A stretch of DNA of 64,000 nt from Asticcacaulis solisilvae (GTDB taxonomy: Bacteria > Pseudomonadota > Alphaproteobacteria > Caulobacterales > Caulobacteraceae), in contig NZ_JAGGMI010000001.1 of assembly GCF_017875235.1 (NCBI RefSeq), positions 62,001 through 126,000 of the forward strand, given 5' to 3'. Of the stretch, positions 1-64,000 are shown in pieces. Below the pieces are notes generated by a model. That model was not told the DNA's origin. It made no database searches and saw only the letters and a list, made by a program, of their open reading frames with translations. The translations under genes and the position numbers were made by a program. Numbering within the stretch: position 1 is the first letter of the stretch; each line of letters begins with the position of its first letter.

Positions 1-1824
1 CTTGCCGACACCCGTCGGCCCCAGGAACAGGAACGAACCGATCGGCCGGTTCGGGTCCTTCAGGCCGGCACGCGCCCGGCGCACGGCATCGGACACAGCC
101 GTTAGCGCTTCATCCTGGCCAACGACGCGCTTACGCAGGTCATCTTCCATACGCAGCAACTTTTCGCGCTCGCCTTCCAGCATCTTGTCGACCGGCACAC
201 CTGTCCAGCGCGACACAACCGCCGCAATCTGCTGGGCATCGACGACTTCCGGCGTCAACGGTGCATCCTGCGGCGCGTTTTCAGCCTCCTGAAGCTGCTT
301 TTCCAGTTGCGGGATGCGGCCATAGAGGATTTCAGACGCCTTTTGCAGATCACCGGCGCGCTGGCTGTTGGCCAGTTCGACGCGGGCGCGGTCCAGGGCT
401 TCGCGGGCGCGGGCGGCGGCGCCGACCTTGTCCTTTTCGGCCTTCCAGCGTTGGGTCAGCCCCAATGAGCGGCCTTCCAGGTCTTCCAGTTCGCTCGCCA
501 GTCTTTCCAGCCGCGCCTTGGAGCCCGGATCGGTTTCCTTGTTCAGCGCCTCGCGCTCGATCTTGAGCTGGACGATGCGGCGGTCAAGTTCATCGAGCTC
601 TTCCGGCTTGGAATCGACGGCCATGCGGACGCGCGACGCCGCTTCATCAATAAGATCAATGGCCTTGTCGGGCAGGAAACGGTCCTGGATATAGCGGTTT
701 GACAGGGTCGCCGCCGACACAATGGCCGAGTCGGAGATACGCACGCCGTGGTGAACCTCGTACTTTTCCTTCAGGCCACGCAGGATCGAGATGGTGTCCT
801 CGACCGTCGGCTCGGTGACGAAGACCGGCTGGAAACGTCTCGCCAGGGCCGCGTCCTTTTCGACGTGTTTGCGGTATTCATCCAAGGTAGTCGCGCCAAC
901 GCAGTGCAGTTCGCCGCGCGCCAAAGCAGGCTTCAGCAGGTTCGACGCATCCATGGCGCCGTCGGCCTTGCCAGCGCCGACAAGCGTGTGCATCTCGTCG
1001 ATGAACAAGACGATCTCGCCCTCGGCCGCTGTGACTTCATTGAGCACGGCCTTCAGGCGTTCTTCGAACTCGCCGCGGTACTTGGCGCCGGCGATCAGCG
1101 CACCCATGTCGAGCGACAACAGCTTCTTGTCCTTGAGGCTTTCCGGCACATCGCCATTGACGATGCGCTGGGCCAGGCCTTCGACGATGGCGGTCTTGCC
1201 GACGCCGGGCTCACCGATCAGGACAGGATTGTTCTTGGTGCGGCGCGCCAGGACCTGGATGGTGCGGCGGATTTCCTCGTCGCGGCCGATGACCGGGTCG
1301 ATCTTGCCGTCGAGCGCGGCCTGGGTCAGGTCGCGCGCGTATTTCTTGAGCGCATCGAAGCCGTTTTCGGCGGTGGCGCTGTCGGCGGTCTTGCCCTTGC
1401 GGAAATTGGTCACGGCGTCCTTCAAAGCTTTCAGCGAAATGCCCGTGGCCTTCAGCAACGGTTCGGATTCCTTGCCGCCAAGGGCTGCCAGCATGAGGCG
1501 GTCGGCGGTGACGAAGCTGTCGCCGGCCTTCTGGGCCTCGGTCTCGGCTTCGTTGAACAGGCGCGCCGTGTCGTTGTGCATGTAAAGCTGGGCATTGCCA
1601 CTGACCGAAGGTAGCTTCGACAGCGACACATCGACCGCACCGGTAAAGGCGTCGGCATTGCCGCCGGCAAGCGTTATCAGGCGTGGCGCAAGGGCATCCT
1701 TGTCTTCGACCAGCGCCTTGAGGACGTGCTGCGGCATAAAATACTGATGGCTGTTGGCTTGCGCGATACCCTGTGCGCTCTGGATAACCTTTTGGGTTTT
1801 CTCGGAATATTTTTCGATGTTCAT
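1..1824 (-). CDS. clpB: ATP-dependent disaggregase ClpB, 3' end cut off by window edge
   Basis: ClpB is the Hsp100 AAA+ ring ATPase that threads aggregated proteins apart together with DnaK. The visible 608 codons start at an ATG preceded by AGGGGAGCC. They hold the N-terminal Clp repeat domain (about residues 1-145), the first nucleotide-binding domain with Walker A GEPGVGKT at residues 204-211 and a Walker B ending in FIDEMHTL, and the long coiled-coil middle domain that separates ClpB from ClpA and ClpC. The last visible residues are GPTGVGK, the Walker A of the second ATPase domain, so about 250 residues lie outside the window. The heat-shock-type promoter upstream fits its role. Confidence 0.97.
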
Positions 1825-1898
1825 AGTGGCTCCCCTGAAAGGCGGATAAGCCCCTTCGGTCCTCAAAGCAAGCAACCGGCGGGACAATGGATAGCCGG

Positions 1899-1927
1899 GA
1901 TATAGTGTGGCATTTGGGTTACACAAG
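1899..1927 (-). promoter_or_regulatory. Candidate sigma-32 heat-shock promoter of clpB
   Basis: On the minus strand CTTG (1927-1924) is followed after 18 bases by CTATATC (1905-1899). This agrees with the CTTG / CYTATNT pattern of alphaproteobacterial RpoH promoters. It lies about 75 bases before the clpB start. Read from sequence only; no transcription start is known. Confidence 0.5.
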
Positions 1928-1969
1928 AGGAACCGGGACGAAATTGTGGCCTGCCACCTTAACCACAAT

Positions 1970-2002
1970 CCTCTGGCCAAAACCTCTGGCCAAAACCTCT
2001 GG
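1970..2002. repeat. Short tandem repeat, 13-bp unit, about 2.5 copies
   Basis: The unit CCTCTGGCCAAAA occurs at 1970-1982 and 1983-1995, followed by a partial CCTCTGG at 1996-2002. It sits just upstream of the small membrane protein at 2035, in the region that would hold that gene's promoter. Confidence 0.85.
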
Positions 2003-2034
2003 AATGCCGCGCACAATCCGCCTATAAGGCGCTT

Positions 2035-2286
2035 ATGCTGCCAGACAAGATCTTCTACCCAGCCGCCGCCGTGATCGCCATTGTCCTGATCGCGATCAGC
2101 TTCGTGTGGCCGCAAGGTCTGGGGGCGCCGTCGCCGAAACCGTTCGGCCACGCCATCGAACTTCCCGACTATTACCGCATGGTGCGTGAGCGCGATGCCC
2201 GCCTGGCTCGCGAAGCCAAGGAAAAGGAAGAGGCGCGCGCCAAGGCCGCCGCCGAAGCCGCTTCGGCCTCCGCCGCCGCCCAGTGA
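2035..2286 (+). CDS. Small membrane-anchored protein of unknown function
   Basis: An 83-residue protein with one hydrophobic segment (about residues 8-27), a short proline- and glycine-rich linker, then a highly charged Glu/Lys/Arg stretch that becomes Ala-rich and is probably helical or coiled coil. This gives a single-pass membrane anchor with a soluble tail. No family is recognised. Its TGA stop overlaps the GTG start of the following SDR gene (the bases read GTGA), so the two are probably translationally coupled. An AAGG lies a few bases before the ATG. Confidence 0.65.
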
Positions 2287-3110
2287 GTTCCATACTGATC
2301 TATGGCTACGGCTTTATCGGCAAGGCCTTTGCCGATGCGGTTCAGGCTGCCGGACACAGCGTTTTCGCGACCGCGCGCACCTCTGAAAAACGTCAGGAAC
2401 TGGAAGGGCAAGGCATCACGGCAATCGATCCGCAGGATGAGGCCGCCATAGCGCGCGCGGTTACCGATGCCGATGGTGTGCTGATCACACCCGCGCCTGA
2501 CGATGCAGGCTGTCCGGCCTTTGCGGCGATCGGCTGTCAGCCGTTCGAAGGCAAATGGATCGGCTATCTGTCGACGACCGGCGTATATGGCGACCGCAAT
2601 GGCGGCTGGGTGTACGAAGAGGATGCCCCTACCCCCTCCTCGACCGAAGGTCGGCGCCGTGTCCTGGCCGAGACGCAATGGCTGAGCCATGGAGCGAATC
2701 TTTTCCGCCTGCCGGGGCTTTACGGGCCGGGACGCAACGTCATCGAAAAACTGCGCGACGGCACGGCACGGCGTATCCATAAGCCGGACCACGTCTTTTC
2801 CCGCCTGCATCACGATGACTGCGCCCAGGCACTTCTCTCCAGCTTCGAACGACGAACCCGCGACATCTTCAATTTGTGCGACGACGAACCGGCGTCGAGC
2901 GAAGACGTGCTGATCCATGCCGTGGAACTGACCGGCCTGCCCCTGCCTGCACCCATTGCGTGGGACGATCCATCCCTAAGCCCAGCCACGCGCCGCTTCT
3001 ATAACGACAACAAACGCGTCGCCAATGCCCGCGCCAAGGCCGTGCTGGGCTGGCGGCTGCAGTATCCAACCTATCGGGAAGGGCTGAAGGCCATCCTGGC
3101 CGAAACCTAA
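2283..3110 (+). CDS. SDR-family NAD(P)-binding protein, YeeZ-like
   Basis: A 275-residue short-chain dehydrogenase/epimerase-like protein. The N-terminus has the Rossmann fingerprint GYGFIGKA (about residues 8-15). Further on, LSTTGVYGD and a downstream TEGRRR segment resemble the atypical YeeZ-like SDR group, whose substrate is unknown. The start is a GTG that overlaps the stop of the preceding small membrane protein, and no separate ribosome-binding site is visible, which supports coupling. Its 3' end overlaps the end of the convergent secreted-protein gene by a few bases. Family assignment is firm; the reaction is not known. Confidence 0.8.
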
Positions 3111-3733
3111 TCGCGCGGCCTCATGCAGCGGCGGTCGAAGCGCGCGCCGACAACTGGATCGTCATAGCGCTCATGGAAGGCCGACGGACAGCCGGACCCA
3201 TCTTCGCCCGCACTGTTCGACTCGAACGACAGAGCGAAGGATTGCGACGTGCCGCCGCGCCCGCCCCGGCCATAACGCCCGTAGCCATGGCCGTATCCGT
3301 AGCCATAACCAAGATCATCGTACATGTAGGGATAGGCGCCGTTTTCGCCGAAATCGGTCTGGCTGTAGGCCAGCCCCAGCCAACCATTGTCGCCGACCGG
3401 CATGACGGCCGAGACCGAGGCGCTGCGGTAACCACCCGTGCCGACGCTGACACTGGCCGAGCCATGCACGCGGCGCTTCTTGTAGTCTTCCTCGGCGCCT
3501 GCCCACGATTCGTAGTCGATGCGCGCTTTTTCGTCCGAAAGCACCTCTTCGTTCAATCGCGACATGAACTGGGCCTTGGTATCGGTCGGAGGAAGAGCGA
3601 TGACATCGGCTCTGGTCGTTTCGGTCGCCGCCGGCAGAGCCGCGCGGTTGCTTTTCACGACCTCTTCTTCGGCCATGGCGACGCCCGGCAGAACCAGAAG
3701 CGAGCAGATAAGGGCAAGACGCGACGCAAACAT
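3107..3733 (-). CDS. Secreted protein of unknown function with Gly/Tyr-rich segment
   Basis: A 208-residue exported protein. I chose the ATG at 3733 because GGAGGTG sits 6-7 bases before it and the protein then opens with a clean signal peptide (hydrophobic core, cleavage near AMA/EEE). An upstream in-frame start would add eight residues before the signal. The mature part has a charged region, then a GSASVSVGTGGY segment reminiscent of beta-strand surface proteins, and a low-complexity run rich in Gly and Tyr (around residue 150). Three or four cysteines lie near the C-terminus. No family is recognised. Confidence 0.6.
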   Translation of the reverse strand: MFASRLALICSLLVLPGVAMAEEEVVKSNRAALPAATETTRADVIALPPTDTKAQFMSRLNEEVLSDEKARIDYESWAGAEEDYKKRRVHGSASVSVGTGGYRSASVSAVMPVGDNGWLGLAYSQTDFGENGAYPYMYDDLGYGYGYGHGYGRYGRGGRGGTSQSFALSFESNSAGEDGSGCPSAFHERYDDPVVGARFDRRCMRPRD

Positions 3734-3816
3734 GAACACCACCTCCGAGGGCCGCAAACTGCGCCCGGCATGCAGCCGAATTAAGGCGCGAATTTATCGT
3801 CCGTGCAAGGAAAAGC

Positions 3817-4593
3817 TTACGCGGCGGCCAATCCTCTCAGTTCCGCGACCATCTCGACCAGCCGGTCGAGGTCCTGAGGGCGCGACAGCCGGTGATCCCC
3901 GTCCTTGATCAGTTCCATGCGCGCGTCAGGGCTGGTGAGTGTTTCCATCAACCTCACCCCGTGCTGCCAGGGAACCAGGTCGTCCTGCATGCCGTGGAGT
4001 ACCCGCACCGGGCCGTCGAAGGCGATCGGCGCGTTCAGAACCTCATGCGTCCGCGCCTCATCAAAAAACGCCTGGCTGAGCGGCACCGGCCGGTCATAGC
4101 CCGGCATCATGTGCACGCCCGACACCTCCAGTTGCCGCTTTTCCTCGGGCGACAGGGCGGGCAGCATCAGGGCCGTGGCGAAATCAGCCGCCGGAGCCAG
4201 GAAGCCCGCGGCTTTCACGCGCTCGGGCCGCGCCTTGATCAACAGGGACAGCATATGGCCACCCATGCTGGACCCCACCGCGACCAGGGGGCCTTGCGTC
4301 AATCGGTCCGCCACCGCCAACACGTTGTCGCGCCAGCGTCCAACCCTTGCCTCATCGAAGTTTCCCCCGGTTTCGCCGTGGGCGAAATAGTCGAAGCACA
4401 GGAAATCCCAGCCGCGCGTCCGCGCCTCGGCGCTGAGCCGCGTGATCTTTGATCCGGTCATGTCGGACAGGAAGCCGCCCAGCCAAAGGATGGTCGGGCC
4501 GTCGCCTGTCACGCGCCGCCAGGCGATGCGGTCACCGTCTCCTGTCTCCAGAAAGGACGCAGGCTCTTGATCTGTCGGGATTATCGTGGTCAT
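3817..4593 (-). CDS. Alpha/beta hydrolase (ABHD10/serine esterase-like)
   Basis: A 258-residue soluble alpha/beta hydrolase. The nucleophile elbow reads GSSMGG near residue 107, an acid candidate lies in MQDDLVPW, and the catalytic His in GDHRLS near the C-terminus, so the Ser-Asp-His triad appears complete. The oxyanion region LGGFLSDM is close to that of ABHD10-like thioesterases and small carboxylesterases. I start at MTTIIP (4593) rather than 33 bases upstream because the longer form nearly abuts the divergent glycosyltransferase gene. The substrate cannot be deduced. Confidence 0.75.
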   Translation of the reverse strand: MTTIIPTDQEPASFLETGDGDRIAWRRVTGDGPTILWLGGFLSDMTGSKITRLSAEARTRGWDFLCFDYFAHGETGGNFDEARVGRWRDNVLAVADRLTQGPLVAVGSSMGGHMLSLLIKARPERVKAAGFLAPAADFATALMLPALSPEEKRQLEVSGVHMMPGYDRPVPLSQAFFDEARTHEVLNAPIAFDGPVRVLHGMQDDLVPWQHGVRLMETLTSPDARMELIKDGDHRLSRPQDLDRLVEMVAELRGLAAA

Positions 4594-4634
4594 TGCCGTT
4601 GAATACCGGCCCGCCCCGCGCTCCACAAGTCCCT

Positions 4635-5813
4635 ATGCCTGACCCCTTCAAAGCCTGCGTGCTGCAGATCGTGCCGGAACTCGACACCGGCGGCGTCGAA
4701 CAGACTACGCTCGATGTCGCCAAGGCCGTCATCAAGGCCGGCGGCCGATCGATCGTCGTGTCCAAAGGCGGACGGCTGGAGGAAAGGCTCAAGAAGGCCG
4801 GCGCGACTGTCGTCCACATGCCGGTCCACAGCAAGAACCCGTTCGTACAGTGGCAGAACTTCAACGCGCTCAAAGGCCTGATCCGCGCCGAGAAGGTCGA
4901 TATCGTCCACGTCCGCTCGCGTGCGCCGGCCATGGCCGGGTTTGGGGCCGCGAAGGCATGCGGCGCGCGTTCCGTCGGCACCTATGCCGGTATCTACAAC
5001 GCGAAGTCGGGCCTCAAGCGTTGGTACAACAGCCAGATGACGCGCGGCGACCTGACCATCGCCAATTCGGAATTCACCCGCGCCCATATCCTGAACATCT
5101 ATGACGTGCCGCCCGAACGCGTCATCGCCATTCCGCGCGGCATCGACCTGAAACGTTTCGATCCGGAAGCCTTCGATGTGCGCCGGGTGATGGATCTCGA
5201 AGAAAAGTGGGGTATCGCCGCCGAGGACACACGCGTGCGCTTCCTGCTGGCGGCGCGCCTGACTAAGTGGAAGGGCCAGGCGCTGGTCATCGAGGCCGCC
5301 GCGAAACTGAAAGCGCAGGGCACGGACAACTTCCTGATCCTGATGGCCGGCGACGACCAGGGCCGCCGCGACTATACCGAAACCCTGCTGAGGCAGATAG
5401 ACAGTCACGGTTTAGCTGAGCATATCAAGCTGGTCGGGCACTGTTCCGACATGCCGTCGGCCTACGCCATGTGCCAGTACGCGCTGGCGCCATCGATCGA
5501 ACCCGAAGCCTTTGGCCGCACGGCGGTCGAGCCCCAGGCCATGCACCGTCCGCCTTTGGCCTCAGCGCATGGCGCCACTGTCGAAACCGTGCTGCCGGGC
5601 GAGACCGGCTGGCTGGTGACGCCGGGTGATGCCGATGCCTGGGCCGCCGCCATGAAGACGGCGATCGAGTTGCCCGAACCCGATCGCTTCCGCATGGGCG
5701 TCAAGGGCCGCGCCCACGTCCGCGACCTGTTCAGCCTCGACGTCATGTGCGACCGTACCCTTGATGTTTACCGCGCGCTGCTTATCTTGGCGTCAGGCAA
5801 GTATCATCCTTAG
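4635..5813 (+). CDS. GT4-family glycosyltransferase
   Basis: A 392-residue GT-B fold glycosyltransferase of family 4 (glycosyl transferase group 1). The N-terminal half has the loop LDTGGVEQTT, typical of acceptor-side domains. The C-terminal donor domain has RLTKWKGQ near residue 210 and the E-x7-E motif EAFGRTAVE near residue 290. The start at 4635 is chosen because homologous-looking sequence begins there; the open frame extends upstream through the divergent hydrolase. Odd point: just after the E-x7-E motif several normally conserved positions differ (PQAMHRPPLASAHG), see findings. It is probably involved in surface polysaccharide synthesis, by family only. Confidence 0.8.
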   Translation: MPDPFKACVLQIVPELDTGGVEQTTLDVAKAVIKAGGRSIVVSKGGRLEERLKKAGATVVHMPVHSKNPFVQWQNFNALKGLIRAEKVDIVHVRSRAPAMAGFGAAKACGARSVGTYAGIYNAKSGLKRWYNSQMTRGDLTIANSEFTRAHILNIYDVPPERVIAIPRGIDLKRFDPEAFDVRRVMDLEEKWGIAAEDTRVRFLLAARLTKWKGQALVIEAAAKLKAQGTDNFLILMAGDDQGRRDYTETLLRQIDSHGLAEHIKLVGHCSDMPSAYAMCQYALAPSIEPEAFGRTAVEPQAMHRPPLASAHGATVETVLPGETGWLVTPGDADAWAAAMKTAIELPEPDRFRMGVKGRAHVRDLFSLDVMCDRTLDVYRALLILASGKYHP

Positions 5814-5942
5814 CCAGCTTGCATTCCGAACCCTCGTCACGTTCGGCAAGGCCGACGGCCGCCGCGCATGTTTGCGCGAGCCCAGCGGCGCTTGAGCAGC
5901 AAGAATGCCCTCAAAATTTAACCTTTTGCGCGTAGACAGGGA

Positions 5943-5971
5943 TTGATCCGAAGCCCCGGCAGGTTCATAAT
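5943..5971 (+). promoter_or_regulatory. Candidate housekeeping promoter of infC
   Basis: TTGATC (5943-5948) and CATAAT (5966-5971) are separated by 17 bases and lie about 50 bases before the infC start. Confidence 0.4.
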
Positions 5972-6020
5972 CCCGCCGCAGAATCCGATCACCGTATCAA
6001 CAGTCACAGGAGAACGACCT

Positions 6021-6554
6021 ATTCGTCGCCCGATCCAAGCCCCGCCTCCCAAAGACGGCCCCCGCATCAACCAGGAAATCAAAGTTCCACGCGTTTTGTT
6101 GATCGACCATAACGGTGAGAAGCAAGGCATCATGCCGACCTCCGCCGCACTTGAAGCCGCAGAAGAAGCTGGCCTGGACCTCGTCGAGGTCTCTCCCACC
6201 GCCGATCCCCCCGTCTGTAAAATTCTCGACTACGGCAAGTTCCGCTTCCAGGAGCAGAAGAAGAAGGCCGAAGCGCGCAAGAAGCAGAAGATCGTCGAAA
6301 TCAAGGAAATCAAGCTTCGTCCAAATATCGACAAGCACGATTACGAAGTGAAGGCCAAGGCCATGCATCGCTTCTTCGAAGAAGGCGACAAGGTCAAGGT
6401 GACGCTCCGCTTCCGCGGCCGTGAAATGGCCCACCCCGAACTCGGCATGAAGCTGCTTCAGCAGGTCAAGGCCGACTTCGAGCCAACCACCCGGGTCGAA
6501 TACGAACCCAAGATGGAAGGCAAGCAGATGATCATGATCCTCGCTCCGAAGTAA
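6021..6554 (+). CDS. infC: Translation initiation factor IF-3, AUU start codon
   Basis: IF-3 binds the 30S subunit and checks initiator tRNA and start-codon pairing. The 177-residue protein contains the IF3 N-domain ([13 protein letters not shown], then [14 protein letters not shown]), the lysine-rich linker helix, and the C-domain ([14 protein letters not shown]). No ATG, GTG or TTG lies at the expected start. An AGGAG at 6008-6012 is followed after eight bases by ATT CGT CGC CCG, and the resulting product [16 protein letters not shown] fits alphaproteobacterial IF-3 starts. AUU is the known autoregulatory start of infC in Escherichia coli, because IF-3 discriminates against it. A strong terminator follows. 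Confidence 0.95.
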
Positions 6555-6573
6555 GGGCACCGGTCATTTCAGC

Positions 6574-6611
6574 AAACAAAACCCCTGATCTCCCGGTCAG
6601 GGGTTTTGTTT
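6574..6611 (+). terminator. Rho-independent terminator of infC
   Basis: A perfect 15-bp stem (6574-6588 with 6597-6611) with an 8-base loop. The outer part of the stem is A/T only, giving the U-run in the transcript. Confidence 0.9.
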
Positions 6612-6768
6612 TGTCCGTACAGGTCATATGTTGACGCGTACGGAGGGCCATTTAGCCTGGTCGCATTTCCCGCGATCAACCGCGTCCACCAAAGCGATAT
6701 GTCGAAAAGTGTGCAGCGGTTTCGACGGAATATCGCGACAAAGCAAACTGATCTGGAAATGCTCCGCC

Positions 6769-7122
6769 ATGCCAAATTTCGTCCTGTTCGATCCTCAGAA
6801 CCTGCCCGAGCCCGAGCACACCGGCCCCGATCCCGAAAAGGTGCTGGATGGCGATCCGCGCTTTACCGTGTGGACGGTCGAAGCACGGCCCGGTGACACG
6901 GCGTTCGCCGGCTACTGGAAATCGACCCCCGGCGAATGGCGCGTGGCCTACGACGAATGGGAATACTGCTCGCTTCTCGAAGGCTATGCGGTCGTCACCG
7001 AGGACGGCGGCGAAACCTGGGATCTGACAGCCGGCGCGCATTTCGTCTTCCGGCCGGGCTTCAAGGGCACGTGGAAGGTTGTAGATCCGGTCCTCAAGAC
7101 CTTTGTCGTCATCATGCCGTAA
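6769..7122 (+). CDS. Cupin-domain protein (ureidoglycine aminohydrolase/EutQ-type cupin)
   Basis: A 117-residue single-domain cupin of the DUF861/cupin_3 type. The sequence contains the Trp- and Gly-rich core (GYWKSTPGEWRV, then EWEYCSLLEGYAVV) and the second cupin motif around AGAHFVFRPGFKGTW. Such proteins hold a small beta-barrel and often a metal, but family members have varied or unknown functions. The start at 6769 is the first ATG that gives only the domain; the open frame continues upstream into the infC terminator. It runs into the convergent transporter gene with an 11-base overlap at the 3' ends. Confidence 0.75.
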   Translation: MPNFVLFDPQNLPEPEHTGPDPEKVLDGDPRFTVWTVEARPGDTAFAGYWKSTPGEWRVAYDEWEYCSLLEGYAVVTEDGGETWDLTAGAHFVFRPGFKGTWKVVDPVLKTFVVIMP

Positions 7123-7999
7123 CGGGCTTGCGGAACAGACTGCGCGGATCGAAGCCGGTGATCAATGCTGTGCCCACCAGCACGACGGCGCCGCCGAGCA
7201 CGGTCTGGACGCCGATATGCTCGTGCAGGAACAGGCTGCCCCACAGGACGCCGAAGACCGGGATCAGGAAACCGACGCTGAGCGCGGGGCCAACGCCAAC
7301 CTTCTCTATCAGGTCGAAATAAAGCAGATAGGCCAGGCCGCTACATAAAATACCGACCCCCAGGACGGCGAAGATCACAAGCATGGACGGCATATGCACC
7401 GGCGGATAAGCGGGCGCCACAGGCAGGATAAACAGCACCGCCGCCCACAGGCTGCCGTGCGCATTGGAAAATCCGTCGACGCTCCTGGCCTGCTTGGCAT
7501 AGGCCGACGCCAGGCCGTAGCACAGGGCGGCGAGCAGTCCCGCCCCAACAGCCAGTCCGGCGGCGGGCGTCAGATTGCCGGTATCAAGTCCGACCAGAAT
7601 GGCCACCCCCAGCACACCCAGCGCCAGGCCGGCACCGGACTTCCAGGTAAAGGCGGTGCGCAGCCACACAGCCGAAATGACCATGCCGAAAATCGGCGCC
7701 GTCGAATTGAGGATCGACAGCAGCGAAGCCGGCAGGGTCTGCGCGGCGTAGGCAAACAGTATGAAGGGGAAGGCCGTATTGAGAAAGCCGAGGATAAGGA
7801 AGTGCTTCCAGTGCGCACGGATATCCAGGCTTCGGCGCTGAATGAGCGCCACGCCCAAAAGAAAGACCGCGCCAAGTGTCAGCCGCGCTGTCACGACCGC
7901 CACCGGCCCAAGCACGGGCGCGGCAATGCGCAGGAACAGAAACGATGCGCCCCAGATGGCGGCGAGCAGAAGCAGCTTTATGACGTTCGCGGCAGACAT
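7112..7999 (-). CDS. DMT-superfamily transporter (EamA/RhaT type)
   Basis: A 295-residue inner-membrane protein with about ten hydrophobic segments in two repeated halves of five, the EamA duplication. Recognisable stretches are AAIWGASFLFLRI at the N-terminus, NSTAPIFGM at the end of the first half, and LSVGFLIPVFGVLWG in the second. Members export amino acids or other small metabolites or act as drug transporters; the substrate here is unknown. GGAGG precedes the ATG at good distance. Confidence 0.88.
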   Translation of the reverse strand: MSAANVIKLLLLAAIWGASFLFLRIAAPVLGPVAVVTARLTLGAVFLLGVALIQRRSLDIRAHWKHFLILGFLNTAFPFILFAYAAQTLPASLLSILNSTAPIFGMVISAVWLRTAFTWKSGAGLALGVLGVAILVGLDTGNLTPAAGLAVGAGLLAALCYGLASAYAKQARSVDGFSNAHGSLWAAVLFILPVAPAYPPVHMPSMLVIFAVLGVGILCSGLAYLLYFDLIEKVGVGPALSVGFLIPVFGVLWGSLFLHEHIGVQTVLGGAVVLVGTALITGFDPRSLFRKPVTA

Positions 8000-8104
8000 G
8001 ACGACCTCCTGTGGCCGTCATATGGCACCGCTATCCAGGTCTGTCGCTCCGGTTCTTGCGGTTTGTCACAATGGTTACGAAGTCTGGCGGGAAATCGCTC
8101 CCGG

Positions 8105-8344
8105 TCAGCCCTCGACCTTGGTTTCCGGCCGGTCCTCACCGCTGACGGCCTCTTCGTGCCACTGCCCCGCCTTATCGTCATAGCTGATGCCGGTGTTTTC
8201 GCCCGGCTGGGTCTGCTCGCGGGCGGCTTCTTCCGCCATGGCGCGGGCGATGTCGTGAGTCAGGTAGGTTTCGGAGAAGGTATCGCCCACCTGATAGGCC
8301 CAGCCGCCGTCGTGTTCGACAATCTTGTAGGTAACCGTAGTCAT
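8105..8344 (-). CDS. DUF2188 domain protein
   Basis: A 79-residue soluble, acidic protein. The first half (YKIVEHDGGWAYQVGDTF followed by a helix rich in Ala and Glu) matches the short DUF2188 pattern, in which a three-stranded motif is followed by a helix. The function of the family is unknown. A clear AAGGAG lies before the ATG. It is preceded by about 100 bases of promoter space shared with the end of the Y-family polymerase gene. Confidence 0.7.
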   Translation of the reverse strand: MTTVTYKIVEHDGGWAYQVGDTFSETYLTHDIARAMAEEAAREQTQPGENTGISYDDKAGQWHEEAVSGEDRPETKVEG

Positions 8345-8443
8345 GGCAAATCTCCTTATGCAACAAGGCTACGCCTGATCGCAGCAGACTTGCGATGGGA
8401 GATATCGCGCCAAAACATAACCACGGCGCAAATCCCTTAACAC

Positions 8444-9724
8444 CTACTCCCAGAACTCCGGCTTTTCGGGAATGCGGTTGAAGGCAATCTTGGCGCCAAC
8501 AAAGCCGTGCATCTTGGTGCGCGGACCGATGGTCACCGTGTCCTTGCCAAAGCGCTGGTTCAAACCGTCCAAAGCATTTAGCAACTTCATATGCCGGCCG
8601 TCCTCTCCGGCATCAGGCGTCCAGCCGAACAGGTCCGCTGGCCGGTCGGCCTCGACCATGTTCAGGCAGGTGACGACAACCTGTTTGATCCTCGGCGCGC
8701 GCAGCTGACGTACGCAGGTCTCCCACAACCCATCGGCCGCCTCGAGCAGCCGGAAACTGTCAGAAGTGACAGCGAAACGCGTCGAGGCCTCTGCCCGGCC
8801 ATCGTCATTCCGGACATAGAGGTGCAATCCGCCGCATTTGAACCCCATGCGCCGCAGCCGTGAGCCGCATTTGGCCGTCAATCTCCGCGCCACGCCGCGG
8901 GCGTGCTCGACCGGCCGCAATTCCTTCGCCAGGACATGCCCGTGGGTGATGCTGGCGCCCTTGGTCTCTATGTCCGGCGGATCGGTGCCGTGGATGGCGT
9001 ACCAGAAGTTCTCGCCCATGATCCCGCCCCAGACCTGGCGCATCCGCGAAGGGCTCATTTCCCATAGCTGACGGACCTCATGGATACCGACCTTGTTGAG
9101 TCGCTTCAGCATCGATGGCCCGATACCGGCAAAATCGTCAAGCTTGAGCGTCAGAAGCTCCCCCGGCAACTGATCCATACGCAGGACGGTCAGCCCCAAG
9201 GGCTTACGGATATCGGCGGCGGTCTTGGCCAGCAGACGCGACGGCGCGATGCCGACTGACGCCGTCAGGCATTCCCCGACATTTTCCAGAATGCGGCGCT
9301 GGATGCGGTGGCCGATGGCGGTCGCCGCCGCCTCGTGGCACTCAGGCCCCATAAGCTTGCAGGCGAACTCATCAATCGAGCAGACCCGGTCGATCGGGAT
9401 GACTTGGTCGATCTCGGCCAGGATGCGGTTATGGACATCGACATAGCGGTCGGGTCGTGCCTCGACAATACGCAAACCCGGAATGCGCGCCTTTGCGTCC
9501 AGCACCCTGGTGCCGGTTTTGACGCCGTAGGCCTTGGCCTGATAACTGGCGGCGATGGCCGAGGTGTAGTCCGACATGACCGGCACCACGATCGTCGGCC
9601 GGCCGCGCAAGCCCGGATTGTCCTGCTGTTCGACGCTCGCGAAGAACGAATTCATGTCGAGGTACAGCCAGCGTAACCGGCCGCCGTCCTCCCATTGCCG
9701 CTCTCTTGTGATGGCCTGTGTCAT
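8444..9724 (-). CDS. SOS-controlled Y-family DNA polymerase
   Basis: A 426-residue translesion polymerase of the DinB/UmuC superfamily. Catalytic acidic residues are present in YLDMNSFFASVE (near residue 22) and SIDEFACKL (near residue 118), so it should be active, unlike ImuB. A thumb region with FAGIGPSMLKRL (helix-hairpin-helix) and a little-finger domain follow. I start at 9724 rather than at the upstream in-frame ATG (9766) because the SOS operator overlaps that upstream start, and AGAAGG lies before 9724. Expression should rise after DNA damage. It is neither a standard dinB nor umuC by sequence. Confidence 0.88.
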   Translation of the reverse strand: MTQAITRERQWEDGGRLRWLYLDMNSFFASVEQQDNPGLRGRPTIVVPVMSDYTSAIAASYQAKAYGVKTGTRVLDAKARIPGLRIVEARPDRYVDVHNRILAEIDQVIPIDRVCSIDEFACKLMGPECHEAAATAIGHRIQRRILENVGECLTASVGIAPSRLLAKTAADIRKPLGLTVLRMDQLPGELLTLKLDDFAGIGPSMLKRLNKVGIHEVRQLWEMSPSRMRQVWGGIMGENFWYAIHGTDPPDIETKGASITHGHVLAKELRPVEHARGVARRLTAKCGSRLRRMGFKCGGLHLYVRNDDGRAEASTRFAVTSDSFRLLEAADGLWETCVRQLRAPRIKQVVVTCLNMVEADRPADLFGWTPDAGEDGRHMKLLNALDGLNQRFGKDTVTIGPRTKMHGFVGAKIAFNRIPEKPEFWE

Positions 9725-9749
9725 GTTCTCGCGCCTTCTGCCGCACCAA

Positions 9750-9764
9750 GAACGTAACAAGAAC
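9750..9764 (-). promoter_or_regulatory. LexA (SOS) operator
   Basis: On the minus strand GTTC, seven bases (TTGTTAC), GTTC: the exact alphaproteobacterial GTTC-N7-GTTC SOS box. It is centred about 33 bases before the chosen polymerase start. Confidence 0.88.
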
Positions 9765-9789
9765 ACATTTGCGCGTCAACCGGCGCGTC

Positions 9790-10215
9790 TTACCCGTTCT
9801 CACCCATATCCACCTCCCACACCACTGACTCGGCCGAACGCTCGGCCGGTCCATGGAAGACGGCTTCGACATTGTGCCCGTCCGGGTCGAGCAGAAAGGC
9901 GGCGTAGTAGTTAGAATGGTATTTGCGAAAGCCGGGCGCGCCGTTGTCGCGGCCACCGGCGGCCAGGCCTGCATCATAGAAGCGGTGTACGGTCTCCTTG
10001 TCGAAGGCCTGGAAGGCAAAGTGCCCCTTGGGGAGGTTCCCGCCCTTTGCGGGACTGACATAGACCTCGTCGAAAAAGAAGCCCTCATCACCCACCTCGA
10101 CTTCGATAGCCGGATTAACCGCCGCCAGCACGGCGCGATAAAATCGTTCGCTGGCAGCCATGTCATTGCTGTGAATTTCGACGTGATCGAGCAGACGCCC
10201 GCGATGAAACTGCAT
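9790..10215 (-). CDS. VOC-family (glyoxalase/bleomycin resistance-like) protein
   Basis: A 141-residue vicinal-oxygen-chelate fold protein. LLDHVEIHSNDMAASERFY at the N-terminus carries the first metal-ligand His, and YAAFLLDPDGHNVEAVFH near residue 115 is the typical end of the second beta-alpha-beta module. Metal-dependent lyases, dioxygenases and antibiotic-binding proteins share this fold, so the activity remains open. A strong AAGGAGG lies before the ATG. It stands alone behind the SOS-controlled polymerase, with its own promoter space at 10216-10386. Confidence 0.85.
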   Translation of the reverse strand: MQFHRGRLLDHVEIHSNDMAASERFYRAVLAAVNPAIEVEVGDEGFFFDEVYVSPAKGGNLPKGHFAFQAFDKETVHRFYDAGLAAGGRDNGAPGFRKYHSNYYAAFLLDPDGHNVEAVFHGPAERSAESVVWEVDMGENG

Positions 10216-10386
10216 GGTGACCTCCTTTGGATGGCGCGAAGGCTAATCACAGGCCTGCCATAAAAAGTCAGCATGAATGCACTTATAAATTCGCGCCGGC
10301 ACCTTAGCTATTTTTTATAAAATCAACACCTTGACGCCGCATTCCAGGCGCACCGTCATCAAAAATGCCATAAGAGGACGTCGCAA

Positions 10387-10938
10387 ATGAAATCCGCATG
10401 GATCATGGCGGCTTTCGTGCTGGCCTTGCCGGCCTGCGCCCAGCAAACGAGCTCCGCCCAACCCTTTTCCGTCGCCGTCACGGATGCCTCAGGCGGCCGC
10501 TTCACGCCCGCGCAGTATGCCTCAAGCCACGGCTGCACGGGCGAGAATCTTTCCCCCGCCATTGCCTGGCAAGGCGCGCCTGCCAATGCAAAGAGCTTTG
10601 CCGTCACCATCTTTGATCCGGATGCGCCTGGCGGCGGTTTCTGGCACTGGCTGGCCAGCGGTATCCCCGCGACGACCAAGGGGCTGGAGGCCGGGGTCAG
10701 CCACTCCCCCGCCCTGGCGGCCCTGGGCGTCAGCGAAGGCGTCAACGGCTTTGGCGCCTCCGGCTATGGCGGCCCCTGCCCGCCGCGGGGCCAGGATCAC
10801 CGCTATGTCGTTACCGTCTATGCCCTGGGCGTGGAGACCCTGCCCCTGCCGGCCACGGCGACACCGGCTGAACTGGAGGCGGCCATCCAGGCCAGCACCA
10901 TAGCCAAGGCGGAGACGACGATTCGCGCGGCGCGATAA
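10387..10938 (+). CDS. YbhB/YbcL-family PEBP-like exported protein
   Basis: A 183-residue phosphatidylethanolamine-binding-protein homologue (Raf kinase inhibitor-like). Both signature blocks are present: DPDAPGGGFWHW (from about residue 77) and GPCPPRGQDHRY (from about residue 128). The N-terminus is a signal sequence ending in LALPAC, which could be either a lipoprotein box or a normal cleavage site; Pro at -2 makes the lipobox imperfect. Bacterial members are periplasmic and of unclear function. GAGG precedes the start. Confidence 0.88.
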   Translation: MKSAWIMAAFVLALPACAQQTSSAQPFSVAVTDASGGRFTPAQYASSHGCTGENLSPAIAWQGAPANAKSFAVTIFDPDAPGGGFWHWLASGIPATTKGLEAGVSHSPALAALGVSEGVNGFGASGYGGPCPPRGQDHRYVVTVYALGVETLPLPATATPAELEAAIQASTIAKAETTIRAAR

Positions 10939-11010
10939 CAGTTTGGTGTGTCATGCTGCACCTGCGACAATTTCCCTTACTCTGAAAATCAAATCGGCTA
11001 TAAGCGGTAG

Positions 11011-12330
11011 ATGCCAGAGTTGAACACCCTCCCCAAGCCCGCCGATAGCGAAGTGGATGCCGGCGCGGCGTTGGACCTGCCGCCACGGCCGCCGGCGAGC
11101 GAGGAGGAACGCAACGAACGGACTTTTTTCCGGGCGCGGCTGCTACGCGAAATTCGCCATTTCATCTCCGACAACGGGCCACTGGCCGCGATGCTGGCGG
11201 TTGTCTTCGTCAACCTGATCGGCTTCGGTATCATCGTCCCATTGATGCCGTTCTTCGCCAATAGCCTGGATGCCCAGCCGTGGCAGGTGACGCTCATGTT
11301 CAGCGCCTACAGCCTCGGCCAGTTCTTCGCCGAACCCTATTTTGGCCGCCTGTCCGACCGCATTGGGCGAAAGCCGGTCCTGATCGTTACCACGGCTCTG
11401 TCGGTCGCCTTCTATGCAGCCCTCGCCTTTGCCCCCAATATATGGGCGGCCATCGCCATCCGCTTTTTCAGCGGCATCAGCTCCGGCAATATATCGACCA
11501 TCCAGTCCTATGTTTCCGACGTGTCGAAACCTGAACAGCGCGCGGCACGCATGAGCCTGATCGGCGCAGCCTTTTCGCTGGGCTTTATCGTCGGCCCCGC
11601 TGTCGGCGGCTTCGTTCCCGGCGACCAGTTCCGAGCGCCCCTTATGACGGCCGCGGTCCTGTCGGCTATCGCGTGCTTCGGCGTAATATTCTTCATTCGC
11701 GAAAGCCGGGAGCGCATCCAGACCGCGCCACCTCCAAACCTGGCAGTGACCGCGAAAGCGGTTTTCCGCGATCCGGTCATTGTTCGCGTCATCCTGGCGA
11801 CGCTTTGCTACATGGGCGCCTTCGCTGGCCTGGAATCGACCTTCGGCCTGTGGGCTCATGCCCAGTACGGCTGGGACAAGAAAGAGATTGGCGCGATTTT
11901 TCCGCTGATCGGCCTGACAGCCGGCATAATGCAAATCATCGTTATGCGCCCGCTGGTCCGGCGCTATGGAGAGACTAAGGTCTTGGCCGGCGGCCTGTTT
12001 TTGTTCGGCCTCAGCTTCACACTTCAGGCGCTCAACAGTTCGGAACTCCTGATCACCCCTATCGTCGTTCTGGGCACGATCGGCCAGTCGGTAATCTTTT
12101 CGTCGATCTGCGCCATCATTTCGCTGGCCACGCCGCCGGACAAGACCGGCGCGACACTGGGCCTCAACATGTCGACCGGCGCCATCGCGCGTATCTCGGG
12201 TCCAATGGTCGCGGGCGGCCTGTTTACTGCCTTCGGACCGGACGCGCCCCTGTGGATGGGCGCGGCGCTGACCATCCCGGCGGGACTGCTTGCATTGCAG
12301 TCCGGGCGCGTGCAAAAACGCGCCGCATGA
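11011..12330 (+). CDS. MFS transporter (DHA1/TCR-type efflux)
   Basis: A 439-residue major facilitator with a 50-residue charged cytoplasmic N-terminus and twelve hydrophobic segments. The loop 2-3 signature GRLSDRIGRKPVL (from about residue 112) and the antiporter-type motif GAAFSLGFIVGPAVGG in segment 5 place it among drug:H+ antiporters similar to tetracycline-resistance proteins. The substrate is not predictable. Its stop codon overlaps the start of the next gene (ATGA), so the two form a coupled pair. Confidence 0.88.
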   Translation: MPELNTLPKPADSEVDAGAALDLPPRPPASEEERNERTFFRARLLREIRHFISDNGPLAAMLAVVFVNLIGFGIIVPLMPFFANSLDAQPWQVTLMFSAYSLGQFFAEPYFGRLSDRIGRKPVLIVTTALSVAFYAALAFAPNIWAAIAIRFFSGISSGNISTIQSYVSDVSKPEQRAARMSLIGAAFSLGFIVGPAVGGFVPGDQFRAPLMTAAVLSAIACFGVIFFIRESRERIQTAPPPNLAVTAKAVFRDPVIVRVILATLCYMGAFAGLESTFGLWAHAQYGWDKKEIGAIFPLIGLTAGIMQIIVMRPLVRRYGETKVLAGGLFLFGLSFTLQALNSSELLITPIVVLGTIGQSVIFSSICAIISLATPPDKTGATLGLNMSTGAIARISGPMVAGGLFTAFGPDAPLWMGAALTIPAGLLALQSGRVQKRAA

Positions 12331-13001
12331 CCACGCCCTTCCAGCCGATCTGGCAACAGTTCCATCCCGACGCCGTGCCGGTGGGCCATACCCTGGCTGA
12401 TAACGGCACCTGGAACCTGACGCGCTTTCACCTCCTGCCCGGCGGCCGCGACGCGGCTTTGAGCCGGCCGGAATACCGTTCGCTGATCGAGCGCTTTAAC
12501 AAGGTGACGACCGAGGTTCTGGGCGACGGCGAGCCCTTCTGGCTGATCGTGCCCGACCGCCAGGCGCCGACCTGGGCGCGCGAAGCTCCCGATCCTGTCG
12601 AACGTGCGCGCTGGCGGCGCTTCCGCGCGCGCTATCGCCTCTTCTGGCAGTGGGACTTTTTCAGCGCGACCGACAATATTGTCTACAAGATCGAAGCGGC
12701 GCAGCACACCTGGCGGCCGCTGCATTTCGACCGGCTGTTTCTCGACATCTATAATGAAAAGCTGGCCGACATTATCCTGATGAACGCCAGGACCGGCGCG
12801 GTCGTGGCGCCCCATGTCGCCGGGCTCTTCGTCTCGCAGCCGACGCCGGCGGAGCTTATCCAGCTGATCAGCCGCTATTACGGCTGGCTGCCCGTGCCGG
12901 GGCAGGGCTTGCTGCGCTTCGATCCGGCGCAGATGAAGGATACGCGCTTCGAGCTGCCGAAATCCGCCGCCGCCGCGCTGCAGAAGTCGCTGGGGAATTA
13001 A
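12327..13001 (+). CDS. Conserved hypothetical protein coupled to MFS transporter
   Basis: A 224-residue soluble protein without signal peptide or membrane segment, rich in Trp, Arg and Tyr. The ATG overlaps the transporter stop (ATGA), which decides the start. A weak resemblance to DUF3885 proteins is seen in the layout 'FWLIVPD ... FDRLFLDIYNEKLADIIL', but I would not rely on it. Translational coupling suggests that it works with the exporter or that both belong to one small operon. The gene ends just before a large hairpin shared with the convergent gene. Confidence 0.6.
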   Translation: MTTPFQPIWQQFHPDAVPVGHTLADNGTWNLTRFHLLPGGRDAALSRPEYRSLIERFNKVTTEVLGDGEPFWLIVPDRQAPTWAREAPDPVERARWRRFRARYRLFWQWDFFSATDNIVYKIEAAQHTWRPLHFDRLFLDIYNEKLADIILMNARTGAVVAPHVAGLFVSQPTPAELIQLISRYYGWLPVPGQGLLRFDPAQMKDTRFELPKSAAAALQKSLGN

Positions 13002-13003
13002 CA

Positions 13004-13042
13004 TTCTGCCTCCCCAAATCCAATAGATTTGGGGACGCAGAA
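13004..13042. repeat. Intergenic hairpin, single unit of palindromic family 1
   Basis: Arms 13004-13020 and 13026-13042 pair around a five-base loop (caata) with one mismatch; the core is CCCCAAATC / GATTTGGGG. The same core occurs twice in the doublet at 29991-30194. It lies between two convergent genes and may act as a bidirectional transcription barrier, though no U-run follows. Confidence 0.85.
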
Positions 13043-13062
13043 TGAGCTGCAAAGCTGCGAGC

Positions 13063-14265
13063 TTACAGCTTCAGCCTGATCCCCACCTTGCTCAAGCCAC
13101 CGGCGATCCACACGCAGATCAACGCAAAGCCCAGCGCCTTAACCAGCCCTATGCTGCCAGTAAGCAGGGTCTCCGGCAAGCCAAGGCCGAACGCCACGAA
13201 GGCGGCATAGGCGAAGTACGGGATCAGGTAGCTTAGCAGCGTATCGGTTCCGGCGGGTTTGACGACCGCAAACCAGCGCGCCTGCTTCGCGACATCGGCA
13301 ATCCAGTAGATCACAATAAAGGCGGTCAGCGTCAAAGCGCTGCACAGGAACAGCCAGGCGGGCGTCGCCCCCAGCTTCGACAGCCCCCAGGCCGGACGCG
13401 TCAGGGCGTAAAGCACAATCAGCGCAACGACGATGCCTGCGAAGACCAGGGTCATGCGGACATTCTCGCCCTTGGGTTGCCAGATCTGGAACAGCCGGCC
13501 GATGACCACGCCGCCCATGACCAGGGCCGTCAGGGTACCGCCGATCAGCGGTTCGGGAATAAAGTGCAGCGGCTCCGGCACAAGCCGGGCGGCCCAGGCC
13601 AGACTTACGCCTGCAAAGAGCAGCCACCCTGCCACCAACCCGGCAGGGTGGCTGCGCGCCAGCACCGTCACCAGTGCCGCGCCGAGATAGGCCCAGCCTA
13701 TCAACCCTAAAATGCCCCACCACTGCGGCCCGAAGAGGACATCTCCGTCTCCGCCACGATACACAAACGCCATAATCGCCAAAGCGACGACGCCCACGAG
13801 TTTTATGCCCCGCTGCAGCCAGATCGACATCGATTTCGGATAGCTGTTCCAGACCAGGATAAAGGCCAGGCAGCTCAAGGCATTCCACGCGCCGCGCGAC
13901 AGGCCGGTCGCGTCGCCATTGATCGTCTCGCCATTGACCAGGAAGACGCCCATGACCAGAAGCGCCAGCGACCGGCCGAGCACGTGCAGGATCAGCTTGC
14001 CCGTGCCATCGCCCTTGCGCCGCCGGGCCTCGACGGCGAACGGCAGCGAGAGGCCGACGATGAACAGGAAGGCCGGAAAGACCGAATCCGCGAGGCCCAT
14101 GCCGTCGACGCCGACTTCAACATGGCCCAGCCATGCCGGTATGTCCTTGAGCGACCACAGATCGTTGACGAAGATCATCAGCACCATGGTCAGGGCCCGA
14201 AGGATGTCGATAGCGCCGACTCGCGCCGGGGCTTCTGTGATTGGTGTGGATTCGGTATTGCTCAT
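13063..14265 (-). CDS. Multi-TM acyltransferase-like protein (heparan-alpha-glucosaminide N-acetyltransferase/DUF5009-like)
   Basis: A 400-residue inner-membrane protein with about ten hydrophobic segments. The N-terminal RVGAIDILRALTMVLMIFVN motif, followed by a W-rich loop and DSVFPAFLFIVGLSLPFA, is typical of the transmembrane acyltransferase group related to lysosomal HGSNAT. Members are thought to move acetyl groups from cytoplasmic acetyl-CoA to extracytoplasmic sugars. The start at 14265 (MSNTEST) is chosen because the upstream in-frame sequence is charged and lacks family similarity. It is divergent from rpmI. The substrate is unknown. Confidence 0.75.
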   Translation of the reverse strand: MSNTESTPITEAPARVGAIDILRALTMVLMIFVNDLWSLKDIPAWLGHVEVGVDGMGLADSVFPAFLFIVGLSLPFAVEARRRKGDGTGKLILHVLGRSLALLVMGVFLVNGETINGDATGLSRGAWNALSCLAFILVWNSYPKSMSIWLQRGIKLVGVVALAIMAFVYRGGDGDVLFGPQWWGILGLIGWAYLGAALVTVLARSHPAGLVAGWLLFAGVSLAWAARLVPEPLHFIPEPLIGGTLTALVMGGVVIGRLFQIWQPKGENVRMTLVFAGIVVALIVLYALTRPAWGLSKLGATPAWLFLCSALTLTAFIVIYWIADVAKQARWFAVVKPAGTDTLLSYLIPYFAYAAFVAFGLGLPETLLTGSIGLVKALGFALICVWIAGGLSKVGIRLKL

Positions 14266-14442
14266 GACATAACCAATAACCCGGATTTTCGATTTGTCGA
14301 ATCCGCACCGCATTCGGATTCGCACTTGCCACCCAAACGCTTTTCCTGTATCAGCCGCCGTTCTCATAACCGGCCGGGCCCATGACATGCCTTGGCGGGT
14401 TTCGCTCTATATAGAGGACGGTCCGACAAGGGCCGCAGGAAA

Positions 14443-14640
14443 ATGTCAAAACTGAAGACCAAGTCGGGCGCCAAGAAGCGCTTCCGCATTACTGCCTCTG
14501 GCAAGGTGAAGGCCGGCGTCGCCGGTAAGCGTCACCGTTTGATCTCGCACAACGCCAAGTACATCCGTACGAACCGCGGCACCGTGGTTCTGTCGGATGC
14601 CGACGCGAAGAAGATCAAATCCTACATGCCGTACGCGTAA
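14443..14640 (+). CDS. rpmI: 50S ribosomal protein bL35
   Basis: A 65-residue basic protein with the bL35 pattern [19 protein letters not shown] and a C-terminal [11 protein letters not shown] segment. An AGGA lies four bases before the ATG. It is followed after 14 bases by rplT; the pair forms the usual rpmI-rplT operon. In this genome infC is 8 kb upstream, so the classical infC-rpmI-rplT operon is split and the ribosomal pair must have its own promoter; a CTATATAG at 14407-14414 may be its -10 region. Confidence 0.97.
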
Positions 14641-14654
14641 GGGAGCACTGACAC

Positions 14655-15014
14655 ATGGCCCGCGTTAAAAGAGGCGTAACCAGCCACGCCAAGCACAAGA
14701 AGGTCCTGAAGCTCGCCAAGGGTTTCTATGGCCGCCGCAAGAATACCATCCGCACCGCGAAGGCGGCCGTCGACAAGGCCGGCCAATACGCCTATCGCGA
14801 CCGCCGCAACAAGAAGCGCAATTTCCGCAGCCTGTGGATCCAGCGCATCAACGCTGCCGCGCGTCTGGAAGGTTTCACCTACTCGCAGTTCATCCACGGC
14901 CTGAACGTGGCTGGCATCGACATGGACCGCAAGGTCCTGTCCGACGTCGCCATGAACGATGCCGCTGGCTTCAGCGCCATCGCCGCCAAGGTCCGTACGG
15001 CCCTGGCTGCCTAA
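14655..15014 (+). CDS. rplT: 50S ribosomal protein bL20
   Basis: A 119-residue basic protein, usual length for bL20, an early assembly protein of the large subunit. Recognisable are [19 protein letters not shown] at the N-terminus, [14 protein letters not shown], and the C-terminal globular part with [19 protein letters not shown] lies before the ATG. It is the second gene of the operon with rpmI and ends at a strong terminator. In Escherichia coli L20 represses its own operon by binding the leader; no matching structure was identified here. Confidence 0.97.
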
Positions 15015-15037
15015 TTCCGCAGGGAATTGAAGATATG

Positions 15038-15069
15038 AGCCCCGCTGCGGAAACGCAGCGGGGCTTTTT
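15038..15069 (+). terminator. Rho-independent terminator of rpmI-rplT
   Basis: A twelve-base-pair GC-rich stem (15038-15049 with 15054-15065) closed by a GAAA tetraloop and followed by TTTT. Confidence 0.92.
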
Positions 15070-15130
15070 CGTTGCCGTAAAACTGTTAAACAGGGCGAGT
15101 AGAGAGTGAGTTCCACCAGGGGAATCTCGC

Positions 15131-17230
15131 ATGACCAGCCGCCGCCAGTTCCTGAGCGCCGCCCTCGCCGCTTCGCTCGGCGCACTTCCGCCGGCCATTG
15201 CCAGGGCGCTCGACATCCCCGCCCGCGTCCGCACTGGCACCATCAAGGATGTCGAGCACGTCGTCATCCTGATGCAGGAAAACCGCAGCTTCGACCACTA
15301 TTTCGGCACGATGAACGGCGTGCAGGGCTTCGGCGACCGCTTCGCCATTCCCGCGCCCGACACGAAAACCAATAAAGGCCGCACTGTCTTTGCCCAGCCG
15401 CGCGAGGACAAGCCGGAAACTCTGATCGCGCCCTTCTATCTCAACACAGCCGAAGACTTCCGCCTGATGCGCGTCGAAGGCACGCCGCACAACATGGCGA
15501 ACGCCCAGGACGCCTGGGACCTTGGCCGCATGGGCCGCTGGCCAGACGCCAAGCACAACCATTCGATGGCCTATTTCAGCCGCGTCGACATGCCGTTCCA
15601 GTACGCCCTGGCCGAGGCCTTTACCCTTTGCGACGCCTACTTCTGCTCCATGCATTCGGGCACCAATCCGAACCGCACCTTCCACTGGACCGGCACAAAT
15701 GTCGGTCCAAACGGTCCGGTGACGAACAACGACTATGACAATCTGGGCGCTGATCCAAAGGGGCACGGCGGCTACGACTGGACGACCTACCCCGAGCGCC
15801 TGAGCGCCGCCGGCATCAACTGGCAGGTCTATCAGGACATGAAGGACAACTTCACCGACAACCCTTTAGCCGGTTTCAAGACCTACCGCGCCGCCGACAA
15901 GGCGACGTCGGAAAAGTTGATGGACCTGGCGCGGCGCTCGATCCGTACGCGCGACCTCGACAAGCTGAAAGAAGACGTGCTGGCCAACAGGCTGCCGCAG
16001 GTGTCGTGGATCGTCGGCACGGCGGAAGGTTCCGAGCACCCTTCGACCTCGTCGCCGGCGCAAGGCGCCGACTATACCGCCCGCGTGCTAGACGCCCTGA
16101 CCAGCAATCCCGAGGTCTGGGCCAAGACGGTCTTCCTGATCAATTTCGACGAAAACGACGGCTATTTCGACCACGTGCCACCGCCGGCCCCGCCGTCAAT
16201 CGGCGCGGACGGCAAGCAACTGGGCTTTGCCGAAGGCGCCGAGGCCGAATACCACCAGGGCGACGACAAGTACGGGAACCGCCCTTATGGCCTGGGCCCG
16301 CGCGTGCCGATGTACGCCATTTCGCCCTGGTCGAAAGGGGGCTATGTCGCCTCCGAAGTCTTCGACCACACCTCGGTCATCCGCTTCCTGGAGAGGCGCT
16401 TCGGCGTGCAGGAGCCGAATATCTCAGCGTGGCGGCGCGCCGTCTGCGGCGACCTGACCTCGTGCTTCGATTTCAAGACGCCGAACGACCAACCCTTCTT
16501 TGCGCACATACCCAAGACCGCCGAACTGGCCGAAAAGGCGCGCAAGCTTGGCGGCGAAACCAAGCCGAGAACGCCCGACACCCTGGTCGCGCCGGTCCAG
16601 GAAAAAGGCCAGCGGCCACGCCGCGCGACGCCTTACGATCTTGGAGCGCATCTCGGCTGGGACCACATCGAAGTCTTCCGTTATATCCAGTTCGACAATC
16701 GCAGTTCTGATCGCGCCACCGTCTTCCACCTCTATAACGGCCTCGACCTGACGCAACCGCCGCTGCGCTTTACGCTTGCCCCCGGCCAAAGCCGTAACTA
16801 CGCTCCGGTCGCGGACATGAAGCTGAAGACCTACGGCGAAGCTGCCAGCAAGGGTTACGACTGGCGGGTCATCGGTCCAAACGGCTTTTTCCGTCATTTC
16901 GTGGGTGAGGTCTACGAAATCGACGCCTGGCTGAAGGGCGCGCAACTGCGCCTCGGCAATCCGTCGTTCAAGGCGCCACAGAAGATCACGCTCACCGATC
17001 ATTACGGCGGCCGCGAACAGGTCTTCTACATGGCGCCGCAGCCACCGCACAAAGACGGCCACATGACGGTTTATGAGACAGTGACGCTCGACCTGGGCGC
17101 GACGTCGGGCTGGTATGACGTGACGCTCAAGGGCGATGGTTTCCATCAACGCCTGGCCGGCCACGTCGAAAACGGCCAGCCATCCCTGTCCGACCCACTG
17201 GCCTTCGGCCCGGCGCCGCTCAAACTCTGA
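15131..17230 (+). CDS. Phosphocholine-specific phospholipase C, Tat-exported
   Basis: A 699-residue enzyme of the non-hemolytic/hemolytic PLC family (PlcN/PlcH type) that releases phosphocholine from phosphatidylcholine or sphingomyelin. It begins with a twin-arginine signal (SRRQFLSAALAAS). The phosphoesterase domain opens with HVVILMQENRSFDHYFG (about residue 39) and contains NFDENDGYFDHVPPP. Two C-terminal DUF756 domains follow from about residue 500. The length is usual. It stands alone between rplT and pheS. It may serve phosphate or choline scavenging or membrane-lipid turnover; which lipid is cleaved cannot be told. Confidence 0.93.
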   Translation: MTSRRQFLSAALAASLGALPPAIARALDIPARVRTGTIKDVEHVVILMQENRSFDHYFGTMNGVQGFGDRFAIPAPDTKTNKGRTVFAQPREDKPETLIAPFYLNTAEDFRLMRVEGTPHNMANAQDAWDLGRMGRWPDAKHNHSMAYFSRVDMPFQYALAEAFTLCDAYFCSMHSGTNPNRTFHWTGTNVGPNGPVTNNDYDNLGADPKGHGGYDWTTYPERLSAAGINWQVYQDMKDNFTDNPLAGFKTYRAADKATSEKLMDLARRSIRTRDLDKLKEDVLANRLPQVSWIVGTAEGSEHPSTSSPAQGADYTARVLDALTSNPEVWAKTVFLINFDENDGYFDHVPPPAPPSIGADGKQLGFAEGAEAEYHQGDDKYGNRPYGLGPRVPMYAISPWSKGGYVASEVFDHTSVIRFLERRFGVQEPNISAWRRAVCGDLTSCFDFKTPNDQPFFAHIPKTAELAEKARKLGGETKPRTPDTLVAPVQEKGQRPRRATPYDLGAHLGWDHIEVFRYIQFDNRSSDRATVFHLYNGLDLTQPPLRFTLAPGQSRNYAPVADMKLKTYGEAASKGYDWRVIGPNGFFRHFVGEVYEIDAWLKGAQLRLGNPSFKAPQKITLTDHYGGREQVFYMAPQPPHKDGHMTVYETVTLDLGATSGWYDVTLKGDGFHQRLAGHVENGQPSLSDPLAFGPAPLKL

Positions 17231-17297
17231 CACACTTTGCCCTTTATCCGCCGGTCGCTTTAGCCTAAATGAGCGCACTCACCTTTGAAGTGCCATC

Positions 17298-18371
17298 ATG
17301 ACCGAATACGATACCCTGTCCGCCGAAATCACGGCCGAAATCGCTTCCGCTTCCGACCTCGCCGCGCTTGACGCCGTGCGCGTGTCGGCGCTGGGCAAGA
17401 CCGGCCGAATCTCGGGCCTGCTCAAGACGCTGGGCTCGCTTCCGCCGGAAGAGCGCAAGTCGACCGGCGCGGCCATCAACGCCATCCGCGACCAGATCCA
17501 GGCCGTGCTCGACGCCAAGAAGGGCGAGCTCGAAGCCGCCCACCTGGCTGCCCGCCTGGCCGCCGAGCGCATCGACCTCAGTCTGCCGTCGGCACCCCGC
17601 GCCAAGGGCGGCGTCCACCCGACGCTCCAGGTCATGGACGAGATGGTCGCCATCTTCGCCGACATGGGCTTTGAAGTCGCCGAAGGTCCGGACATCGAAG
17701 ACGACTTCCATAACTTCACCGCGCTGAACTTCCCCGAGAAGCATCCGGCGCGTGAGATGCACGACACCTTCTTCTTCAACCCCGACGAAAACGGCGTGCG
17801 CAAGCTGCTGCGCACCCACACCTCTCCCGTCCAGATTCGCTCGATGATCTCGGGCAAGCCGCCCTTCCGCCTGATCGTGCCGGGGCGCGTCTTCCGCTGT
17901 GACTCGGACCAGACGCACACGCCGATGTTCCACCAGATCGAAGGCCTGGTCATCGACAAGGGCGCCCATATGGGTCACCTCAAATGGGTGCTGGAAACCT
18001 TCATTTCCCGCTTCTTCGAAACAAACGACGTCGTCACCCAGTTCCGCCCGCACCACTTCCCGTTCACCGAACCGTCGGCCGAAATGGACGTGCGCTGTTC
18101 GTGGGAAAAGGGCGAGCTTAAGGTCGGCCAAGGCGACTCGTGGCTGGAAATTCTCGGCTGCGGCATGGTCCACCCGAACGTGCTCAAGGCGTGCGGCGTC
18201 GATCCGGATGAGTGGCAGGGCTTTGCCTGGGGCATGGGCGTCGACCGCCTGGCCATGCTGAAGTACGGCGTGCCGGACCTGCGCGACATGTTCGCCGCCG
18301 ATACACGCTGGCTTGCGCACTATGGCTTCAGCGCGTTTGCCGCACCGAACTCCGCGAGTGGCCTCTCTTAA
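17298..18371 (+). CDS. pheS: Phenylalanyl-tRNA synthetase alpha subunit
   Basis: A 357-residue class II synthetase subunit, forming the catalytic half of the alpha2-beta2 enzyme. An N-terminal coiled coil (residues 1-90) binds tRNA. The catalytic core follows with motif 2 around [20 protein letters not shown] and motif 3 [14 protein letters not shown] near the C-terminus, plus the phenylalanine-pocket region [17 protein letters not shown]. It is followed after 54 bases by pheT in the usual operon. Confidence 0.97.
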
Positions 18372-18382
18372 GAATTTTAAGG

Positions 18383-18402
18383 CGAGGAGGCGAGCCTCCT
18401 CG
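18383..18402 (+). other. Hairpin in the pheS-pheT gap
   Basis: A perfect 8-bp stem CGAGGAGG / CCTCCTCG with a CGAG loop fills the middle of the 54-base gap. No U-run follows, so it is more likely a processing or stability element than a terminator. Confidence 0.55.
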
Positions 18403-18425
18403 ACCTCGATACAAAGAAACCGGAA

Positions 18426-20849
18426 ATGAAATTCTCTCTCTCCTGGCTTAAAGACCACCTCAACACCTCGGCCGACATCAACCAGGTCGCCGCCGCCATG
18501 ACGATGGCCGGCCTCGAGGTCGAGGACATCCACGACCCGGCAAAGGCATTAAAGCCCTTTTCGGTCGCCAAGGTCATCGAGGCCGCGCGCCATCCGAACG
18601 CCGACAAGCTGCAGGTCCTGCAGGTCGACACGGTCGATGGCCGCAAGGAAATCGTCTGCGGCGCCCCCAATGCCCGCGCCGGCATGACCACCATCTACGC
18701 CCCGATCGGCGCCTATGTGCCGGGCCTCGGCGTCACCCTGGTTGAAAAGCCCGTGCGTGGCGTCGTCTCCAACGGCATGATGTGTTCCGGCGCCGAACTG
18801 GAAATCGACACCGATGCCGACGGCATCCTCGACCTTTCCGATAAACTGGAAGTGGGAACCCCCGCCGCCGAAGTCTTCGGCGCCGAACCGGTCATCGATT
18901 TCGAAGTCACCCCCAACCGTCCCGACTGGCTGGGTGTCCACGGCATCGCCCGTGACCTGGCCGCCGCCGGCCTCGGCACCTTCGAAGACAAGCCGATCAC
19001 CCCGGTCAAGGGCGCCTTCCCCTGTCCGATCACCGTCAAGGCCGACGGCGACGCCTGCGCCATCTTCTCCGGCCGCGTCATCCGCGGCGTCAAGAATGGT
19101 CCATCCCCCAAATGGCTCCAGGACAAGCTGAAGGCCATCGGCCTGAAGCCGATCTCGACCCTGGTCGACATCACCAACTACATGTCGTTCGACCGCGCCC
19201 GGCCGCTGCACGTCTATGACCTGTCAAAACTCGTCGGCACCCAGATCATCGCGCGCCTCGGCCACGACAACCCGAAGGCCGAAGGCGAGGATGCCCACAC
19301 GCACGAACAACTGATCGCGCTCGACGGCAAGACCTACAGCTTGACGCCGGACATGTCGGTCATCAGTGATGCCAACGGCGAACGCCCGATCGGCATCGGC
19401 GGCGTGATGGGCGGCGAGTCGACCGGCGTCGATGACAACACCACCGACCTGTTCCTGGAAAGCGCCTGGTTCGACCCGATCCGCACCGCCCAGACCGGCC
19501 GCGCGACCGGCATCACTTCGGATGCGCAATACCGCTTCGCGCGCGGCGTCGATCCGGAATTCGTCGTGCCCGGCCTTGAGCTGGCGACGCAACTGATCCT
19601 CGACCTGTGCGGCGGCGAAGCCTCCGACATCGTCGTCGATGGCAAGGCGCCCGCCCGCCGTCCGAACGTCAGCTTCGATCCGGCCTATGTCGGCCAGCTG
19701 ACCGGCCTCACAGTCTCGAATGACGAGATCAAGCGCATCCTGCGCGCGCTCGGTTTTGCGCTCGACGCCCAAAGCACCGGCTATGACGTCACCGTGCCGT
19801 CCTGGCGCCGCGACGTCGACGGCAAGGCCGATCTGGTCGAAGAGGTTGCGCGTATCCACGGCTTCAACGCTATTCCCGCCACGCCCCTTCCGGTCGTCCA
19901 GCCGCGTCCGGGCGGCGTCCTGACCGCTCTGCAGGCCAAGGCCCGCGCCGGCCGTCGCGCTCTGGCGGCGCTCGGCTACAGCGAAGCCGTCACCTGGTCG
20001 TTCATGCGTCAGGACTGGGCCAAGCTGTTTGGCGGTGGCGACGATGCCCTGCTGCTAGCCAATCCGATCGCTTCGGAACTGAACTGCATGCGCCCAACGG
20101 CGCTAAGCAACCTGCTTGAAGCCGCCGGCCGCAACGCCGCGCGCGGCCTGCATGGTGCGCAGCTGTTTGAGATTGGGCCGGTCTATCAGGGCCTGGAGCC
20201 CGGCGACCAGAAACCGACCGTCGCCGCCATCCGCGCGCCGTCAAAGGCCCGCCACTGGCAGAATGCGGGCGAGGACGCCCTGTTCGCGCTCAAGGCCGAT
20301 CTGTTCAGCCTGCTCGACGCCATGGGCGCACCGGTCGCTTCGCTGCAACTGGTGCAGGGTTCTAACGCCGGACACTGGCACCCCGGCCGTTCCGCGCGCC
20401 TGCAACTGGGCCCGAAGCAGGTCGTTGCCGAGTTCGGCGAACTGCATCCGGCCGTGCTCAAGGCCATGGACCTCGACGGTGCCTACGTCGGCTTCGAAAT
20501 CCGCATCGACAACCTGCCGCTGCCGAAAGCCAAATCCGGCAAGTCAAAGGGCGCGCTGACGCTATCGAGCTTCATGCCGCTGACGCGCGACTTCGCCTTC
20601 CTGGCCGATGAAGCCGTCGCGGCCTCCGACGTCGTCAAGGCCGTCAAGGGCGCCGACAAACTACTGATCTCTGATGCTCGCGTCTTCGACGTCTATCGCG
20701 GTCAGGGCGTCCCCGACGGCCAGAAATCGCTGGCCATCGAAGTCACCCTGCAACCGGTCGACAAGACCCTGACCGAGCCGGAAATCGAAGCGGTCGCGGG
20801 CAAGGTCATCGCCGCGGCGGGCAAGGCCGGCGCAACACTCCGCACCTGA
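18426..20849 (+). CDS. pheT: Phenylalanyl-tRNA synthetase beta subunit
   Basis: An 807-residue beta subunit. The N-terminal tRNA-binding (OB-fold) domain covers about residues 40-150 ([11 protein letters not shown]), then the B3/B4 editing domain that hydrolyses Tyr-tRNA(Phe), the B5 domain (about 400-475), the catalytic-like domain and the C-terminal ferredoxin-fold anticodon-binding domain ([15 protein letters not shown] onward). The length is normal. It starts at the ATG after CCGGAA and needs PheS for activity. Confidence 0.97.
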
Positions 20850-21091
20850 TCACCCCGCCACGCAACAGGCTTGCGCATTTGCCGCCCGGCCGCCATCAGG
20901 CGCCGGGCGACTTTCGTTTGCACGCCTTGGTATGGCTTTGGTCCGCGCTTTACGAGAAATAGTTAATCCCGCTTAACCCTTGCAATAAAACATCTTTTTA
21001 GCCTCACCCCGGATAACTGTGCGTCGAGCGGTCTGGCCAACCGGTATTTTTATGTTACCTTTATCAAATATAAGAATTAGGGAGTGCAGGG

Positions 21092-22858
21092 GTGCGGGGC
21101 GAAACAGGGGAGCCATCAGCCGGTGAAATGGCTGATGAAACAAGCAATTCCACGACACACACACGCCTGAGCGGTGCCGCCGCGCTTGGCGTTCTCGCGT
21201 CCGGCCTCACCGCCTGCGGCGGAGGCGGCGGTGGCGGCTCATCCGGTGGCGGCACACCGCCTCCGCCCCCACCTCCCCCTGCGCTGAACTATACCGACAC
21301 TGAAGCCGCGCGCTTCCTGCTCCAGGCGCAGTTCGCCGTAACGCCCGCCGATATCACCAGCGTCCGCACGCTCGGCTACGACGCCTGGCTGACCCAGCAG
21401 TTCAACGGAGTTCAAAGCCAGAGCGGCACGGAATGGCTCAATTCGCGCAACTGGCATCTGCCGGATGAAAAGGACAAGTACTTCAATCCCGTTGCCTGCG
21501 ACTGGATGGCGTGGCGGATGATGATGACCGGCTCGGACCAGTTGCGCAAACGCTGCGCCCTGGCACTGTCGGAAATGATGGTGGCGTCTGCCAACCCCAT
21601 CGATGGCTTCTGGCCGCCCTATGTCATCGCCGGCTACTGGGACATTCTCAACGCCCACGCCTTCGGCAATTTCCGGACCCTCCTTGAGGAAATTACCCTC
21701 AACCCGGCCATGGGCTTTTATCTCAACACCAAGGGCAACCAGAAGGAAGATCCGGCGACCGGCCGCGTGCCGGATGAGAACTACGCCCGCGAGATCATGC
21801 AGCTTTTCACCATCGGCCTGTATGAGCTGAATGCCGACGGCACGCTCAAGCTCGATGGCGCAGGCAAGCCGAAGGAAACCTACGGTCAGAGCGACATCAC
21901 CAACCTGGCGCGCGTCTTCACCGGCTATGACTGGAACTACGATCGGGTCAACTGGCAGACCGTGTCGTGGCTGACCTACAAGGTGCCGTCGACCGAATTT
22001 GCCCGCGACCGCATGAAGTTTGATGCGTCGAAACATTCGACCCAGGCCGTGACCTTCTTAGGGGTCACCATTCCAGCCAATACGCCGGGCGTGGAAGCAC
22101 TGAAGATCGCATTAGACACTCTGTTCAACCACGCCAATACCGGGCCGTTCGTCGCGCATCAGATGATCCAGCGCCTGGTGACCTCCAATCCATCGCCTGC
22201 CTATGTCGGGCGCGTGGCGACGGCCTTTGCCAACAACGGGTCAGGCGTGCGCGGCGACATGCAGGCCGTGTGGCGCGCCATTCTGACGGACACCGAAGCC
22301 CGTACCCTGCCCACCAATAACCGCACCGGCAAGCTACGCGAACCGATCATCCGCTGGGCGCAATGGGCGCGGACCTTTACGGTCACCAGCGCCACCGGCA
22401 AGTGGGAGATCTACGACACGTCGAACGGCGACTGGGGCCTGGGTCAGAGCCCGCTTCGGCCGCCATCGGTCTTCAACTATTTCCGTCCGGGCTATATCCC
22501 GCCCCAGACGGCCTTGGCGACATCGGGCGACGTCGCGCCGGAATTCCAGATCCACAATGAGACGACGACGGCCGGCTATATCAACTTTCTGACCTCGGTC
22601 CTCAAGGACGGCTATAGCGACGTCAAGCCGAGTTATGCAGCGGTGCTGGGCATTGCGCACAATTCGCGTGAGCTGCTCGACTGGCTGAACCTGCACCTCA
22701 GTGCCAACCAGGTATCGGAGACGACCATCGCCCTCATCCAGGGCGCGCTGGATGCGCAGACCGTCACCGCCACCTCGCCGGAGTCGGCCAAGCTCGACCG
22801 CATCTATAATGCCGTGCTGCTGATCATGGCCTGTCCTGAATATCTGATCCAGAAGTAG
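21092..22858 (+). CDS. DUF1800 secreted protein (probable lipoprotein)
   Basis: A 588-residue exported protein of the DUF1800 family, whose function is not established. I accept the GTG at 21092 because AGGGAG lies seven bases before it; ATG at 21128 is the alternative. The N-terminus carries a hydrophobic segment ending in SGLTAC, a lipobox, followed by poly-Gly and poly-Pro linkers, as expected for a tethered surface or periplasmic protein. The DUF1800 domain fills the rest (for example PDENYAREIMQLFTIGLYEL and NYFRPGYIPP). It is followed after nine bases by a DUF1501 gene, its standard partner. Confidence 0.85.
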   Translation: MRGETGEPSAGEMADETSNSTTHTRLSGAAALGVLASGLTACGGGGGGGSSGGGTPPPPPPPPALNYTDTEAARFLLQAQFAVTPADITSVRTLGYDAWLTQQFNGVQSQSGTEWLNSRNWHLPDEKDKYFNPVACDWMAWRMMMTGSDQLRKRCALALSEMMVASANPIDGFWPPYVIAGYWDILNAHAFGNFRTLLEEITLNPAMGFYLNTKGNQKEDPATGRVPDENYAREIMQLFTIGLYELNADGTLKLDGAGKPKETYGQSDITNLARVFTGYDWNYDRVNWQTVSWLTYKVPSTEFARDRMKFDASKHSTQAVTFLGVTIPANTPGVEALKIALDTLFNHANTGPFVAHQMIQRLVTSNPSPAYVGRVATAFANNGSGVRGDMQAVWRAILTDTEARTLPTNNRTGKLREPIIRWAQWARTFTVTSATGKWEIYDTSNGDWGLGQSPLRPPSVFNYFRPGYIPPQTALATSGDVAPEFQIHNETTTAGYINFLTSVLKDGYSDVKPSYAAVLGIAHNSRELLDWLNLHLSANQVSETTIALIQGALDAQTVTATSPESAKLDRIYNAVLLIMACPEYLIQK

Positions 22859-22867
22859 GCGAAGCGC

Positions 22868-24283
22868 ATGCACCGGAACAACATCCCCGACCTGACCCGC
22901 CGCGCTTTCATGAAACGCGCTGGCGCCATGGCCGCCATGGGCGCTGCCGCTCCTATGGCGCTGAACCTCGCTGCGGTCGGCGAGGCCGCCGCCTTCGACG
23001 CCAACGATTACAAGGCGCTGGTCTGCGTATTTCTCTATGGTGGTAATGATTGCCACAATACCGTCGTCCCGCGCGATAACGCCAATTACGATCTCTATAG
23101 CGACATTCGTGGCGGCGGGTCTGGGCGGACGCGCGGCGGCATCGCCTATGGCCGCGACGAACTGCTGGCCTTGACGCCCGTCGTGTCGCAGACCCTGACA
23201 GACAATATTTCCTACGGCCTAGCGCCGGCGATGCCGAAAGTCGCCGCCCTGTTCAATGCCGGCAAGGCCGCCGTTCAACTGAATGTCGGGCCGCTGGTCG
23301 TGCCGCTGACCAAGGCGCAGTTCACGGCCGGCGGCACGCCCCTGCCACCCAAGCTGTTCTCGCACAACGACCAACAGTCGGTCTGGCAGGCGCTTGGCGC
23401 CGAAGGCGCGACCGTCGGTTGGGGCGGACGGCTGGGCGATCTGGCCCTGTCCAGCAATGCCAACAGCTTGCTGACCTGCATTTCAGCGTCGGGCAATGCC
23501 GTTTTTGTTTCCGGCAACAATGCGCTCCAGTACCAGATCGGTCCCACAGGTGCGATCCCGATCTGGGCGGCCAAGGGCTGGAGCTTCAATTCGGCCCAGG
23601 CGTCGAATGTCCTGAAAACCCTGATCACCCAGCCACGGACGCACGTGCTGGAGAACGAGTTCACCCGCGTCACCCAGCGCTCGATGACCATGGAAGGGAT
23701 CGTCAATACGGCGCTTGATCCGGTCAATCTGACGACCTCGTTCGATACTGACGGCAAGAAGAACGGCCTGGCCGATCAGTTGAAGATCGTCGCCCGTCTG
23801 ATCGGTGCACGGAATGCGCTGGGCTCAAAGCGTCAGGTTTTCTTTGTATCGCTGGGCGGTTTCGATACCCATGACGAACTGATGGAGGATCACCCCAACC
23901 TGTTGGCGGCCTTGGACGAGGCTCTGTCCGCCTTCTATGCCGCTACGGTCGAAATGGGCGTCGCGGACAAGGTGACGACCTTCACGGCATCGGATTTCGG
24001 CCGCACCCTGACCTCGAACGGTAATGGCTCGGACCACGGCTGGGGGTCGCATCATTTCGTTCTGGGCGGCGCGGTGAAGGGCGGCCGGTTCTACGGCACG
24101 GCGCCGCACGTATCGGTGACGTCGGATGACCAGGTCGGCCAGGGACGCCTGCTGCCCTCGACGGCGGTCGATCAGATGGCCGGGACACTGGCCCGCTGGT
24201 TCGGCGCCTCCGGAAGCGAACTGTCGACCATTCTGCCCCGGATCGGCAATTTCGCGACTTCGGACATGGGATACTTCGTCTAA
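22868..24283 (+). CDS. DUF1501 Tat-exported protein
   Basis: A 471-residue protein of the DUF1501 family, related to sulfatase/alkaline-phosphatase-like folds. The N-terminus TRRAFMKRAGAMAAMGAAAP is a twin-arginine signal. The mature part begins with the typical VCVFLYGGNDCHNTVVP, and GGFDTHDEL and SDHGWGSHHFVLGG are characteristic blocks with possible metal-ligand His and Asp residues. It is co-transcribed with the DUF1800 gene. The pairing of these families is widespread in bacteria, and both products are exported, which implies a common extracytoplasmic role that is not yet defined. Confidence 0.88.
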   Translation: MHRNNIPDLTRRAFMKRAGAMAAMGAAAPMALNLAAVGEAAAFDANDYKALVCVFLYGGNDCHNTVVPRDNANYDLYSDIRGGGSGRTRGGIAYGRDELLALTPVVSQTLTDNISYGLAPAMPKVAALFNAGKAAVQLNVGPLVVPLTKAQFTAGGTPLPPKLFSHNDQQSVWQALGAEGATVGWGGRLGDLALSSNANSLLTCISASGNAVFVSGNNALQYQIGPTGAIPIWAAKGWSFNSAQASNVLKTLITQPRTHVLENEFTRVTQRSMTMEGIVNTALDPVNLTTSFDTDGKKNGLADQLKIVARLIGARNALGSKRQVFFVSLGGFDTHDELMEDHPNLLAALDEALSAFYAATVEMGVADKVTTFTASDFGRTLTSNGNGSDHGWGSHHFVLGGAVKGGRFYGTAPHVSVTSDDQVGQGRLLPSTAVDQMAGTLARWFGASGSELSTILPRIGNFATSDMGYFV

Positions 24284-24288
24284 GGCAG

Positions 24289-24448
24289 GCCCCGCCCACC
24301 GCCTTCGGCGGTCCCCCCTCCCCATAAATAGGGAGGGCGAAGCATAAAACTTCAAATTATTCTGAAATTTACATGATGGACCGTTCGTATCTCGCCCTCC
24401 CATTTATGGGGAGGGGGGACCATCTGCGGAGCAGATGGTGGGCGGGGC
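24289..24448. repeat. Palindromic doublet, family 1
   Basis: Two inverted arms (about 24289-24342 and 24391-24448) frame an A/T-rich centre. Each arm is itself a hairpin chain: an outer GGCCCCGCCCACC, a small inner stem, then GGTCCCCCCTCCCC. The outer end and the ATCTGC...GCAGATGGT stem are shared with the doublet at 29991-30194 and with a fragment at 41975-41993. It lies between the DUF1501 gene and a small rod-like gene. Confidence 0.85.
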
Positions 24449-24569
24449 CTTTATAAGAATACCCATTCTCCCATATCAGTTTTTTATTTTAACCTTATTT
24501 CTGCACCTCACCTTAAACTTACCGGCGCATCGTCACGGCAGTAGAGTTCCAGTTCAGTTCCGGTGACCC

Positions 24570-24785
24570 ATGTCGGCACTTATTTCAGGCATCAGCGGCG
24601 TTATGAACGCTTCGGCGCGGTTCGACCGCGCGGCGATGCAGACAGTGTCCAATATGAACCAGGGACGGGATGTGGTCAGCGACTTCGTCGAACAAATCGA
24701 AGCGCGGACAGCATTCGAGGCCAGTGTGTCCGTCATCAAGACGTCCCTGGACATGACCGGCCGGCTGCTCGACCTCAAGGCGTGA
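24570..24785 (+). CDS. Mini flagellar-rod-like protein (FlgC/FlgG end helices only)
   Basis: A 71-residue protein. Its first half (ISGVMNASARFDRAAMQTVSN) resembles the N-terminal helix of axial flagellar proteins and its second half (FVEQIEARTAFEASVSVIKT) the C-terminal helix with the E-A-x-x-A-F/Y-E-A motif. The long middle domain of FlgB, FlgC or FlgG is missing. It could be a tiny axial component, a chaperone decoy or a remnant. It is 20 kb from the main flagellar cluster and ends at a good terminator, so it looks like an independent gene, not debris. Confidence 0.7.
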   Translation: MSALISGISGVMNASARFDRAAMQTVSNMNQGRDVVSDFVEQIEARTAFEASVSVIKTSLDMTGRLLDLKA

Positions 24786-24815
24786 CTCCCCTGAGAACCC
24801 AGAACCCAAACTAAA

Positions 24816-24848
24816 AAGGCCCGCTGGCGAAACCAGCGGGCCTTCTTT
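24816..24848. terminator. Bidirectional terminator
   Basis: A twelve-base-pair stem AAGGCCCGCTGG / CCAGCGGGCCTT (24816-24827 and 24833-24844) with a T-run on the plus strand (CTTTT) and an A-run in front (T-run for the minus strand). It separates the mini rod gene from convergent trcR. Confidence 0.88.
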
Positions 24849-24871
24849 TATTCTTATTCGACGTTCGAGGA

Positions 24872-25582
24872 TTAATCCTCGTCGTCTTCCTCTTCGCGAT
24901 TGGTGAAGGCGCCGCCGCCGAAGACATCTTCAGCCGACAGGTCGCTCTTGCGCGCATAGGGGGTGTCGTCCTCTTCCTCAAAGGCCGGCTGCGGCGTCTG
25001 CGCCGGCTTCAGCGACGGATCATCCAGCGGGATGCCCAGCTTCTCAGCCTGCTTGCGCTTGGCTTCGGCAGCCTTGCGGACCACGCCGTCGAGTTCGATC
25101 TGCGACACCAAGCCCAGCGTCACCGGATCGACCGGCTTGATGTTGGCGGTGTTCCAGTGGCCGCGCGAACGGACCTGCTCGATGGTCGACTTGGTCGTGC
25201 CCAAGAGCTTCGAGATTTGCGCGTCGGTCACTTCCGGGTGGTTCTTGACGAACCAGGCGATGGCGTCGGGGCGATCCTGGCGGCGGGACACGGGCGTGTA
25301 GCGCGGCGCCTTCTTGGTCGGCTTCAGCAGCTCGGCGTGACGGCTCTTTTGCGCGGCCATGCGGTAGGTCGGCTTGGCCTCGGCCTTGTCGAGCTCTTCG
25401 CGGGTCAACTGGCCATTGGCGATCGGGTCGGCGCCGCGGATGTCACGCGCCACTTCGCCGTCGGCGATTCCTTTGACTTCCAGGAGGTGCAGGCCGCAGA
25501 AATCCGCGATCTGCTCGAAGCTCAGGCTCGTATTGTCGACCAGCCACACGGCGGTGGCCTTAGGCATCAGGATGTCTGACAT
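24872..25582 (-). CDS. trcR: Cell-cycle transcriptional regulator TrcR (DUF1013)
   Basis: A 236-residue protein of the alphaproteobacterial DUF1013 family, annotated as the cell-cycle transcriptional regulator TrcR. It contains two winged/HTH-like stretches: SFEQIADFCGLHLLEVKGIA near the N-terminus and ATTENTION-free reading of the middle, DAQISKLLGTTKSTIEQVR (about residue 120), that looks like a helix-turn-helix. The C-terminus is strongly acidic (EEEDDED). An AAGGAT precedes the ATG. It is convergent with the mini rod gene. Family identification is good; the targets are not visible. Confidence 0.85.
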   Translation of the reverse strand: MSDILMPKATAVWLVDNTSLSFEQIADFCGLHLLEVKGIADGEVARDIRGADPIANGQLTREELDKAEAKPTYRMAAQKSRHAELLKPTKKAPRYTPVSRRQDRPDAIAWFVKNHPEVTDAQISKLLGTTKSTIEQVRSRGHWNTANIKPVDPVTLGLVSQIELDGVVRKAAEAKRKQAEKLGIPLDDPSLKPAQTPQPAFEEEDDTPYARKSDLSAEDVFGGGAFTNREEEDDED

Positions 25583-25719
25583 GGTGTCTATCCTTGGTTT
25601 TGGAGCCGCTGAAAGGGCGGCCCAGAAATGGCTACGCCCGGCTTTTGCAGCCGGGCGCGGGGGTTGGCCATGGTATAGGATGATTTGTGACGGAAGAAAA
25701 GAGGAAAGGATTCGCTACG

Positions 25720-26289
25720 TTACGAGAGACACAACCCGCGCTTCGCCGCCGTGCCGTCGGTATCGGGCAGGATGGTGACCTGCAAGGGCGTGCGCGTCCG
25801 GTTGGCAGAGCTGGAAATCAGCGCGACATAGACCTTGCCGTACATGCGGAAACAGTGGCTTTCCTGGACGAAGGACCAGTCGCGGCCTTTCAGATGCGGC
25901 GCGTAGTCGGCGAAGGCCTCGGTGCGCATGCCCGCCGAAGCCAGGGTATTGATGACCGTGTCGCGCAGCTTGGCGCCCTCGCCGCGTTCGGCGCGGACAT
26001 AGCAGCCGCTGCTTTCGTCTTCGCGCACGGTTACCCGGCCACCGCCATAGATCTTCTGGACCGGCTTGCCCGCCTCCTGCATCGTGCGGGCGCGGCGGCC
26101 GACATAGTCCTCGACGCGGCCACCTTCGCGCAGCCAGGTCAGGCAGCCGTTCTCAACCGCGAAGGCCACCCCGCTTTCGGCCGAACCGAAGGGCGATGGC
26201 GCGGGCGCCGCCAGGGCATGAAAGGCAATGCCGGCGGCCGCAACCGCCACGAGGCCGGAAGCCACAGCAACAAGGCGCGACAGGTTCAT
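25720..26289 (-). CDS. Exported protein of unknown function under a palindromic operator
   Basis: A 189-residue protein with a clear signal peptide (hydrophobic stretch to FHALAAPAP) and three or four cysteines in the mature part (NGCLTW, SGCYVRAE, SHCFRMYG, RGLCLS) that could form disulfides. The start at 26289 is chosen because the signal peptide begins there; an upstream ATG adds four residues. No family is recognised. A 17-bp perfect palindrome lies 13 bases upstream and a second copy 51 bp further, which suggests repression by a dimeric regulator. Confidence 0.65.
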   Translation of the reverse strand: MNLSRLVAVASGLVAVAAAGIAFHALAAPAPSPFGSAESGVAFAVENGCLTWLREGGRVEDYVGRRARTMQEAGKPVQKIYGGGRVTVREDESSGCYVRAERGEGAKLRDTVINTLASAGMRTEAFADYAPHLKGRDWSFVQESHCFRMYGKVYVALISSSANRTRTPLQVTILPDTDGTAAKRGLCLS

Positions 26290-26301
26290 TTTGCGTCCCA
26301 A

Positions 26302-26318
26302 TTTGAACTACGTTCAAA
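26302..26318. promoter_or_regulatory. Palindromic operator, copy 1
   Basis: TTTGAAC-tac-GTTCAAA, a perfect 7-3-7 palindrome directly before the start of the exported-protein gene. TetR-family regulators commonly use this kind of site; no tetR gene is in the window. Confidence 0.75.
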
Positions 26319-26352
26319 TTAATAGCACAAACTATGCCACCCATCAAGCGAG

Positions 26353-26369
26353 TTTGAACGCCGTTCAAA
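26353..26369. promoter_or_regulatory. Palindromic operator, copy 2
   Basis: TTTGAAC-gcc-GTTCAAA, same arms as copy 1, centred 51 bp away (about five helical turns). It overlaps the last codons and TGA stop of the quinone oxidoreductase gene. Confidence 0.75.
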
Positions 26370-27345
26370 TCTTGAGGGCGACCTTACCCTTGTGCGCGCC
26401 GGAATCCATATAGGCGTGCGCCGCCGCCACATCGCCGAAGTCTAACACCTTGTCGATCACAGGCTTGATCCTGCCTGCTTCGACAAACGGCCAGACCCTT
26501 TCGCGCACGGCTTCGGTCAGCCGCGCCTTTTCATCGCCCGATCGCGGCCGCAACATCGAGCCTGTCAGGATGGCCTGTTTCTGCATGATGCGGCGCAGGT
26601 CTATTGAGACCTCGGCCTGGCGGCTGGTACCGACCTGGACGATACGCCCTTTCGGGTTCAGGCACAGCAGGTTCTTGGGCGCAAAGTCGCCGGCGATGAT
26701 GTCGAGCACCACATCGGCCCCGCCGAATTCTTTCACGGGCCCAACAAAGTCCCCGCCCTCGGTATCGATAACCAGGTCCGCGCCCAGGGATTTGGCAAAC
26801 GTGCATTTGTCCTCGCCGCGCGCCGTGGCGACGACCCGCGCGCCAAACGCCTTGCCCATCTGGACGGTCATGGAGCCGATGCCTGAATTGGCCCCGTGGA
26901 CCAGGACCGTCTCGCCGGCCTTCAGCGCGCCGTGCTCCATCAGGTTGGCATAGACGGTCAGCGCGGTTTCGGGCAGCGCCCCTGCGTCCTGCAAGCTCAA
27001 GCCCTTGGGCACGGGCAGCAGGTGCCGGATATCGACGGCGACATATTCGGCATAGCCGCCGCCATTGACGAGCGCGCAGACCTCATCGCCGACCTTCCAC
27101 GCCGCACCATAGGGGGTAGACGGATGAATTGCCTCGATCGTGCCTGATACCTCGAGCCCCAGTATGATCGATGCCCCAGGCGGTGGCGGATAAAGCCCGC
27201 GCCTTTGCAGGATATCGGGGCGGTTGACCCCGGCGAACCGGGTGCGGACCAGGGCAAAACCTTGTTCCAATTCCGGTTTTGGCACATCGCTGAGTACCAG
27301 ATCGGTCGGATTTTCACCGCTGCCGGTGACGAGGACGGCCTTCAT
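26365..27345 (-). CDS. NAD(P)H quinone oxidoreductase (zinc-less MDR family)
   Basis: A 326-residue medium-chain dehydrogenase/reductase of the quinone oxidoreductase (QOR/PIG3) type. The N-terminal GroES-like domain has FAGVNRPDILQRRGLYPPPPG, characteristic of PIG3-like enzymes, and the nucleotide-binding domain has VHGANSGIGSMTVQMGKA (about residue 148), where the usual AxxGGVG is altered to ANSGIGS. No structural zinc cysteines are seen. The likely reaction is NADPH-dependent reduction of quinones or enones. AAGGAAAA lies before the ATG. It is upstream of, and on the same strand as, the operator-controlled exported protein. Confidence 0.88.
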   Translation of the reverse strand: MKAVLVTGSGENPTDLVLSDVPKPELEQGFALVRTRFAGVNRPDILQRRGLYPPPPGASIILGLEVSGTIEAIHPSTPYGAAWKVGDEVCALVNGGGYAEYVAVDIRHLLPVPKGLSLQDAGALPETALTVYANLMEHGALKAGETVLVHGANSGIGSMTVQMGKAFGARVVATARGEDKCTFAKSLGADLVIDTEGGDFVGPVKEFGGADVVLDIIAGDFAPKNLLCLNPKGRIVQVGTSRQAEVSIDLRRIMQKQAILTGSMLRPRSGDEKARLTEAVRERVWPFVEAGRIKPVIDKVLDFGDVAAAHAYMDSGAHKGKVALKI

Positions 27346-27464
27346 GGTGATTCGTTTTCCTTGCTTTCTTCGCGCAAGAGGCGTTTCATAAGGTTAAGGA
27401 CGAATGGCCGGAACGGGCCGGAATGTCCAGCGTGATTGACGCCTGCCGGGAGAAAGGTCCACTC

Positions 27465-27686
27465 ATGATTGACGACGAACTGCCGATGTCCCTGCAAACA
27501 CCGGCTAAGGGCGCTGCGGCGCTGAGTGGCCTTGCACGCGAGGATCTCGATCCTTACAGCGTCGAGGATCTGGAAGACCGCATCCAGGCCCTCGAAGGCG
27601 AAATCCGCCGCGCGCGCGAAGCCGTCGAACGCAAAAAAAATCGCCGCTCGGCGGCCGACGCTTTATTCTCTTTTAAGGGAAGTTAA
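27465..27686 (+). CDS. DUF1192 small protein
   Basis: A 73-residue protein with the DUF1192 pattern: MIDDELP at the start, a central coiled-coil-like helix (SVEDLEDRIQALEGEIRRAR) and RRSAADALFSF at the end. The start at 27465 fits the family; the frame extends 42 bases upstream. GGGAGAAAGG lies before the ATG. The function is unknown; the family is restricted to alphaproteobacteria. It lies just ahead of rcdA. Confidence 0.8.
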   Translation: MIDDELPMSLQTPAKGAAALSGLAREDLDPYSVEDLEDRIQALEGEIRRAREAVERKKNRRSAADALFSFKGS

Positions 27687-27726
27687 GGATTACTAACCCT
27701 GTCTGGCGCCGCGACCGGCCAATGGG

Positions 27727-27742
27727 TGGCATGGCGGTTGCA
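27727..27742 (+). promoter_or_regulatory. Candidate sigma-54 promoter upstream of rcdA
   Basis: TGGCAT (27727-27732), five bases, TTGCA (27738-27742): correct -24/-12 spacing with one mismatch to TGGCAC-N5-TTGC. It differs by only two bases from the perfect site at the right window edge. An inverted repeat TCCCAT-ggat-ATGGGA lies downstream at 27784-27799. Confidence 0.4.
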
Positions 27743-27857
27743 CGGAAAGTCTGGACAGGTCCGACCGATGACACACCGCCCTTTCCCATGGATATGGGAT
27801 ACGCGGGGTCAGAATGACGACCGCGCCGACACGATTTCAGCATAAGGCTCCTTAAGT

Positions 27858-28382
27858 ATGTCCGACAGTTCCGCCTCGCCCCAGACCTCGCGCACCCACA
27901 TCGTGCGTGACTTTGCCTCCAGCGATCTGTTCGACCGCACGTTCAAGGAAGGCATGGCCCTGGTCGAAGAGACGGCCTCGTACCTCGATGGCGACGGCCG
28001 CCGCGACTCGCGCCTGTTGAGCCGCGAAGACGCCCTGGTCTATGCGGGCGAAAGCATGCGCCTGACGACCCGCCTGATGCAGATCGCCTCGTGGCTTCTG
28101 GTCCAGCGGGCCGTACGCGAAGGCGACATGGAAGCGTCGGACGCCTGCGACGAGAAGTATCGCATTTCGCCCCTGAGCGCAGACGCGACGGAAAACACCA
28201 AGACCCTGCCGGGCGGCCTGCTGAACCTGCTCGACCGCTCGAACCGCCTCTATGAGCGCATCTCGCACATGGATAAGCGCATGTTCATCGACGCCGAGCC
28301 CGAAACCGCGGTCAACCCGGTCATCAGCCAGCTGCAGCGCCTGCAAAGCGCTTTCAGCGCCGACAATATCAATGGTCTCTGA
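27858..28382 (+). CDS. rcdA: RcdA, regulator of CtrA degradation (DUF1465)
   Basis: A 174-residue protein of the DUF1465/RcdA family. In Caulobacter RcdA is an adaptor that, with CpdR and PopA, delivers CtrA to ClpXP at the swarmer-to-stalked transition. Family traits here are the helical bundle with DLFDRTFKEGMALVEETASYL, LTTRLMQIASWLLVQRAV, and the disordered acidic or asparagine-containing tail. Together with cckA and trcR in this window it shows a complete-looking CtrA network. It is followed by its own terminator. Confidence 0.88.
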   Translation: MSDSSASPQTSRTHIVRDFASSDLFDRTFKEGMALVEETASYLDGDGRRDSRLLSREDALVYAGESMRLTTRLMQIASWLLVQRAVREGDMEASDACDEKYRISPLSADATENTKTLPGGLLNLLDRSNRLYERISHMDKRMFIDAEPETAVNPVISQLQRLQSAFSADNINGL

Positions 28383-28409
28383 TCCGGTTCAGAACAGGAT
28401 TCGTGACGT

Positions 28410-28439
28410 AAGGCGCCGGTCGATCCGGCGCCTTTTTTG
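28410..28439 (+). terminator. Rho-independent terminator of rcdA
   Basis: Stem AAGGCGCCGG / CCGGCGCCTT (28410-28419 and 28425-28434) followed by TTTTT. Confidence 0.92.
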
Positions 28440-28529
28440 TTCATGCCCGTTCAGGTAGATGAACGGGGGTTGAAGGGGACCGTCAGACTTCCAACAGCGT
28501 ATATGTGGTTGAATATCTTTGTTCTTTCA

Positions 28530-28648
28530 GGAGGCGGTGTGCGCCAGCCTCCGGTCATAATTCACCGGAGAAGTGCATAGCCCCGTTATGAGAACGCCTT
28601 TGGCACGGCGTTTGAAACCTGAGAGGCGAGCCGTCTCACAACGAGACG
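28530..28648 (+). ncRNA. Structured leader RNA upstream of the XRE regulator (candidate)
   Basis: Four inverted repeats lie in series in the leader: GGAGGC/GCCTCC (28530-28535 with 28547-28552), CTCCGG/CCGGAG (28549-28554 with 28565-28570), AACGCC/GGCGTT (28593-28598 with 28607-28612) and CGTCTC/GAGACG (28632-28637 with 28643-28648). The first two share CTCC and cannot form together, as in a switch. No known riboswitch class was recognised. It could be a cis element or a short RNA. Confidence 0.45.
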
Positions 28649-28681
28649 CCCGCGACACACGAACAAGGGGTTTTAAACACC

Positions 28682-29065
28682 ATGGCCACTGACATCGACC
28701 TGCACCTCGGTAAACGCCTGCGCCGCCGCCGCCGTCTCCTGGGCCTGACCCAGCAGCAGCTGGCGCTCGCCGTCGGCATCCGCTTCCAGCAGATCCAGAA
28801 GTACGAATGCGGCGCGAACCGCATCTCGGCCGCCCGCCTCTTCCAGCTGGCCAAGGCGCTGGAAACCCCGATCAACTATTTCTACGACGGCCTGACCGAC
28901 GACAAGACCGAAGTCGCCGCCGTTCAGAACGAAGGCATCGAAGTGTTTTCGCGCAAGGAAACGCTCGACCTCATCCAGGCCTATTACCGCCTGTCGGAGC
29001 GTCCGCGCCGCCGACTGCTCGACCTCGCCAAGTCGCTGAATGGCGACAATGAGCAGGCCGCCTAA
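28682..29065 (+). CDS. XRE-family transcriptional regulator
   Basis: A 127-residue cytoplasmic regulator. Residues 8-66 form a Cro/C1-type helix-turn-helix (GKRLRRRRRLLGLTQQQLAL, then IQKYECGANRISAARL and LAKALETPINYFYDGL). The remaining part is helical and may mediate dimerisation. The same architecture is common in alphaproteobacteria, with some members controlling cell-cycle, stress or surface functions. AAGGGG lies before the ATG. The leader is unusually long and structured, suggesting post-transcriptional control. Confidence 0.88.
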   Translation: MATDIDLHLGKRLRRRRRLLGLTQQQLALAVGIRFQQIQKYECGANRISAARLFQLAKALETPINYFYDGLTDDKTEVAAVQNEGIEVFSRKETLDLIQAYYRLSERPRRRLLDLAKSLNGDNEQAA

Positions 29066-29158
29066 ACCATAATCGGCATAAGTGCCGGCGGGCTCGCGGG
29101 ATTACCACCGCCGGCGCACGCCACCGATTTCGTATGGACCCGCATGCCCTGAGACGGT

Positions 29159-29983
29159 ATGCGGGTCTCTATGATTTTACAGCCCGACTATGCTCGCCTC
29201 GAAGCCTTCGCGCTCGACCTCGCCGCAGCCGCCGCCAAGGCCGCCCTGCCCCATTTCCGGTTGCTGGGGCTTGGTGAGGACAACAAGCTGGCCCACCTGT
29301 CCAGCTTCGATCCGGTCACCGAGGCCGACAAGGGCGCCGAGCGCGCCATTCGCGCCATGATCAGCCAGCATTTCCCCGATCACGGCATCATCGGCGAGGA
29401 ATATGGCGAGGAAAACACCGGCGCCGACTTCATATGGGTGCTCGATCCCGTCGACGGCACGCGCGCCTTTATCTCGGGCCTGCCTTTGTGGACCACGCTG
29501 ATCGGCCTGCGCTATCTCAGCCGCCCCGTCCTGGGAGTGATCGCCCAGCCGGTGCTGAAAGAGGTTTTCCTCGGCTCGCCGTTGGGGTCAAAACTGATCA
29601 CGCCTCATGGCCGGAAGCCGTTGAGGGTCCGCAACTGCGCCAATCTCAATGAGGCTGTGATCGGCACGACGGATCCCTATCTTTTCCCCGGCATCGAGGG
29701 CGACGCCTATAACGCCCTGCGCAAGGCGACGAAGCTGGCGCGCTATGGCTGCGACGCCTATGCCTTCGCCATGGTGGCGCAAGGGACGATGGATATCGCT
29801 TTGGAGACCGGCCTGAAGCCGTGGGACATCGAAGCCATCATCCCGGTGATCGAAAACGCCGGCGGAGTGGTGACAAACTGGCGCGGGGAGGACGTTCCCG
29901 CCGAAGCCGGACAGGTGATCGCCGCCAGTTCGCGTGTGCTGATCGACCAGGCTCTGACGCATCTGCGCCCGGCGGCAAGTTAA
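29159..29983 (+). CDS. hisN: Histidinol-phosphatase, inositol monophosphatase family (HisN type)
   Basis: A 274-residue Mg-dependent phosphatase. Metal-site motifs are GEEYGEE (about residue 80), WVLDPVDGTRAFISGLPLW (about residue 97) and GLKPWDIEAIIPVIENAGG near the C-terminus. The RAFISGLPLW extension is the pattern seen in HisN histidinol-phosphatases, not in SuhB-type enzymes; a separate suhB is present in this window at 38177. It would perform the penultimate dephosphorylation step of histidine synthesis. The ATG at 29171 is an alternative start. Confidence 0.8.
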   Translation: MRVSMILQPDYARLEAFALDLAAAAAKAALPHFRLLGLGEDNKLAHLSSFDPVTEADKGAERAIRAMISQHFPDHGIIGEEYGEENTGADFIWVLDPVDGTRAFISGLPLWTTLIGLRYLSRPVLGVIAQPVLKEVFLGSPLGSKLITPHGRKPLRVRNCANLNEAVIGTTDPYLFPGIEGDAYNALRKATKLARYGCDAYAFAMVAQGTMDIALETGLKPWDIEAIIPVIENAGGVVTNWRGEDVPAEAGQVIAASSRVLIDQALTHLRPAAS

Positions 29984-29990
29984 GCACGAC

Positions 29991-30194
29991 GCCCCACCAC
30001 CATCTGCTTCGCAGATGGTCCCCCTCCCCAAATCTATTGGATTTGGGGAGGCAGGAAGTACGGCGTCGCGTAAATTGAGCCGTACGAAGGAAGGGACTTC
30101 TGTATCTTCTGCCTCCCCAAATCCAATAGATTTGGGGAGGGGGACCGCACGAGTGAGCCATCGATAGATGGCGAATGAGATGTGGTGGTGGGGC
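29991..30194. repeat. Palindromic doublet, family 1 (about 200 bp)
   Basis: The outer ends GCCCCACCACC and GGTGGTGGGGC pair. Inside each is a hairpin with CCCCAAATC...GATTTGGGG, in opposite orientations at 30026-30052 and 30110-30138, around a centre containing tacggc...gccgta (30059-30086). An ATCTGC-ttc-GCAGAT stem is preserved in the left arm and degraded in the right. It lies between two convergent genes (hisN and the MpaB-like gene). The structure resembles REP doublets (REPINs); no matching transposase is in the window. Confidence 0.88.
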
Positions 30195-30197
30195 CTG

Positions 30198-31124
30198 TCA
30201 CTTGTAGAGATACTCTTCCGGTAATCCCAACCTTAAACACGCCTGCACGGCCGGGCTCGACTTCAGCATCACCTTGTCTGCCAGTCCCGCGGCTTCGCGC
30301 AAGATCGGCCCTTCCCAGGCCCGTAAGCCATATGCGTCCGTCAGCCCAAGTCTTTCCCGCACCCAATCCGGCGTCAGACTGACCGCCGCGCGGACCAGCA
30401 ATGGCTGAAGCGACCGCAAAGCCGGAGGCATCGCCTTCGCCCCATGCATCAGGTCAAGGAACTCAAAGACGATAGGCGAAGCTTCCAACTGATCGCGCAT
30501 GGCGTCGAACTGCCGCTCGCGCTCCGCTTCTGACGCCGGCGCACCAACCGCGCCATAAAGCCTCGCGATCTCCTGGCCCTCGGCGTAGACTTGGTCCAGC
30601 TCCACGCGGCGCAACGGCTTCACATAGGCGCTGTAGGCCGCTGAAAAGCCAAAGGTCGCCGTTGCCTGCACCCAGTCGAGCAGCACTGTGTCGCTCGCGC
30701 GGTAAACCTCCCCCGACGGCAGGGTGCCCGAGACACGGTCATGCATGCGCCGGACACCGGCGATCATCGCTTCCGCCACGCTGCGCGCGCCATAGACGGT
30801 GACCATGGCCGCAACCCCCGTCCGGCGCAGGCGGCCAACAGGATCATGCCGAAAGCTCGAATGCTCCCAGACGCCCGACCGCACGCCGGGTTGCGCAAGT
30901 TCCAGGATAACCGCCGTAATCCCGCCGATGAATAGGCTGACCGGATTCTTGAAAATCCGCCACGACAGCGAGTGCGCCGGCACCAGGGCCGCCTCGCCTG
31001 CCGGCTTGCGGAAATTCACCGCCGGCGCGCCATCGGGCTTCAGAAGGGCCGCATAGGCATCGTCCGCCGCCCGCGTCAGAAGCGCCGGGATTGGCAGGGG
31101 CGATGGCATGAGTGCACTGAGCAT
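30198..31124 (-). CDS. Oxygenase MpaB-family protein (DUF2236)
   Basis: A 308-residue protein of the DUF2236/MpaB family, relatives of the latex-clearing and mycophenolic-acid oxygenases that bind heme b. The stretch WEHSSFRHDPVGRLRRTGV with TVYGAR, and VLLDWVQATATFGFSAAY, are family blocks, and the helices hold His candidates. The substrate is unknown. No ribosome-binding site is evident; the ATG at 31109 is an alternative start. It lies directly next to a palindromic doublet on one side and the lysophospholipase gene on the other. Confidence 0.8.
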   Translation of the reverse strand: MLSALMPSPLPIPALLTRAADDAYAALLKPDGAPAVNFRKPAGEAALVPAHSLSWRIFKNPVSLFIGGITAVILELAQPGVRSGVWEHSSFRHDPVGRLRRTGVAAMVTVYGARSVAEAMIAGVRRMHDRVSGTLPSGEVYRASDTVLLDWVQATATFGFSAAYSAYVKPLRRVELDQVYAEGQEIARLYGAVGAPASEAERERQFDAMRDQLEASPIVFEFLDLMHGAKAMPPALRSLQPLLVRAAVSLTPDWVRERLGLTDAYGLRAWEGPILREAAGLADKVMLKSSPAVQACLRLGLPEEYLYK

Positions 31125-31165
31125 GGCCGCACGCTACCGCAACCGGCCATCAGGATTCAATAAGA

Positions 31166-32293
31166 TCAGGCGCGCTTCTCGGCGTCGTTCGGGGTCAGTC
31201 CCGGCTCCGTCTCGGGCAAGTGCTCGTCGTCGAGCGCCAGGGCATCCGTCGCCGCCATCGCGACCTCGTCCAGCCCTTCGTCCGGGACCTTGGCAGGGCT
31301 CGGCGCCCGCACGGCGCCGCGGGGGGCAACGAAGTCCAGCAGCTTGTCGATCTCGGCGAAAGCTTCGCGACGATACTCCTCGGCCTCTATCAGGATTTCG
31401 TGCTCTGCCCCGGCGATCTCGACATAGGTCGCCTTGCCGAGCTTCTTGGCGAAACCCTTGGACGGCTGCTTGGCGATCAGGTGGTCATCGCCCGAACACA
31501 GGATGGTCACCGGGGTCCTGACCTTCTTGGCGACCTTGTTCTTGTCCTTCAGAATCGTCTCGCCCAGCTTGAGCGCGAAGGACAGCCAGCCCCAGGTGGG
31601 CGAGCCCACCGCCAGGTGCGGACAGGCGAACAGCTGCTCGCGCCAGATATTGTAGCGCGCCGTATCGTGCGTCAGGGCGTCGTTCTCGAAGGTATGCTCG
31701 AACGGGTCGTCGAACAGCTCGGGCACATAGTCGGTGCCGCGGCCGTGATTGACGTGCCAGTTGGTCTGGAAATGCACGGCCCACAGGGCATGCCGGCCAG
31801 TCTTGACGCGCAGCATCGGATTGATGAACAGCGCGCCTTCGATGCGGGCCTCGCCCTTGATCAGGGTGGCCAGGTTGAGCGCCCCGCCCATGGAATGGCC
31901 CAGCATGATCCATGGCTTGGGCGCGCGATCCTCGAATGAATCGAGCAGGCGCTGATAGTCGTCAAGGAATTCATCCGCCGCGCGCGCATGGCACTTCAGC
32001 CGGTCCGGCAGCAGGCGGGCCGACAGACCCTGCCCGCGCCAGTCGTGGACGACGACGCAGACATCGCGCGCCAAAAGATCGCGCACGACTTCATAGTACT
32101 TTTCGATCGGTTCGGAACGGCCGGGACTGATGAAGATGGTGCCCCGCGGACGGCCCGCCGGCTCCCAGTAGCCAAGACGCAGGCGCAGGCCACCGGCGCC
32201 GCGATACCATTCGCCGCTGCCGCCTTCGGGCGCCTGCGACTCGGGGATCGACATAAGGGGGGCACTCTGCGACAGCGCTGCAATCCGGCTCAT
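31166..32293 (-). CDS. Alpha/beta hydrolase (lysophospholipase/monoglyceride lipase type)
   Basis: A 375-residue hydrolase similar to PldB lysophospholipases. The nucleophile elbow GHSMGG lies near residue 129, the acid in CSGDDHLI, and the catalytic His in AGAEHEILIEAEEYR, the usual PldB ending. The C-terminus is an extra acidic tail of about 60 residues with no recognised domain. Its ATG overlaps the stop of the preceding methyltransferase gene (ATGA), so the two form a coupled operon, possibly acting on membrane lipids or their products. Confidence 0.85.
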   Translation of the reverse strand: MSRIAALSQSAPLMSIPESQAPEGGSGEWYRGAGGLRLRLGYWEPAGRPRGTIFISPGRSEPIEKYYEVVRDLLARDVCVVVHDWRGQGLSARLLPDRLKCHARAADEFLDDYQRLLDSFEDRAPKPWIMLGHSMGGALNLATLIKGEARIEGALFINPMLRVKTGRHALWAVHFQTNWHVNHGRGTDYVPELFDDPFEHTFENDALTHDTARYNIWREQLFACPHLAVGSPTWGWLSFALKLGETILKDKNKVAKKVRTPVTILCSGDDHLIAKQPSKGFAKKLGKATYVEIAGAEHEILIEAEEYRREAFAEIDKLLDFVAPRGAVRAPSPAKVPDEGLDEVAMAATDALALDDEHLPETEPGLTPNDAEKRA

Positions 32294-33156
32294 TGCGGTT
32301 TCCTGAACTTCAGCGTCATACGGTCGCTTTCCCCAATCGATTCGTAAAGAGTGCCGTCAAACTCAGGGTTTGGCGGCTGCCCGCGCGGCGACGTCAAACG
32401 TTGCGGAGGTAACGTCCATACTCCATAGGGATGATCCTTGTCATCCTTTGGATTGGCATTGATCTCGCTGGCGGCGTCAAAAGCAAAGCCGGCCTCGAAC
32501 GCCAGTTGCTTGACGAACGGTTCCTGGACATAGCCGTTGGTCGCGCCCGGATCCTGGACATTGCCGATATCGGCGCGGTGCTGTTCAATGGCCAGGAGCC
32601 CGCCCGGCTTCAGCGCGGCGAAAGCATCGGCAAAGGCCTTTTCCGCGATGCCCGCGGCCATCAGGTCGTGCACAACCAACAGCATCAGAACGACGTCGGC
32701 GGTCTCCGCCTCGGTAATGGCCTGACTTTCCGGCCCGAAGGCGCTGAATTCGATTCCGCCGTAGAGCTTCTTGTTGCTGGAAAAACGCTCACGGTACTTT
32801 TCAGTGAGCGTGCCCGTGGCGCTTTGGGCGCCGCCAGTCGACGGAAACAGCGCCGCGATATAACGGCCTTTTCCGCGCGTCAGGTAAGGCCCCAAAATGT
32901 CGGTCATATAGCCGGCGCCCGGCCAGATATCGACCACGACATCGCGTGGCTGGATCTCGAAAAAGTCGATCATCTCAAGCGGATGACGGAAGGGATCACG
33001 CCCCTTGTCCAGGCTGTTGCGCCACCGCCCCGACACCGCCCATTGCGGCGTGCCTTCCTGTTGGGATTCCGGCTTGCGGCCACAGCCCAGCAGACCGGCC
33101 GCCGGCAAGGCGGCGGCCAGACCAAGGCTTAGCTGTCTGCGCGTGATACCGCCCAA
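32290..33156 (-). CDS. Exported SAM-dependent methyltransferase-like protein
   Basis: A 288-residue protein with a class I methyltransferase domain: VVDIWPGAGYMTDILGPYL is motif I, and LKPGGLLAIEQHRAD lies near residue 200. The N-terminus is a twin-arginine signal (TRRQLSLGLAAALPAAG) followed by LLGC, a lipobox, so the product should be a Tat-exported lipoprotein, which is odd for an enzyme using cytoplasmic SAM. The only start in frame is a TTG at 33156. It is coupled to the hydrolase gene by ATGA overlap. Confidence 0.75.
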   Translation of the reverse strand: MGGITRRQLSLGLAAALPAAGLLGCGRKPESQQEGTPQWAVSGRWRNSLDKGRDPFRHPLEMIDFFEIQPRDVVVDIWPGAGYMTDILGPYLTRGKGRYIAALFPSTGGAQSATGTLTEKYRERFSSNKKLYGGIEFSAFGPESQAITEAETADVVLMLLVVHDLMAAGIAEKAFADAFAALKPGGLLAIEQHRADIGNVQDPGATNGYVQEPFVKQLAFEAGFAFDAASEINANPKDDKDHPYGVWTLPPQRLTSPRGQPPNPEFDGTLYESIGESDRMTLKFRKPQ

Positions 33157-33288
33157 TACCCTGCCTGCATTATTTGTTTTCGTTGACGAAAAACGAAAAC
33201 TTCGCCCGGCACGTTAGAGCGCATTCCGAAAAGAGTGAAGCGCTTTTCGGTCGGCTGCCGATCAAAACCGCCCGCGCGGGCAGAATAT

Positions 33289-33774
33289 CTACCCCTCGCC
33301 TTCGATTTCCTTCATCCCGCTCTGGATGTAGTTGGCCTCGCCCATCAGGCGGATCAGGTTCAGCTGCGTTTCGAGGAAGTCGATGTGGTGTTCGGTGTCT
33401 TCCAGGATCTTCCGCAGCAGTTCGCGGCTGACATAGTCCTTCTGGTCGTCGCAGAACTTGACGCCGTCGACCAAGAGGGCATGGCCGCCCGTTTCGACAT
33501 TGAGGTCCGAGGCCAGGGTCTCGGCGACCGTCTCACCGATGCGCAGCTTGTTCAGGTCCTGCAGGTTCGGCAGGCCATCAAGGAACAGGATGCGCTTGAT
33601 AAGCAGGTCGGCGTGCTTCATCTCCTCGATCGATTCTTTGTAGACGATGCGGCCCAGGTGATAGAGGCCCCAGTTTTCCAGCATGCGCGCATGGAGGAAA
33701 TACTGGTTTACCGCCGTCAGCTCATTGGTCAGAACCTTGTTGAGCAGCTTGATGATGTCGGGGTTGCCCTGCAT
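33289..33774 (-). CDS. bfr: Bacterioferritin
   Basis: A 161-residue four-helix bundle subunit of the 24-mer iron store. Ferroxidase ligands E18, E51, H54, E94 and H130 and heme-ligand M52 are all present at the standard numbering. At position 127, usually Glu, the sequence reads T (EDTEHHID), with Glu at 125 and 128, so one bridging ligand may be altered. AGGAGG precedes the ATG at ideal distance. It lies behind bfd and both carry iron-type palindromes upstream. Confidence 0.95.
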   Translation of the reverse strand: MQGNPDIIKLLNKVLTNELTAVNQYFLHARMLENWGLYHLGRIVYKESIEEMKHADLLIKRILFLDGLPNLQDLNKLRIGETVAETLASDLNVETGGHALLVDGVKFCDDQKDYVSRELLRKILEDTEHHIDFLETQLNLIRLMGEANYIQSGMKEIEGEG

Positions 33775-33863
33775 GGCGGCCTCCTGAAAAGAAAATCAGG
33801 GCGACTCATACCGCCGGGGCGCGGGCATGTGAAGCAAAAAATGCTCTATAAAACAAAAACTTA

Positions 33864-33890
33864 TGCGAATGAAAATAGGTTTTATTCGCA
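33864..33890. promoter_or_regulatory. Inverted repeat in the bfd-bfr gap, possible iron-responsive operator
   Basis: TGCGAAT (33864-33870) and ATTCGCA (33884-33890) with AAAA / TTTT inside. It lies 90 bases before bfr and 10 after bfd. It may be a bfr operator or, since a T-rich stretch follows on the minus strand, a terminator for bfd. Confidence 0.45.
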
Positions 33891-33899
33891 AGCGCCAAA

Positions 33900-34085
33900 C
33901 TATTCGGCGGCCATCTTCAAAGCGGCCTGCGCCTCGTCGATCATTTCGCGCATCTCACAGACGCACTTGGCGCACTGCGCCTGACAGCCGGCATGGGCGA
34001 AAATGGCCTTGGGAGTCGATGCACCGCACGCAATGGCCTGATGCACCTGGCGTTCGCGAATAGCGTTACAATTACAGACGTACAC
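33900..34085 (-). CDS. bfd: Bacterioferritin-associated ferredoxin
   Basis: A 61-residue [2Fe-2S] protein. Cysteines at YVCNCNA (C4, C6) and CQAQCAKC further on give the BFD-like fold's C-x-C ... C-x2/3-C ligands. In Pseudomonas Bfd reduces the Bfr core to release iron under starvation. The start is GTG at 34085, with CAGGG six bases before it. Two Fur-like sites lie upstream, consistent with induction when iron is low. Confidence 0.92.
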   Translation of the reverse strand: MYVCNCNAIRERQVHQAIACGASTPKAIFAHAGCQAQCAKCVCEMREMIDEAQAALKMAAE

Positions 34086-34110
34086 GTAAAACCCTGACAG
34101 CCACGAACTT

Positions 34111-34129
34111 GATAATGCGAATGCGTATC
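34111..34129 (-). promoter_or_regulatory. Fur-box-like operator of bfd
   Basis: GATAATGCGAATGCGTATC matches the classical 19-bp Fur consensus at 14 positions and is embedded in TTGATA...TATCAA symmetry. It is 26 bases upstream of the bfd start. Confidence 0.6.
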
Positions 34130-34152
34130 AACTAACACACGCCCGATTCAAA

Positions 34153-34167
34153 TGCAAGTCATTCGCA
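34153..34167 (-). promoter_or_regulatory. Second Fur-like site of bfd
   Basis: TGCAAGT-C-ATTCGCA, a 7-1-7 inverted repeat with two mismatches, the pattern of alphaproteobacterial Fur sites. It is about 24 bases beyond the first site. Confidence 0.4.
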
Positions 34168-34254
34168 CAAGGACCACAGGCCCTTGACCTGAAATCGTTA
34201 CAGAGTGCGCTGAACAGCCTCATGCTTATAACAGGGACATGATATAATCATTAA

Positions 34255-34284
34255 AAAGCCCTCCGACGAATACCGGAGGGCTTT
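34255..34284 (-). terminator. Rho-independent terminator of the glycine-zipper gene
   Basis: An 11-bp stem AAAGCCCTCCG / CGGAGGGCTTT (34255-34265 and 34274-34284) with a T-run on the minus strand. Confidence 0.88.
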
Positions 34285-34307
34285 CTCAAAGGTAGCTCAA
34301 CCTTGGC

Positions 34308-35012
34308 CTAGTAGCCGTTGTTGTAGGCCGTGGCGGAACTGGTTTCGCGCCAGCGGCCATTGCTGTCCTTGTAACCGTAGGCCTGGACGTTGCCTTCATG
34401 CCAGCGACCGCTTTCGTCCTTCCAGCCAAAGGCGACCGGCCGGCCTTCGCGCCAGGTGCCGCGTTCGTCGCGGAAACCTTCGGTGCGGTAGGTCGTGGAG
34501 CTGTAACGGTTGCTGTTATATCCGCTCTGGCCATAGTTGCTGCTATTGTTGTTATAGCTGCTGTTATAGGCGTAGCGGTCGTAAGGCGATGTCGAACGCG
34601 CTTCACGATCGTAATAGGTCGTCGTGTAGGTGCTCGAGTTCGGGCGCTCACGGAAATAGGCGACGTCATAGCCTTCCGGCGCCGAGGCCGGCGAGTAATA
34701 GCCGTTCTGGTAGGAATAGTACTCCCCGTTCAGGCACTTGACGCTGTTCTTGCCGATGTTACGGCCGACAACACCGCCGATGACGGCACCGGCAACCGTG
34801 CCGAGGCCGCGCTCATTCTTGGAAATCTGGCTGCCCAGGGCGCCACCGGCAACCGCGCCGACGACTGTGCCGGTCGTCTTGGCGTTGTTTTGCTTGGTGT
34901 AGCAGTAGCCATCATAATCCGTATCTTGCGCCATGGCAGGTACAGCCGATCCGGCTGCAACTACCAGAGCCATGGCCGCCCCAGCCGCCCACTTTGTCTT
35001 GGTCATGGTCAT
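34308..35012 (-). CDS. Glycine-zipper 2TM domain exported protein
   Basis: A 234-residue protein with a signal peptide (cleavage near AMA/QDT) and a glycine-zipper (Rick_17kDa/SlyB-like) domain: TGTVVGAVAGGALGSQIS then GTVAGAVIGGVVGRNIG (about residues 46-90). The rest is rich in Tyr, Ser, Asn and Arg, with two near repeats at the C-terminus (AFGWKDESGRWHEG and AYGYKDSNGRWRET). The start at 35012 follows AAGGAGAA. It probably belongs to the cell envelope; the family often associates with outer membranes. Confidence 0.82.
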   Translation of the reverse strand: MTMTKTKWAAGAAMALVVAAGSAVPAMAQDTDYDGYCYTKQNNAKTTGTVVGAVAGGALGSQISKNERGLGTVAGAVIGGVVGRNIGKNSVKCLNGEYYSYQNGYYSPASAPEGYDVAYFRERPNSSTYTTTYYDREARSTSPYDRYAYNSSYNNNSSNYGQSGYNSNRYSSTTYRTEGFRDERGTWREGRPVAFGWKDESGRWHEGNVQAYGYKDSNGRWRETSSATAYNNGY

Positions 35013-35182
35013 GGGTATTTCTCCTTTGGTCTCCGACGCGTCTTCGGCTGTCAGATGGCGGAAAATTAGGCGTTCGGACGCATACAAAACAATGTGAACC
35101 GCCCCCTTCAGGGTAAAATTGACATAAGATTCAATGCGCGGTTTTGCTTGACCCGCCTGCCCGCTTAAGGCACTCCGGCAAC

Positions 35183-35818
35183 ATGTCTTTGAAAACCCAC
35201 GACTGCCGCCTCTATCTCATCACGCCGCCAAAGGTTCGCGACGCCGAAGCGTTCGCGCACGACCTCGACGCTGCCCTGTCGGCCGGCGAGGTCGCGGCGG
35301 TGCAGATCCGGTTGAAGGACACATCACCCGATGATATCCGCGCCGTCGCGAAGGTGCTGACGCCTATCGCGCACCGTCATGGCGCCGCCGTGCTGATGAA
35401 TGACTTTGTCGAGCTGGCCAGGGAACTGGGGCTCGACGGCGTCCATGTCGGCCAGTCGGACATGGCCTATCGCGACGCCCGCCGCATTCTGGGGCCCAAC
35501 GCCATGATCGGCGTCACCTGCCACAACAGCCGCCACCTGGCCATGGACGCCGCCGAAGCCGGCGCCGACTATGTAGCGTTTGGCGCCTTCTATCCGACCG
35601 CGACCAAGACGGTCGAACACATGGCGGAACTGGAAACCCTGTCGATCTGGCAGGAAACCATGGAAACGCCATGCGTCGCCATCGGCGGCATCACCGCTGG
35701 AAACGCCACGGACGTCGCGAAGGCCGGGGCGGACTTTATCGCCGTCTCGGGCGCGGTCTGGAACCATCCACAAGGACCGGCCGAAGGCGTCAAGGCGCTG
35801 CTGAAGGCGATTTCTTAA
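35183..35818 (+). CDS. Thiamine-phosphate synthase-like protein
   Basis: A 211-residue TIM-barrel of the ThiE/TenI family. Motifs include RLYLITPP at the start, [33 protein letters not shown] and the C-terminal [26 protein letters not shown]. ThiE joins the pyrimidine and thiazole phosphates to thiamine phosphate. Phosphate-binding and substrate residues in the visible motifs look conserved, but TenI-like proteins are hard to separate from ThiE by eye, so I leave out a symbol. The start at 35183 is chosen by homology to the barrel start. Confidence 0.8.
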
Positions 35819-35820
35819 TT

Positions 35821-35969
35821 CTCCTCCCTGTGCCGAAGGCATGGGGAGGTGGCAGCGCGCGAAGCGTCGCTGACGGAGGGGGGATGACTCCGGTAGCAAT
35901 CCCCCTCCACCGCTGCGCAGTCGCTTCGCGCCGCTGGCGGTCCCCCTCCCCACCTTCGGTAGGGAGGAG
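35821..35969. repeat. Palindromic doublet, family 2
   Basis: The outer arms CTCCTCCCT and AGGGAGGAG pair. Within are ATGGGGAGGTGGC, a small stem, and GGAGGGGGGAT / ATCCCCCTCC. The same layout occurs at 43711-43882 and differs from family 1. It fills the space between thiE-like and the convergent lipoprotein gene. Confidence 0.88.
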
Positions 35970-35974
35970 ATTTC

Positions 35975-36637
35975 CTAGCCACCAAACAGGCCCTTCTTCT
36001 TCCACACGATCGCCATATCGACCACTGCCGGATCAAGCCCCTTCAGCCGTTCGTCGTTCGACTCGATCTCCTCGTCGGCGCTGGCTTTCGCTCCGGCCGG
36101 CAGTTGCAGCCGCAGCTTCAAGGCGCAGCCGCCTTCGAGCGTTTCCAGCTTGCCGCCGCGCCAGTCGATGACCTCGCCGCCCCAGTCGAAGCGGAAGCCC
36201 GACATCAGGAAGGGCCCATTGGCCGCCTGAACCTCGGCAAGTGTCGTGCCCTTCCCCACGCCGCCCGGACCGCGCCAGGCGGTTGCGGCTTCACCCAGAC
36301 GGACCTCGGCCACCTTGGTCATCTCCTTGTCGCGGAAGATGACCTCGATGCGCTCATCGGGCTTGTCGCGGAACAGCACCACGCCATTGACCACCTCATT
36401 GTCCGGCATGCTGAGCAGACCCGTGACCGCGCGCTCACCATATTCGGCCAGCAGGCTTTCAGCCGTCGCATCCGGCTTGACCGGATGATCACAACTCAGC
36501 GGCTGGTCCGACACGCGCGGTTCGGGCGCGGCCTCGCTGGACGCATCGGTCTGGTCCTGCGTCGATTGCGGATCGGTACACGAAGCCAGGATCAGCAACG
36601 ACACGGCGCCAAGCGCCAACAAACGAAGGTTGCGCAT
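35975..36637 (-). CDS. Lipoprotein, paralogue of the upstream gene
   Basis: A 220-residue lipoprotein (lipobox LLILASC) of unknown function. Its C-terminal half is clearly related to the neighbouring gene: FRFDWGGEVIDWRGGKLETL with GGC, and ESNDERLKGLDPAVVDM match FGWDYGGYAADFKGGRLEHL with GGC and ESNDPRLKDAKPKVVEM. Two conserved cysteines (CDH and GGC) occur in both. It is separated from the upstream paralogue by nine bases and AAGGAAC, so they form a tandem operon, probably from duplication. Confidence 0.72.
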   Translation of the reverse strand: MRNLRLLALGAVSLLILASCTDPQSTQDQTDASSEAAPEPRVSDQPLSCDHPVKPDATAESLLAEYGERAVTGLLSMPDNEVVNGVVLFRDKPDERIEVIFRDKEMTKVAEVRLGEAATAWRGPGGVGKGTTLAEVQAANGPFLMSGFRFDWGGEVIDWRGGKLETLEGGCALKLRLQLPAGAKASADEEIESNDERLKGLDPAVVDMAIVWKKKGLFGG

Positions 36638-36646
36638 ATCCGTTCC

Positions 36647-37357
36647 TTATTCCGCGGGCGTCACACCAGCCGGCAGCGGCCAGCCGAACGACATTTCAAC
36701 CACCTTGGGCTTGGCGTCCTTCAAACGCGGATCGTTCGATTCGACCATGACGCCATCGCCGCTGACGCCTTCTGGCAGGATATCGCTGTCGAAGCGCAAT
36801 GAGATCGAACAGCCGCCGCTCAAATGCTCAAGCCGCCCGCCCTTGAAGTCGGCGGCGTACCCGCCGTAGTCCCATCCGAAGCCGCTGATGGTAAAGGGCT
36901 TGCCATTGACCTTTTCGACATAGTCGAGCGTCGAGCCGACGTGGATGCCTTCAGGCCCCGTCCAGGCGACGGCGCGATCCGCCGGTTCAATCCGCGATAC
37001 GTGACGCATGGCCGCGTCCCAGAAGCTGATATAGAGCTTGCGCGATGGCACCATGGCGTAGAGCAGCAGCCCCCGGCTTTCGGTGCCTTCGGCGCCGGGG
37101 ATCATGCCCAGTTGCGCATTGTTGCCATAAGCGACCGCAAGAGACTGATAGGTGTCGCCGACATGCACCGGCGTCAGGCAGTCAATCTTATTGGCGCTGA
37201 CGGCTTCGGCAGGTTTACCGGAAGGCTCGCCCTCGGCTGGGACCGGCACCCACCGCTCGGACGTGGCTTTGACCGGCTTGCTCGGGCCGTCCGCCTTGTC
37301 CGAACAACCGCTGAAGGCCAGAACGGCCAATGCACAGATTACAGGATATGATCGCAT
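36647..37357 (-). CDS. Lipoprotein, first of a tandem pair
   Basis: A 236-residue lipoprotein (signal ending LAFSGC) of unknown function. It shares with its downstream neighbour a middle domain (GLLLYAMVPSRKLYISFW corresponds to GVVLFRDKPDERIEVIF) and the glycine/cysteine C-terminus. The ATG at 37357 follows AAGGGGAAG; a TTG one codon earlier is also in frame. The domain's tandem duplication suggests a periplasmic or outer-membrane partner pair. No named family is recognised. Confidence 0.72.
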   Translation of the reverse strand: MRSYPVICALAVLAFSGCSDKADGPSKPVKATSERWVPVPAEGEPSGKPAEAVSANKIDCLTPVHVGDTYQSLAVAYGNNAQLGMIPGAEGTESRGLLLYAMVPSRKLYISFWDAAMRHVSRIEPADRAVAWTGPEGIHVGSTLDYVEKVNGKPFTISGFGWDYGGYAADFKGGRLEHLSGGCSISLRFDSDILPEGVSGDGVMVESNDPRLKDAKPKVVEMSFGWPLPAGVTPAE

Positions 37358-37481
37358 CAAAGCTTCCCCTTGGCTCGGGACTATAGGCGTTAACCTCCTC
37401 GCCGCAAAGTCCCCTTGCCTTCCGCACCCGTAACCAGTAGTAACGCGGCCAACTTACCTCCTTCTTTGACAAGTTGAATCC

Positions 37482-38048
37482 ATGAAAATCAACGCCAATA
37501 CCATCAAGCCGGGCATGATCCTGGAGTATCAGAACGGCCTGTGGGCGGTTGTGAAGACCGAGCATGTCAAGCCGGGCAAGGGCGGAGCCTTCGCCCAGGT
37601 CGAAATGAAGAACTTGGTCACCGGCACCAAGCTCAATGAGCGCTTCCGTTCCGACGATACGGTCGAGCGTGCCGTGCTGGAACAGCGCGACCACTCGTTC
37701 CTGTACGAAGACGGCGACATGCTGGTGTTCATGGATCAGGAAAACTACGAACAGATCAGCCTGTCCAAGGAATGGGTCGGCGAAGACCAGGTCCGCTTCC
37801 TGCACGATGGCATGATCGTCGTCATCGAATCGCACGACGAAAAGCCGATCGGCATGAGCCTGCCCGACACCGTCGTCCTCGAAGTCGTCGAGACCGAGCC
37901 GACCATCAAGGGCCAGACCGCGTCTTCGTCCTACAAGCCCGCCAAGGCCTCCAACGGCATGCGCGTCATGATCCCGCCGTTCATGGGCGTCGGCGAACGC
38001 ATCGTGGTCTCGACCGAGACCGGCGAATATATGAAGCGCGCGGATTAA
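37482..38048 (+). CDS. efp: Elongation factor P
   Basis: A 188-residue protein of normal length. EF-P rescues ribosomes stalled at polyproline. Three beta-barrel domains are recognisable: [12 protein letters not shown] around residues 30-41 holds the tip lysine (K33) that is the beta-lysylation site in other bacteria; domain II starts near [13 protein letters not shown]; and the C-terminal OB domain contains [19 protein letters not shown]. No epmA or epmB homologue is in the window. It is followed by a terminator hairpin. Confidence 0.96.
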
Positions 38049-38092
38049 TGCGTTCGCACATCGATCCGATGTGCATGGAATTCAGTAACGGC

Positions 38093-38137
38093 AAACCTGG
38101 GCTCGAAGCGCGTCTTCGCCCAGGTTTGACTCTTTTT
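38093..38137 (+). terminator. Rho-independent terminator of efp
   Basis: Stem AAACCTGGGC / GCCCAGGTTT (38093-38102 and 38118-38127), then GACTCTTTTT. Another hairpin GCACATCG / CGATGTGC precedes it at 38056-38074. Confidence 0.8.
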
Positions 38138-38176
38138 GGTAATGCGCGCCTTCGCGCCTGACACGGACACACTCCC

Positions 38177-38974
38177 ATGACCGTTCTTCAATCCTCACTC
38201 ATCCAGGTCATGGTCGGCGCCGTGCGCAAGGCCTGCAAGGGCATTTCGCGCGACTTCGGCGAGGTGACCGAACTTCAGGTCTCCAAGAAGGGTCCGGGCG
38301 ACTTCGTCACCGCCGCCGACAAGCGCGTCGAAGCCGCCCTGTTCGAAGAACTCTTACGCGTCCGTCCGGGCTATGGCTTCCTGGGGGAAGAACAGGGCTT
38401 TGTCGAAGGCACCGACCGCACCCACCGCTGGATCGTCGACCCGATCGACGGCACAACCAACTTCATGCACGGCATCCCGCACTTTGCCTGCACGGTCGCC
38501 CTGGAACGCGACGGCGAAATCGTCGCCGGCGTCACCTATAACCCGATCCTCAATGACCTCTACTGGTCGGAAAAGGGCAAGGGCGCCTATCAGAACGACC
38601 GCCGCCTGCGCGTTTCGCAGCGCAAGCAATTCGATGAGAGCCTGATTGGCACCGGCCTGCCCTTCGTTGGCAAGCCCGGCCACGCCCAGGCTCTCAAGGA
38701 ACTGCACCAGGTCATGCAGCGCACCGCCGGCATCCGCCGCAACGGCGCCTGCTCGCTCGACCTGGCCTATGTCGCCGCCGGCCAGTTCGACGGTTACTGG
38801 GAACGCGGCCTGAAGCCCTGGGACATGGCGGCCGGCATCCTGATGATCCAGGAAGCGGGCGGCAAGATCACCGACATCGATACCGAGGAGTCGCCGATGA
38901 ACTCAGGCGAGATCGTCTGCGGCAATCCGGAAATCTACCCGCAACTTCTCGAAAAGCTGAAGCTTGCGAAGTAA
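38177..38974 (+). CDS. suhB: Inositol-1-monophosphatase (SuhB type)
   Basis: A 265-residue IMPase-family phosphatase. Metal-site motifs are GEEQGF (about residue 73), WIVDPIDGTTNFMHGIPHF (about residue 90) and GLKPWDMAAGILMIQEAGG at the C-terminus. The DPIDGTTNF form is the SuhB/IMPase type and differs from the DPVDGTRAF type of the hisN gene in this window. SuhB acts in phospholipid or inositol metabolism and, in enterobacteria, in rRNA antitermination; the latter role cannot be inferred here. Confidence 0.92.
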   Translation: MTVLQSSLIQVMVGAVRKACKGISRDFGEVTELQVSKKGPGDFVTAADKRVEAALFEELLRVRPGYGFLGEEQGFVEGTDRTHRWIVDPIDGTTNFMHGIPHFACTVALERDGEIVAGVTYNPILNDLYWSEKGKGAYQNDRRLRVSQRKQFDESLIGTGLPFVGKPGHAQALKELHQVMQRTAGIRRNGACSLDLAYVAAGQFDGYWERGLKPWDMAAGILMIQEAGGKITDIDTEESPMNSGEIVCGNPEIYPQLLEKLKLAK

Positions 38975-39059
38975 ATTTCCCGATTTGTTATACCAGCATT
39001 GTGATTGACAGCGCCGTCATGTGAGGCACACTCCCAAAAAAACATATTGGGAGACAATC

Positions 39060-40028
39060 ATGACACTCACCCGCCGCACCGCTATCGGCGCGGGACTGGC
39101 CGCCCTGGCCACCGCGCCTTTCGCCGCCACCGCCGGGGAGGTTCCGGTTCCGCGCTCGAAATCCGGCGCGATTCTGGGCGAAGGGCCTTTGTGGTCCGAG
39201 CGCGACAGCACGCTCTACTGGGTCGATATCCGCGGCAAGAAGCTCAACGCGCTGGGTATCGGCGTTACGCTTGAGGGCGCGGATTCGTTCGGCGTCAAAA
39301 GCTGGGATATGCCGGACCTGATCGACTGGATCGTTTTGCGCAAGTCCGGCGGCTTTCTGGTCGGCATCCTGCGCACAGTCCATGCCTTGACGCTCGATCC
39401 CTTCAAGCTGACGCCGCTGTTCGAAATCGAAGCCGAGCAGACCGACAATCGCCTCAACGACGCCAAGGTCGATCCCCATGGCCGGCTGTGGACCGGCACC
39501 ATGCACATGCCGTTCAATAAAAAGACGGCGGCGCTTTATCGCATCGATCCGGACCTGAGCCTGCATAAGGTCGATGCGCCCTATCTCTGCACCAACGGTC
39601 CGGGCTTCAATGCCGACGGCACGCGCATGTACCACAACGAAACCTCCGAAGGCATTTCGTACCAGTTCGATGTCGCACCCGACGGGTCGCTGTCGAACAA
39701 GCGCGTGTTTATGAAATTCGGCAAGGGCGAAGGCCTGCCGGACGGCGTGACCGTGGATGCACAGAATGGCATCTGGATTTCGCATTACAACGGCGGGCGG
39801 GTGACGCGCTTCAACGCTGACGGCTCGATCGACTTCGTCATTCCCATTCCGGCGAAGCAGTCGACCAGCATGACCTTTGCCGGCCCGAATCTCGATCGCA
39901 TGTTCGTCACGACGGCCGCCCAACCGCCGGTCGACGCCGATGATCCGCAAGCCGGGACGCTGTTCGAAGTCCCGAAAGCGCTGCTGCGCGGCCATACCGG
40001 CCTGCCGACGGGTCAGTTCGCGGGGTAG
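39060..40028 (+). CDS. SMP-30/gluconolactonase-family exported protein
   Basis: A 322-residue six-bladed beta-propeller of the SMP-30/LRE family (lactonases for sugar lactones). ILGEGPLWSERDSTLYWVDI is the first-blade signature and holds the metal-ligand Glu; RLNDAKVDPHGRLWTGTMH holds Asn and Asp metal ligands; EGLPDGVTVDAQNGIWIS contains the catalytic Asp. The N-terminus LTRRTAIGAGLAALATA is a twin-arginine signal, so it is periplasmic. The start at 39060 follows GGGAG. Likely a gluconolactonase or xylonolactonase. Confidence 0.88.
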   Translation: MTLTRRTAIGAGLAALATAPFAATAGEVPVPRSKSGAILGEGPLWSERDSTLYWVDIRGKKLNALGIGVTLEGADSFGVKSWDMPDLIDWIVLRKSGGFLVGILRTVHALTLDPFKLTPLFEIEAEQTDNRLNDAKVDPHGRLWTGTMHMPFNKKTAALYRIDPDLSLHKVDAPYLCTNGPGFNADGTRMYHNETSEGISYQFDVAPDGSLSNKRVFMKFGKGEGLPDGVTVDAQNGIWISHYNGGRVTRFNADGSIDFVIPIPAKQSTSMTFAGPNLDRMFVTTAAQPPVDADDPQAGTLFEVPKALLRGHTGLPTGQFAG

Positions 40029-40033
40029 CTCCC

Positions 40034-40069
40034 TCTCCCTGCTTGCGGGGTATAGCGCCAGCAGGGAGA
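40034..40069. repeat. Intergenic hairpin between convergent genes
   Basis: A 10-bp stem TCTCCCTGCT / AGCAGGGAGA (40034-40043 and 40060-40069) lies between the SMP-30 and ABC genes, probably a bidirectional end of transcription. Confidence 0.6.
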
Positions 40070-40074
40070 AGGAA

Positions 40075-41910
40075 TTAGCTCTCGAACTGCAACGACGCCA
40101 GCCGCTGATACAGCCCATCCCGCGCCATCAGTTCGGCGTGCGTGCCGCTATCGACCACGCGACCGCCATCCATGACAACGATGCGGTCGGCCTTGAGTAC
40201 GGTCGCCAATCGATGGGCGATGACCAGGGTCGTGCGTTCGCGCATGGCTTCATTAAGCGCCGCCTGAACCAGGCGTTCGTTTTCGGCGTCGAGCGCCGAG
40301 GTCGCTTCATCGAGCAACAGGACCGCCGAGTTGCGCACGAGGGCGCGCGCGATCGACAGGCGCTGCTTCTGGCCGCCGGACAAGGACTTGGCGCGCTCGC
40401 CCAAGGGCTGCTTGAAGCCTTCCGGCAGGGCCTCGATGAACTGAAGCGCCTGCGCCTTGGCGGCCGCGAGCCGGACCTCGGTATCGGAGGCGTCCTCGCG
40501 GCCAAAGCGGATATTGTCCTCAGGCGAGCCTGAGAACAGCGCCGTGTCCTGCGCCACCAAAGACAGGCGGTCGCGGACATCTTTCGGATCGGCATTACGG
40601 ATATCGACGCCGTCGAGCGTAATCACGCCGCTTTCGAAGTCGTAATAGCGTAGCAGCAGCTTGAAGACAGTCGATTTGCCGGCGCCCGACGGCCCGACCA
40701 GGGCCACTGTCTCGCCCGGGCGCACTTCAAGCGAAAAGTCGTTGAGCACCAACTGGTCTGGCCGCGACGGATAGGCGAAGGTCACGCCCGTGAACGCAAT
40801 CTCGCCGCGCGGCTCCGGCAGGGTAGCCGGCCTTTCCGGCGCCTTGATCAACGGCTCGGAGCCCAGCAGCTCGTCGATCCGGCTCATGGCGCCGGCAGCC
40901 TTTTGCACATCGCCCCAGGTCTCGTTGAGATTGGCGACCGATCCGGCGGTAAAGACGGCCAGCATGACGAACTGGATCAGCACGCCGTTCGACATCCTGC
41001 CGGCCAGGACGTCCTGCGCCCCTAACCACAGCACAATCGCCGTGCCGCCGAAGACAAGCGAGATGACCATGGCGGTCATGGTGGCGCGGGTGGCGATGCG
41101 GCTGACCGACTTCCTGTAGGCGTCCTCGACGCTGTCGTTGAAGCGGGTTTGCGTGAAGCGTTCGCGGACGAATGCCTGCACCGTCTCCAGCGCATCGAGC
41201 GACTCGGTGGCGAAGCCAACAGCGCGGGCGAAGCGGTCCTGCGTCTCGCGCGTCACCTTGCCGACCTGGCGGCCAAAAACGATCAGCGGCACCAGCACCA
41301 GCGGGAAGATGGCCAGCACCATCAGGGTCAGTTTCGGGCTGACCACCATCATCATGATCAGGCCCAGCACGAACATCAACAGGTTGCGCAAGGCGATCGA
41401 GATCGAGGCCGCGACCAGGGTCTCGATAATCTGGATGTCGGCGGTCAGACGCGAGATCACTTCACCGGTGCGAATTTTCAGGAAATAGGCCGGATCGAGC
41501 TTGAGGATATGGGCAAAGACATCTTCGCGTATATCGGCAACGACGCGCTCGCCCAGGCGCGTGATAAAGAAGTAACGCAAGGCGGTGGCGACCGCCATCA
41601 GGAGCGCGACGCCGCCGAGGACCAGGAACCACCTGTTAAGCACGGCAATGTCGCCGGAGCCGAAACCGCTGTCGATCAGTTCGCGCGCCACGAAGGTCAT
41701 GGCCGGCGTGGTCGTCGCCGAAATGACGAGGAAGACCAGCATCAGGGCAAGATCGACGGCCTGGCGTTTCATGTAGGGCCAAAGGCGGATTAATGGCCGC
41801 AGGTCACGCGTCTTTTCGCGGCGGCCGGCGGCGTGGCGAATCTGGCCGGCCAGTTCGGCGCCAGTGCTTGGGCGGTCCTGAATATCGCTTTGAGGAGTAT
41901 TATCGGGCAT
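40075..41910 (-). CDS. ABC exporter, fused permease-ATPase
   Basis: A 611-residue half-transporter of the MsbA/LmrA type (lipid or drug export). The N-terminal about 340 residues hold six transmembrane segments. The ATPase domain has Walker A GPSGAGKST near residue 402, the signature LSGGQKQR near residue 508 and Walker B VLLLDEATSALD near residue 528, so it is intact. The start at 41910 (MPDNTPQSD) is chosen because upstream in-frame sequence overlaps an intergenic repeat fragment. Substrate unknown. Confidence 0.9.
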   Translation of the reverse strand: MPDNTPQSDIQDRPSTGAELAGQIRHAAGRREKTRDLRPLIRLWPYMKRQAVDLALMLVFLVISATTTPAMTFVARELIDSGFGSGDIAVLNRWFLVLGGVALLMAVATALRYFFITRLGERVVADIREDVFAHILKLDPAYFLKIRTGEVISRLTADIQIIETLVAASISIALRNLLMFVLGLIMMMVVSPKLTLMVLAIFPLVLVPLIVFGRQVGKVTRETQDRFARAVGFATESLDALETVQAFVRERFTQTRFNDSVEDAYRKSVSRIATRATMTAMVISLVFGGTAIVLWLGAQDVLAGRMSNGVLIQFVMLAVFTAGSVANLNETWGDVQKAAGAMSRIDELLGSEPLIKAPERPATLPEPRGEIAFTGVTFAYPSRPDQLVLNDFSLEVRPGETVALVGPSGAGKSTVFKLLLRYYDFESGVITLDGVDIRNADPKDVRDRLSLVAQDTALFSGSPEDNIRFGREDASDTEVRLAAAKAQALQFIEALPEGFKQPLGERAKSLSGGQKQRLSIARALVRNSAVLLLDEATSALDAENERLVQAALNEAMRERTTLVIAHRLATVLKADRIVVMDGGRVVDSGTHAELMARDGLYQRLASLQFES

Positions 41911-41974
41911 CCGCCGTGCTTTAGAGGATTGGCCGGGGAATTGGAACCGGTCTGTTGAACGGGCGTTGCGACAT

Positions 41975-41993
41975 ATGCCCCCACCACCATCTG
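41975..41993. repeat. Fragment of palindromic family 1
   Basis: TGCCCCCACCACCATCTGC matches the outer end of the doublet at 29991; the partner arm is missing. It lies in the promoter region of the ABC exporter. Confidence 0.6.
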
Positions 41994-42130
41994 CCGAGTA
42001 ACGAGGAGCTACGGGCGAGTAATTTCCTTGCATGGCAACGCGCCTTCATGTAAGAGCGCCGCTTCCGCTGACCACAGCTCAAACAATTCGGCGTCCGCAC
42101 TCTGCTGGCTGGACGTGAAGGATCGCGAAA

Positions 42131-42355
42131 ATGAAAAAAGAAGGCCACCCCGACTATCACTGGATCACCGTCACCCTGACCGACGGCTCGAGCTACAAGA
42201 CGCGCTCGACCTATGGCAAGGAAGGCGCCGTGCTGAACCTCGATATCGACCCCCGTACGCACCCGGCATGGACGGGCGGCACGGGCACGCTGCTCGACCG
42301 TGGCGGCCGCGTTTCGCGCTTCAACAACAAGTTCGCCGGCTTCCTCAAGAAGTAA
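42131..42355 (+). CDS. rpmE: 50S ribosomal protein bL31 (zinc-free type)
   Basis: A 74-residue bL31. The sequence lacks the C-x-x-C zinc ligands, so it belongs to the cysteine-free form. [21 protein letters not shown] at the start and [14 protein letters not shown] in the middle match Caulobacterales and rhizobial homologues. It is a single gene ending at a terminator. Confidence 0.96.
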
Positions 42356-42373
42356 GCGACAAGCGAAATTGGA

Positions 42374-42404
42374 AAATGCGGCGTCCTCGGGCGCCGCATT
42401 TTTG
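42374..42404 (+). terminator. Rho-independent terminator of rpmE
   Basis: Stem AAATGCGGCG / CGCCGCATTT (42374-42383 and 42392-42401) followed by T residues. Confidence 0.88.
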
Positions 42405-42419
42405 TTTTGGAGGAAGAGC

Positions 42420-42794
42420 ATGGTGTTTCGCTGGGGATACGCGCTGGCCACGGCCGCGGTGTTCTGCATCGAGTTGGCGATCGCCATCTTTCTCAACGAT
42501 CCCCTGATCCGACCGCACGTCGGCGATGCCCTGGCGGTTATCCTCGTGTATCTGGGTTTGCGGACCATCTTGCCGTGGCGGCCACTGCCGGCGGCCTTGA
42601 CGGCGCTGGGTGTCGCGTTTGCCATCGAGCTTGGACAGTTGTTCCACATCCGCGACCTGCTCGACCTGTCCGACAGCGCATTGGTGCGGTTCACGCTTGG
42701 CGGCGTGTTCGACGTAAAGGACCTTGTCTTCTATACGGCCGGCGCCATCCTTGCCCTGGTCGTCGAAGCCGCACGCCGCGAGCGCATCGCCTGA
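42420..42794 (+). CDS. DUF2809 membrane protein
   Basis: A 124-residue protein with four hydrophobic segments, the size and layout of DUF2809 proteins. The block ALGVAFAIELGQLFHI is typical for the family, as is the long third segment (VKDLVFYTAGAILALVVEAA). Unknown function. GGAGG is at correct distance before the ATG. It lies close behind rpmE but after its terminator. Confidence 0.75.
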   Translation: MVFRWGYALATAAVFCIELAIAIFLNDPLIRPHVGDALAVILVYLGLRTILPWRPLPAALTALGVAFAIELGQLFHIRDLLDLSDSALVRFTLGGVFDVKDLVFYTAGAILALVVEAARRERIA

Positions 42795-42814
42795 TTCTGT
42801 GTTAATCAGGCGAG

Positions 42815-43705
42815 ATGCACACCCCCTATGACGGCACGTCCAAACTGTTCACGATCGGTCTGAAGCCGCTCGACCTCGCCGACTGGATCGAGTGCGACCA
42901 AGCTTTACGCGCCTATCTCGACGAAAAAGACCGGCTGATGACCCGGGTGCCGCATGAGGTTTTCGCCGCCTTGCCTGGCAGCGAAGCCGCGCAGGACGAA
43001 GTCCTGATGCTGCTGGCCGATTACCTGCCCGAACGTTTCCCCGACATCTATCAGCGCATGGGGCCACAGATCGATATTGTGCCGGCCTTTCGCCGCATCC
43101 GGCTCGATGACCCGCTAATGCCGCGCCTGCTTCTGGCGTCCGCGTTGGTGCAGGAAGATCTGGTCATCCTGCAAAAACGCGAGGATGGCTGGACGGTGAC
43201 GGCAGGCGCATTGGCCTTTCCGTCGTCGTGGCGCCTGTCGGACAAGCTGGGCAAGCCGATGCACGATGTCCATGGTCCAGTGCCGGACTTCAACGCCGGT
43301 ACGCGCAACGCCATGATGATCGAGCGCATGTTCGATAACCTGAAACCCGAAATGCCGGTGATGCGCTGGAACTGGTCGCTGTATGGCGACGATGTGCTGC
43401 ATCATCCCGAAGCTGGCAATGGCGGCCGCCGTTTCGGCGAGGGCGAAATCGCCGAGCACGTTTATCTGCGCGTCGAGCGCCAGACCTTGCGCAAGCTGCC
43501 GCAATCGGGCGCGATCCTGTTCACCATCCGCATCTATGTCGATCCGCTGGAGGCGCTGGACAGCCACGCCGACGGGCCTGCGATTGCGCGCGCTCTGATC
43601 ACGCAAATCCGCGAACTGACGCCCGAGCAATTGGAATACAAAGGCTTGGCGTTGGAGAAGGAAAGCGTAATCCGGCGGCTTAAGGAAATAGTAGAAACGC
43701 GCTGA
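42815..43705 (+). CDS. Heme-dependent oxidative N-demethylase-like protein (DUF3445)
   Basis: A 296-residue protein of the DUF3445 family, to which the alpha subunit of the bacterial heme-dependent oxidative N-demethylase belongs. Family blocks are DWIECDQALRAYLDEKDRLM, VQEDLVILQKREDGWTV with ALAFPSSWRLSDKLGKP, and the C-terminal VERQTLRKLPQSGAILFTIR. In characterised enzymes the heme iron carries a PAS-like dioxygen site and needs other subunits for electron transfer; none are adjacent here. The N-terminus is cytoplasmic. Confidence 0.8.
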   Translation: MHTPYDGTSKLFTIGLKPLDLADWIECDQALRAYLDEKDRLMTRVPHEVFAALPGSEAAQDEVLMLLADYLPERFPDIYQRMGPQIDIVPAFRRIRLDDPLMPRLLLASALVQEDLVILQKREDGWTVTAGALAFPSSWRLSDKLGKPMHDVHGPVPDFNAGTRNAMMIERMFDNLKPEMPVMRWNWSLYGDDVLHHPEAGNGGRRFGEGEIAEHVYLRVERQTLRKLPQSGAILFTIRIYVDPLEALDSHADGPAIARALITQIRELTPEQLEYKGLALEKESVIRRLKEIVETR

Positions 43706-43710
43706 AAACC

Positions 43711-43882
43711 CTCCTCCCTGTCGCGCAGCGATGGGGAGGTGGCATCGAGCGTAAGCGAAGATGACGGTGGGGGGCGGCTCCGACGGAATACCCCACCACC
43801 GCATCGCGCCGGTGGCCTCGGCGGCAGCCAAAGCACCGCCTTGTGCGATCTCTCCTCCCCATCGCTACGCGACAGGGAGGAG
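43711..43882. repeat. Palindromic doublet, family 2
   Basis: The outer arms CTCCTCCCT...ATGGGGAGG and CTCCTCCCCAT...AGGGAGGAG pair over about 170 bp; same type as 35821-35969. It lies between the convergent DUF3445 and cckA genes and contains no plausible gene. Confidence 0.88.
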
Positions 43883-43901
43883 CGATCGCGCATAACGATT
43901 C

Positions 43902-46073
43902 CTAAGCAGCGAGTTGCTCTTTGACTCTTTCAGCAAGAGTTTTGATGTCCAACGGCTTCGGCAGGAATGAGACGTTCTTTTCCTCTTCCAGCAGATCCGA
44001 GAATTCCGATTCGGCATAACCCGAGATGAACATGACCGGCACATTGCCGATCAGCGGCCGGGCGCGCTTCAGCATCGACGGACCGTCGAGGCCGGGCATG
44101 ATGACGTCAGAAATCAGCAGGTCAAAACGCCCGCCCTCGGCCTCGATGATCTCAAGCGCCTGTTCGCCGTCCTCGGCCTCCAGCACCTCGTAGCCGCGCT
44201 GGCGCAGCAGGTGGGCAGCGATGCCGCGTACGATCTGCTCGTCCTCGACGAACAGGATGCGGCCGACGCCCGACAGGTCCTTCGGCACCGGCTTGGCTTC
44301 GGCCACGGGCTTGGGCGCCGCCAGTTCCTTTTCGGTCTCGATCCAGACGGGTAAGAAGATGCGGAAGGTCGCGCCCTGCCCCATCTTCGAATCGATCAGG
44401 ATATGGCCACCGGCCTGGTTGATGATGCCATGCACGGTCGACAGGCCAAGCCCCGTGCCCTCGCCCAGCGGCTTGGTGGTGAAGAACGGCTCGAAGACCT
44501 GCGAAATGATTTCCGGTGGGATCCCTGGACCGGTATCGCTGACTTCGATCAGGGCGGCGCCTTGTGCCGGCGCTTCGGGCCAGCCGCGCGCCTTGGCTTC
44601 CGCCTGGCTGAGCGGTGCCGTGCGGATCATGACCTTGCCGCCCCCTTGGGCGCGCATGGCGTCGCGGGCGTTGACGACCAGGTTCATCATGACCATTTCC
44701 ATCTGCCCCTTGTCGACATGGACATTGGGCAGGTTCCGGCCGTATTCGGTCTCCAGCTTCACGTCTTCACGCACCAACCGGCGCAACAGAACTTCGGCTT
44801 CGGAGACCATCTCACCGACATTGAGCGTCACGCGCTTGACCGTCTGCTTGCGCGCAAAGGCCAGCAGGTTGCGCACCAGGTCTTCGGCGCGGGCGATGAT
44901 CTGGCGAATGCCGTTCAGGTCCTCATAGGACGGATCGCCGAGGGGGTGGTTGAGCAGCAGCTGGTCGTTGCGAAACTTGAAGCCGGTCAGGAGGTTGTTG
45001 AAGTCGTGCGCCATGCCGCCCGCGACTTGGCCGATGGCCTGCATCTTCTGCGACTGGATGAGCGTGGTCTCCAGCTTCTTCTGTTCGGAGACGTCGAAGA
45101 GATAGAGCGTGAATCCACCGGCTACCGGCGAGACATAAATCTGGATCGGACGATCGGCCTTGGTGCGCAGTGAAATGTCGAACGGCCCGGTCTTGCCGCC
45201 ATCGCGACTGACAGCCAGGCGCTCGATCAGGTCGGCGCGCGAATTGTCGTGGACCAGTTCGCCGAACGTCCGCCCGGCCAGCGTGTCGGGGTTCTGCTCG
45301 GTCAATTGCGCGAAGACGCGGTTGAATTCGCTGATGTGGGCAGAAAAGACGTCGTCGCCCATGACCAAGGCGGCGCCGAATGGCGCGGCTTCGGCAAACG
45401 TGTCGAGCTTGGCTTCGGCCAGCGGCTCTGGCGGCGTTTCCGGTTGCGGGTTGGACTGCGGCGCATCGCCGGCGACCCGGCCTTCGTGCTTCAGCATGAC
45501 GCCCTGGCCCAGCACGCCTTGCGATCCGGCGCGCACCAGCACCAGGTCTTCGCCCAGACGCGACACGACCATTTCGAAATCAAAGCCGCCCAGCTTGACG
45601 AGGGCGCGGCCCATGCCATTGGCCTTGGCTTCGCGCATGGCGACGAAGAGCGACGGCGCCTCATCACCCTGCGGCAGGCGTTTCGCCCCCCCGCCGGCCT
45701 CGGTCCAGGCAGCGTTGGCGGCGACGATATGACCATCATAGCCCGCGACCGCAGCGGCTTCTTCAAGGGAGCCGACGAGATCGGCGGCGCGAAAACCTTC
45801 ATTGGTCAGGATTTCGGTGTCGCTGGAAAAGGTGAACATGCTGAGGAAGATGACGACCGCGAAGGTCATCAGGAAGATGGCCAGCAGCAGCCCGGCCGGC
45901 AGGTGACCGGCGACCAGCCACACGGCGATGCAGGCAAAGACCACGACGGCCGACACAATGCTCAGTGTCCAGACATTTACCGCCTCGCGGAAGCGCGCCA
46001 CGGTAAAGCGGTCACGCCAGCTGGGAGATGCGACCTCGGGCTGGTCGGCAGGGTTCATCGGTCGTGCGGACAA
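43902..46073 (-). CDS. cckA: Hybrid histidine kinase CckA
   Basis: A 723-residue bifunctional kinase/phosphatase that feeds phosphate through ChpT to CtrA and CpdR and so sets the cell-cycle state. Two N-terminal transmembrane segments (about residues 35-80), two PAS regions, the HisKA motif GGMAHDFNN near residue 354, the ATPase domain with GTGLGLSTVHG, and a C-terminal receiver with LLISDVIMPGLDG near residue 654. The start is TTG at 46073, supported by GAGG eight bases before it; ATG at 46058 lacks such a site. It lies directly behind flhB, as in Caulobacter. Confidence 0.95.
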   Translation of the reverse strand: MSARPMNPADQPEVASPSWRDRFTVARFREAVNVWTLSIVSAVVVFACIAVWLVAGHLPAGLLLAIFLMTFAVVIFLSMFTFSSDTEILTNEGFRAADLVGSLEEAAAVAGYDGHIVAANAAWTEAGGGAKRLPQGDEAPSLFVAMREAKANGMGRALVKLGGFDFEMVVSRLGEDLVLVRAGSQGVLGQGVMLKHEGRVAGDAPQSNPQPETPPEPLAEAKLDTFAEAAPFGAALVMGDDVFSAHISEFNRVFAQLTEQNPDTLAGRTFGELVHDNSRADLIERLAVSRDGGKTGPFDISLRTKADRPIQIYVSPVAGGFTLYLFDVSEQKKLETTLIQSQKMQAIGQVAGGMAHDFNNLLTGFKFRNDQLLLNHPLGDPSYEDLNGIRQIIARAEDLVRNLLAFARKQTVKRVTLNVGEMVSEAEVLLRRLVREDVKLETEYGRNLPNVHVDKGQMEMVMMNLVVNARDAMRAQGGGKVMIRTAPLSQAEAKARGWPEAPAQGAALIEVSDTGPGIPPEIISQVFEPFFTTKPLGEGTGLGLSTVHGIINQAGGHILIDSKMGQGATFRIFLPVWIETEKELAAPKPVAEAKPVPKDLSGVGRILFVEDEQIVRGIAAHLLRQRGYEVLEAEDGEQALEIIEAEGGRFDLLISDVIMPGLDGPSMLKRARPLIGNVPVMFISGYAESEFSDLLEEEKNVSFLPKPLDIKTLAERVKEQLAA

Positions 46074-46160
46074 AACGGTTACCTCACGGTACAGGGACGC
46101 GGCGAATCACGGATGAGTTTAGCGCATTTGGAGAATTCGCGCGCGTCAAGAAAGGTTGCC

Positions 46161-47237
46161 TTAAAAACCTCTGCGCTTGCGGGTCAGAACGAAGCTGATC
46201 AGCCTGGCGACCGCGGCGAAATGTTCTTCCGGAATGACCTCGTCGATATCGATGGCGGCATAAAGCGCGCGCGCCAGGGGCGGATCTTCGACGATCGGCA
46301 CCTCATGCTTGCCGGCCTCTTCCCGGATTTTCAGGGCCAGCGCGTCGACGCCCTTGGCGACGCAGACGGGCGCGGCGGTTTCACCGGCCTCGTAGCGCAG
46401 GGCGACGGCGTAGTGGGTCGGGTTGGTGACGACCACGGTGGCGGTGGCGACATTCGCCATCATGCGGCGGCGGCCTTTTTCCATGCGCAGTTGACGCAGC
46501 TTGGCCTTGATGTGCGGGTCGCCTTCGGTTTGCTTGTATTCTTCCTTCTGCTCTTCCTTCGACATCTTCATTTTCTGCATGAAGCGGAAACGTTGCAGCA
46601 TGTAGTCGGCGCCGCCGCCGACGAACAGAAAGATGCAGACCGAGATGGCCAGGACCAGCAGGATGTCGCGGCAGTAGGGCAGGATCAGCGCCGGCGACAC
46701 ATGCGTCAGGCTGACAATGCCATTCAGCCGGTCCTTGAGGACATTCCAGACGATGATGCCGGTGACGATCAGCTTAAGCAGGGTTTTGCCGAACTGGATG
46801 AGGGCGTCGGGCCCGAACAGTTTTCCCAGTCCCGCGATCGGGTTGAGGACGGCGAAGTTGGGCTTCAGCTTTGACGGCGTGAACATGAAGCCCGTCTGCA
46901 TGACATTGCCGGCGACACCCAGGAACAGGGCGCCGCTCATGACCAGGATCAGGACCGGCAACACGCTCATCAGCAGATCGCGGAAGATGGTCATGCCACC
47001 GTCGCCGTCCATCGAGTTCAGCAGCTGTTCCGGATGCGCTATGAAGGGCAGCAGGTCGCGCGCCAGGTCCATGCAGATGGACGGTCCGGCAAAGGCCAGG
47101 ACACCCACCGCACCGATGAGCGACATGGCCTGCGGCAGGTCCTGCGACTTTGCAACGTCACCCTTCTCCCGCGCCTGCTGGAGTTTTCGGGCCGAGGCCT
47201 CTTCGGTCTTGTCCTCCTGATCGCCACCCTCAGCCAT
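46161..47237 (-). CDS. flhB: Flagellar export switch protein FlhB
   Basis: A 358-residue export-gate protein. It has four transmembrane segments and the cytoplasmic domain with the self-cleavage motif NPTH (about residue 274) that switches secretion from rod-hook to filament substrates. The start ATG forms the end of a 17-bp duplication, and the AGGAGG eight bases upstream (47251-47246, minus strand) lies within inserted repeat DNA, so its translation signal seems to have been supplied by the insert. It is followed by cckA after 87 bases. Confidence 0.96.
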   Translation of the reverse strand: MAEGGDQEDKTEEASARKLQQAREKGDVAKSQDLPQAMSLIGAVGVLAFAGPSICMDLARDLLPFIAHPEQLLNSMDGDGGMTIFRDLLMSVLPVLILVMSGALFLGVAGNVMQTGFMFTPSKLKPNFAVLNPIAGLGKLFGPDALIQFGKTLLKLIVTGIIVWNVLKDRLNGIVSLTHVSPALILPYCRDILLVLAISVCIFLFVGGGADYMLQRFRFMQKMKMSKEEQKEEYKQTEGDPHIKAKLRQLRMEKGRRRMMANVATATVVVTNPTHYAVALRYEAGETAAPVCVAKGVDALALKIREEAGKHEVPIVEDPPLARALYAAIDIDEVIPEEHFAAVARLISFVLTRKRRGF

Positions 47238-47379
47238 GTTTCAGGCCTCCTGTGGCGATCAGGCAAGGCCAAGCGGCCGTCGCTGCGGGCGCGCTCAAGG
47301 AGCAGAGCGTTAGCGCATCGCCCAATGCAGCGAGCCCGTGCGGCGCCTGAGCACAAATATGTTCGCCACCCTCAGCCAT
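47221..47379. repeat. Inserted repeat element between fliR and flhB with 17-bp direct repeats
   Basis: TCGCCACCCTCAGCCAT occurs at 47221-47237 and 47363-47379. The first copy is the flhB start, the second contains the fliR stop. Between them are 125 bases, of which 47262-47357 is a 96-bp core found again at 50581-50676 with 86 identical positions. The core has internal stems (CGCTGC...GCAGCG, GCGCT...AGCGC). Confidence 0.9.
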
Positions 47380-48205
47380 TTCCGTTCCTTATGAAGACAG
47401 CGAGGAAATCCTGGTAGTGCTCGATGAAGAGCATGCCGATGGCGCCAAGGCTGAGCGCCATCAGCGCTAGGCCCAGCAGGACACTGAGAGGGGTGGCGGC
47501 GAAGAAGACCGGAAAGTTCGGCATCATGCGGCCGACAAAGCCGACCGCGATGTTGAAGATCAGGCCGAAGGCGAGCAGCGGCGCCGCCATCTGCATGGCC
47601 AGTACGAAGCTGCGCGAAACCGTCTGGACCATGAGGGTCACCGCGTCGCCGACCATCACCGATTTGGTGGCCGGGAAGACGGTGAAGGAATCGACCATGG
47701 CCCGGATGAACAGGTGGTGCAGGTTGGTCGCATAGATCAGCACCAGGCCGAGCATGGCCATGAAGGTGCCGAGGCTGGTCGACGGCTGCGCCTGGGCCGG
47801 GTTGGCGGTCTGGGCGAAGGATAGGGTCGTCTGCAACGACATGATTTCTCCGGTGGTGACCATGGCGTACATGAGCACGCGCATCAGGGTTCCCAGCATC
47901 AGGCCGATAATGACTTCGTGCAGGACCTGGCCCGTCATGCCGCCTAGGGTCAGCGGCATGGGCGGCAGGGTATGGCGCACGATCGGCGTCACAACGACGG
48001 CCAGTACCAGCGCGAAGCTCAGGCGGTAACGCGGCGGCACGGCCTGGTCACCGACGCCCGGCATCAGCATGATCAGGCTGGACAGCCTGATGAAGATCAA
48101 TCCGACGGCCCACAGCTCGGCGGAGGTGCCAAACATGGACGTGAGCTCGCTGCCCGGCGTGGCCGCCAGGGGTGCCAGGCGCAGCGGAGGCGCCGCCAAC
48201 AGCAT
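47372..48205 (-). CDS. fliR: Flagellar export gate protein FliR
   Basis: A 277-residue membrane protein of the export gate (FliPQR spiral). Six hydrophobic segments; LSSLIMLMPGVGDQAVPP at the start is the usual FliR signature. The stop TGA lies inside the duplicated 17-mer at the insert border; before insertion it would have overlapped the flhB start by eight bases. The start used, at 48205, is one base after the fliQ stop; ATG at 48136 is more like homologues and cannot be excluded. Confidence 0.93.
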   Translation of the reverse strand: MLLAAPPLRLAPLAATPGSELTSMFGTSAELWAVGLIFIRLSSLIMLMPGVGDQAVPPRYRLSFALVLAVVVTPIVRHTLPPMPLTLGGMTGQVLHEVIIGLMLGTLMRVLMYAMVTTGEIMSLQTTLSFAQTANPAQAQPSTSLGTFMAMLGLVLIYATNLHHLFIRAMVDSFTVFPATKSVMVGDAVTLMVQTVSRSFVLAMQMAAPLLAFGLIFNIAVGFVGRMMPNFPVFFAATPLSVLLGLALMALSLGAIGMLFIEHYQDFLAVFIRNGNG

Positions 48206-48206
48206 C

Positions 48207-48470
48207 TTACATGCTCGCGATGCGGTTCATGACCTGGTGCATGAAGCTCGACAACAGGGCCCCCATCATGGGCAGGAAGAGCAGCAGGGCAACGAAGATG
48301 GCAATGATCTTCGGGGCGTAGATAAGGGTCTGTTCCTGGATCTGGGTCAGGGCCTGGAACAGGCCGATCGCCACCCCGACAACGAGGCCTACCAGAAGGA
48401 TCGGCGTGCACAGCTGGATCGTCAGCCAGATTGCATCGCGTCCAAAAGCCAGAACCTCGCCACCGTTCAT
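48207..48470 (-). CDS. fliQ: Flagellar export gate protein FliQ
   Basis: An 87-residue protein with two long hydrophobic helices, the standard FliQ. QLCTPILLVGLVVGVAIGLF and LTQIQEQTLIYAPK are family signatures. It ends one base before fliR, suggesting coupled translation. Upstream is a 360-base gap with repeats, in place of the direct link to fliE. Confidence 0.95.
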   Translation of the reverse strand: MNGGEVLAFGRDAIWLTIQLCTPILLVGLVVGVAIGLFQALTQIQEQTLIYAPKIIAIFVALLLFLPMMGALLSSFMHQVMNRIASM

Positions 48471-48642
48471 CGTTACTACCCTGGTCTACGCACCCGGCAA
48501 AACTTGCCGGGCATACCCTGCGGAAATTGCCCTGTGCACGGTTAATAGCGCATTAAGGATGGAGAGATTCTTTGTAGGAGGCGAGTGGGATATCAGGCGG
48601 CCTTCCCCCTTCCGTCATCATCGGCCAAAGGCCTCGATGCCA

Positions 48643-48664
48643 CCTTCCCCGTGAACGGGGAAGG
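48643..48664. repeat. Short perfect palindrome in the fliQ-fliE gap
   Basis: CCTTCCCCGT-ga-ACGGGGAAGG. The 360-base gap 48471-48830 between fliQ and fliE holds this hairpin and the 121-bp palindrome to its right; I see no gene in it. Confidence 0.85.
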
Positions 48665-48713
48665 AAAAGTCCCGGACGGGCCCGCGCCCAAGATGGATTG
48701 AATAACTTGGGAG

Positions 48714-48834
48714 CTAGGCCGTGATGCTGAGTCGAAAACCGTGATTGCATGAGCACCCGCAGCGACGTGTACTTAGGTACACGAGCAAGGGCGCGGAAGA
48801 CGATTGCGGTTTGCAGACCAGCAGCGTGGCCTAG
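48714..48834. repeat. Long imperfect palindrome (121 bp) ending in the fliE stop codon
   Basis: The ends CTAGGCC and GGCCTAG and the centre CGTGTAC-ttag-GTACACG are perfectly paired; the arms in between pair partially (for example AAACCG / CGGTTT). It contains one GANTC methylation site (GAGTC at 48729-48733). Its right end CTAG includes the TAG stop of fliE. Long intergenic repeats with GANTC sites have been described in Caulobacter; whether this is a member needs a search. Confidence 0.85.
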
Positions 48835-49139
48835 ATGGGCATGCGCATGATTTCCTGGTAGGCCGAGATCACCTGATCGCGGATGGCGATGACGCTTTGC
48901 AACTGCGTCTCGGCCGAAGCGACGGCGGTGACGGCGTCGATCAGCTCGACCCGGCCTGACTGCTGGCCAGCCATCATGGTTTCGGCGCCTTGCGTCGCCT
49001 TGTAGGTCTGCTCCAGGGCGCCCTGCAGCATCTTGCCGAAGTCCGGACCTTGCGCAGCTTGCGCCCCGTCATCACTGATGGCGGCGGCCTGTTGCTTGAT
49101 GGCGGCGCCATAGGCGCGGGCGGCGATCAGGGCATCCAT
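48831..49139 (-). CDS. fliE: Flagellar hook-basal body protein FliE
   Basis: A 102-residue protein that joins the MS ring to the rod. The C-terminal helix (VELIDAVTAVASAETQLQSV ... SAYQEIMRMPI) is diagnostic. Its stop codon belongs to the palindromic repeat on the left, so the extreme C-terminus may have been set by the insertion; MRMPI is nevertheless the usual FliE ending. It follows flgC after eleven bases. Confidence 0.94.
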   Translation of the reverse strand: MDALIAARAYGAAIKQQAAAISDDGAQAAQGPDFGKMLQGALEQTYKATQGAETMMAGQQSGRVELIDAVTAVASAETQLQSVIAIRDQVISAYQEIMRMPI

Positions 49140-49150
49140 GGTTTAATCTC

Positions 49151-49570
49151 TTACTGCTGGAGGATGTCGAGCGTCTTGGTTTTCATGGCGCGCGCCGTGT
49201 CGATGACGTTGAGGTTGGCCTCATAGGCGCGCTGCGCTTCGCGCATGTCCATGGTTTCGATCAGCGAATTGACATTCGGCTTCTTGACGTAGCCTTCCGC
49301 GTCGGCCGCGGGGTGGGCGGGATCGTATTCCATGGTGAATTCGGACGTGTCCGGAACGACCTGGGCCAGCTTGACGCCGGTTGCGCCATCGATCGGCGCC
49401 GCGGTGAAGACCGGCTGCTGGCGGCGATAGGGATCCCCGCCCTTCACGCGGCTGGTCGAATCCGAATTGGCGATGTTTTCCGCGATGATACGCATCCGTG
49501 CCTGCTGCGCCTTCAGCGCCGAGGCCGCGACCGCCATGGTCTGATCGGAATGAATAACCGGCTTTACCAT
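49151..49570 (-). CDS. flgC: Flagellar proximal rod protein FlgC
   Basis: A 139-residue rod protein. N-terminal axial helix SALKAQQARMRIIAENIANS, followed by the asparagine-rich turn, and the C-terminal helix MREAQRAYEANLNVIDTARA. Assembled through the export gate between FliE/FlgB and FlgG. It forms the middle of the flgB-flgC-fliE operon. Confidence 0.95.
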   Translation of the reverse strand: MVKPVIHSDQTMAVAASALKAQQARMRIIAENIANSDSTSRVKGGDPYRRQQPVFTAAPIDGATGVKLAQVVPDTSEFTMEYDPAHPAADAEGYVKKPNVNSLIETMDMREAQRAYEANLNVIDTARAMKTKTLDILQQ

Positions 49571-49604
49571 TTGATACTCCTACTTGCCATCGTCTTTCAG
49601 GGAG

Positions 49605-50018
49605 TTACCGTCCCGGGGGCCTCGCCGCCATGCGCACCATGGCCAGCGACTTCTGATAAAAACCGACCGCCGCGTCGAACTGCATGCGGCTTTCGGCCAT
49701 CTTCAGCATCTGTTCCTCGAGCACCACGGAATTGCCGTCCATGGTGGTTTCCGAGTCGAGCGCCGTCACTTCGCGCGCTGAATTAGGCTTGAAGCCTTCG
49801 ATCTGCAGGTGCGCGGCATTGGTCGTCGCCATGCCGAGCTTCCCGCCCCCCTCCGCCTGCCCCTTCATCAGGGTGTCGAAGTTCTGCGCGGCCAGGTCGC
49901 GCGGCTTGTAGCCGGGCGTGGAGGCGTTGGCGACGTTTTCCGCCACCAGCTTCTGCCGCCCGCTCAGCCAGCCCATGCGGGTCTGCAGCGCGTCGAGGAA
50001 GTTTATGCCCGAAGCCAT
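49605..50018 (-). CDS. flgB: Flagellar proximal rod protein FlgB
   Basis: A 137-residue rod protein. The start at 50018 (MASGINFLDALQTRM) agrees with homologues; the frame runs 120 bases further upstream into the shared promoter region. Axial N-terminal motif LSGRQKLVAENVANASTPGY and C-terminal DAAVGFYQKSLAMVRMA. First gene of the operon flgB-flgC-fliE, divergent from fliO. Confidence 0.95.
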   Translation of the reverse strand: MASGINFLDALQTRMGWLSGRQKLVAENVANASTPGYKPRDLAAQNFDTLMKGQAEGGGKLGMATTNAAHLQIEGFKPNSAREVTALDSETTMDGNSVVLEEQMLKMAESRMQFDAAVGFYQKSLAMVRMAARPPGR

Positions 50019-50104
50019 GACCGGCCCTTTCCTTTTTGCGATTGCCCGACTCACTCTACAAGGGACAATTCGCCTGTATGGGGCAAATAATGCCCACCTT
50101 TTGG

Positions 50105-50151
50105 TTAACAAAGGCTTGCCGGTAAACGGCCCGTTAACCAAGAGGCTTAAC
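50105..50151. promoter_or_regulatory. Cluster of CtrA-type half sites between flgB and fliO
   Basis: TTAAC occurs at 50105, 50134 and 50147. TAAA-N7-TTAA at 50123-50137 is one mismatch from the CtrA box TTAA-N7-TTAA. The position between divergent class II flagellar operons fits CtrA control known from Caulobacter. Confidence 0.5.
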
Positions 50152-50180
50152 TATGCAATGGAAACAGGTTCGGTGGCGTG

Positions 50181-50546
50181 ATGGACTGGATGGGATTACT
50201 GCGTGCGATCTTCGCCCTGGCCATTGTGCTGGGCCTGATCCTGTCGCTTGCCTGGGTCCTGAGACGGTATGCCCCACAGCTGATGGCGCGTCTTCAGGCG
50301 CCGCGCGGCCGCCGGCGCCTTCAGGTCGTCGAGACCCTGGTGCTCGACCCTGCCCGCCGGCTGGTGCTGGTCCGGCTCGATGACGAGGAAAGACTGCTGC
50401 TGCTCGGGGACGGCCGCGAACTGATCGAGCCGCGCACCAGGCCGGCTTCACAGTCGCCCGTTGCGGAGCCCATTGCCGAAGCGCCCCGCGCCCGTCCCTC
50501 GCCTCGCCCCCTCAAGAGACAGGACGCCAATGACGACCTGTTCTGA
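50181..50546 (+). CDS. fliO: Flagellar biosynthesis protein FliO
   Basis: A 121-residue protein: a single membrane helix (about residues 7-27), then the FliO cytoplasmic domain (RRRLQVVETLVLDPARRLVLV, LLLLGDGREL) and a Pro- and Arg-rich tail. FliO is a chaperone for FliP. The ATG at 50181 is preferred over the GTG one codon earlier. The gene overlaps the start of fliP by 17 bases. Confidence 0.9.
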   Translation: MDWMGLLRAIFALAIVLGLILSLAWVLRRYAPQLMARLQAPRGRRRLQVVETLVLDPARRLVLVRLDDEERLLLLGDGRELIEPRTRPASQSPVAEPIAEAPRARPSPRPLKRQDANDDLF

Positions 50547-51444
50547 GAAAGCCGCGTCCACTCCGAAGCCGATAGGCTCCGGCAAGGCCGACCGGCCGTC
50601 GCTGCAAGCGCGCTCAAGCAGCGAAGCGTTAGCGCATGACCAAATGCAGCGAGCCCGTGCGGCGCCTGAGCACAAAAAAAGTAACCTGAAACAGAACCTG
50701 ATCATCCTGGCGGTCTTCGTCGTCGGGTTCGCCATGATGATTTTTCCGTATCAGGTCTTCGCGCAGGAACTGAACGTCAATCTCGGCAACGGCGGCAGCC
50801 TGTCGGCGCGAGTCGTCCAGATGATCGGGCTGATGACGGTGCTGTCGCTGGCGCCGTCGATCGTCATCATGTCGACCTCGTTCATCCGCATTGTCGTCGT
50901 GCTGTCGCTGCTGCGGACCGCGCTCGGCCTGCAGCAGAGCCCGCCAAACGCGGTCATCATTTCGCTGGCCCTGTTTCTGTCGGCCATCGTCATGGCGCCG
51001 ACCTATGAGCGCGCCTACAACGAAGGCATCCGGCCCCTGATGGACCAGGAGATGGAATTGCCGCAGGCCTTCGAAGCGTCCAGCATCCCGCTGAAGGGCT
51101 TCATGCTGGGCCAGGTCGACCAGAAGGACCTCGGCCTGTTCGTCCGCCTGTCCAAGATTGAGATGCCGAAGGACCAGATGGACCTGCCAGTGCGCGTGGT
51201 CACGCCGGCCTTCATGATTTCCGAACTTAAAAAAGCCTTCCAGATCGGCTTCTATCTCTTCGTTCCCTTCCTGGTGATCGACCTTGTGGTCGCCAGCGTC
51301 CTGATGAGCATGGGTATGATGATGTTGCCGCCGGTTGTGGTATCATTGCCGTTCAAGCTGATCTTCTTCGTGCTGGTCGATGGCTGGCACCTGGTCGCGG
51401 GTTCCCTGGTCGAAAGTTTCCGGCCACCGATCGGAGGGGGGTAA
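50530..51444 (+). CDS. fliP: Flagellar export gate protein FliP with repeat-derived N-terminal extension
   Basis: A 304-residue reading with the FliP membrane core (LAPSIVIMSTSFIRIVVVLS, LFLSAIVMAPTYE, LPFKLIFFVLVDGWHLV) and a signal-like segment from about residue 55. The start at 50530 follows AGGA and overlaps fliO. Residues 18-49 are encoded by a 96-bp repeat (50581-50676) and have no counterpart in normal FliP. The ATG inside the repeat at 50644 would give a 266-residue protein of usual length. Either the extension is removed with the signal peptide, or the internal ATG is used. Confidence 0.9.
   Translation: MTTCSEKAASTPKPIGSGKADRPSLQARSSSEALAHDQMQRARAAPEHKKSNLKQNLIILAVFVVGFAMMIFPYQVFAQELNVNLGNGGSLSARVVQMIGLMTVLSLAPSIVIMSTSFIRIVVVLSLLRTALGLQQSPPNAVIISLALFLSAIVMAPTYERAYNEGIRPLMDQEMELPQAFEASSIPLKGFMLGQVDQKDLGLFVRLSKIEMPKDQMDLPVRVVTPAFMISELKKAFQIGFYLFVPFLVIDLVVASVLMSMGMMMLPPVVVSLPFKLIFFVLVDGWHLVAGSLVESFRPPIGGG
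50581..50676. repeat. Second copy of the 96-bp repeat, inside the start of fliP
   Basis: It matches 47262-47357 at 86 of 96 positions and is kept in frame with fliP, without stop codons. Relative to its host gene it is in the opposite orientation to the copy near flhB. No flanking duplication of comparable length is seen. Confidence 0.9.
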
Positions 51445-51448
51445 CGGC

Positions 51449-51790
51449 ATGGATGCGTTTCTGAAACCCCTGTTCGACAAGAACGAGCAAGGCGTCATCT
51501 TTTACCCCATGGGCAACAAGGCCCGGCCCCATCCGGTCAATCCATCACAGGTCGAACAGCTGCGCACCGCGACGGCCGTGACGGTGGTCATTGTCGGGCT
51601 GATGGCGGTCGGCGGCTTTTCCTACGCCATCGGTGTGACCCTACTGATATTGATAACACCCGGCGGGATAGAGGGTTTCACCTTCGATCCCCGGCTGCTG
51701 TATCTCGGCGACGTCGTGCAACTGATCTTCATCGCCATCGTCATCCTGATCTACCGCGCCGTGGTCGAAGGGATCCTGCGAAGGCCTTAG
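51449..51790 (+). CDS. Small membrane protein behind fliP
   Basis: A 113-residue protein with two hydrophobic segments (about residues 42-72 and 82-106) and a polar N-terminus. GGAGG at 51433-51437 lies eleven bases before ATG 51449, four bases after the fliP stop, so it belongs to the fliO-fliP operon. No family is recognised. Its position suggests a role near the export apparatus or simple co-transcription. Confidence 0.65.
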   Translation: MDAFLKPLFDKNEQGVIFYPMGNKARPHPVNPSQVEQLRTATAVTVVIVGLMAVGGFSYAIGVTLLILITPGGIEGFTFDPRLLYLGDVVQLIFIAIVILIYRAVVEGILRRP

Positions 51791-51861
51791 CGATATGTCC
51801 ACCGGCATGCAAAAGCCGTGGCGTGCGACCGCCACGGCTTCCTTATTCTCGCACCATTCTA

Positions 51862-52737
51862 TCAGCGGCCTGAGACATCGATAAAGGGCACCGCCCCGCC
51901 CGTCGTGGTCGGCAGTTTGCCGTCCCACTTTTCGATGGCGCGCAGCTGCACGACCTGCGGGCTCGAAGCGATCGACTGCGCCAGAAGGCGGTTGGCCTCG
52001 GCCTGGCCGCGCGCCTCTTCGATCTTGGCATCGGCCTGGGCCTTGGCGACCGCGATCTGGGCTTGCGCCGCGGCGGCATCGGCGTCCGCCTTGGTCTTGG
52101 CCTGGATCGAGTCGAGGATGACCTGCGGGTAGCGGATGGTGCCGATCCAGTCGAGCTGGCTGATATTGACGCCCTGCGGCTCCCATTTGCGGTTGACGCG
52201 GGCCAGGGCCTTCTGGATCACCTGCTGGCGGCCGCCGCGATAGAGGTATTCGACGCTGACCAGTTCGGTCTCCGCCGCGATGGCCGAGCGCACGTCATTG
52301 CGGATTGGCCCCTCGAACAGCTGGTCGAAGGTCAGGCGATAGCGGGTGTACAGCGCCGGCGCCTTGGTACGGTCGATGCGCATGACCAGTTGCACGTCGG
52401 CCGTCATCGGCAAGGCGTTGTTGTCCGAGAAGTTGATCTCCTCGTTCTCCGGCCCGCGCTCGTCCTGCTCGCGCGTATAGGTATAGGTGCGCTGGATTAC
52501 CGGGAATTCGGCGATGCGCTCGCCGACCAGGTTCAGGTGCCAGCCGGACGGCAGCGGTGCCGGATCGACGCCGGCATTGGGGCCCAGGGTGCGGATCTTC
52601 ACGCCGACATTGCCGGGCTGGATGGTCTGGCCGCACGACATCAGGCTGACGCCGGCTATAAGCAACACGCCGACTATGGCGGAGATGCCGCCGATCCTGG
52701 CCGGAAAGCGGAACGGCACTTTCAGATTATTGTTCAT
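51862..52737 (-). CDS. SPFH/prohibitin-like membrane protein
   Basis: A 291-residue protein with an N-terminal membrane segment ending in SLMSC (possible lipobox), an SPFH/Band 7 domain (GNVGVKIRTLGPNAGVDPA to about residue 200), and a C-terminal coiled coil with Ala, Lys, Asp and Glu (DADAAAAQAQIAVAKAQADA). Prohibitin-like proteins form ring scaffolds at membranes. The substrate or partner is unknown. A hairpin GCGGACCG / CGGTCCGC lies just before its start (52751-52770). Confidence 0.82.
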   Translation of the reverse strand: MNNNLKVPFRFPARIGGISAIVGVLLIAGVSLMSCGQTIQPGNVGVKIRTLGPNAGVDPAPLPSGWHLNLVGERIAEFPVIQRTYTYTREQDERGPENEEINFSDNNALPMTADVQLVMRIDRTKAPALYTRYRLTFDQLFEGPIRNDVRSAIAAETELVSVEYLYRGGRQQVIQKALARVNRKWEPQGVNISQLDWIGTIRYPQVILDSIQAKTKADADAAAAQAQIAVAKAQADAKIEEARGQAEANRLLAQSIASSPQVVQLRAIEKWDGKLPTTTGGAVPFIDVSGR

Positions 52738-52968
52738 GGATGTCCCTCATGCGGACCGTTTGCGGTCCGCTCCTTCTTTGCGTTGGGATGGAAGATAACG
52801 CAGGAAGATGCGCGCTCTCTTAACGAGAGGGTCTTGAGGTCAGATTTCCGGGGGCTTGATCGCGTATAAAGCAAATATGGGCTGGAGCCGAGATTTCGAC
52901 TAGGACGCCGCGCATTCTCTTGCGGCTATGCTCATTTCAACTAAACGATCAGTGTCTTTCTATTCAAC

Positions 52969-53003
52969 GTTCCCGCTGTATCTCTTGGGAACAAATATAT
53001 AAT
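52969..53003 (+). promoter_or_regulatory. Orphan promoter-like site with inverted repeat
   Basis: The 320-base gap 52738-53058 between the SPFH gene and the TPR gene contains no gene. It holds hairpins at 52751-52770 and 52815-52829, and at 52969-52992 the inverted repeat GTTCCC-N12-GGGAAC followed by TATAAT (52998-53003), which on the plus strand would start transcription antisense to the TPR gene. Confidence 0.35.
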
Positions 53004-53058
53004 ACATGGGCGCGCGGCTCGCTTGAAGCGAAACCGGACAGAGATAACAAAGATGTGA

Positions 53059-56000
53059 TTACGCTTTTGCCGCAGCCGGTGCGGCGGGCGCCGGCGTGCC
53101 CTTCTCGCGGAAGCGCTTCTTCATGCCGGCCACCCAGCCGGCGAAACTGTCGGTCGCGGCGGCGGCGGCGGCGAAGTCGCGGCCGGTCAGGTCGCCGCCG
53201 TCGAGCGGCGCCAGGGCCACGCGCAGGGCGTCGGGCGACGACGCCGTAGCGGCGAATTTCAGCCAGCGGTCCGACATGCGGGTCAGGCCCTTCTGGTCTT
53301 TCAGGAGGCTATAGGCGACGCCGGCGCGGATCACCCGGCCCTCGTCGCTGAGGCTCAAGGCCGCGTCCTTCTTGTAGCGGTCGCCTAAGCGGCGTTCGAG
53401 AATGGCAGCAGCCCTCAACCAATCCTGCTGGGCCCAGTAGATATCGGCGCGGACGTCGTCGGCATCGGGCGAGGCGTCCTTGCCAAGCACCTCCAGCGCT
53501 TCTTCGGGCTTGCCCAGTTGCAGCAGGGCGCGCGCTTCCAGCACCCGGCGTTCGGTCGCGATCGTCTTGGGCAGGAGCGTCGTTCGCGTCTTCCACAAGG
53601 CCTGCAGCGCCTTTTCCGGCGCCCGGTTCATCAAATGAATGGCGGCCAGGTCAGCGGCGACGGCCGATTTGGCCACGCCGTCAAGGCGATTATCAATCTG
53701 ATATTGCAACAGGTCCGCCGCCTGGGTCAGCAGATCGACATCGACCAGCCGGCGCACGATCTTGCGCACCATCTGGTCGCCGTCGGTGCCCACGGGGGTC
53801 AGTTCGCGGAAATCGTTGAACAGGCCCAGCGCCTCGACCGGCTGCAGGCCGTCGGCCATCCCGCCCAGGAAGAGGTTGCGGAAGGACTGGTTGAGCGTGT
53901 CCTGGATCTGCACAGCCTGCGGATCATTACCGAACTGCTTGCCGGCGGTGCGCAGGACCTGGAGTGCATCGCGGTAACGACCCTGGCTCAGGTAGATCTG
54001 GCCCATGCTGCCGATGACCTGAAGCTCGGTGCCATCGCCGCGCCAGCGGAAACGAAGGGAGTCGAGCGTCTTGAGGGTTTCGTCGGCCCGGGCCTTGCCC
54101 AACTCGTATTTGAGGCGCGCGGCATTCATCATGGCCGGGGCGGCGATGGCGTCGTCCGAGGCGCGCGACACGGCTTCGAAGACGTTGAGCGCGCGACGCT
54201 TGTCGCCCGACGCTTCGATGATCTGGCCATAAATCGCGTAGGCGGCAAGCTTCTGCAAGGGCGTGCCGTCTTGATTGACGGCGTAGACGATCATCTTGTC
54301 GGCCGTCTTGAGGTCCTTCTGGCGCATCGACGCGTCGGCATAGGCGGCGCCGAACTTCATCCGCCATTCGACCGGGAACTGGTCCATGGCCTTCAGGCCC
54401 GCCTGGAAGTCCTTGACGGCGTCGGCGAAGTTGCCGGCCTTGTATTCGGCGTAGCCTTCCCATAGCCGCGCCGCCGGATCGGCCGACAGTTGCGGGGAAC
54501 TGAGATCGCCCTTGGCGTCAGCATAGCGGCCGGTCAGCATCTTGGCGGCGACGCGCAGGCCTCGCACCTGCGGATCGTCGAGCGAGCGCGGGTTCTGGCG
54601 CGTCAGCATGTTGAGCACGCCCTGGGCTTCGTAGTGCATGCCCTGGCCGACCAGAAAACGCGCGAGGGCCAGGCGTGCTGTGTTCGGGCCGGCGGCGCCC
54701 AGTTGCGCCTCGTCGGCGGCCAGGACCTGGAGCGCGCTGTAACGCGGCAGGAAGCCCTCCTCGGGCTTCGCCGACCAGTCGGGGTTCATCAGGCTGGCGA
54801 ACAGAGCGTTCTTGTATTCCAGCCGGGAATCGTCGGGCTTGGCATTGGGATCGAGCGGCGACAGGGTCAGGCCGTCGGGCCGGGAGATTTCGATCAGGTC
54901 GCCGTCGACCTTCACCTTGACGTCGGGCGTCATGCGCTCGACGACCACGCCTTGTGCCGTCGACGGCAGGGTCGCTTCCAGGGTCTGGCGCGTAACCGCC
55001 ATGTTTTTCACGGGGCCGCGCGCGGTAATCACGGCCATGCGGTCGCCGACGCTGGGGTCGCGGATCCAGGCGACGCGCGTGACGCCGGCCATGTTGACAT
55101 TGAGGCTGGGCACACCGGTCGAATCGTCGCGGATGATCGCCCCCTGCGACGCCTTGTTGTCCAGCGCCTTGCCGCCCAGCCGCACGCGCCAGGTCATGCC
55201 GTCGCTGTTGACCGACAGGCTGCCGGTCGACGGCGCCTTGAGCCGCATGGCGGTGAAGCCGTCATTGCGCGTCCATTGCACGTCCTGGACGACAGCGCCG
55301 TCCTTCAGTTCGGCCGGCAGGCGCAGGTCGGCCTCGCCGTCGAAGACGATCCAGACCGACTCGCCGCGCCGGAAAACGGCCGAGGCGACCGGCCCCGGGA
55401 AAGCGAAGGCGATGTCGCGCCCGCCTTCATTGCTGGCGACTTCGACCAGAACCTGCGGCGCGGGCTTGGCGGCCTCGGCGGCGGGCTTTTCGAGCTTCTT
55501 GGCATCGGCGGCAAGGATGTCCTGCAGGCTGACGCTGACCGAGCCGGTCTTCGCCTGCTTCGCCAGGTCCTGCTTGGCCTTATCCGGATCGATCTGCACG
55601 AAGACGGCGCCGTCGGCCCGGCCAAAGCGCGTCTCATAACCGTCGACGACCTTTAGCCACAGTTCGGTGGCGCGGGCATCGCTTTTGACATCGACACCCG
55701 CAATGCCGATCGGCGGGTTGGCGCGCATGTCGCCAAGGTCCGGCTTGACGCTGCCCGGCAGGCGGATGACGATCTGCCCGCCCTGACGGCGGACCGACGC
55801 CCTTGAGCCGACGCTGCCGTAGATTTCGATACGGCCCGACTGGGCATTGCGGCCGGTGCGAATATCGATTTCGGTGCGCGGGGCGATATTGAGATTGAGC
55901 GGGTCGCCAATGGCGAAGCCGGCAAGGCCGAAGCTGGCGGCCGCGACCAGGGCCGCGGTCGCCCCAAGGGCCTTGCCCAGCGACATCGGGGCCTGAGCCG

Positions 56001-56088
56001 GCGAAGCTTTCAGTTTGCGGCGTGCAGCCTCCAGCCCCCCGGTTTCGGGAGCTATACAGTCCGAAGAGGATTTACGGGCGTGACTCAT
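53059..56088 (-). CDS. Large exported TPR-repeat protein of the flagellar locus
   Basis: A 1009-residue protein. It has a hydrophobic segment at about residues 35-60, an extracytoplasmic N-terminal half containing Ser/Thr-rich and beta-like stretches (RTEIDIRTGRNAQSGRIEIY, several VRLGGK-like blocks) and a C-terminal half of helical TPR-like repeats (EYKAGNFADAVKDFQAGL, PEEALEVLGKDA). Large TPR proteins next to motE/fliM genes are common in alphaproteobacteria, so it probably belongs to the flagellar or envelope machinery. ATG 56088 is chosen over a TTG three codons upstream. Confidence 0.75.
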   Translation of the reverse strand: MSHARKSSSDCIAPETGGLEAARRKLKASPAQAPMSLGKALGATAALVAAASFGLAGFAIGDPLNLNIAPRTEIDIRTGRNAQSGRIEIYGSVGSRASVRRQGGQIVIRLPGSVKPDLGDMRANPPIGIAGVDVKSDARATELWLKVVDGYETRFGRADGAVFVQIDPDKAKQDLAKQAKTGSVSVSLQDILAADAKKLEKPAAEAAKPAPQVLVEVASNEGGRDIAFAFPGPVASAVFRRGESVWIVFDGEADLRLPAELKDGAVVQDVQWTRNDGFTAMRLKAPSTGSLSVNSDGMTWRVRLGGKALDNKASQGAIIRDDSTGVPSLNVNMAGVTRVAWIRDPSVGDRMAVITARGPVKNMAVTRQTLEATLPSTAQGVVVERMTPDVKVKVDGDLIEISRPDGLTLSPLDPNAKPDDSRLEYKNALFASLMNPDWSAKPEEGFLPRYSALQVLAADEAQLGAAGPNTARLALARFLVGQGMHYEAQGVLNMLTRQNPRSLDDPQVRGLRVAAKMLTGRYADAKGDLSSPQLSADPAARLWEGYAEYKAGNFADAVKDFQAGLKAMDQFPVEWRMKFGAAYADASMRQKDLKTADKMIVYAVNQDGTPLQKLAAYAIYGQIIEASGDKRRALNVFEAVSRASDDAIAAPAMMNAARLKYELGKARADETLKTLDSLRFRWRGDGTELQVIGSMGQIYLSQGRYRDALQVLRTAGKQFGNDPQAVQIQDTLNQSFRNLFLGGMADGLQPVEALGLFNDFRELTPVGTDGDQMVRKIVRRLVDVDLLTQAADLLQYQIDNRLDGVAKSAVAADLAAIHLMNRAPEKALQALWKTRTTLLPKTIATERRVLEARALLQLGKPEEALEVLGKDASPDADDVRADIYWAQQDWLRAAAILERRLGDRYKKDAALSLSDEGRVIRAGVAYSLLKDQKGLTRMSDRWLKFAATASSPDALRVALAPLDGGDLTGRDFAAAAAATDSFAGWVAGMKKRFREKGTPAPAAPAAAKA

Positions 56089-56314
56089 CACCCGCAAACA
56101 TGCCTAATCGGCGTTTAATGGAGGTTAACAAAAGGCGAAATATTTCCTAAATAAATTCAATGCTTATTGTTTCAATTCAGCGAATTCGCCGGGTCGAAGG
56201 CACGCGCAATCCCGCTGATTTTAGAATCTCTTGCCGTCCCGGGAATGTCTGAGGTATCAGGTTCCTGTTCTCATACACGCGTTATGTGGGAGAGAACATG
56301 GCGGGGGCCTGTTT

Positions 56315-57013
56315 GTGAACGAAATCTTCAAGGCTATTGTTCGGCGCTGCGACGGCATGCTGGCGCCGGCGGTCTACGAAAAAATCTACCAGGCCGCATT
56401 GGCCGGGGGCACCATTGTCGAAGTCGGTACTGGCCTTGGCGCCGGCACCGCGGCCCTTGCGCTGGGCTTGCGCGATGGCGGCCGCGTCGGCCGGGTCTAC
56501 ACCTTCGATCCGATGCTGGGAGGGCCACGGCGCGCCCTTCGTGGCGTCCAGAAGCGCGTCGACACGGTGCGGGACAACCTGGCGGCTTTCGATGTTGATC
56601 ACCTGGTTCAGATCATTCCGGCGACACTGGCCGAAGGTCTTCACGTCATACCGCCTTCGGAGGATATTTCGGTCCTCATGCTGGATGCCGACGGGCGCAT
56701 CGATCGCGACATACTGCTTCTGGAAAAACGCATACCGGCGGGCGCGAAAATCATAATCGACGATAATGTCGACCTTGTCCGCCTCTCGAAAGCGGCTGGA
56801 TTTAATTACCGCGTGGACGCCAAGATGCGTCTCACCTTTCTCCTGCTGGAATGGCTGCGCAAGGAAGACTTCATCAACACTGGAGAGCTGGTCGGAAACA
56901 CCTTGTTTGCGGAACGGCAAAGCGGAGGCCCCCCCTATCGCTCTCCGGCGCCCTGGAGGCCTACCGCGAGCTGGTTTTCACAAATGCCCGTCATACGCCA
57001 GGCATGGCGTTGA
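56315..57013 (+). pseudogene. Class I methyltransferase-like gene, frameshifted near the 3' end
   Basis: The 232-residue frame begins at GTG 56315. It encodes a SAM-binding fold: GGTIVEVGTGLGAGTAALAL is motif I, RVGRVYTFDPM the second acidic residue region, and SVLMLDADGRIDRDILLLEK motif IV/V. At a run of seven C (56929-56935) the frame appears to be lost: with one more base it would read on in the next frame to 57099, giving a hydrophobic-helix C-terminus ending in LRVLKRLRAR. A six-codon frame (ATG 56299) overlaps the start as GTGA. Whether this is a sequencing artefact, a real mutation or slippage is open. Confidence 0.65.
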
Positions 57014-57201
57014 GAAAGACCGTTGTGAATGTCCTGGAGAACGCAAGTCCCGCCTTGCTGCAGCACCTTCGGGTGCTGAAGAGACTGCGCGCCAGGTAGC
57101 AAAACAGCATCTGTTGCGATGTTCAGCAAATGCTCACCCCCTGCTCATGGCGCTCACCGGCAGACGGGATAGAGATGGGCCTCTATTTGCTGGAGGCAAT
57201 C

Positions 57202-57738
57202 ATGATGGAAAACGTAAGACCCGGCGGACGCGACCGCTGGAAGATCGCGGTGTGGGCGGCGGCCGCCGGACTTTGGTTGACACCGCTGATCGCCATGCGG
57301 TTCACGAACGAAGTCGTCTGGGACGCGTTCGACTTTGCTGTGTTCGGAGCCATGCTGCTGAGCGTATGCGGCCTGCTGGAACTGGCGACGCGGATGTCGC
57401 GCAGCGTCTTCTACCGGCTGGGCTTCGCTCTTGCACTGGTGGCGGGCTTCGTCCTCATCTGGATGAACCTGGCCGTGGGCATTATCGGCTCAGAGGACAA
57501 CCCCACCAACCTGATGTACGCGGGCGTCCTGGCCATAGGCGCAGCGGGGGCCGTCCTTGCACGGCTCAAGCCACAGGGCATGGCCATCGCGCTCGTCGTC
57601 ATGGCGGTGGCGCAAGGCCTGGTCTCGGCGACCGCCGTATTATCCGGCTATTTCACTGTACCGCTGGATGCCGCCTTCATTGCCGTCTGGCTGCTGTCGG
57701 CATGGCTGTTCCACACCGCCGCCCGCCAGACTATGTGA
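57202..57738 (+). CDS. Small integral membrane protein
   Basis: A 178-residue protein with five hydrophobic segments and short loops, rich in Ala, Leu and Met. TGGAGG before the ATG at 57202 decides the start. No family is recognised. Its last eight bases overlap the end of the convergent RTX gene. It sits in the accessory block between the TPR gene and the motE-like gene. Confidence 0.65.
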   Translation: MMENVRPGGRDRWKIAVWAAAAGLWLTPLIAMRFTNEVVWDAFDFAVFGAMLLSVCGLLELATRMSRSVFYRLGFALALVAGFVLIWMNLAVGIIGSEDNPTNLMYAGVLAIGAAGAVLARLKPQGMAIALVVMAVAQGLVSATAVLSGYFTVPLDAAFIAVWLLSAWLFHTAARQTM

Positions 57739-59989
57739 AGATCAGGTCGTCCTTCGTCACGACGGCGCCGTTGCTGATGAGGGCAAGCTCGAACGCTGCT
57801 CCGGCGCCATCGCCATCCGCGTCCCAATAGAGGCGCTGTCCGGCGGCGTTCCAGACGAACTGCGCGCTTGAACCCACGGCGGCTGAGCCTTCGGTGAACT
57901 CCGAAGCCGTCAGGACATGGCCGCTGGCAAAGCCATAATCCGCGCCCGAAAAGACCAGACGGTCGGTCCCGTGCTGGAAATCAACGACGTGGTCGTGGCC
58001 GTTGACCGAAACCGATGAGAAGACGAAGGCATCCGCGCCCGCGCCGCCGCCCAGGACATCCTGGCCATGGCCGCCGGTCAGGGTGTCGGCGCCATTGCCG
58101 CCCGACAGCCGGTCGTGGTCGTTGCCGCCGTCAAGCGCGTCATTGCCGTCCCAGCCATAGAGGCTGTCATTGCCGAGCCCGCCCGACAGAACATTGTTGC
58201 CGCTGTTGCCGTTCAGGCTGTTGCTCAAGCCATTGCCCGTGCCGCTGAGATCCGCCGTACCGGTCAGGATCAGGGTCTCGACATTCGGCGTGAGGGCGAA
58301 GTCGATCGACGACCGGACAGTATCATTGCCTTCGTCGGGCACTTCATAGACCCGGTCACCGATATGATCGACCACATAGGTGTCATCCCCGGCCAGGCCA
58401 AACATCTGGTCGTTGTCGATACCGCCATCCAGCCAGTCATTGCCCTGTCCACCGACCAGCGAATCCCAGCGTTCTCCGCCGAGCAACGTATCGTTGCCTA
58501 CCCCGCCGTTCAGGGAATCGCCGCCGGCGCCGCCCGAGAGAAGGTCATCGCCGTCTTCGCCACGCAGCGTATCGATATCGGCGCCGCCATAAAGCGAGTC
58601 GTTGCCGCCGTCGCCAACCAGCAGGTCATTGAGCAGCCCGCCAAAGAGACTGTCCGCGCCATCTCCGCCCCGCAGGATATCGTGGCCACCCGCGCCATCG
58701 ACCGTGTCGTTGCCGCCCAGCGCATGGATCTCGTCGGCGCCCGGCGTGCCTGTCAGAAAGTCGGCGTCTTCGGTCGGGTCGGGCGCAAATATCCGCGCTT
58801 TGATGGAGGAACCGCTGCTGTCGCCCAAGGTCCCGCCGAAATCGGTCCACTCGACGACGAAGCCCCCTCCCTTGAGACCCGAGACAGTCGTAGACACTTG
58901 CGCGCCGACCGTCTGCTCATTGACCAGGAACTCGTCGCCGACCGGGTTACCGTCTGCATCGAAAACCTTTGCATGAATGGCCCAGTCGTCGGCATCACCG
59001 AACTGCCCGCTTGAGTCCTGCCAGGTGACGACAAAACCGCCGTTTTCCAGCGCGGCGACATCCGGCCAGCCCTGATAACCGGGAAAGTCTGCGCCTACGA
59101 GGATCGGCGCGCCAACCTTTGCCCCGTCCGCACTAAAAATTTCCGCCACGATACCGGGCCCATACACCCCGCCTGTTTCCACGCCCCAATCTCCCCAGAC
59201 CGCGACGAAGCCGCCACCGGCCAAACCGGCAATGCTGGGCGAAGCTTGTGTTTCATATACCGAGGTATTGAGGCGGAATTGATTGCCGGCCGGTACGCCG
59301 GTTGCAGAAAATATCCGCGCCTGGATGTCGCCATACTCTTCCGCAGGCCCGCTGTCGTCGCTCCACGTTATGACGAAGCCACCGTTTTCCAGGGCGGTGA
59401 CGTCAGGATCGATCTCAAAAGTTGTTTGCCAGGTATTGACCTTGAACTCATCACCGACCTTCGCGCCGTCAGCTGAGAACACCTGCGCCTTTATGACCCA
59501 ATTGAACTCTTCAAACTGCGTTTCGCTCAGGTCCTGCCAGGTGACGACGAAACCACCACCGGCCAGCGCCGTGATACTTGGGTCTGCCTGCGCTTCGTAG
59601 GTAATGGAATTGACCAGGAACTCGCCCCCGACCTTCGCCCCGGAAGGCGTGAATATCTGCGCCCTGATATCCAGGTCTTGTCCGTACGGGTCTAAGGCGT
59701 CTTGCCAGGTAACGACGAAGTTGCCATTGCTGAGACCGGTTACGCGCGGTTCGGTCTGGCTGTTTGCGGTCGTGGTGTTGACGAGGAATTCACTACCCGT
59801 CTTCGCGCCCGATGCATCGAAAACCTGCGCCCGGATATTGGCATATGTGCCGTCCGGATTATTGCTCCAGTCCACCCAGACCGAAACAAAGCCGCCGGTA
59901 TTCAACGCTGTGACATCGCCATAGCTCTGAGAGCTTTCGGTCTGCGAATTGACGAGAAACTCTTCACGCGCCGTGAACTGATACGCCAT
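57731..59989 (-). CDS. Secreted propeller-RTX protein, type I secretion substrate
   Basis: A 752-residue protein. The first about 410 residues hold seven repeats of roughly 57 residues, each beginning EFLVN-like and containing GGFVVTWQD and IRAQVF, most likely a seven-bladed beta-propeller. Then about 15 calcium-binding GGxGxDxLx nonapeptides (residues 420-680) and a C-terminal block ending in KDDLIFT, the usual type I export signal. No transporter genes are in the window. GGGAGG precedes ATG 59989. Function may be adhesion or surface enzyme; no catalytic domain is seen. Confidence 0.85.
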   Translation of the reverse strand: MAYQFTAREEFLVNSQTESSQSYGDVTALNTGGFVSVWVDWSNNPDGTYANIRAQVFDASGAKTGSEFLVNTTTANSQTEPRVTGLSNGNFVVTWQDALDPYGQDLDIRAQIFTPSGAKVGGEFLVNSITYEAQADPSITALAGGGFVVTWQDLSETQFEEFNWVIKAQVFSADGAKVGDEFKVNTWQTTFEIDPDVTALENGGFVITWSDDSGPAEEYGDIQARIFSATGVPAGNQFRLNTSVYETQASPSIAGLAGGGFVAVWGDWGVETGGVYGPGIVAEIFSADGAKVGAPILVGADFPGYQGWPDVAALENGGFVVTWQDSSGQFGDADDWAIHAKVFDADGNPVGDEFLVNEQTVGAQVSTTVSGLKGGGFVVEWTDFGGTLGDSSGSSIKARIFAPDPTEDADFLTGTPGADEIHALGGNDTVDGAGGHDILRGGDGADSLFGGLLNDLLVGDGGNDSLYGGADIDTLRGEDGDDLLSGGAGGDSLNGGVGNDTLLGGERWDSLVGGQGNDWLDGGIDNDQMFGLAGDDTYVVDHIGDRVYEVPDEGNDTVRSSIDFALTPNVETLILTGTADLSGTGNGLSNSLNGNSGNNVLSGGLGNDSLYGWDGNDALDGGNDHDRLSGGNGADTLTGGHGQDVLGGGAGADAFVFSSVSVNGHDHVVDFQHGTDRLVFSGADYGFASGHVLTASEFTEGSAAVGSSAQFVWNAAGQRLYWDADGDGAGAAFELALISNGAVVTKDDLIFT

Positions 59990-60097
59990 GACTACCTCCC
60001 TGTTGGTTGAGATACGCCCATAGACAATCGCAACGCACATAGACCACGTGCGACCTGGGCGCTCAATTCACAAGTCCGGCAAGTTGGAGGTTTCTTA

Positions 60098-60949
60098 TTA
60101 CCCTTTTTTGACAGGCGTCGTGGCCGCCGGCGCAGCTTCCGCGCCCTTGGTGACACCACCGCTGGCGGTCGCCTTGTTCAGCTTGTCCTGAAGGCTGTCG
60201 GCGGCCTTCATGCGCTGCGAGAGCTTTTCCGTCAGGTCGCGCGCGGCGTCCGGCGACATGGCGCCGAGGATGGCGGCCAGTGAGCGGTCCTTCATGCCGG
60301 CGACGATCGGCAGGCGCACCGGATCGCTCATGGCGGTGAGAACCGCGGCGGCGTCCTTGGGCTTCATCGACTCATAGACCTTGACCATGCGGACGGTGTC
60401 TTCGCTCGAGGTCTTGTTGGCCTGGTCGATCAGGCCCTGGATCTGGCTCTTGAGGCTTTGCAGCTGGGTAATGCGAGCATCGAGCTTGCTGTCGGCGGCG
60501 TCGATCAACTGGCCGCGCGAATTGAGCTGCGCCTCGCGCTGGTCCAGTTCTGCCCGGCGCGTACCAAGGCTTTGCAGGATATTGAGTTCGTTCGGCGAGA
60601 TGCCCGCCTGGGCCGCCAGGTCTTTCACAGAGGTGGCGCAGATCGGCGCGGCCGGAGCAGCGGCCGCCGCATCCTTGGCGACCGAACCGGCATCGGCGGC
60701 CTTCAGGATCGAATCCGTGGCATAGCTTTCGGTCGGATCATCGATATTCTCCGCCTCACCCGCCGCGGCCTTGGGCTTTGCCTTGGCCTCGGCCTTGGGT
60801 TTTTCCGCCGGCTTTTTCTGTTCGGCGGCGAAAGCTTCTGCGGCCTGGAAGGCGTTCGGCACCAGTTCCAGGCTGGTGATGGCCTTCATGGCCAGCACGC
60901 CGCCCACGGCGACGCACACGATCGGGAGAATGCGGGGAAGATTGGCCAT
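60098..60949 (-). CDS. MotE-like flagellar protein (MgtE N-terminal-type helical domain)
   Basis: A 283-residue protein with an N-terminal membrane anchor (about residues 6-25), a Lys/Ala/Glu-rich linker, a coiled coil (RRAELDQREAQLNSRGQLID) and a C-terminal helical domain similar to MgtE N-terminal repeats (VYESMKPKDAAAVLTAM, LAAILGAMSPDAARDLTE). In rhizobia MotE is a chaperone for the motility protein MotC. Fourth gene of the fliL-fliM-DUF6468 operon; 87 bases behind DUF6468. Confidence 0.8.
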   Translation of the reverse strand: MANLPRILPIVCVAVGGVLAMKAITSLELVPNAFQAAEAFAAEQKKPAEKPKAEAKAKPKAAAGEAENIDDPTESYATDSILKAADAGSVAKDAAAAAPAAPICATSVKDLAAQAGISPNELNILQSLGTRRAELDQREAQLNSRGQLIDAADSKLDARITQLQSLKSQIQGLIDQANKTSSEDTVRMVKVYESMKPKDAAAVLTAMSDPVRLPIVAGMKDRSLAAILGAMSPDAARDLTEKLSQRMKAADSLQDKLNKATASGGVTKGAEAAPAATTPVKKG

Positions 60950-61036
60950 ACTCTACTCGGGTGTCTGGAGCGAAACGCACACCCTGTTTGCGGCCTTTTG
61001 CTAAATATCGCGTTAACGGAGGTTAATGCCTATTAC

Positions 61037-61858
61037 CTATTTGTCATCGCCGAACAGATCGTCCTCAACCGACAAAACCCGCCGGGGCGGCAGGGTCAGG
61101 GTGCGGATCATTTCGTTCAGATTGGCGACGACCAGTTCGGACATCTGGACCTTGTCGAGCATCTCGGCTTCGTCCTCGTCGGGCAGGTCCGGCAGAAGGC
61201 TCTTGCGCTGGCCGGCCCGGTCCGGGAACGTCGAAGCGGCTGGCGAACGGAAACTGATGACATCGCGTTCGAACGGATCGCGCTTGTCCGGCTTGCCTTC
61301 AGGAGTCTTTTGGCCACGCGCCACATTCGGCGTCTTTGGCGAGGCCGACCAGGCGGGATTGTAATCGGCGTCTTCTTCCAGTTTCGGCTGGCGGCGCGGA
61401 GCTTCTCTGGCCGGTTCGCGCACGGGTTCGGCAGAGACTTCGCGCAAGACCGGCCGTGCTGGCGGGGCCGGCGCCACTTGTCTAGGCGCGCTTTCCAGCC
61501 GCTTGGCGGTCTGCTCGGCGCGGCCTTGCAGGGCGGTCAGCGATCCCATCTGGCCGTCGATCTCGCGGGCGGCCCGTTCGGCGCGGCCGACCTGGGCTTC
61601 CAGTTTTTGCAGGATATCGCGCGCCGCCACGATGCGGCCGTGCAGCAGCTCCTGGCTGTCGTCGGCGTCCGAACGCAGTTCTTTCAATGACTGATAGGCG
61701 CGAATGGCTGCACTATCCAGTTCGGCAACGGCGCGGGCGAACTCTTCCTGACCGGCACGCAGGGTCTTCAGGCGCGTGTTCAGGCGCATACCGAACGCCA
61801 GCGCTGCCAGCAGCAGCGCGACGAGGACCGCGTCCATGATCAGGCCTGTAAGGTTCAT
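61037..61858 (-). CDS. DUF6468 protein of the fliL-fliM operon
   Basis: A 273-residue protein with one N-terminal transmembrane segment (about residues 8-24), a helical domain with coiled coil (LDSAAIRAYQSLKELRSDAD to residue 110) and a disordered Pro/Arg/Ala tail. DUF6468 proteins are found in alphaproteobacterial flagellar loci behind fliM; their role is not established. It follows fliM after 24 bases. Confidence 0.8.
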   Translation of the reverse strand: MNLTGLIMDAVLVALLLAALAFGMRLNTRLKTLRAGQEEFARAVAELDSAAIRAYQSLKELRSDADDSQELLHGRIVAARDILQKLEAQVGRAERAAREIDGQMGSLTALQGRAEQTAKRLESAPRQVAPAPPARPVLREVSAEPVREPAREAPRRQPKLEEDADYNPAWSASPKTPNVARGQKTPEGKPDKRDPFERDVISFRSPAASTFPDRAGQRKSLLPDLPDEDEAEMLDKVQMSELVVANLNEMIRTLTLPPRRVLSVEDDLFGDDK

Positions 61859-61882
61859 CGTCCCCTTGTTTGTCTTTTGGCG

Positions 61883-63046
61883 CTACTTCTTGCGCATCTG
61901 GGCCAGGCGGCGTTTGGTTGTCGACGCCAGGGGCTGTTCGACGCGCACGGCGATCGAATGGCCCTTTCGTCCCATGCGGCCCGTTGTCAGCGGAATCGAG
62001 CCGCAGCGCAACTGTACGGGAGAATCAGCGTTTGCATTCAACACGATCGTCTCTCCGACCTTGAAATTCAAGACCTGAGACAAAGGCATCTGCTGTTCGT
62101 CGAGTACGGCGCGCACTTCCATCTGCGTCGTCCACAGTTCGGTCGCCAGGTGGCTTTCCCAGATGTTGTCGCGGCCGAACTTCTCGCCCATGAACTGCTG
62201 CAGCAGCATCTTGCGGATCGGTTCCAGCGTCGCGTAGGGCAGCAGCAGTTCGACGCGGCCGCCACGGTCTTCCATGTCGATGCGCAGCTTGACCAGGATA
62301 GCCGCATTGGCGGGACGGGCAATGGCGGCGAAGCGCGGATTGGTTTCCAGGCGGTCGAGGTTGAAATTGACCGGGGTCAGCGGCTCGAACGCCGCCTTGG
62401 CGTCATTGAGCACGACCTCGACCATCCGCTGGACCAGCACGCGTTCGATGGTCGTATAGGGACGGCCTTCGATGCGCAGCGCGGCCGTGCCGCGACGGCC
62501 GCCCAAAAGCACGTCGACGATCGAATAGATCAGGTTGGAGTCGACCGTCAGCAGGCCGTAGTTGTCCAGCTCTTCGGCGCGGAACACCGCCAGGATGGCC
62601 GGCAGCGGGATCGAGTTCAGATAGTCGCCGAAACGGATCGACGAAATGTTGTCGAGCGAGACTTCGACGTTGTCCGAGGTGAAGTTACGCAAGCTAGTCG
62701 TCATCAGGCGCACCAGGCGGTCGAAGACGATTTCCAGCATCGGCAGGCGTTCATAGGACACCATGGCCGAGTTGATGATCGCACGGATGCCCGAGCGCTC
62801 ATTGTAATCGTCTTCCGACAGGTCGAAGCCCAAGAGGCTGTCGATTTCGTCCTGGTTGAGGATGCGCTCGGCCCCGTGGGGCATGTTGAAGCGCTCGCCC
62901 ATGGTCCCGCCGCCGACCATGGCCTCCCATTCGGCCGCCAGATCGCCGCCGTCCTGTCCTCCCCCACCCGTCGCGGCTTCAGCTTCAGCGGCAAGTTCCG
63001 CTTCCCACTGAGCCATCATGGCTTCCTGATCGACTTCTCCACTCAT
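61883..63046 (-). CDS. fliM: Flagellar motor switch protein FliM
   Basis: A 387-residue C-ring protein that binds CheY-P. The N-terminus is longer than usual, with an acidic low-complexity part; NQDEIDSLLGFDLSEDD (near residue 65) is the CheY-binding helix. The middle domain carries RNFTSDNVEVSLDNISSIRF, and the C-terminal SpoA-like domain EVRAVLDEQQMPLSQVLNFK. Second gene of the operon, 16 bases behind fliL. Confidence 0.95.
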   Translation of the reverse strand: MSGEVDQEAMMAQWEAELAAEAEAATGGGGQDGGDLAAEWEAMVGGGTMGERFNMPHGAERILNQDEIDSLLGFDLSEDDYNERSGIRAIINSAMVSYERLPMLEIVFDRLVRLMTTSLRNFTSDNVEVSLDNISSIRFGDYLNSIPLPAILAVFRAEELDNYGLLTVDSNLIYSIVDVLLGGRRGTAALRIEGRPYTTIERVLVQRMVEVVLNDAKAAFEPLTPVNFNLDRLETNPRFAAIARPANAAILVKLRIDMEDRGGRVELLLPYATLEPIRKMLLQQFMGEKFGRDNIWESHLATELWTTQMEVRAVLDEQQMPLSQVLNFKVGETIVLNANADSPVQLRCGSIPLTTGRMGRKGHSIAVRVEQPLASTTKRRLAQMRKK

Positions 63047-63062
63047 TTTACAAACACCAGTC

Positions 63063-63740
63063 TTAAGTGATCAGTTTTTCTTCGATCAGGACCGCATTGA
63101 TCTTGTGCGGCGAGAGGATCAGGTTGATGCGGCGCAGGATTTCCAGGCGCAACTGATAGTCACCGGCCGACGACGACAGGTCTTCGGGACGCAGTTCGCC
63201 CATGAAGCCCTGCAGGATGTCATTGATGCGCGGCATGCTTTCCTTCAGCAGTTCGACGGTTTCCTCGTCGCCCACTTCGAAGGTCAGCTTCATCTTGAGG
63301 TAGGACGCCCGGCCATCGGGGCTTTCGATATTGGCGACCACGTCCGGCAGGGTGAAGTAGGTCACGCCATCGGGACCTTCTGCCACGACCGGCTGGGTCT
63401 TGGGATCGACCTTTTCGCCGCCGCCGCCGTGACCGCCGCCTCCGCCATGGCCGTCCTTTTTCTTTTCCTTGCCGTGCGCGTCCTTCTTGCCCTCGCCGTG
63501 GGCATCCGCCTTGCCGTGCGCATCGGCGGCGCCGTGCGCCTCGGCGGCGGGCTTGGGCTTCAGGAACAGGAAGTAGGCCGCGGCGCCGCCCCCGCCCAGC
63601 AGCACGACCGCGCCGCCGGCAATGGCGATGAGCATGATGGGCAGGCCTTTTTTCTTGGGCGCGTCACCGTCGCCGCCCTCGCCGCCACCATCCACCGGAG
63701 GCGCTTCAGCCTCCTTCTTCTTGTCCTTGGTCTTGGCCAA
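63063..63740 (-). CDS. fliL: Flagellar basal body-associated protein FliL
   Basis: A 225-residue protein, larger than typical (about 160-200). A cytoplasmic N-terminus, one transmembrane helix (about residues 32-56), then a Gly- and His-rich linker (several AHGxxDAHG units, about residues 65-115), and the periplasmic FliL domain that surrounds stators (GVTYFTLPDVVANIESP to the end). First gene of the fliL-fliM-DUF6468-motE-like operon. The His-rich linker could bind metal; not tested. Confidence 0.94.
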   Translation of the reverse strand: MAKTKDKKKEAEAPPVDGGGEGGDGDAPKKKGLPIMLIAIAGGAVVLLGGGGAAAYFLFLKPKPAAEAHGAADAHGKADAHGEGKKDAHGKEKKKDGHGGGGGHGGGGEKVDPKTQPVVAEGPDGVTYFTLPDVVANIESPDGRASYLKMKLTFEVGDEETVELLKESMPRINDILQGFMGELRPEDLSSSAGDYQLRLEILRRINLILSPHKINAVLIEEKLIT

Positions 63741-63864
63741 AACCGATCACCCGACGACTGCTGCGCATCTTGAAGGCCAAAACCTTAAGCGCAAAAATTG
63801 AACAAACCTTAACGCGGGAGAGACCCTGCCTGCCGCCTTCGAAGGCCATATTCCGCAAACATGG

Positions 63865-63882
63865 TTAATGATTACTTGTTAA
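63865..63882 (-). promoter_or_regulatory. CtrA-like half-site pair before fliL
   Basis: Two TTAA half sites, at 63865 and 63879, lie ten bases apart; the first is within ATGGTTAA, the complement of the CtrA half-site TTAACCAT. Weak because the spacing is not the usual seven. Confidence 0.3.
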
Positions 63883-63884
63883 GG

Positions 63885-63935
63885 CGGCATTTTTTGCCGT
63901 GCGTGACGCTCTCACTCCTGGCACGGCTTTGCCAG
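63885..63935. promoter_or_regulatory. FlbD (ftr)-like inverted repeats
   Basis: CGGCA-N5-TGCCG (63885-63899) and CTGGCA-N6-TGCCAG (63918-63935). In Caulobacter FlbD binds such GGCA/TGCC elements near sigma-54 flagellar promoters and in the fliL-flgF gap. Confidence 0.45.
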
Positions 63936-63975
63936 TTTCCCTTATTTTACAAGGGAGTGGAAAAAGCAGGCGAAC

Positions 63976-63991
63976 TGGCACGGCGATTGCA
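63976..63991 (+). promoter_or_regulatory. Sigma-54 promoter toward the right edge (flgF-type)
   Basis: TGGCAC-GGCGA-TTGCA, a perfect -24/-12 element, reads out of the window. In Caulobacter fliL is divergent from the flgFGAH rod/ring operon, so the next gene is probably flgF. Confidence 0.8.
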
Positions 63992-64000
63992 CCCGTATGG

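Follow-up and report, generated by a model that had tools for sequence, protein, structure and literature searches.

Judged by the available parts of their published descriptions, the closest kinds of repeat to the one analysed here appear to be YPAL/RU-2 and the Rickettsia palindromic elements (RPE). YPAL/RU-2 elements are enterobacterial, about 168 bp long and credited, in the section of PMC2229807 that covers them, with target duplications of variable length (3-26 bp), dyad-symmetry targets and both empty and filled sites. Compared with that partial account, the present core element is likewise small and palindromic, with duplications of variable length (at 12 of 91 Asticcacaulis loci among the matches listed) and sites with and without it, but it differs in its 26-35-nt core, its longer duplications that include gene ends, its tandem arrays and its occurrence in Alphaproteobacteria. 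RPE (about 105-150 bp) are described in excerpts of PMC2229807 and PMC10969869 as palindromic repeats lying in frame within protein genes, and their target duplication is listed as unknown in the same excerpt of PMC2229807. The likeness to RPE, as far as these excerpts go, is one case of an in-frame element in a conserved protein gene (the 99-nt copy in FliP), whereas the far shorter core and the junction duplications that leave both neighbours whole set the two apart.

Two further families share single traits with the core element. REP elements are intergenic hairpins of 20-40 nt in the available portion of PMC3733652, and the core element resembles them, on that account, as a small hairpin scattered between genes; it is unlike REP/RAYT in its gene-end duplications. 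Membership of the REP/RAYT system was rejected since Y1_Tnp, the RAYT-type transposase domain, was absent from nine of the 11 core carriers searched (G000, G002, G005, G006, G008, G013, G022, G028 and G084) and present in two (G009 and G020). One core variant holds, by eye, a GTAG inside its stem, GTAG/CGTC being the tags of REPs. Erythrobacter cryptus carries the core, and the REP counts given for this species in the accessible part of the survey PMC12306157 may include the core hairpin. CIR, the CcrM-associated repeats of Caulobacter and other Alphaproteobacteria, are in the partial descriptions available about 110 bp long, contain GANTC and are strictly intergenic; the core element is, like these as so described, a small alphaproteobacterial repeat. 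Identity with CIR was rejected, as neither the 125-nt insert nor the second window copy contains GANTC and one copy is intragenic. A search of Rfam over positions 46000-51500 (E up to 1) gave just one hit, at 48071-48138 with E 0.73, which lies in neither element copy. Literature searches of titles and the openings of abstracts, with subscription papers mostly outside their scope, retrieved no paper on the core element, including with the 26-mer GCGCTACCGCTTCGCTGCTTGAGCGC as the search term.

The window, which is the whole 64-kb stretch of Asticcacaulis solisilvae DNA that was analysed, contains fliR (47372..48205, minus strand; Pfam Bac_export_1) followed by flhB (46161..47237, minus strand; Pfam Bac_export_2), with Pfam support at the locus for FlhB, FliR-type, FliP and FliO proteins. 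The 17-mer ATGGCTGAGGGTGGCGA is present twice on the minus strand of this junction, with starts 142 nt apart: the downstream copy (47221..47237) is the intact flhB start, and the upstream copy (47363..47379) is a relic flhB start that contains the fliR stop TGA (47374-47372; ATGGCTGA). The claim of the earlier note that the flhB-start 17-mer is duplicated at the fliR end, with 125 nt between, was thereby confirmed, both copies being exact. Exact 17-mers recurring within 300 nt of each other occur at two places in the window, this junction and 1970/1983; window positions 1970-2002 form a short tandem repeat with a 13-nt period. The genome also has a second, divergent FlhB (35%) and FliP (38%), encoded at G000:C14:2510-3535 and 7371-8096.

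The 125-nt insert separating the two 17-mers (47238..47362, minus strand, as are all features within it) holds the 99-nt long form of the element (47259..47357), which has 89% identity to 50578-50676, and within it the 26-nt hairpin core in the variant GCGCTAACGCTCTGCTCCTTGAGCGC (47291..47316). It is followed by CCTGATCGCCAC (47252..47263), an inverted copy of flhB 5' sequence that pairs with 47216-47227, and by the ribosome-binding site AGGAGG (47246..47251), noted earlier as supplied by the insert, which lies 8 nt ahead of the flhB ATG. The order at the junction is thus relic flhB start, element, inverted flhB 5' copy, short spacer and intact flhB. The perfect 12-bp inverted repeat encloses the flhB start and the ribosome site in its 24-nt loop, and the predicted fold of this hairpin has a z of -4.56. 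A mini-ORF of 49 codons (47230..47379) runs from the relic ATG across the element, and its TGA overlaps the flhB ATG (ATGGCTGA). The 17/17 identity of the two copies fits a recent event.

A single strong match to the insert exists in the rest of the genome, the second long copy of the window (50578..50676, minus strand; 26-nt core at 50610..50635, minus strand). Read on the plus strand, this copy supplies 33 in-frame codons to the N-terminus of FliP (50530..51444, plus strand; Pfam FliP), in which 55 aa lie ahead of a residue preceded by 25 aa in the relative G014. The overlap of the fliP start (ATG 50530) with the fliO stop (50544-50546) is still present, as in G014, G018, G021 and others. 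The 96-bp repeat core postulated earlier holds in so far as it is found elsewhere (89% over 99 nt), but what is widespread is a shorter unit, a core of 26 nt that reaches about 35 nt when its T run is counted. Inspection by eye showed the long form (96-99 nt) in G009, G014, G016 and this genome only, and a 44-letter pattern of the long form had no match in the named genomes. Flanking direct repeats, which the earlier note had proposed to look for at further copies, did not exceed their shuffles at any of the five other long copies in this genome (L091, L092, L094, L097 and L098).

Of 61 genomes, 59 yielded an FlhB, and fliR/flhB junctions were compared at 30 loci (the window's own, 24 of the same genus and five of the family), a tight junction being defined as an overlap or at most 3 nt from the fliR stop to the flhB start. 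Tight junctions are present in 19 of the 24 same-genus relatives. The earlier note had reasoned that removing the insert and one 17-mer copy restores an 8-nt overlap, and exactly this overlap exists, as ATGGCTGA or GTGGCTGA, in three of the 19 (G018, G020 and G021), and also in G026 of the family. The junction is spaced in the remaining five, by other repeats in G014, G006, G007 and G009 and by a 66-nt spacer in G024; none of these junctions contains the core, the best core match having 7 to 10 mismatches. Spaced junctions in relatives without the core had been named in the earlier note as evidence against its reading, and that outcome was partly found, so spacing alone cannot identify the core element. 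The occupation of this junction by other repeats also indicates that small repeats have landed here repeatedly. The nearest relative by FlhB, G014 (75%), keeps ATGGCTGAGG after the fliR stop and then has a hairpin repeat of another kind, and the set includes no empty site from a close relative of the window's species. A second class of repeats, larger GC-rich hairpins (ctcccc...gggg type), also occupies tight junctions between genes in the genus, being present before flhB at L032, L038, L039 and L040 and after hisD at L313, L314, L315, L322 and L329.

The core has the consensus GCGCTAMCGCTTCGCTBCTTGAGCGC and lies in both window copies. This genome contains 12 matches to the degenerate core at up to three mismatches, one of which (C2:432449) is probably a chance match, and the 99-nt copy used as query has matches in 25 of 25 genus genomes (E up to 0.01). 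At up to two mismatches the core was found in 37 of 149 family genomes, against none for a reversed-pattern control: these are all 23 sampled genus genomes, the window's own included, and 14 other family genomes, two of which, G028 and G084, belong to a second genus and have 30 and 33 copies. Exact cores occur, among the matches listed, in Asticcacaulis, Erythrobacter, Qipengyuania, Altererythrobacter, Methyloceanibacter, Salipiger, Sulfitobacter and Robiginitomaculum. The distribution beyond the genus is patchy. A function conserved across the class was rejected, as the core is present in just three of 192 evenly drawn class genomes, with the window's own counted among these.

Among the matches listed, 249 core instances had enough flanking sequence, of which 213 remained after removal of near-identical flanks and 151 after removal of tandem instances, giving 91 non-redundant loci in Asticcacaulis and 60 in others. 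A duplication was called where a copy of upstream sequence begins 0-5 nt after the core with a score of at least 9, and the expectation was taken from permuted flanks. A duplicated neighbouring gene end was found at 12 of the 91 Asticcacaulis loci against 0.36 expected and no such duplication at the other 79, while the 60 loci outside the genus gave none at score 11 and one at score 9 against 1.2 expected, all among the matches listed. Decay may be a cause of the missing duplications. One side of the duplication joins at the core end; at the window, the distances between duplication and core are larger (43 and 53 nt) because this locus is the long form. Exact inverted arms of at least 6 nt surround the element at 18 of the 91 loci against 3.1 expected, and at six of the 60 non-Asticcacaulis loci against 1.0, again among the matches listed; four of the 18 longer arms are part of larger GC hairpins that house the core, and arms of at least 5 nt are present at only six of the 12 duplication loci. 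The clear order of relic, element, inverted copy, spacer and intact copy is restricted, among start-type loci, to the window and L068, as the inverted matches of 4-7 nt at L061, L081, L122 and L155 are not convincing.

A borderline direct repeat is present at L095 (G000:C5:300174-300199), which adjoins the downstream end of what we take to be a fliG-like gene. The region directly upstream of the neighbouring gene, presumably fliH-like and assigned to no family by Pfam, contains the core in this genome (L095), in G020 and in G012 (L068 and L349). In G020 the gene-start duplication upstream of this gene is identical over 42/42 nt, and many other relatives have different hairpin repeats at this position.

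Sites with and without the element occur at two further loci. Between the histidinol dehydrogenase gene hisD and the aminotransferase gene hisC, 18 of 23 junctions compared are coreless, five of these 18 with other hairpin repeats, and the carriers (G001, G005, G013, G020 and, decayed, G010) share the layout hisD end, spacer, core and relic hisD end. The DUF418 gene has a simple end beside a convergent gene and no element in G010, and a core with a relic end in G001, G005, G006 (with a longer core loop), G009, G015 and G019. Together with the tight junctions of relatives and the like architecture at other core loci, these sites uphold the earlier idea of an insertion with local duplication into a once-overlapping junction. 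The present fliR/flhB arrangement in the window probably arose when the two genes still overlapped and a small mobile hairpin, itself non-coding, entered the overlap and duplicated the junction, leaving a mini-ORF that could hand over to flhB.

At hisD and the DUF418 gene, the intact and relic copies often differ, mostly by synonymous changes, and one copy resembles other lineages. These differences would be compatible with an import from such lineages or with an exchange between the two copies. Homologous recombination could accordingly have replaced a native gene end with a foreign end plus element, the native end persisting as the relic. This import remains an unlikely origin overall, as the copies are identical over 17 nt at the window and over 42 nt at both L068 and L122, and it leaves the joint at the core end unexplained. 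At L331 of G010, the two hisD tails, intact and relic, appear to have changed places compared with G005 and G001, which suggests recombination between copies.

The element could also be a regulatory part, such as a terminator or translation switch, kept for its function and not as a selfish repeat. A T run precedes the core at 73 of the 91 Asticcacaulis loci and at 30 of the 60 non-Asticcacaulis loci, among the matches listed, and at Asticcacaulis loci this agrees with a terminator-like role, as does, for translation, the hairpin predicted round the flhB start. Such a role is doubtful as the reason for the insertions, because whether a given junction carries the element varies erratically from one relative to the next, and repeats of unrelated kinds are found in those junctions too. 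Stem changes in 237 cores affect both sides or one side of the pair in 9 and 5 cases at pair 3-24 and in 2 and 2 at pair 2-25, against 0 and 4 at pair 1-26 and 0 and 2 at pair 4-23, a mixed picture, with compensation at two of the four outer pairs, that counts against the favoured insertion of a hairpin element.

Tandem arrays of the element exist, and units of gene end, T run and core are repeated two to three times in tandem at L142, L286, L073, L140 and L159. These arrays, and the apparent exchange of the two hisD tail copies between G005 and G010, would agree with an element that had been in place beforehand and never moved in, the junction there having been duplicated in tandem through replication slippage or unequal crossing-over; this is improbable, as most of the single duplication loci have one core and not two, and coreless relatives have a simple junction. 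Least probable is an ordinary MITE, with a transposase acting on the repeat ends and making a target duplication fixed at the 17 bp named in the earlier note: the window repeat is flanked by direct repeats and the core-rich G009 and G020 possess Y1 transposases, but the short duplication of fixed size that defines MITEs is contradicted by lengths of 17 nt at the window, 21-54 nt at other single insertions and more in tandem units, one side is joined at the core end, and a search that covered only Y1_Tnp found none in most of the carriers searched, this genome included.

Insertion of the hairpin with duplication of the junction, the favoured origin, has a counterpart in the reading frames, a point that goes beyond the earlier note. 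Gene-start duplications were found at the window and at L061, L068, L071, L081, L122 and L155, L061 and L071 being the same gene. At all seven loci the frame opened by the relic start continues across the element and ends beside the intact start, the first stop lying -16 to +5 nt from it, and the relic ORF stop overlaps the intact ATG at four of the seven. The relic start at L081 is an in-frame upstream ATG picked by the analyst, the direct repeat beginning further in. Random frames in core loci satisfied stop-position limits of -16 to +6, chosen after the seven values were known, in 428 of 4530 trials (9.4%). Of the 13 gene-end rows, 12 were analysed and L159 was left out. In all five hisD carriers (about three lineages), an ATG 0-2 nt past the hisD stop opens a frame that crosses the core and continues in the relic tail of hisD, while the seven other gene-end duplications have no ATG near the intact stop that opens the relic frame; L158 is open from the stop with its first start just a TTG at +45, and L073 has a GTG at +34.

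At the fliR/flhB junction, the 26-nt palindromic core in its 99-nt long form would have entered the overlap in a recent ancestor, in an event that would also have copied the junction itself. With the junction duplicated, fliR retains its stop and flhB its start, and flhB would have acquired a strong ribosome site. As the mini-ORF spans the element and its stop falls on the flhB ATG, ribosomes ending fliR could pass through it to flhB and, in crossing it, would melt the 12-bp hairpin round the flhB start. The mini-ORF may thus be translated and couple fliR to flhB. Going by the reading frames, operon insertions may survive where the junction is duplicated and the frame is left open, selection having kept these.

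As a hypothesis, a hairpin-primed template switch is suggested for the event by the way one side joins at the core end and by the inverted copies present at some loci. On a tentative and broader interpretation, which we consider rather unlikely as a whole, a coding-free hairpin without a RAYT would spread by such template switching at replication forks and persist in operons. Its footprint would be a direct target copy, the element and sometimes an inverted copy; two of the three frames would be open in both orientations, and duplicated starts would become short coupled leader ORFs.

Mobilisation of small hairpin repeats by transposases was, in the available part of a 2007 review, a hypothesis without experimental support (PMC2229807). 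The core family, in which both occupied and empty sites occur and the joint at the core end is constant, gives concrete predictions on how small hairpins move. It also offers a route by which a gene overlap in an operon can be undone without losing either gene, and possibly without losing their translational coupling.
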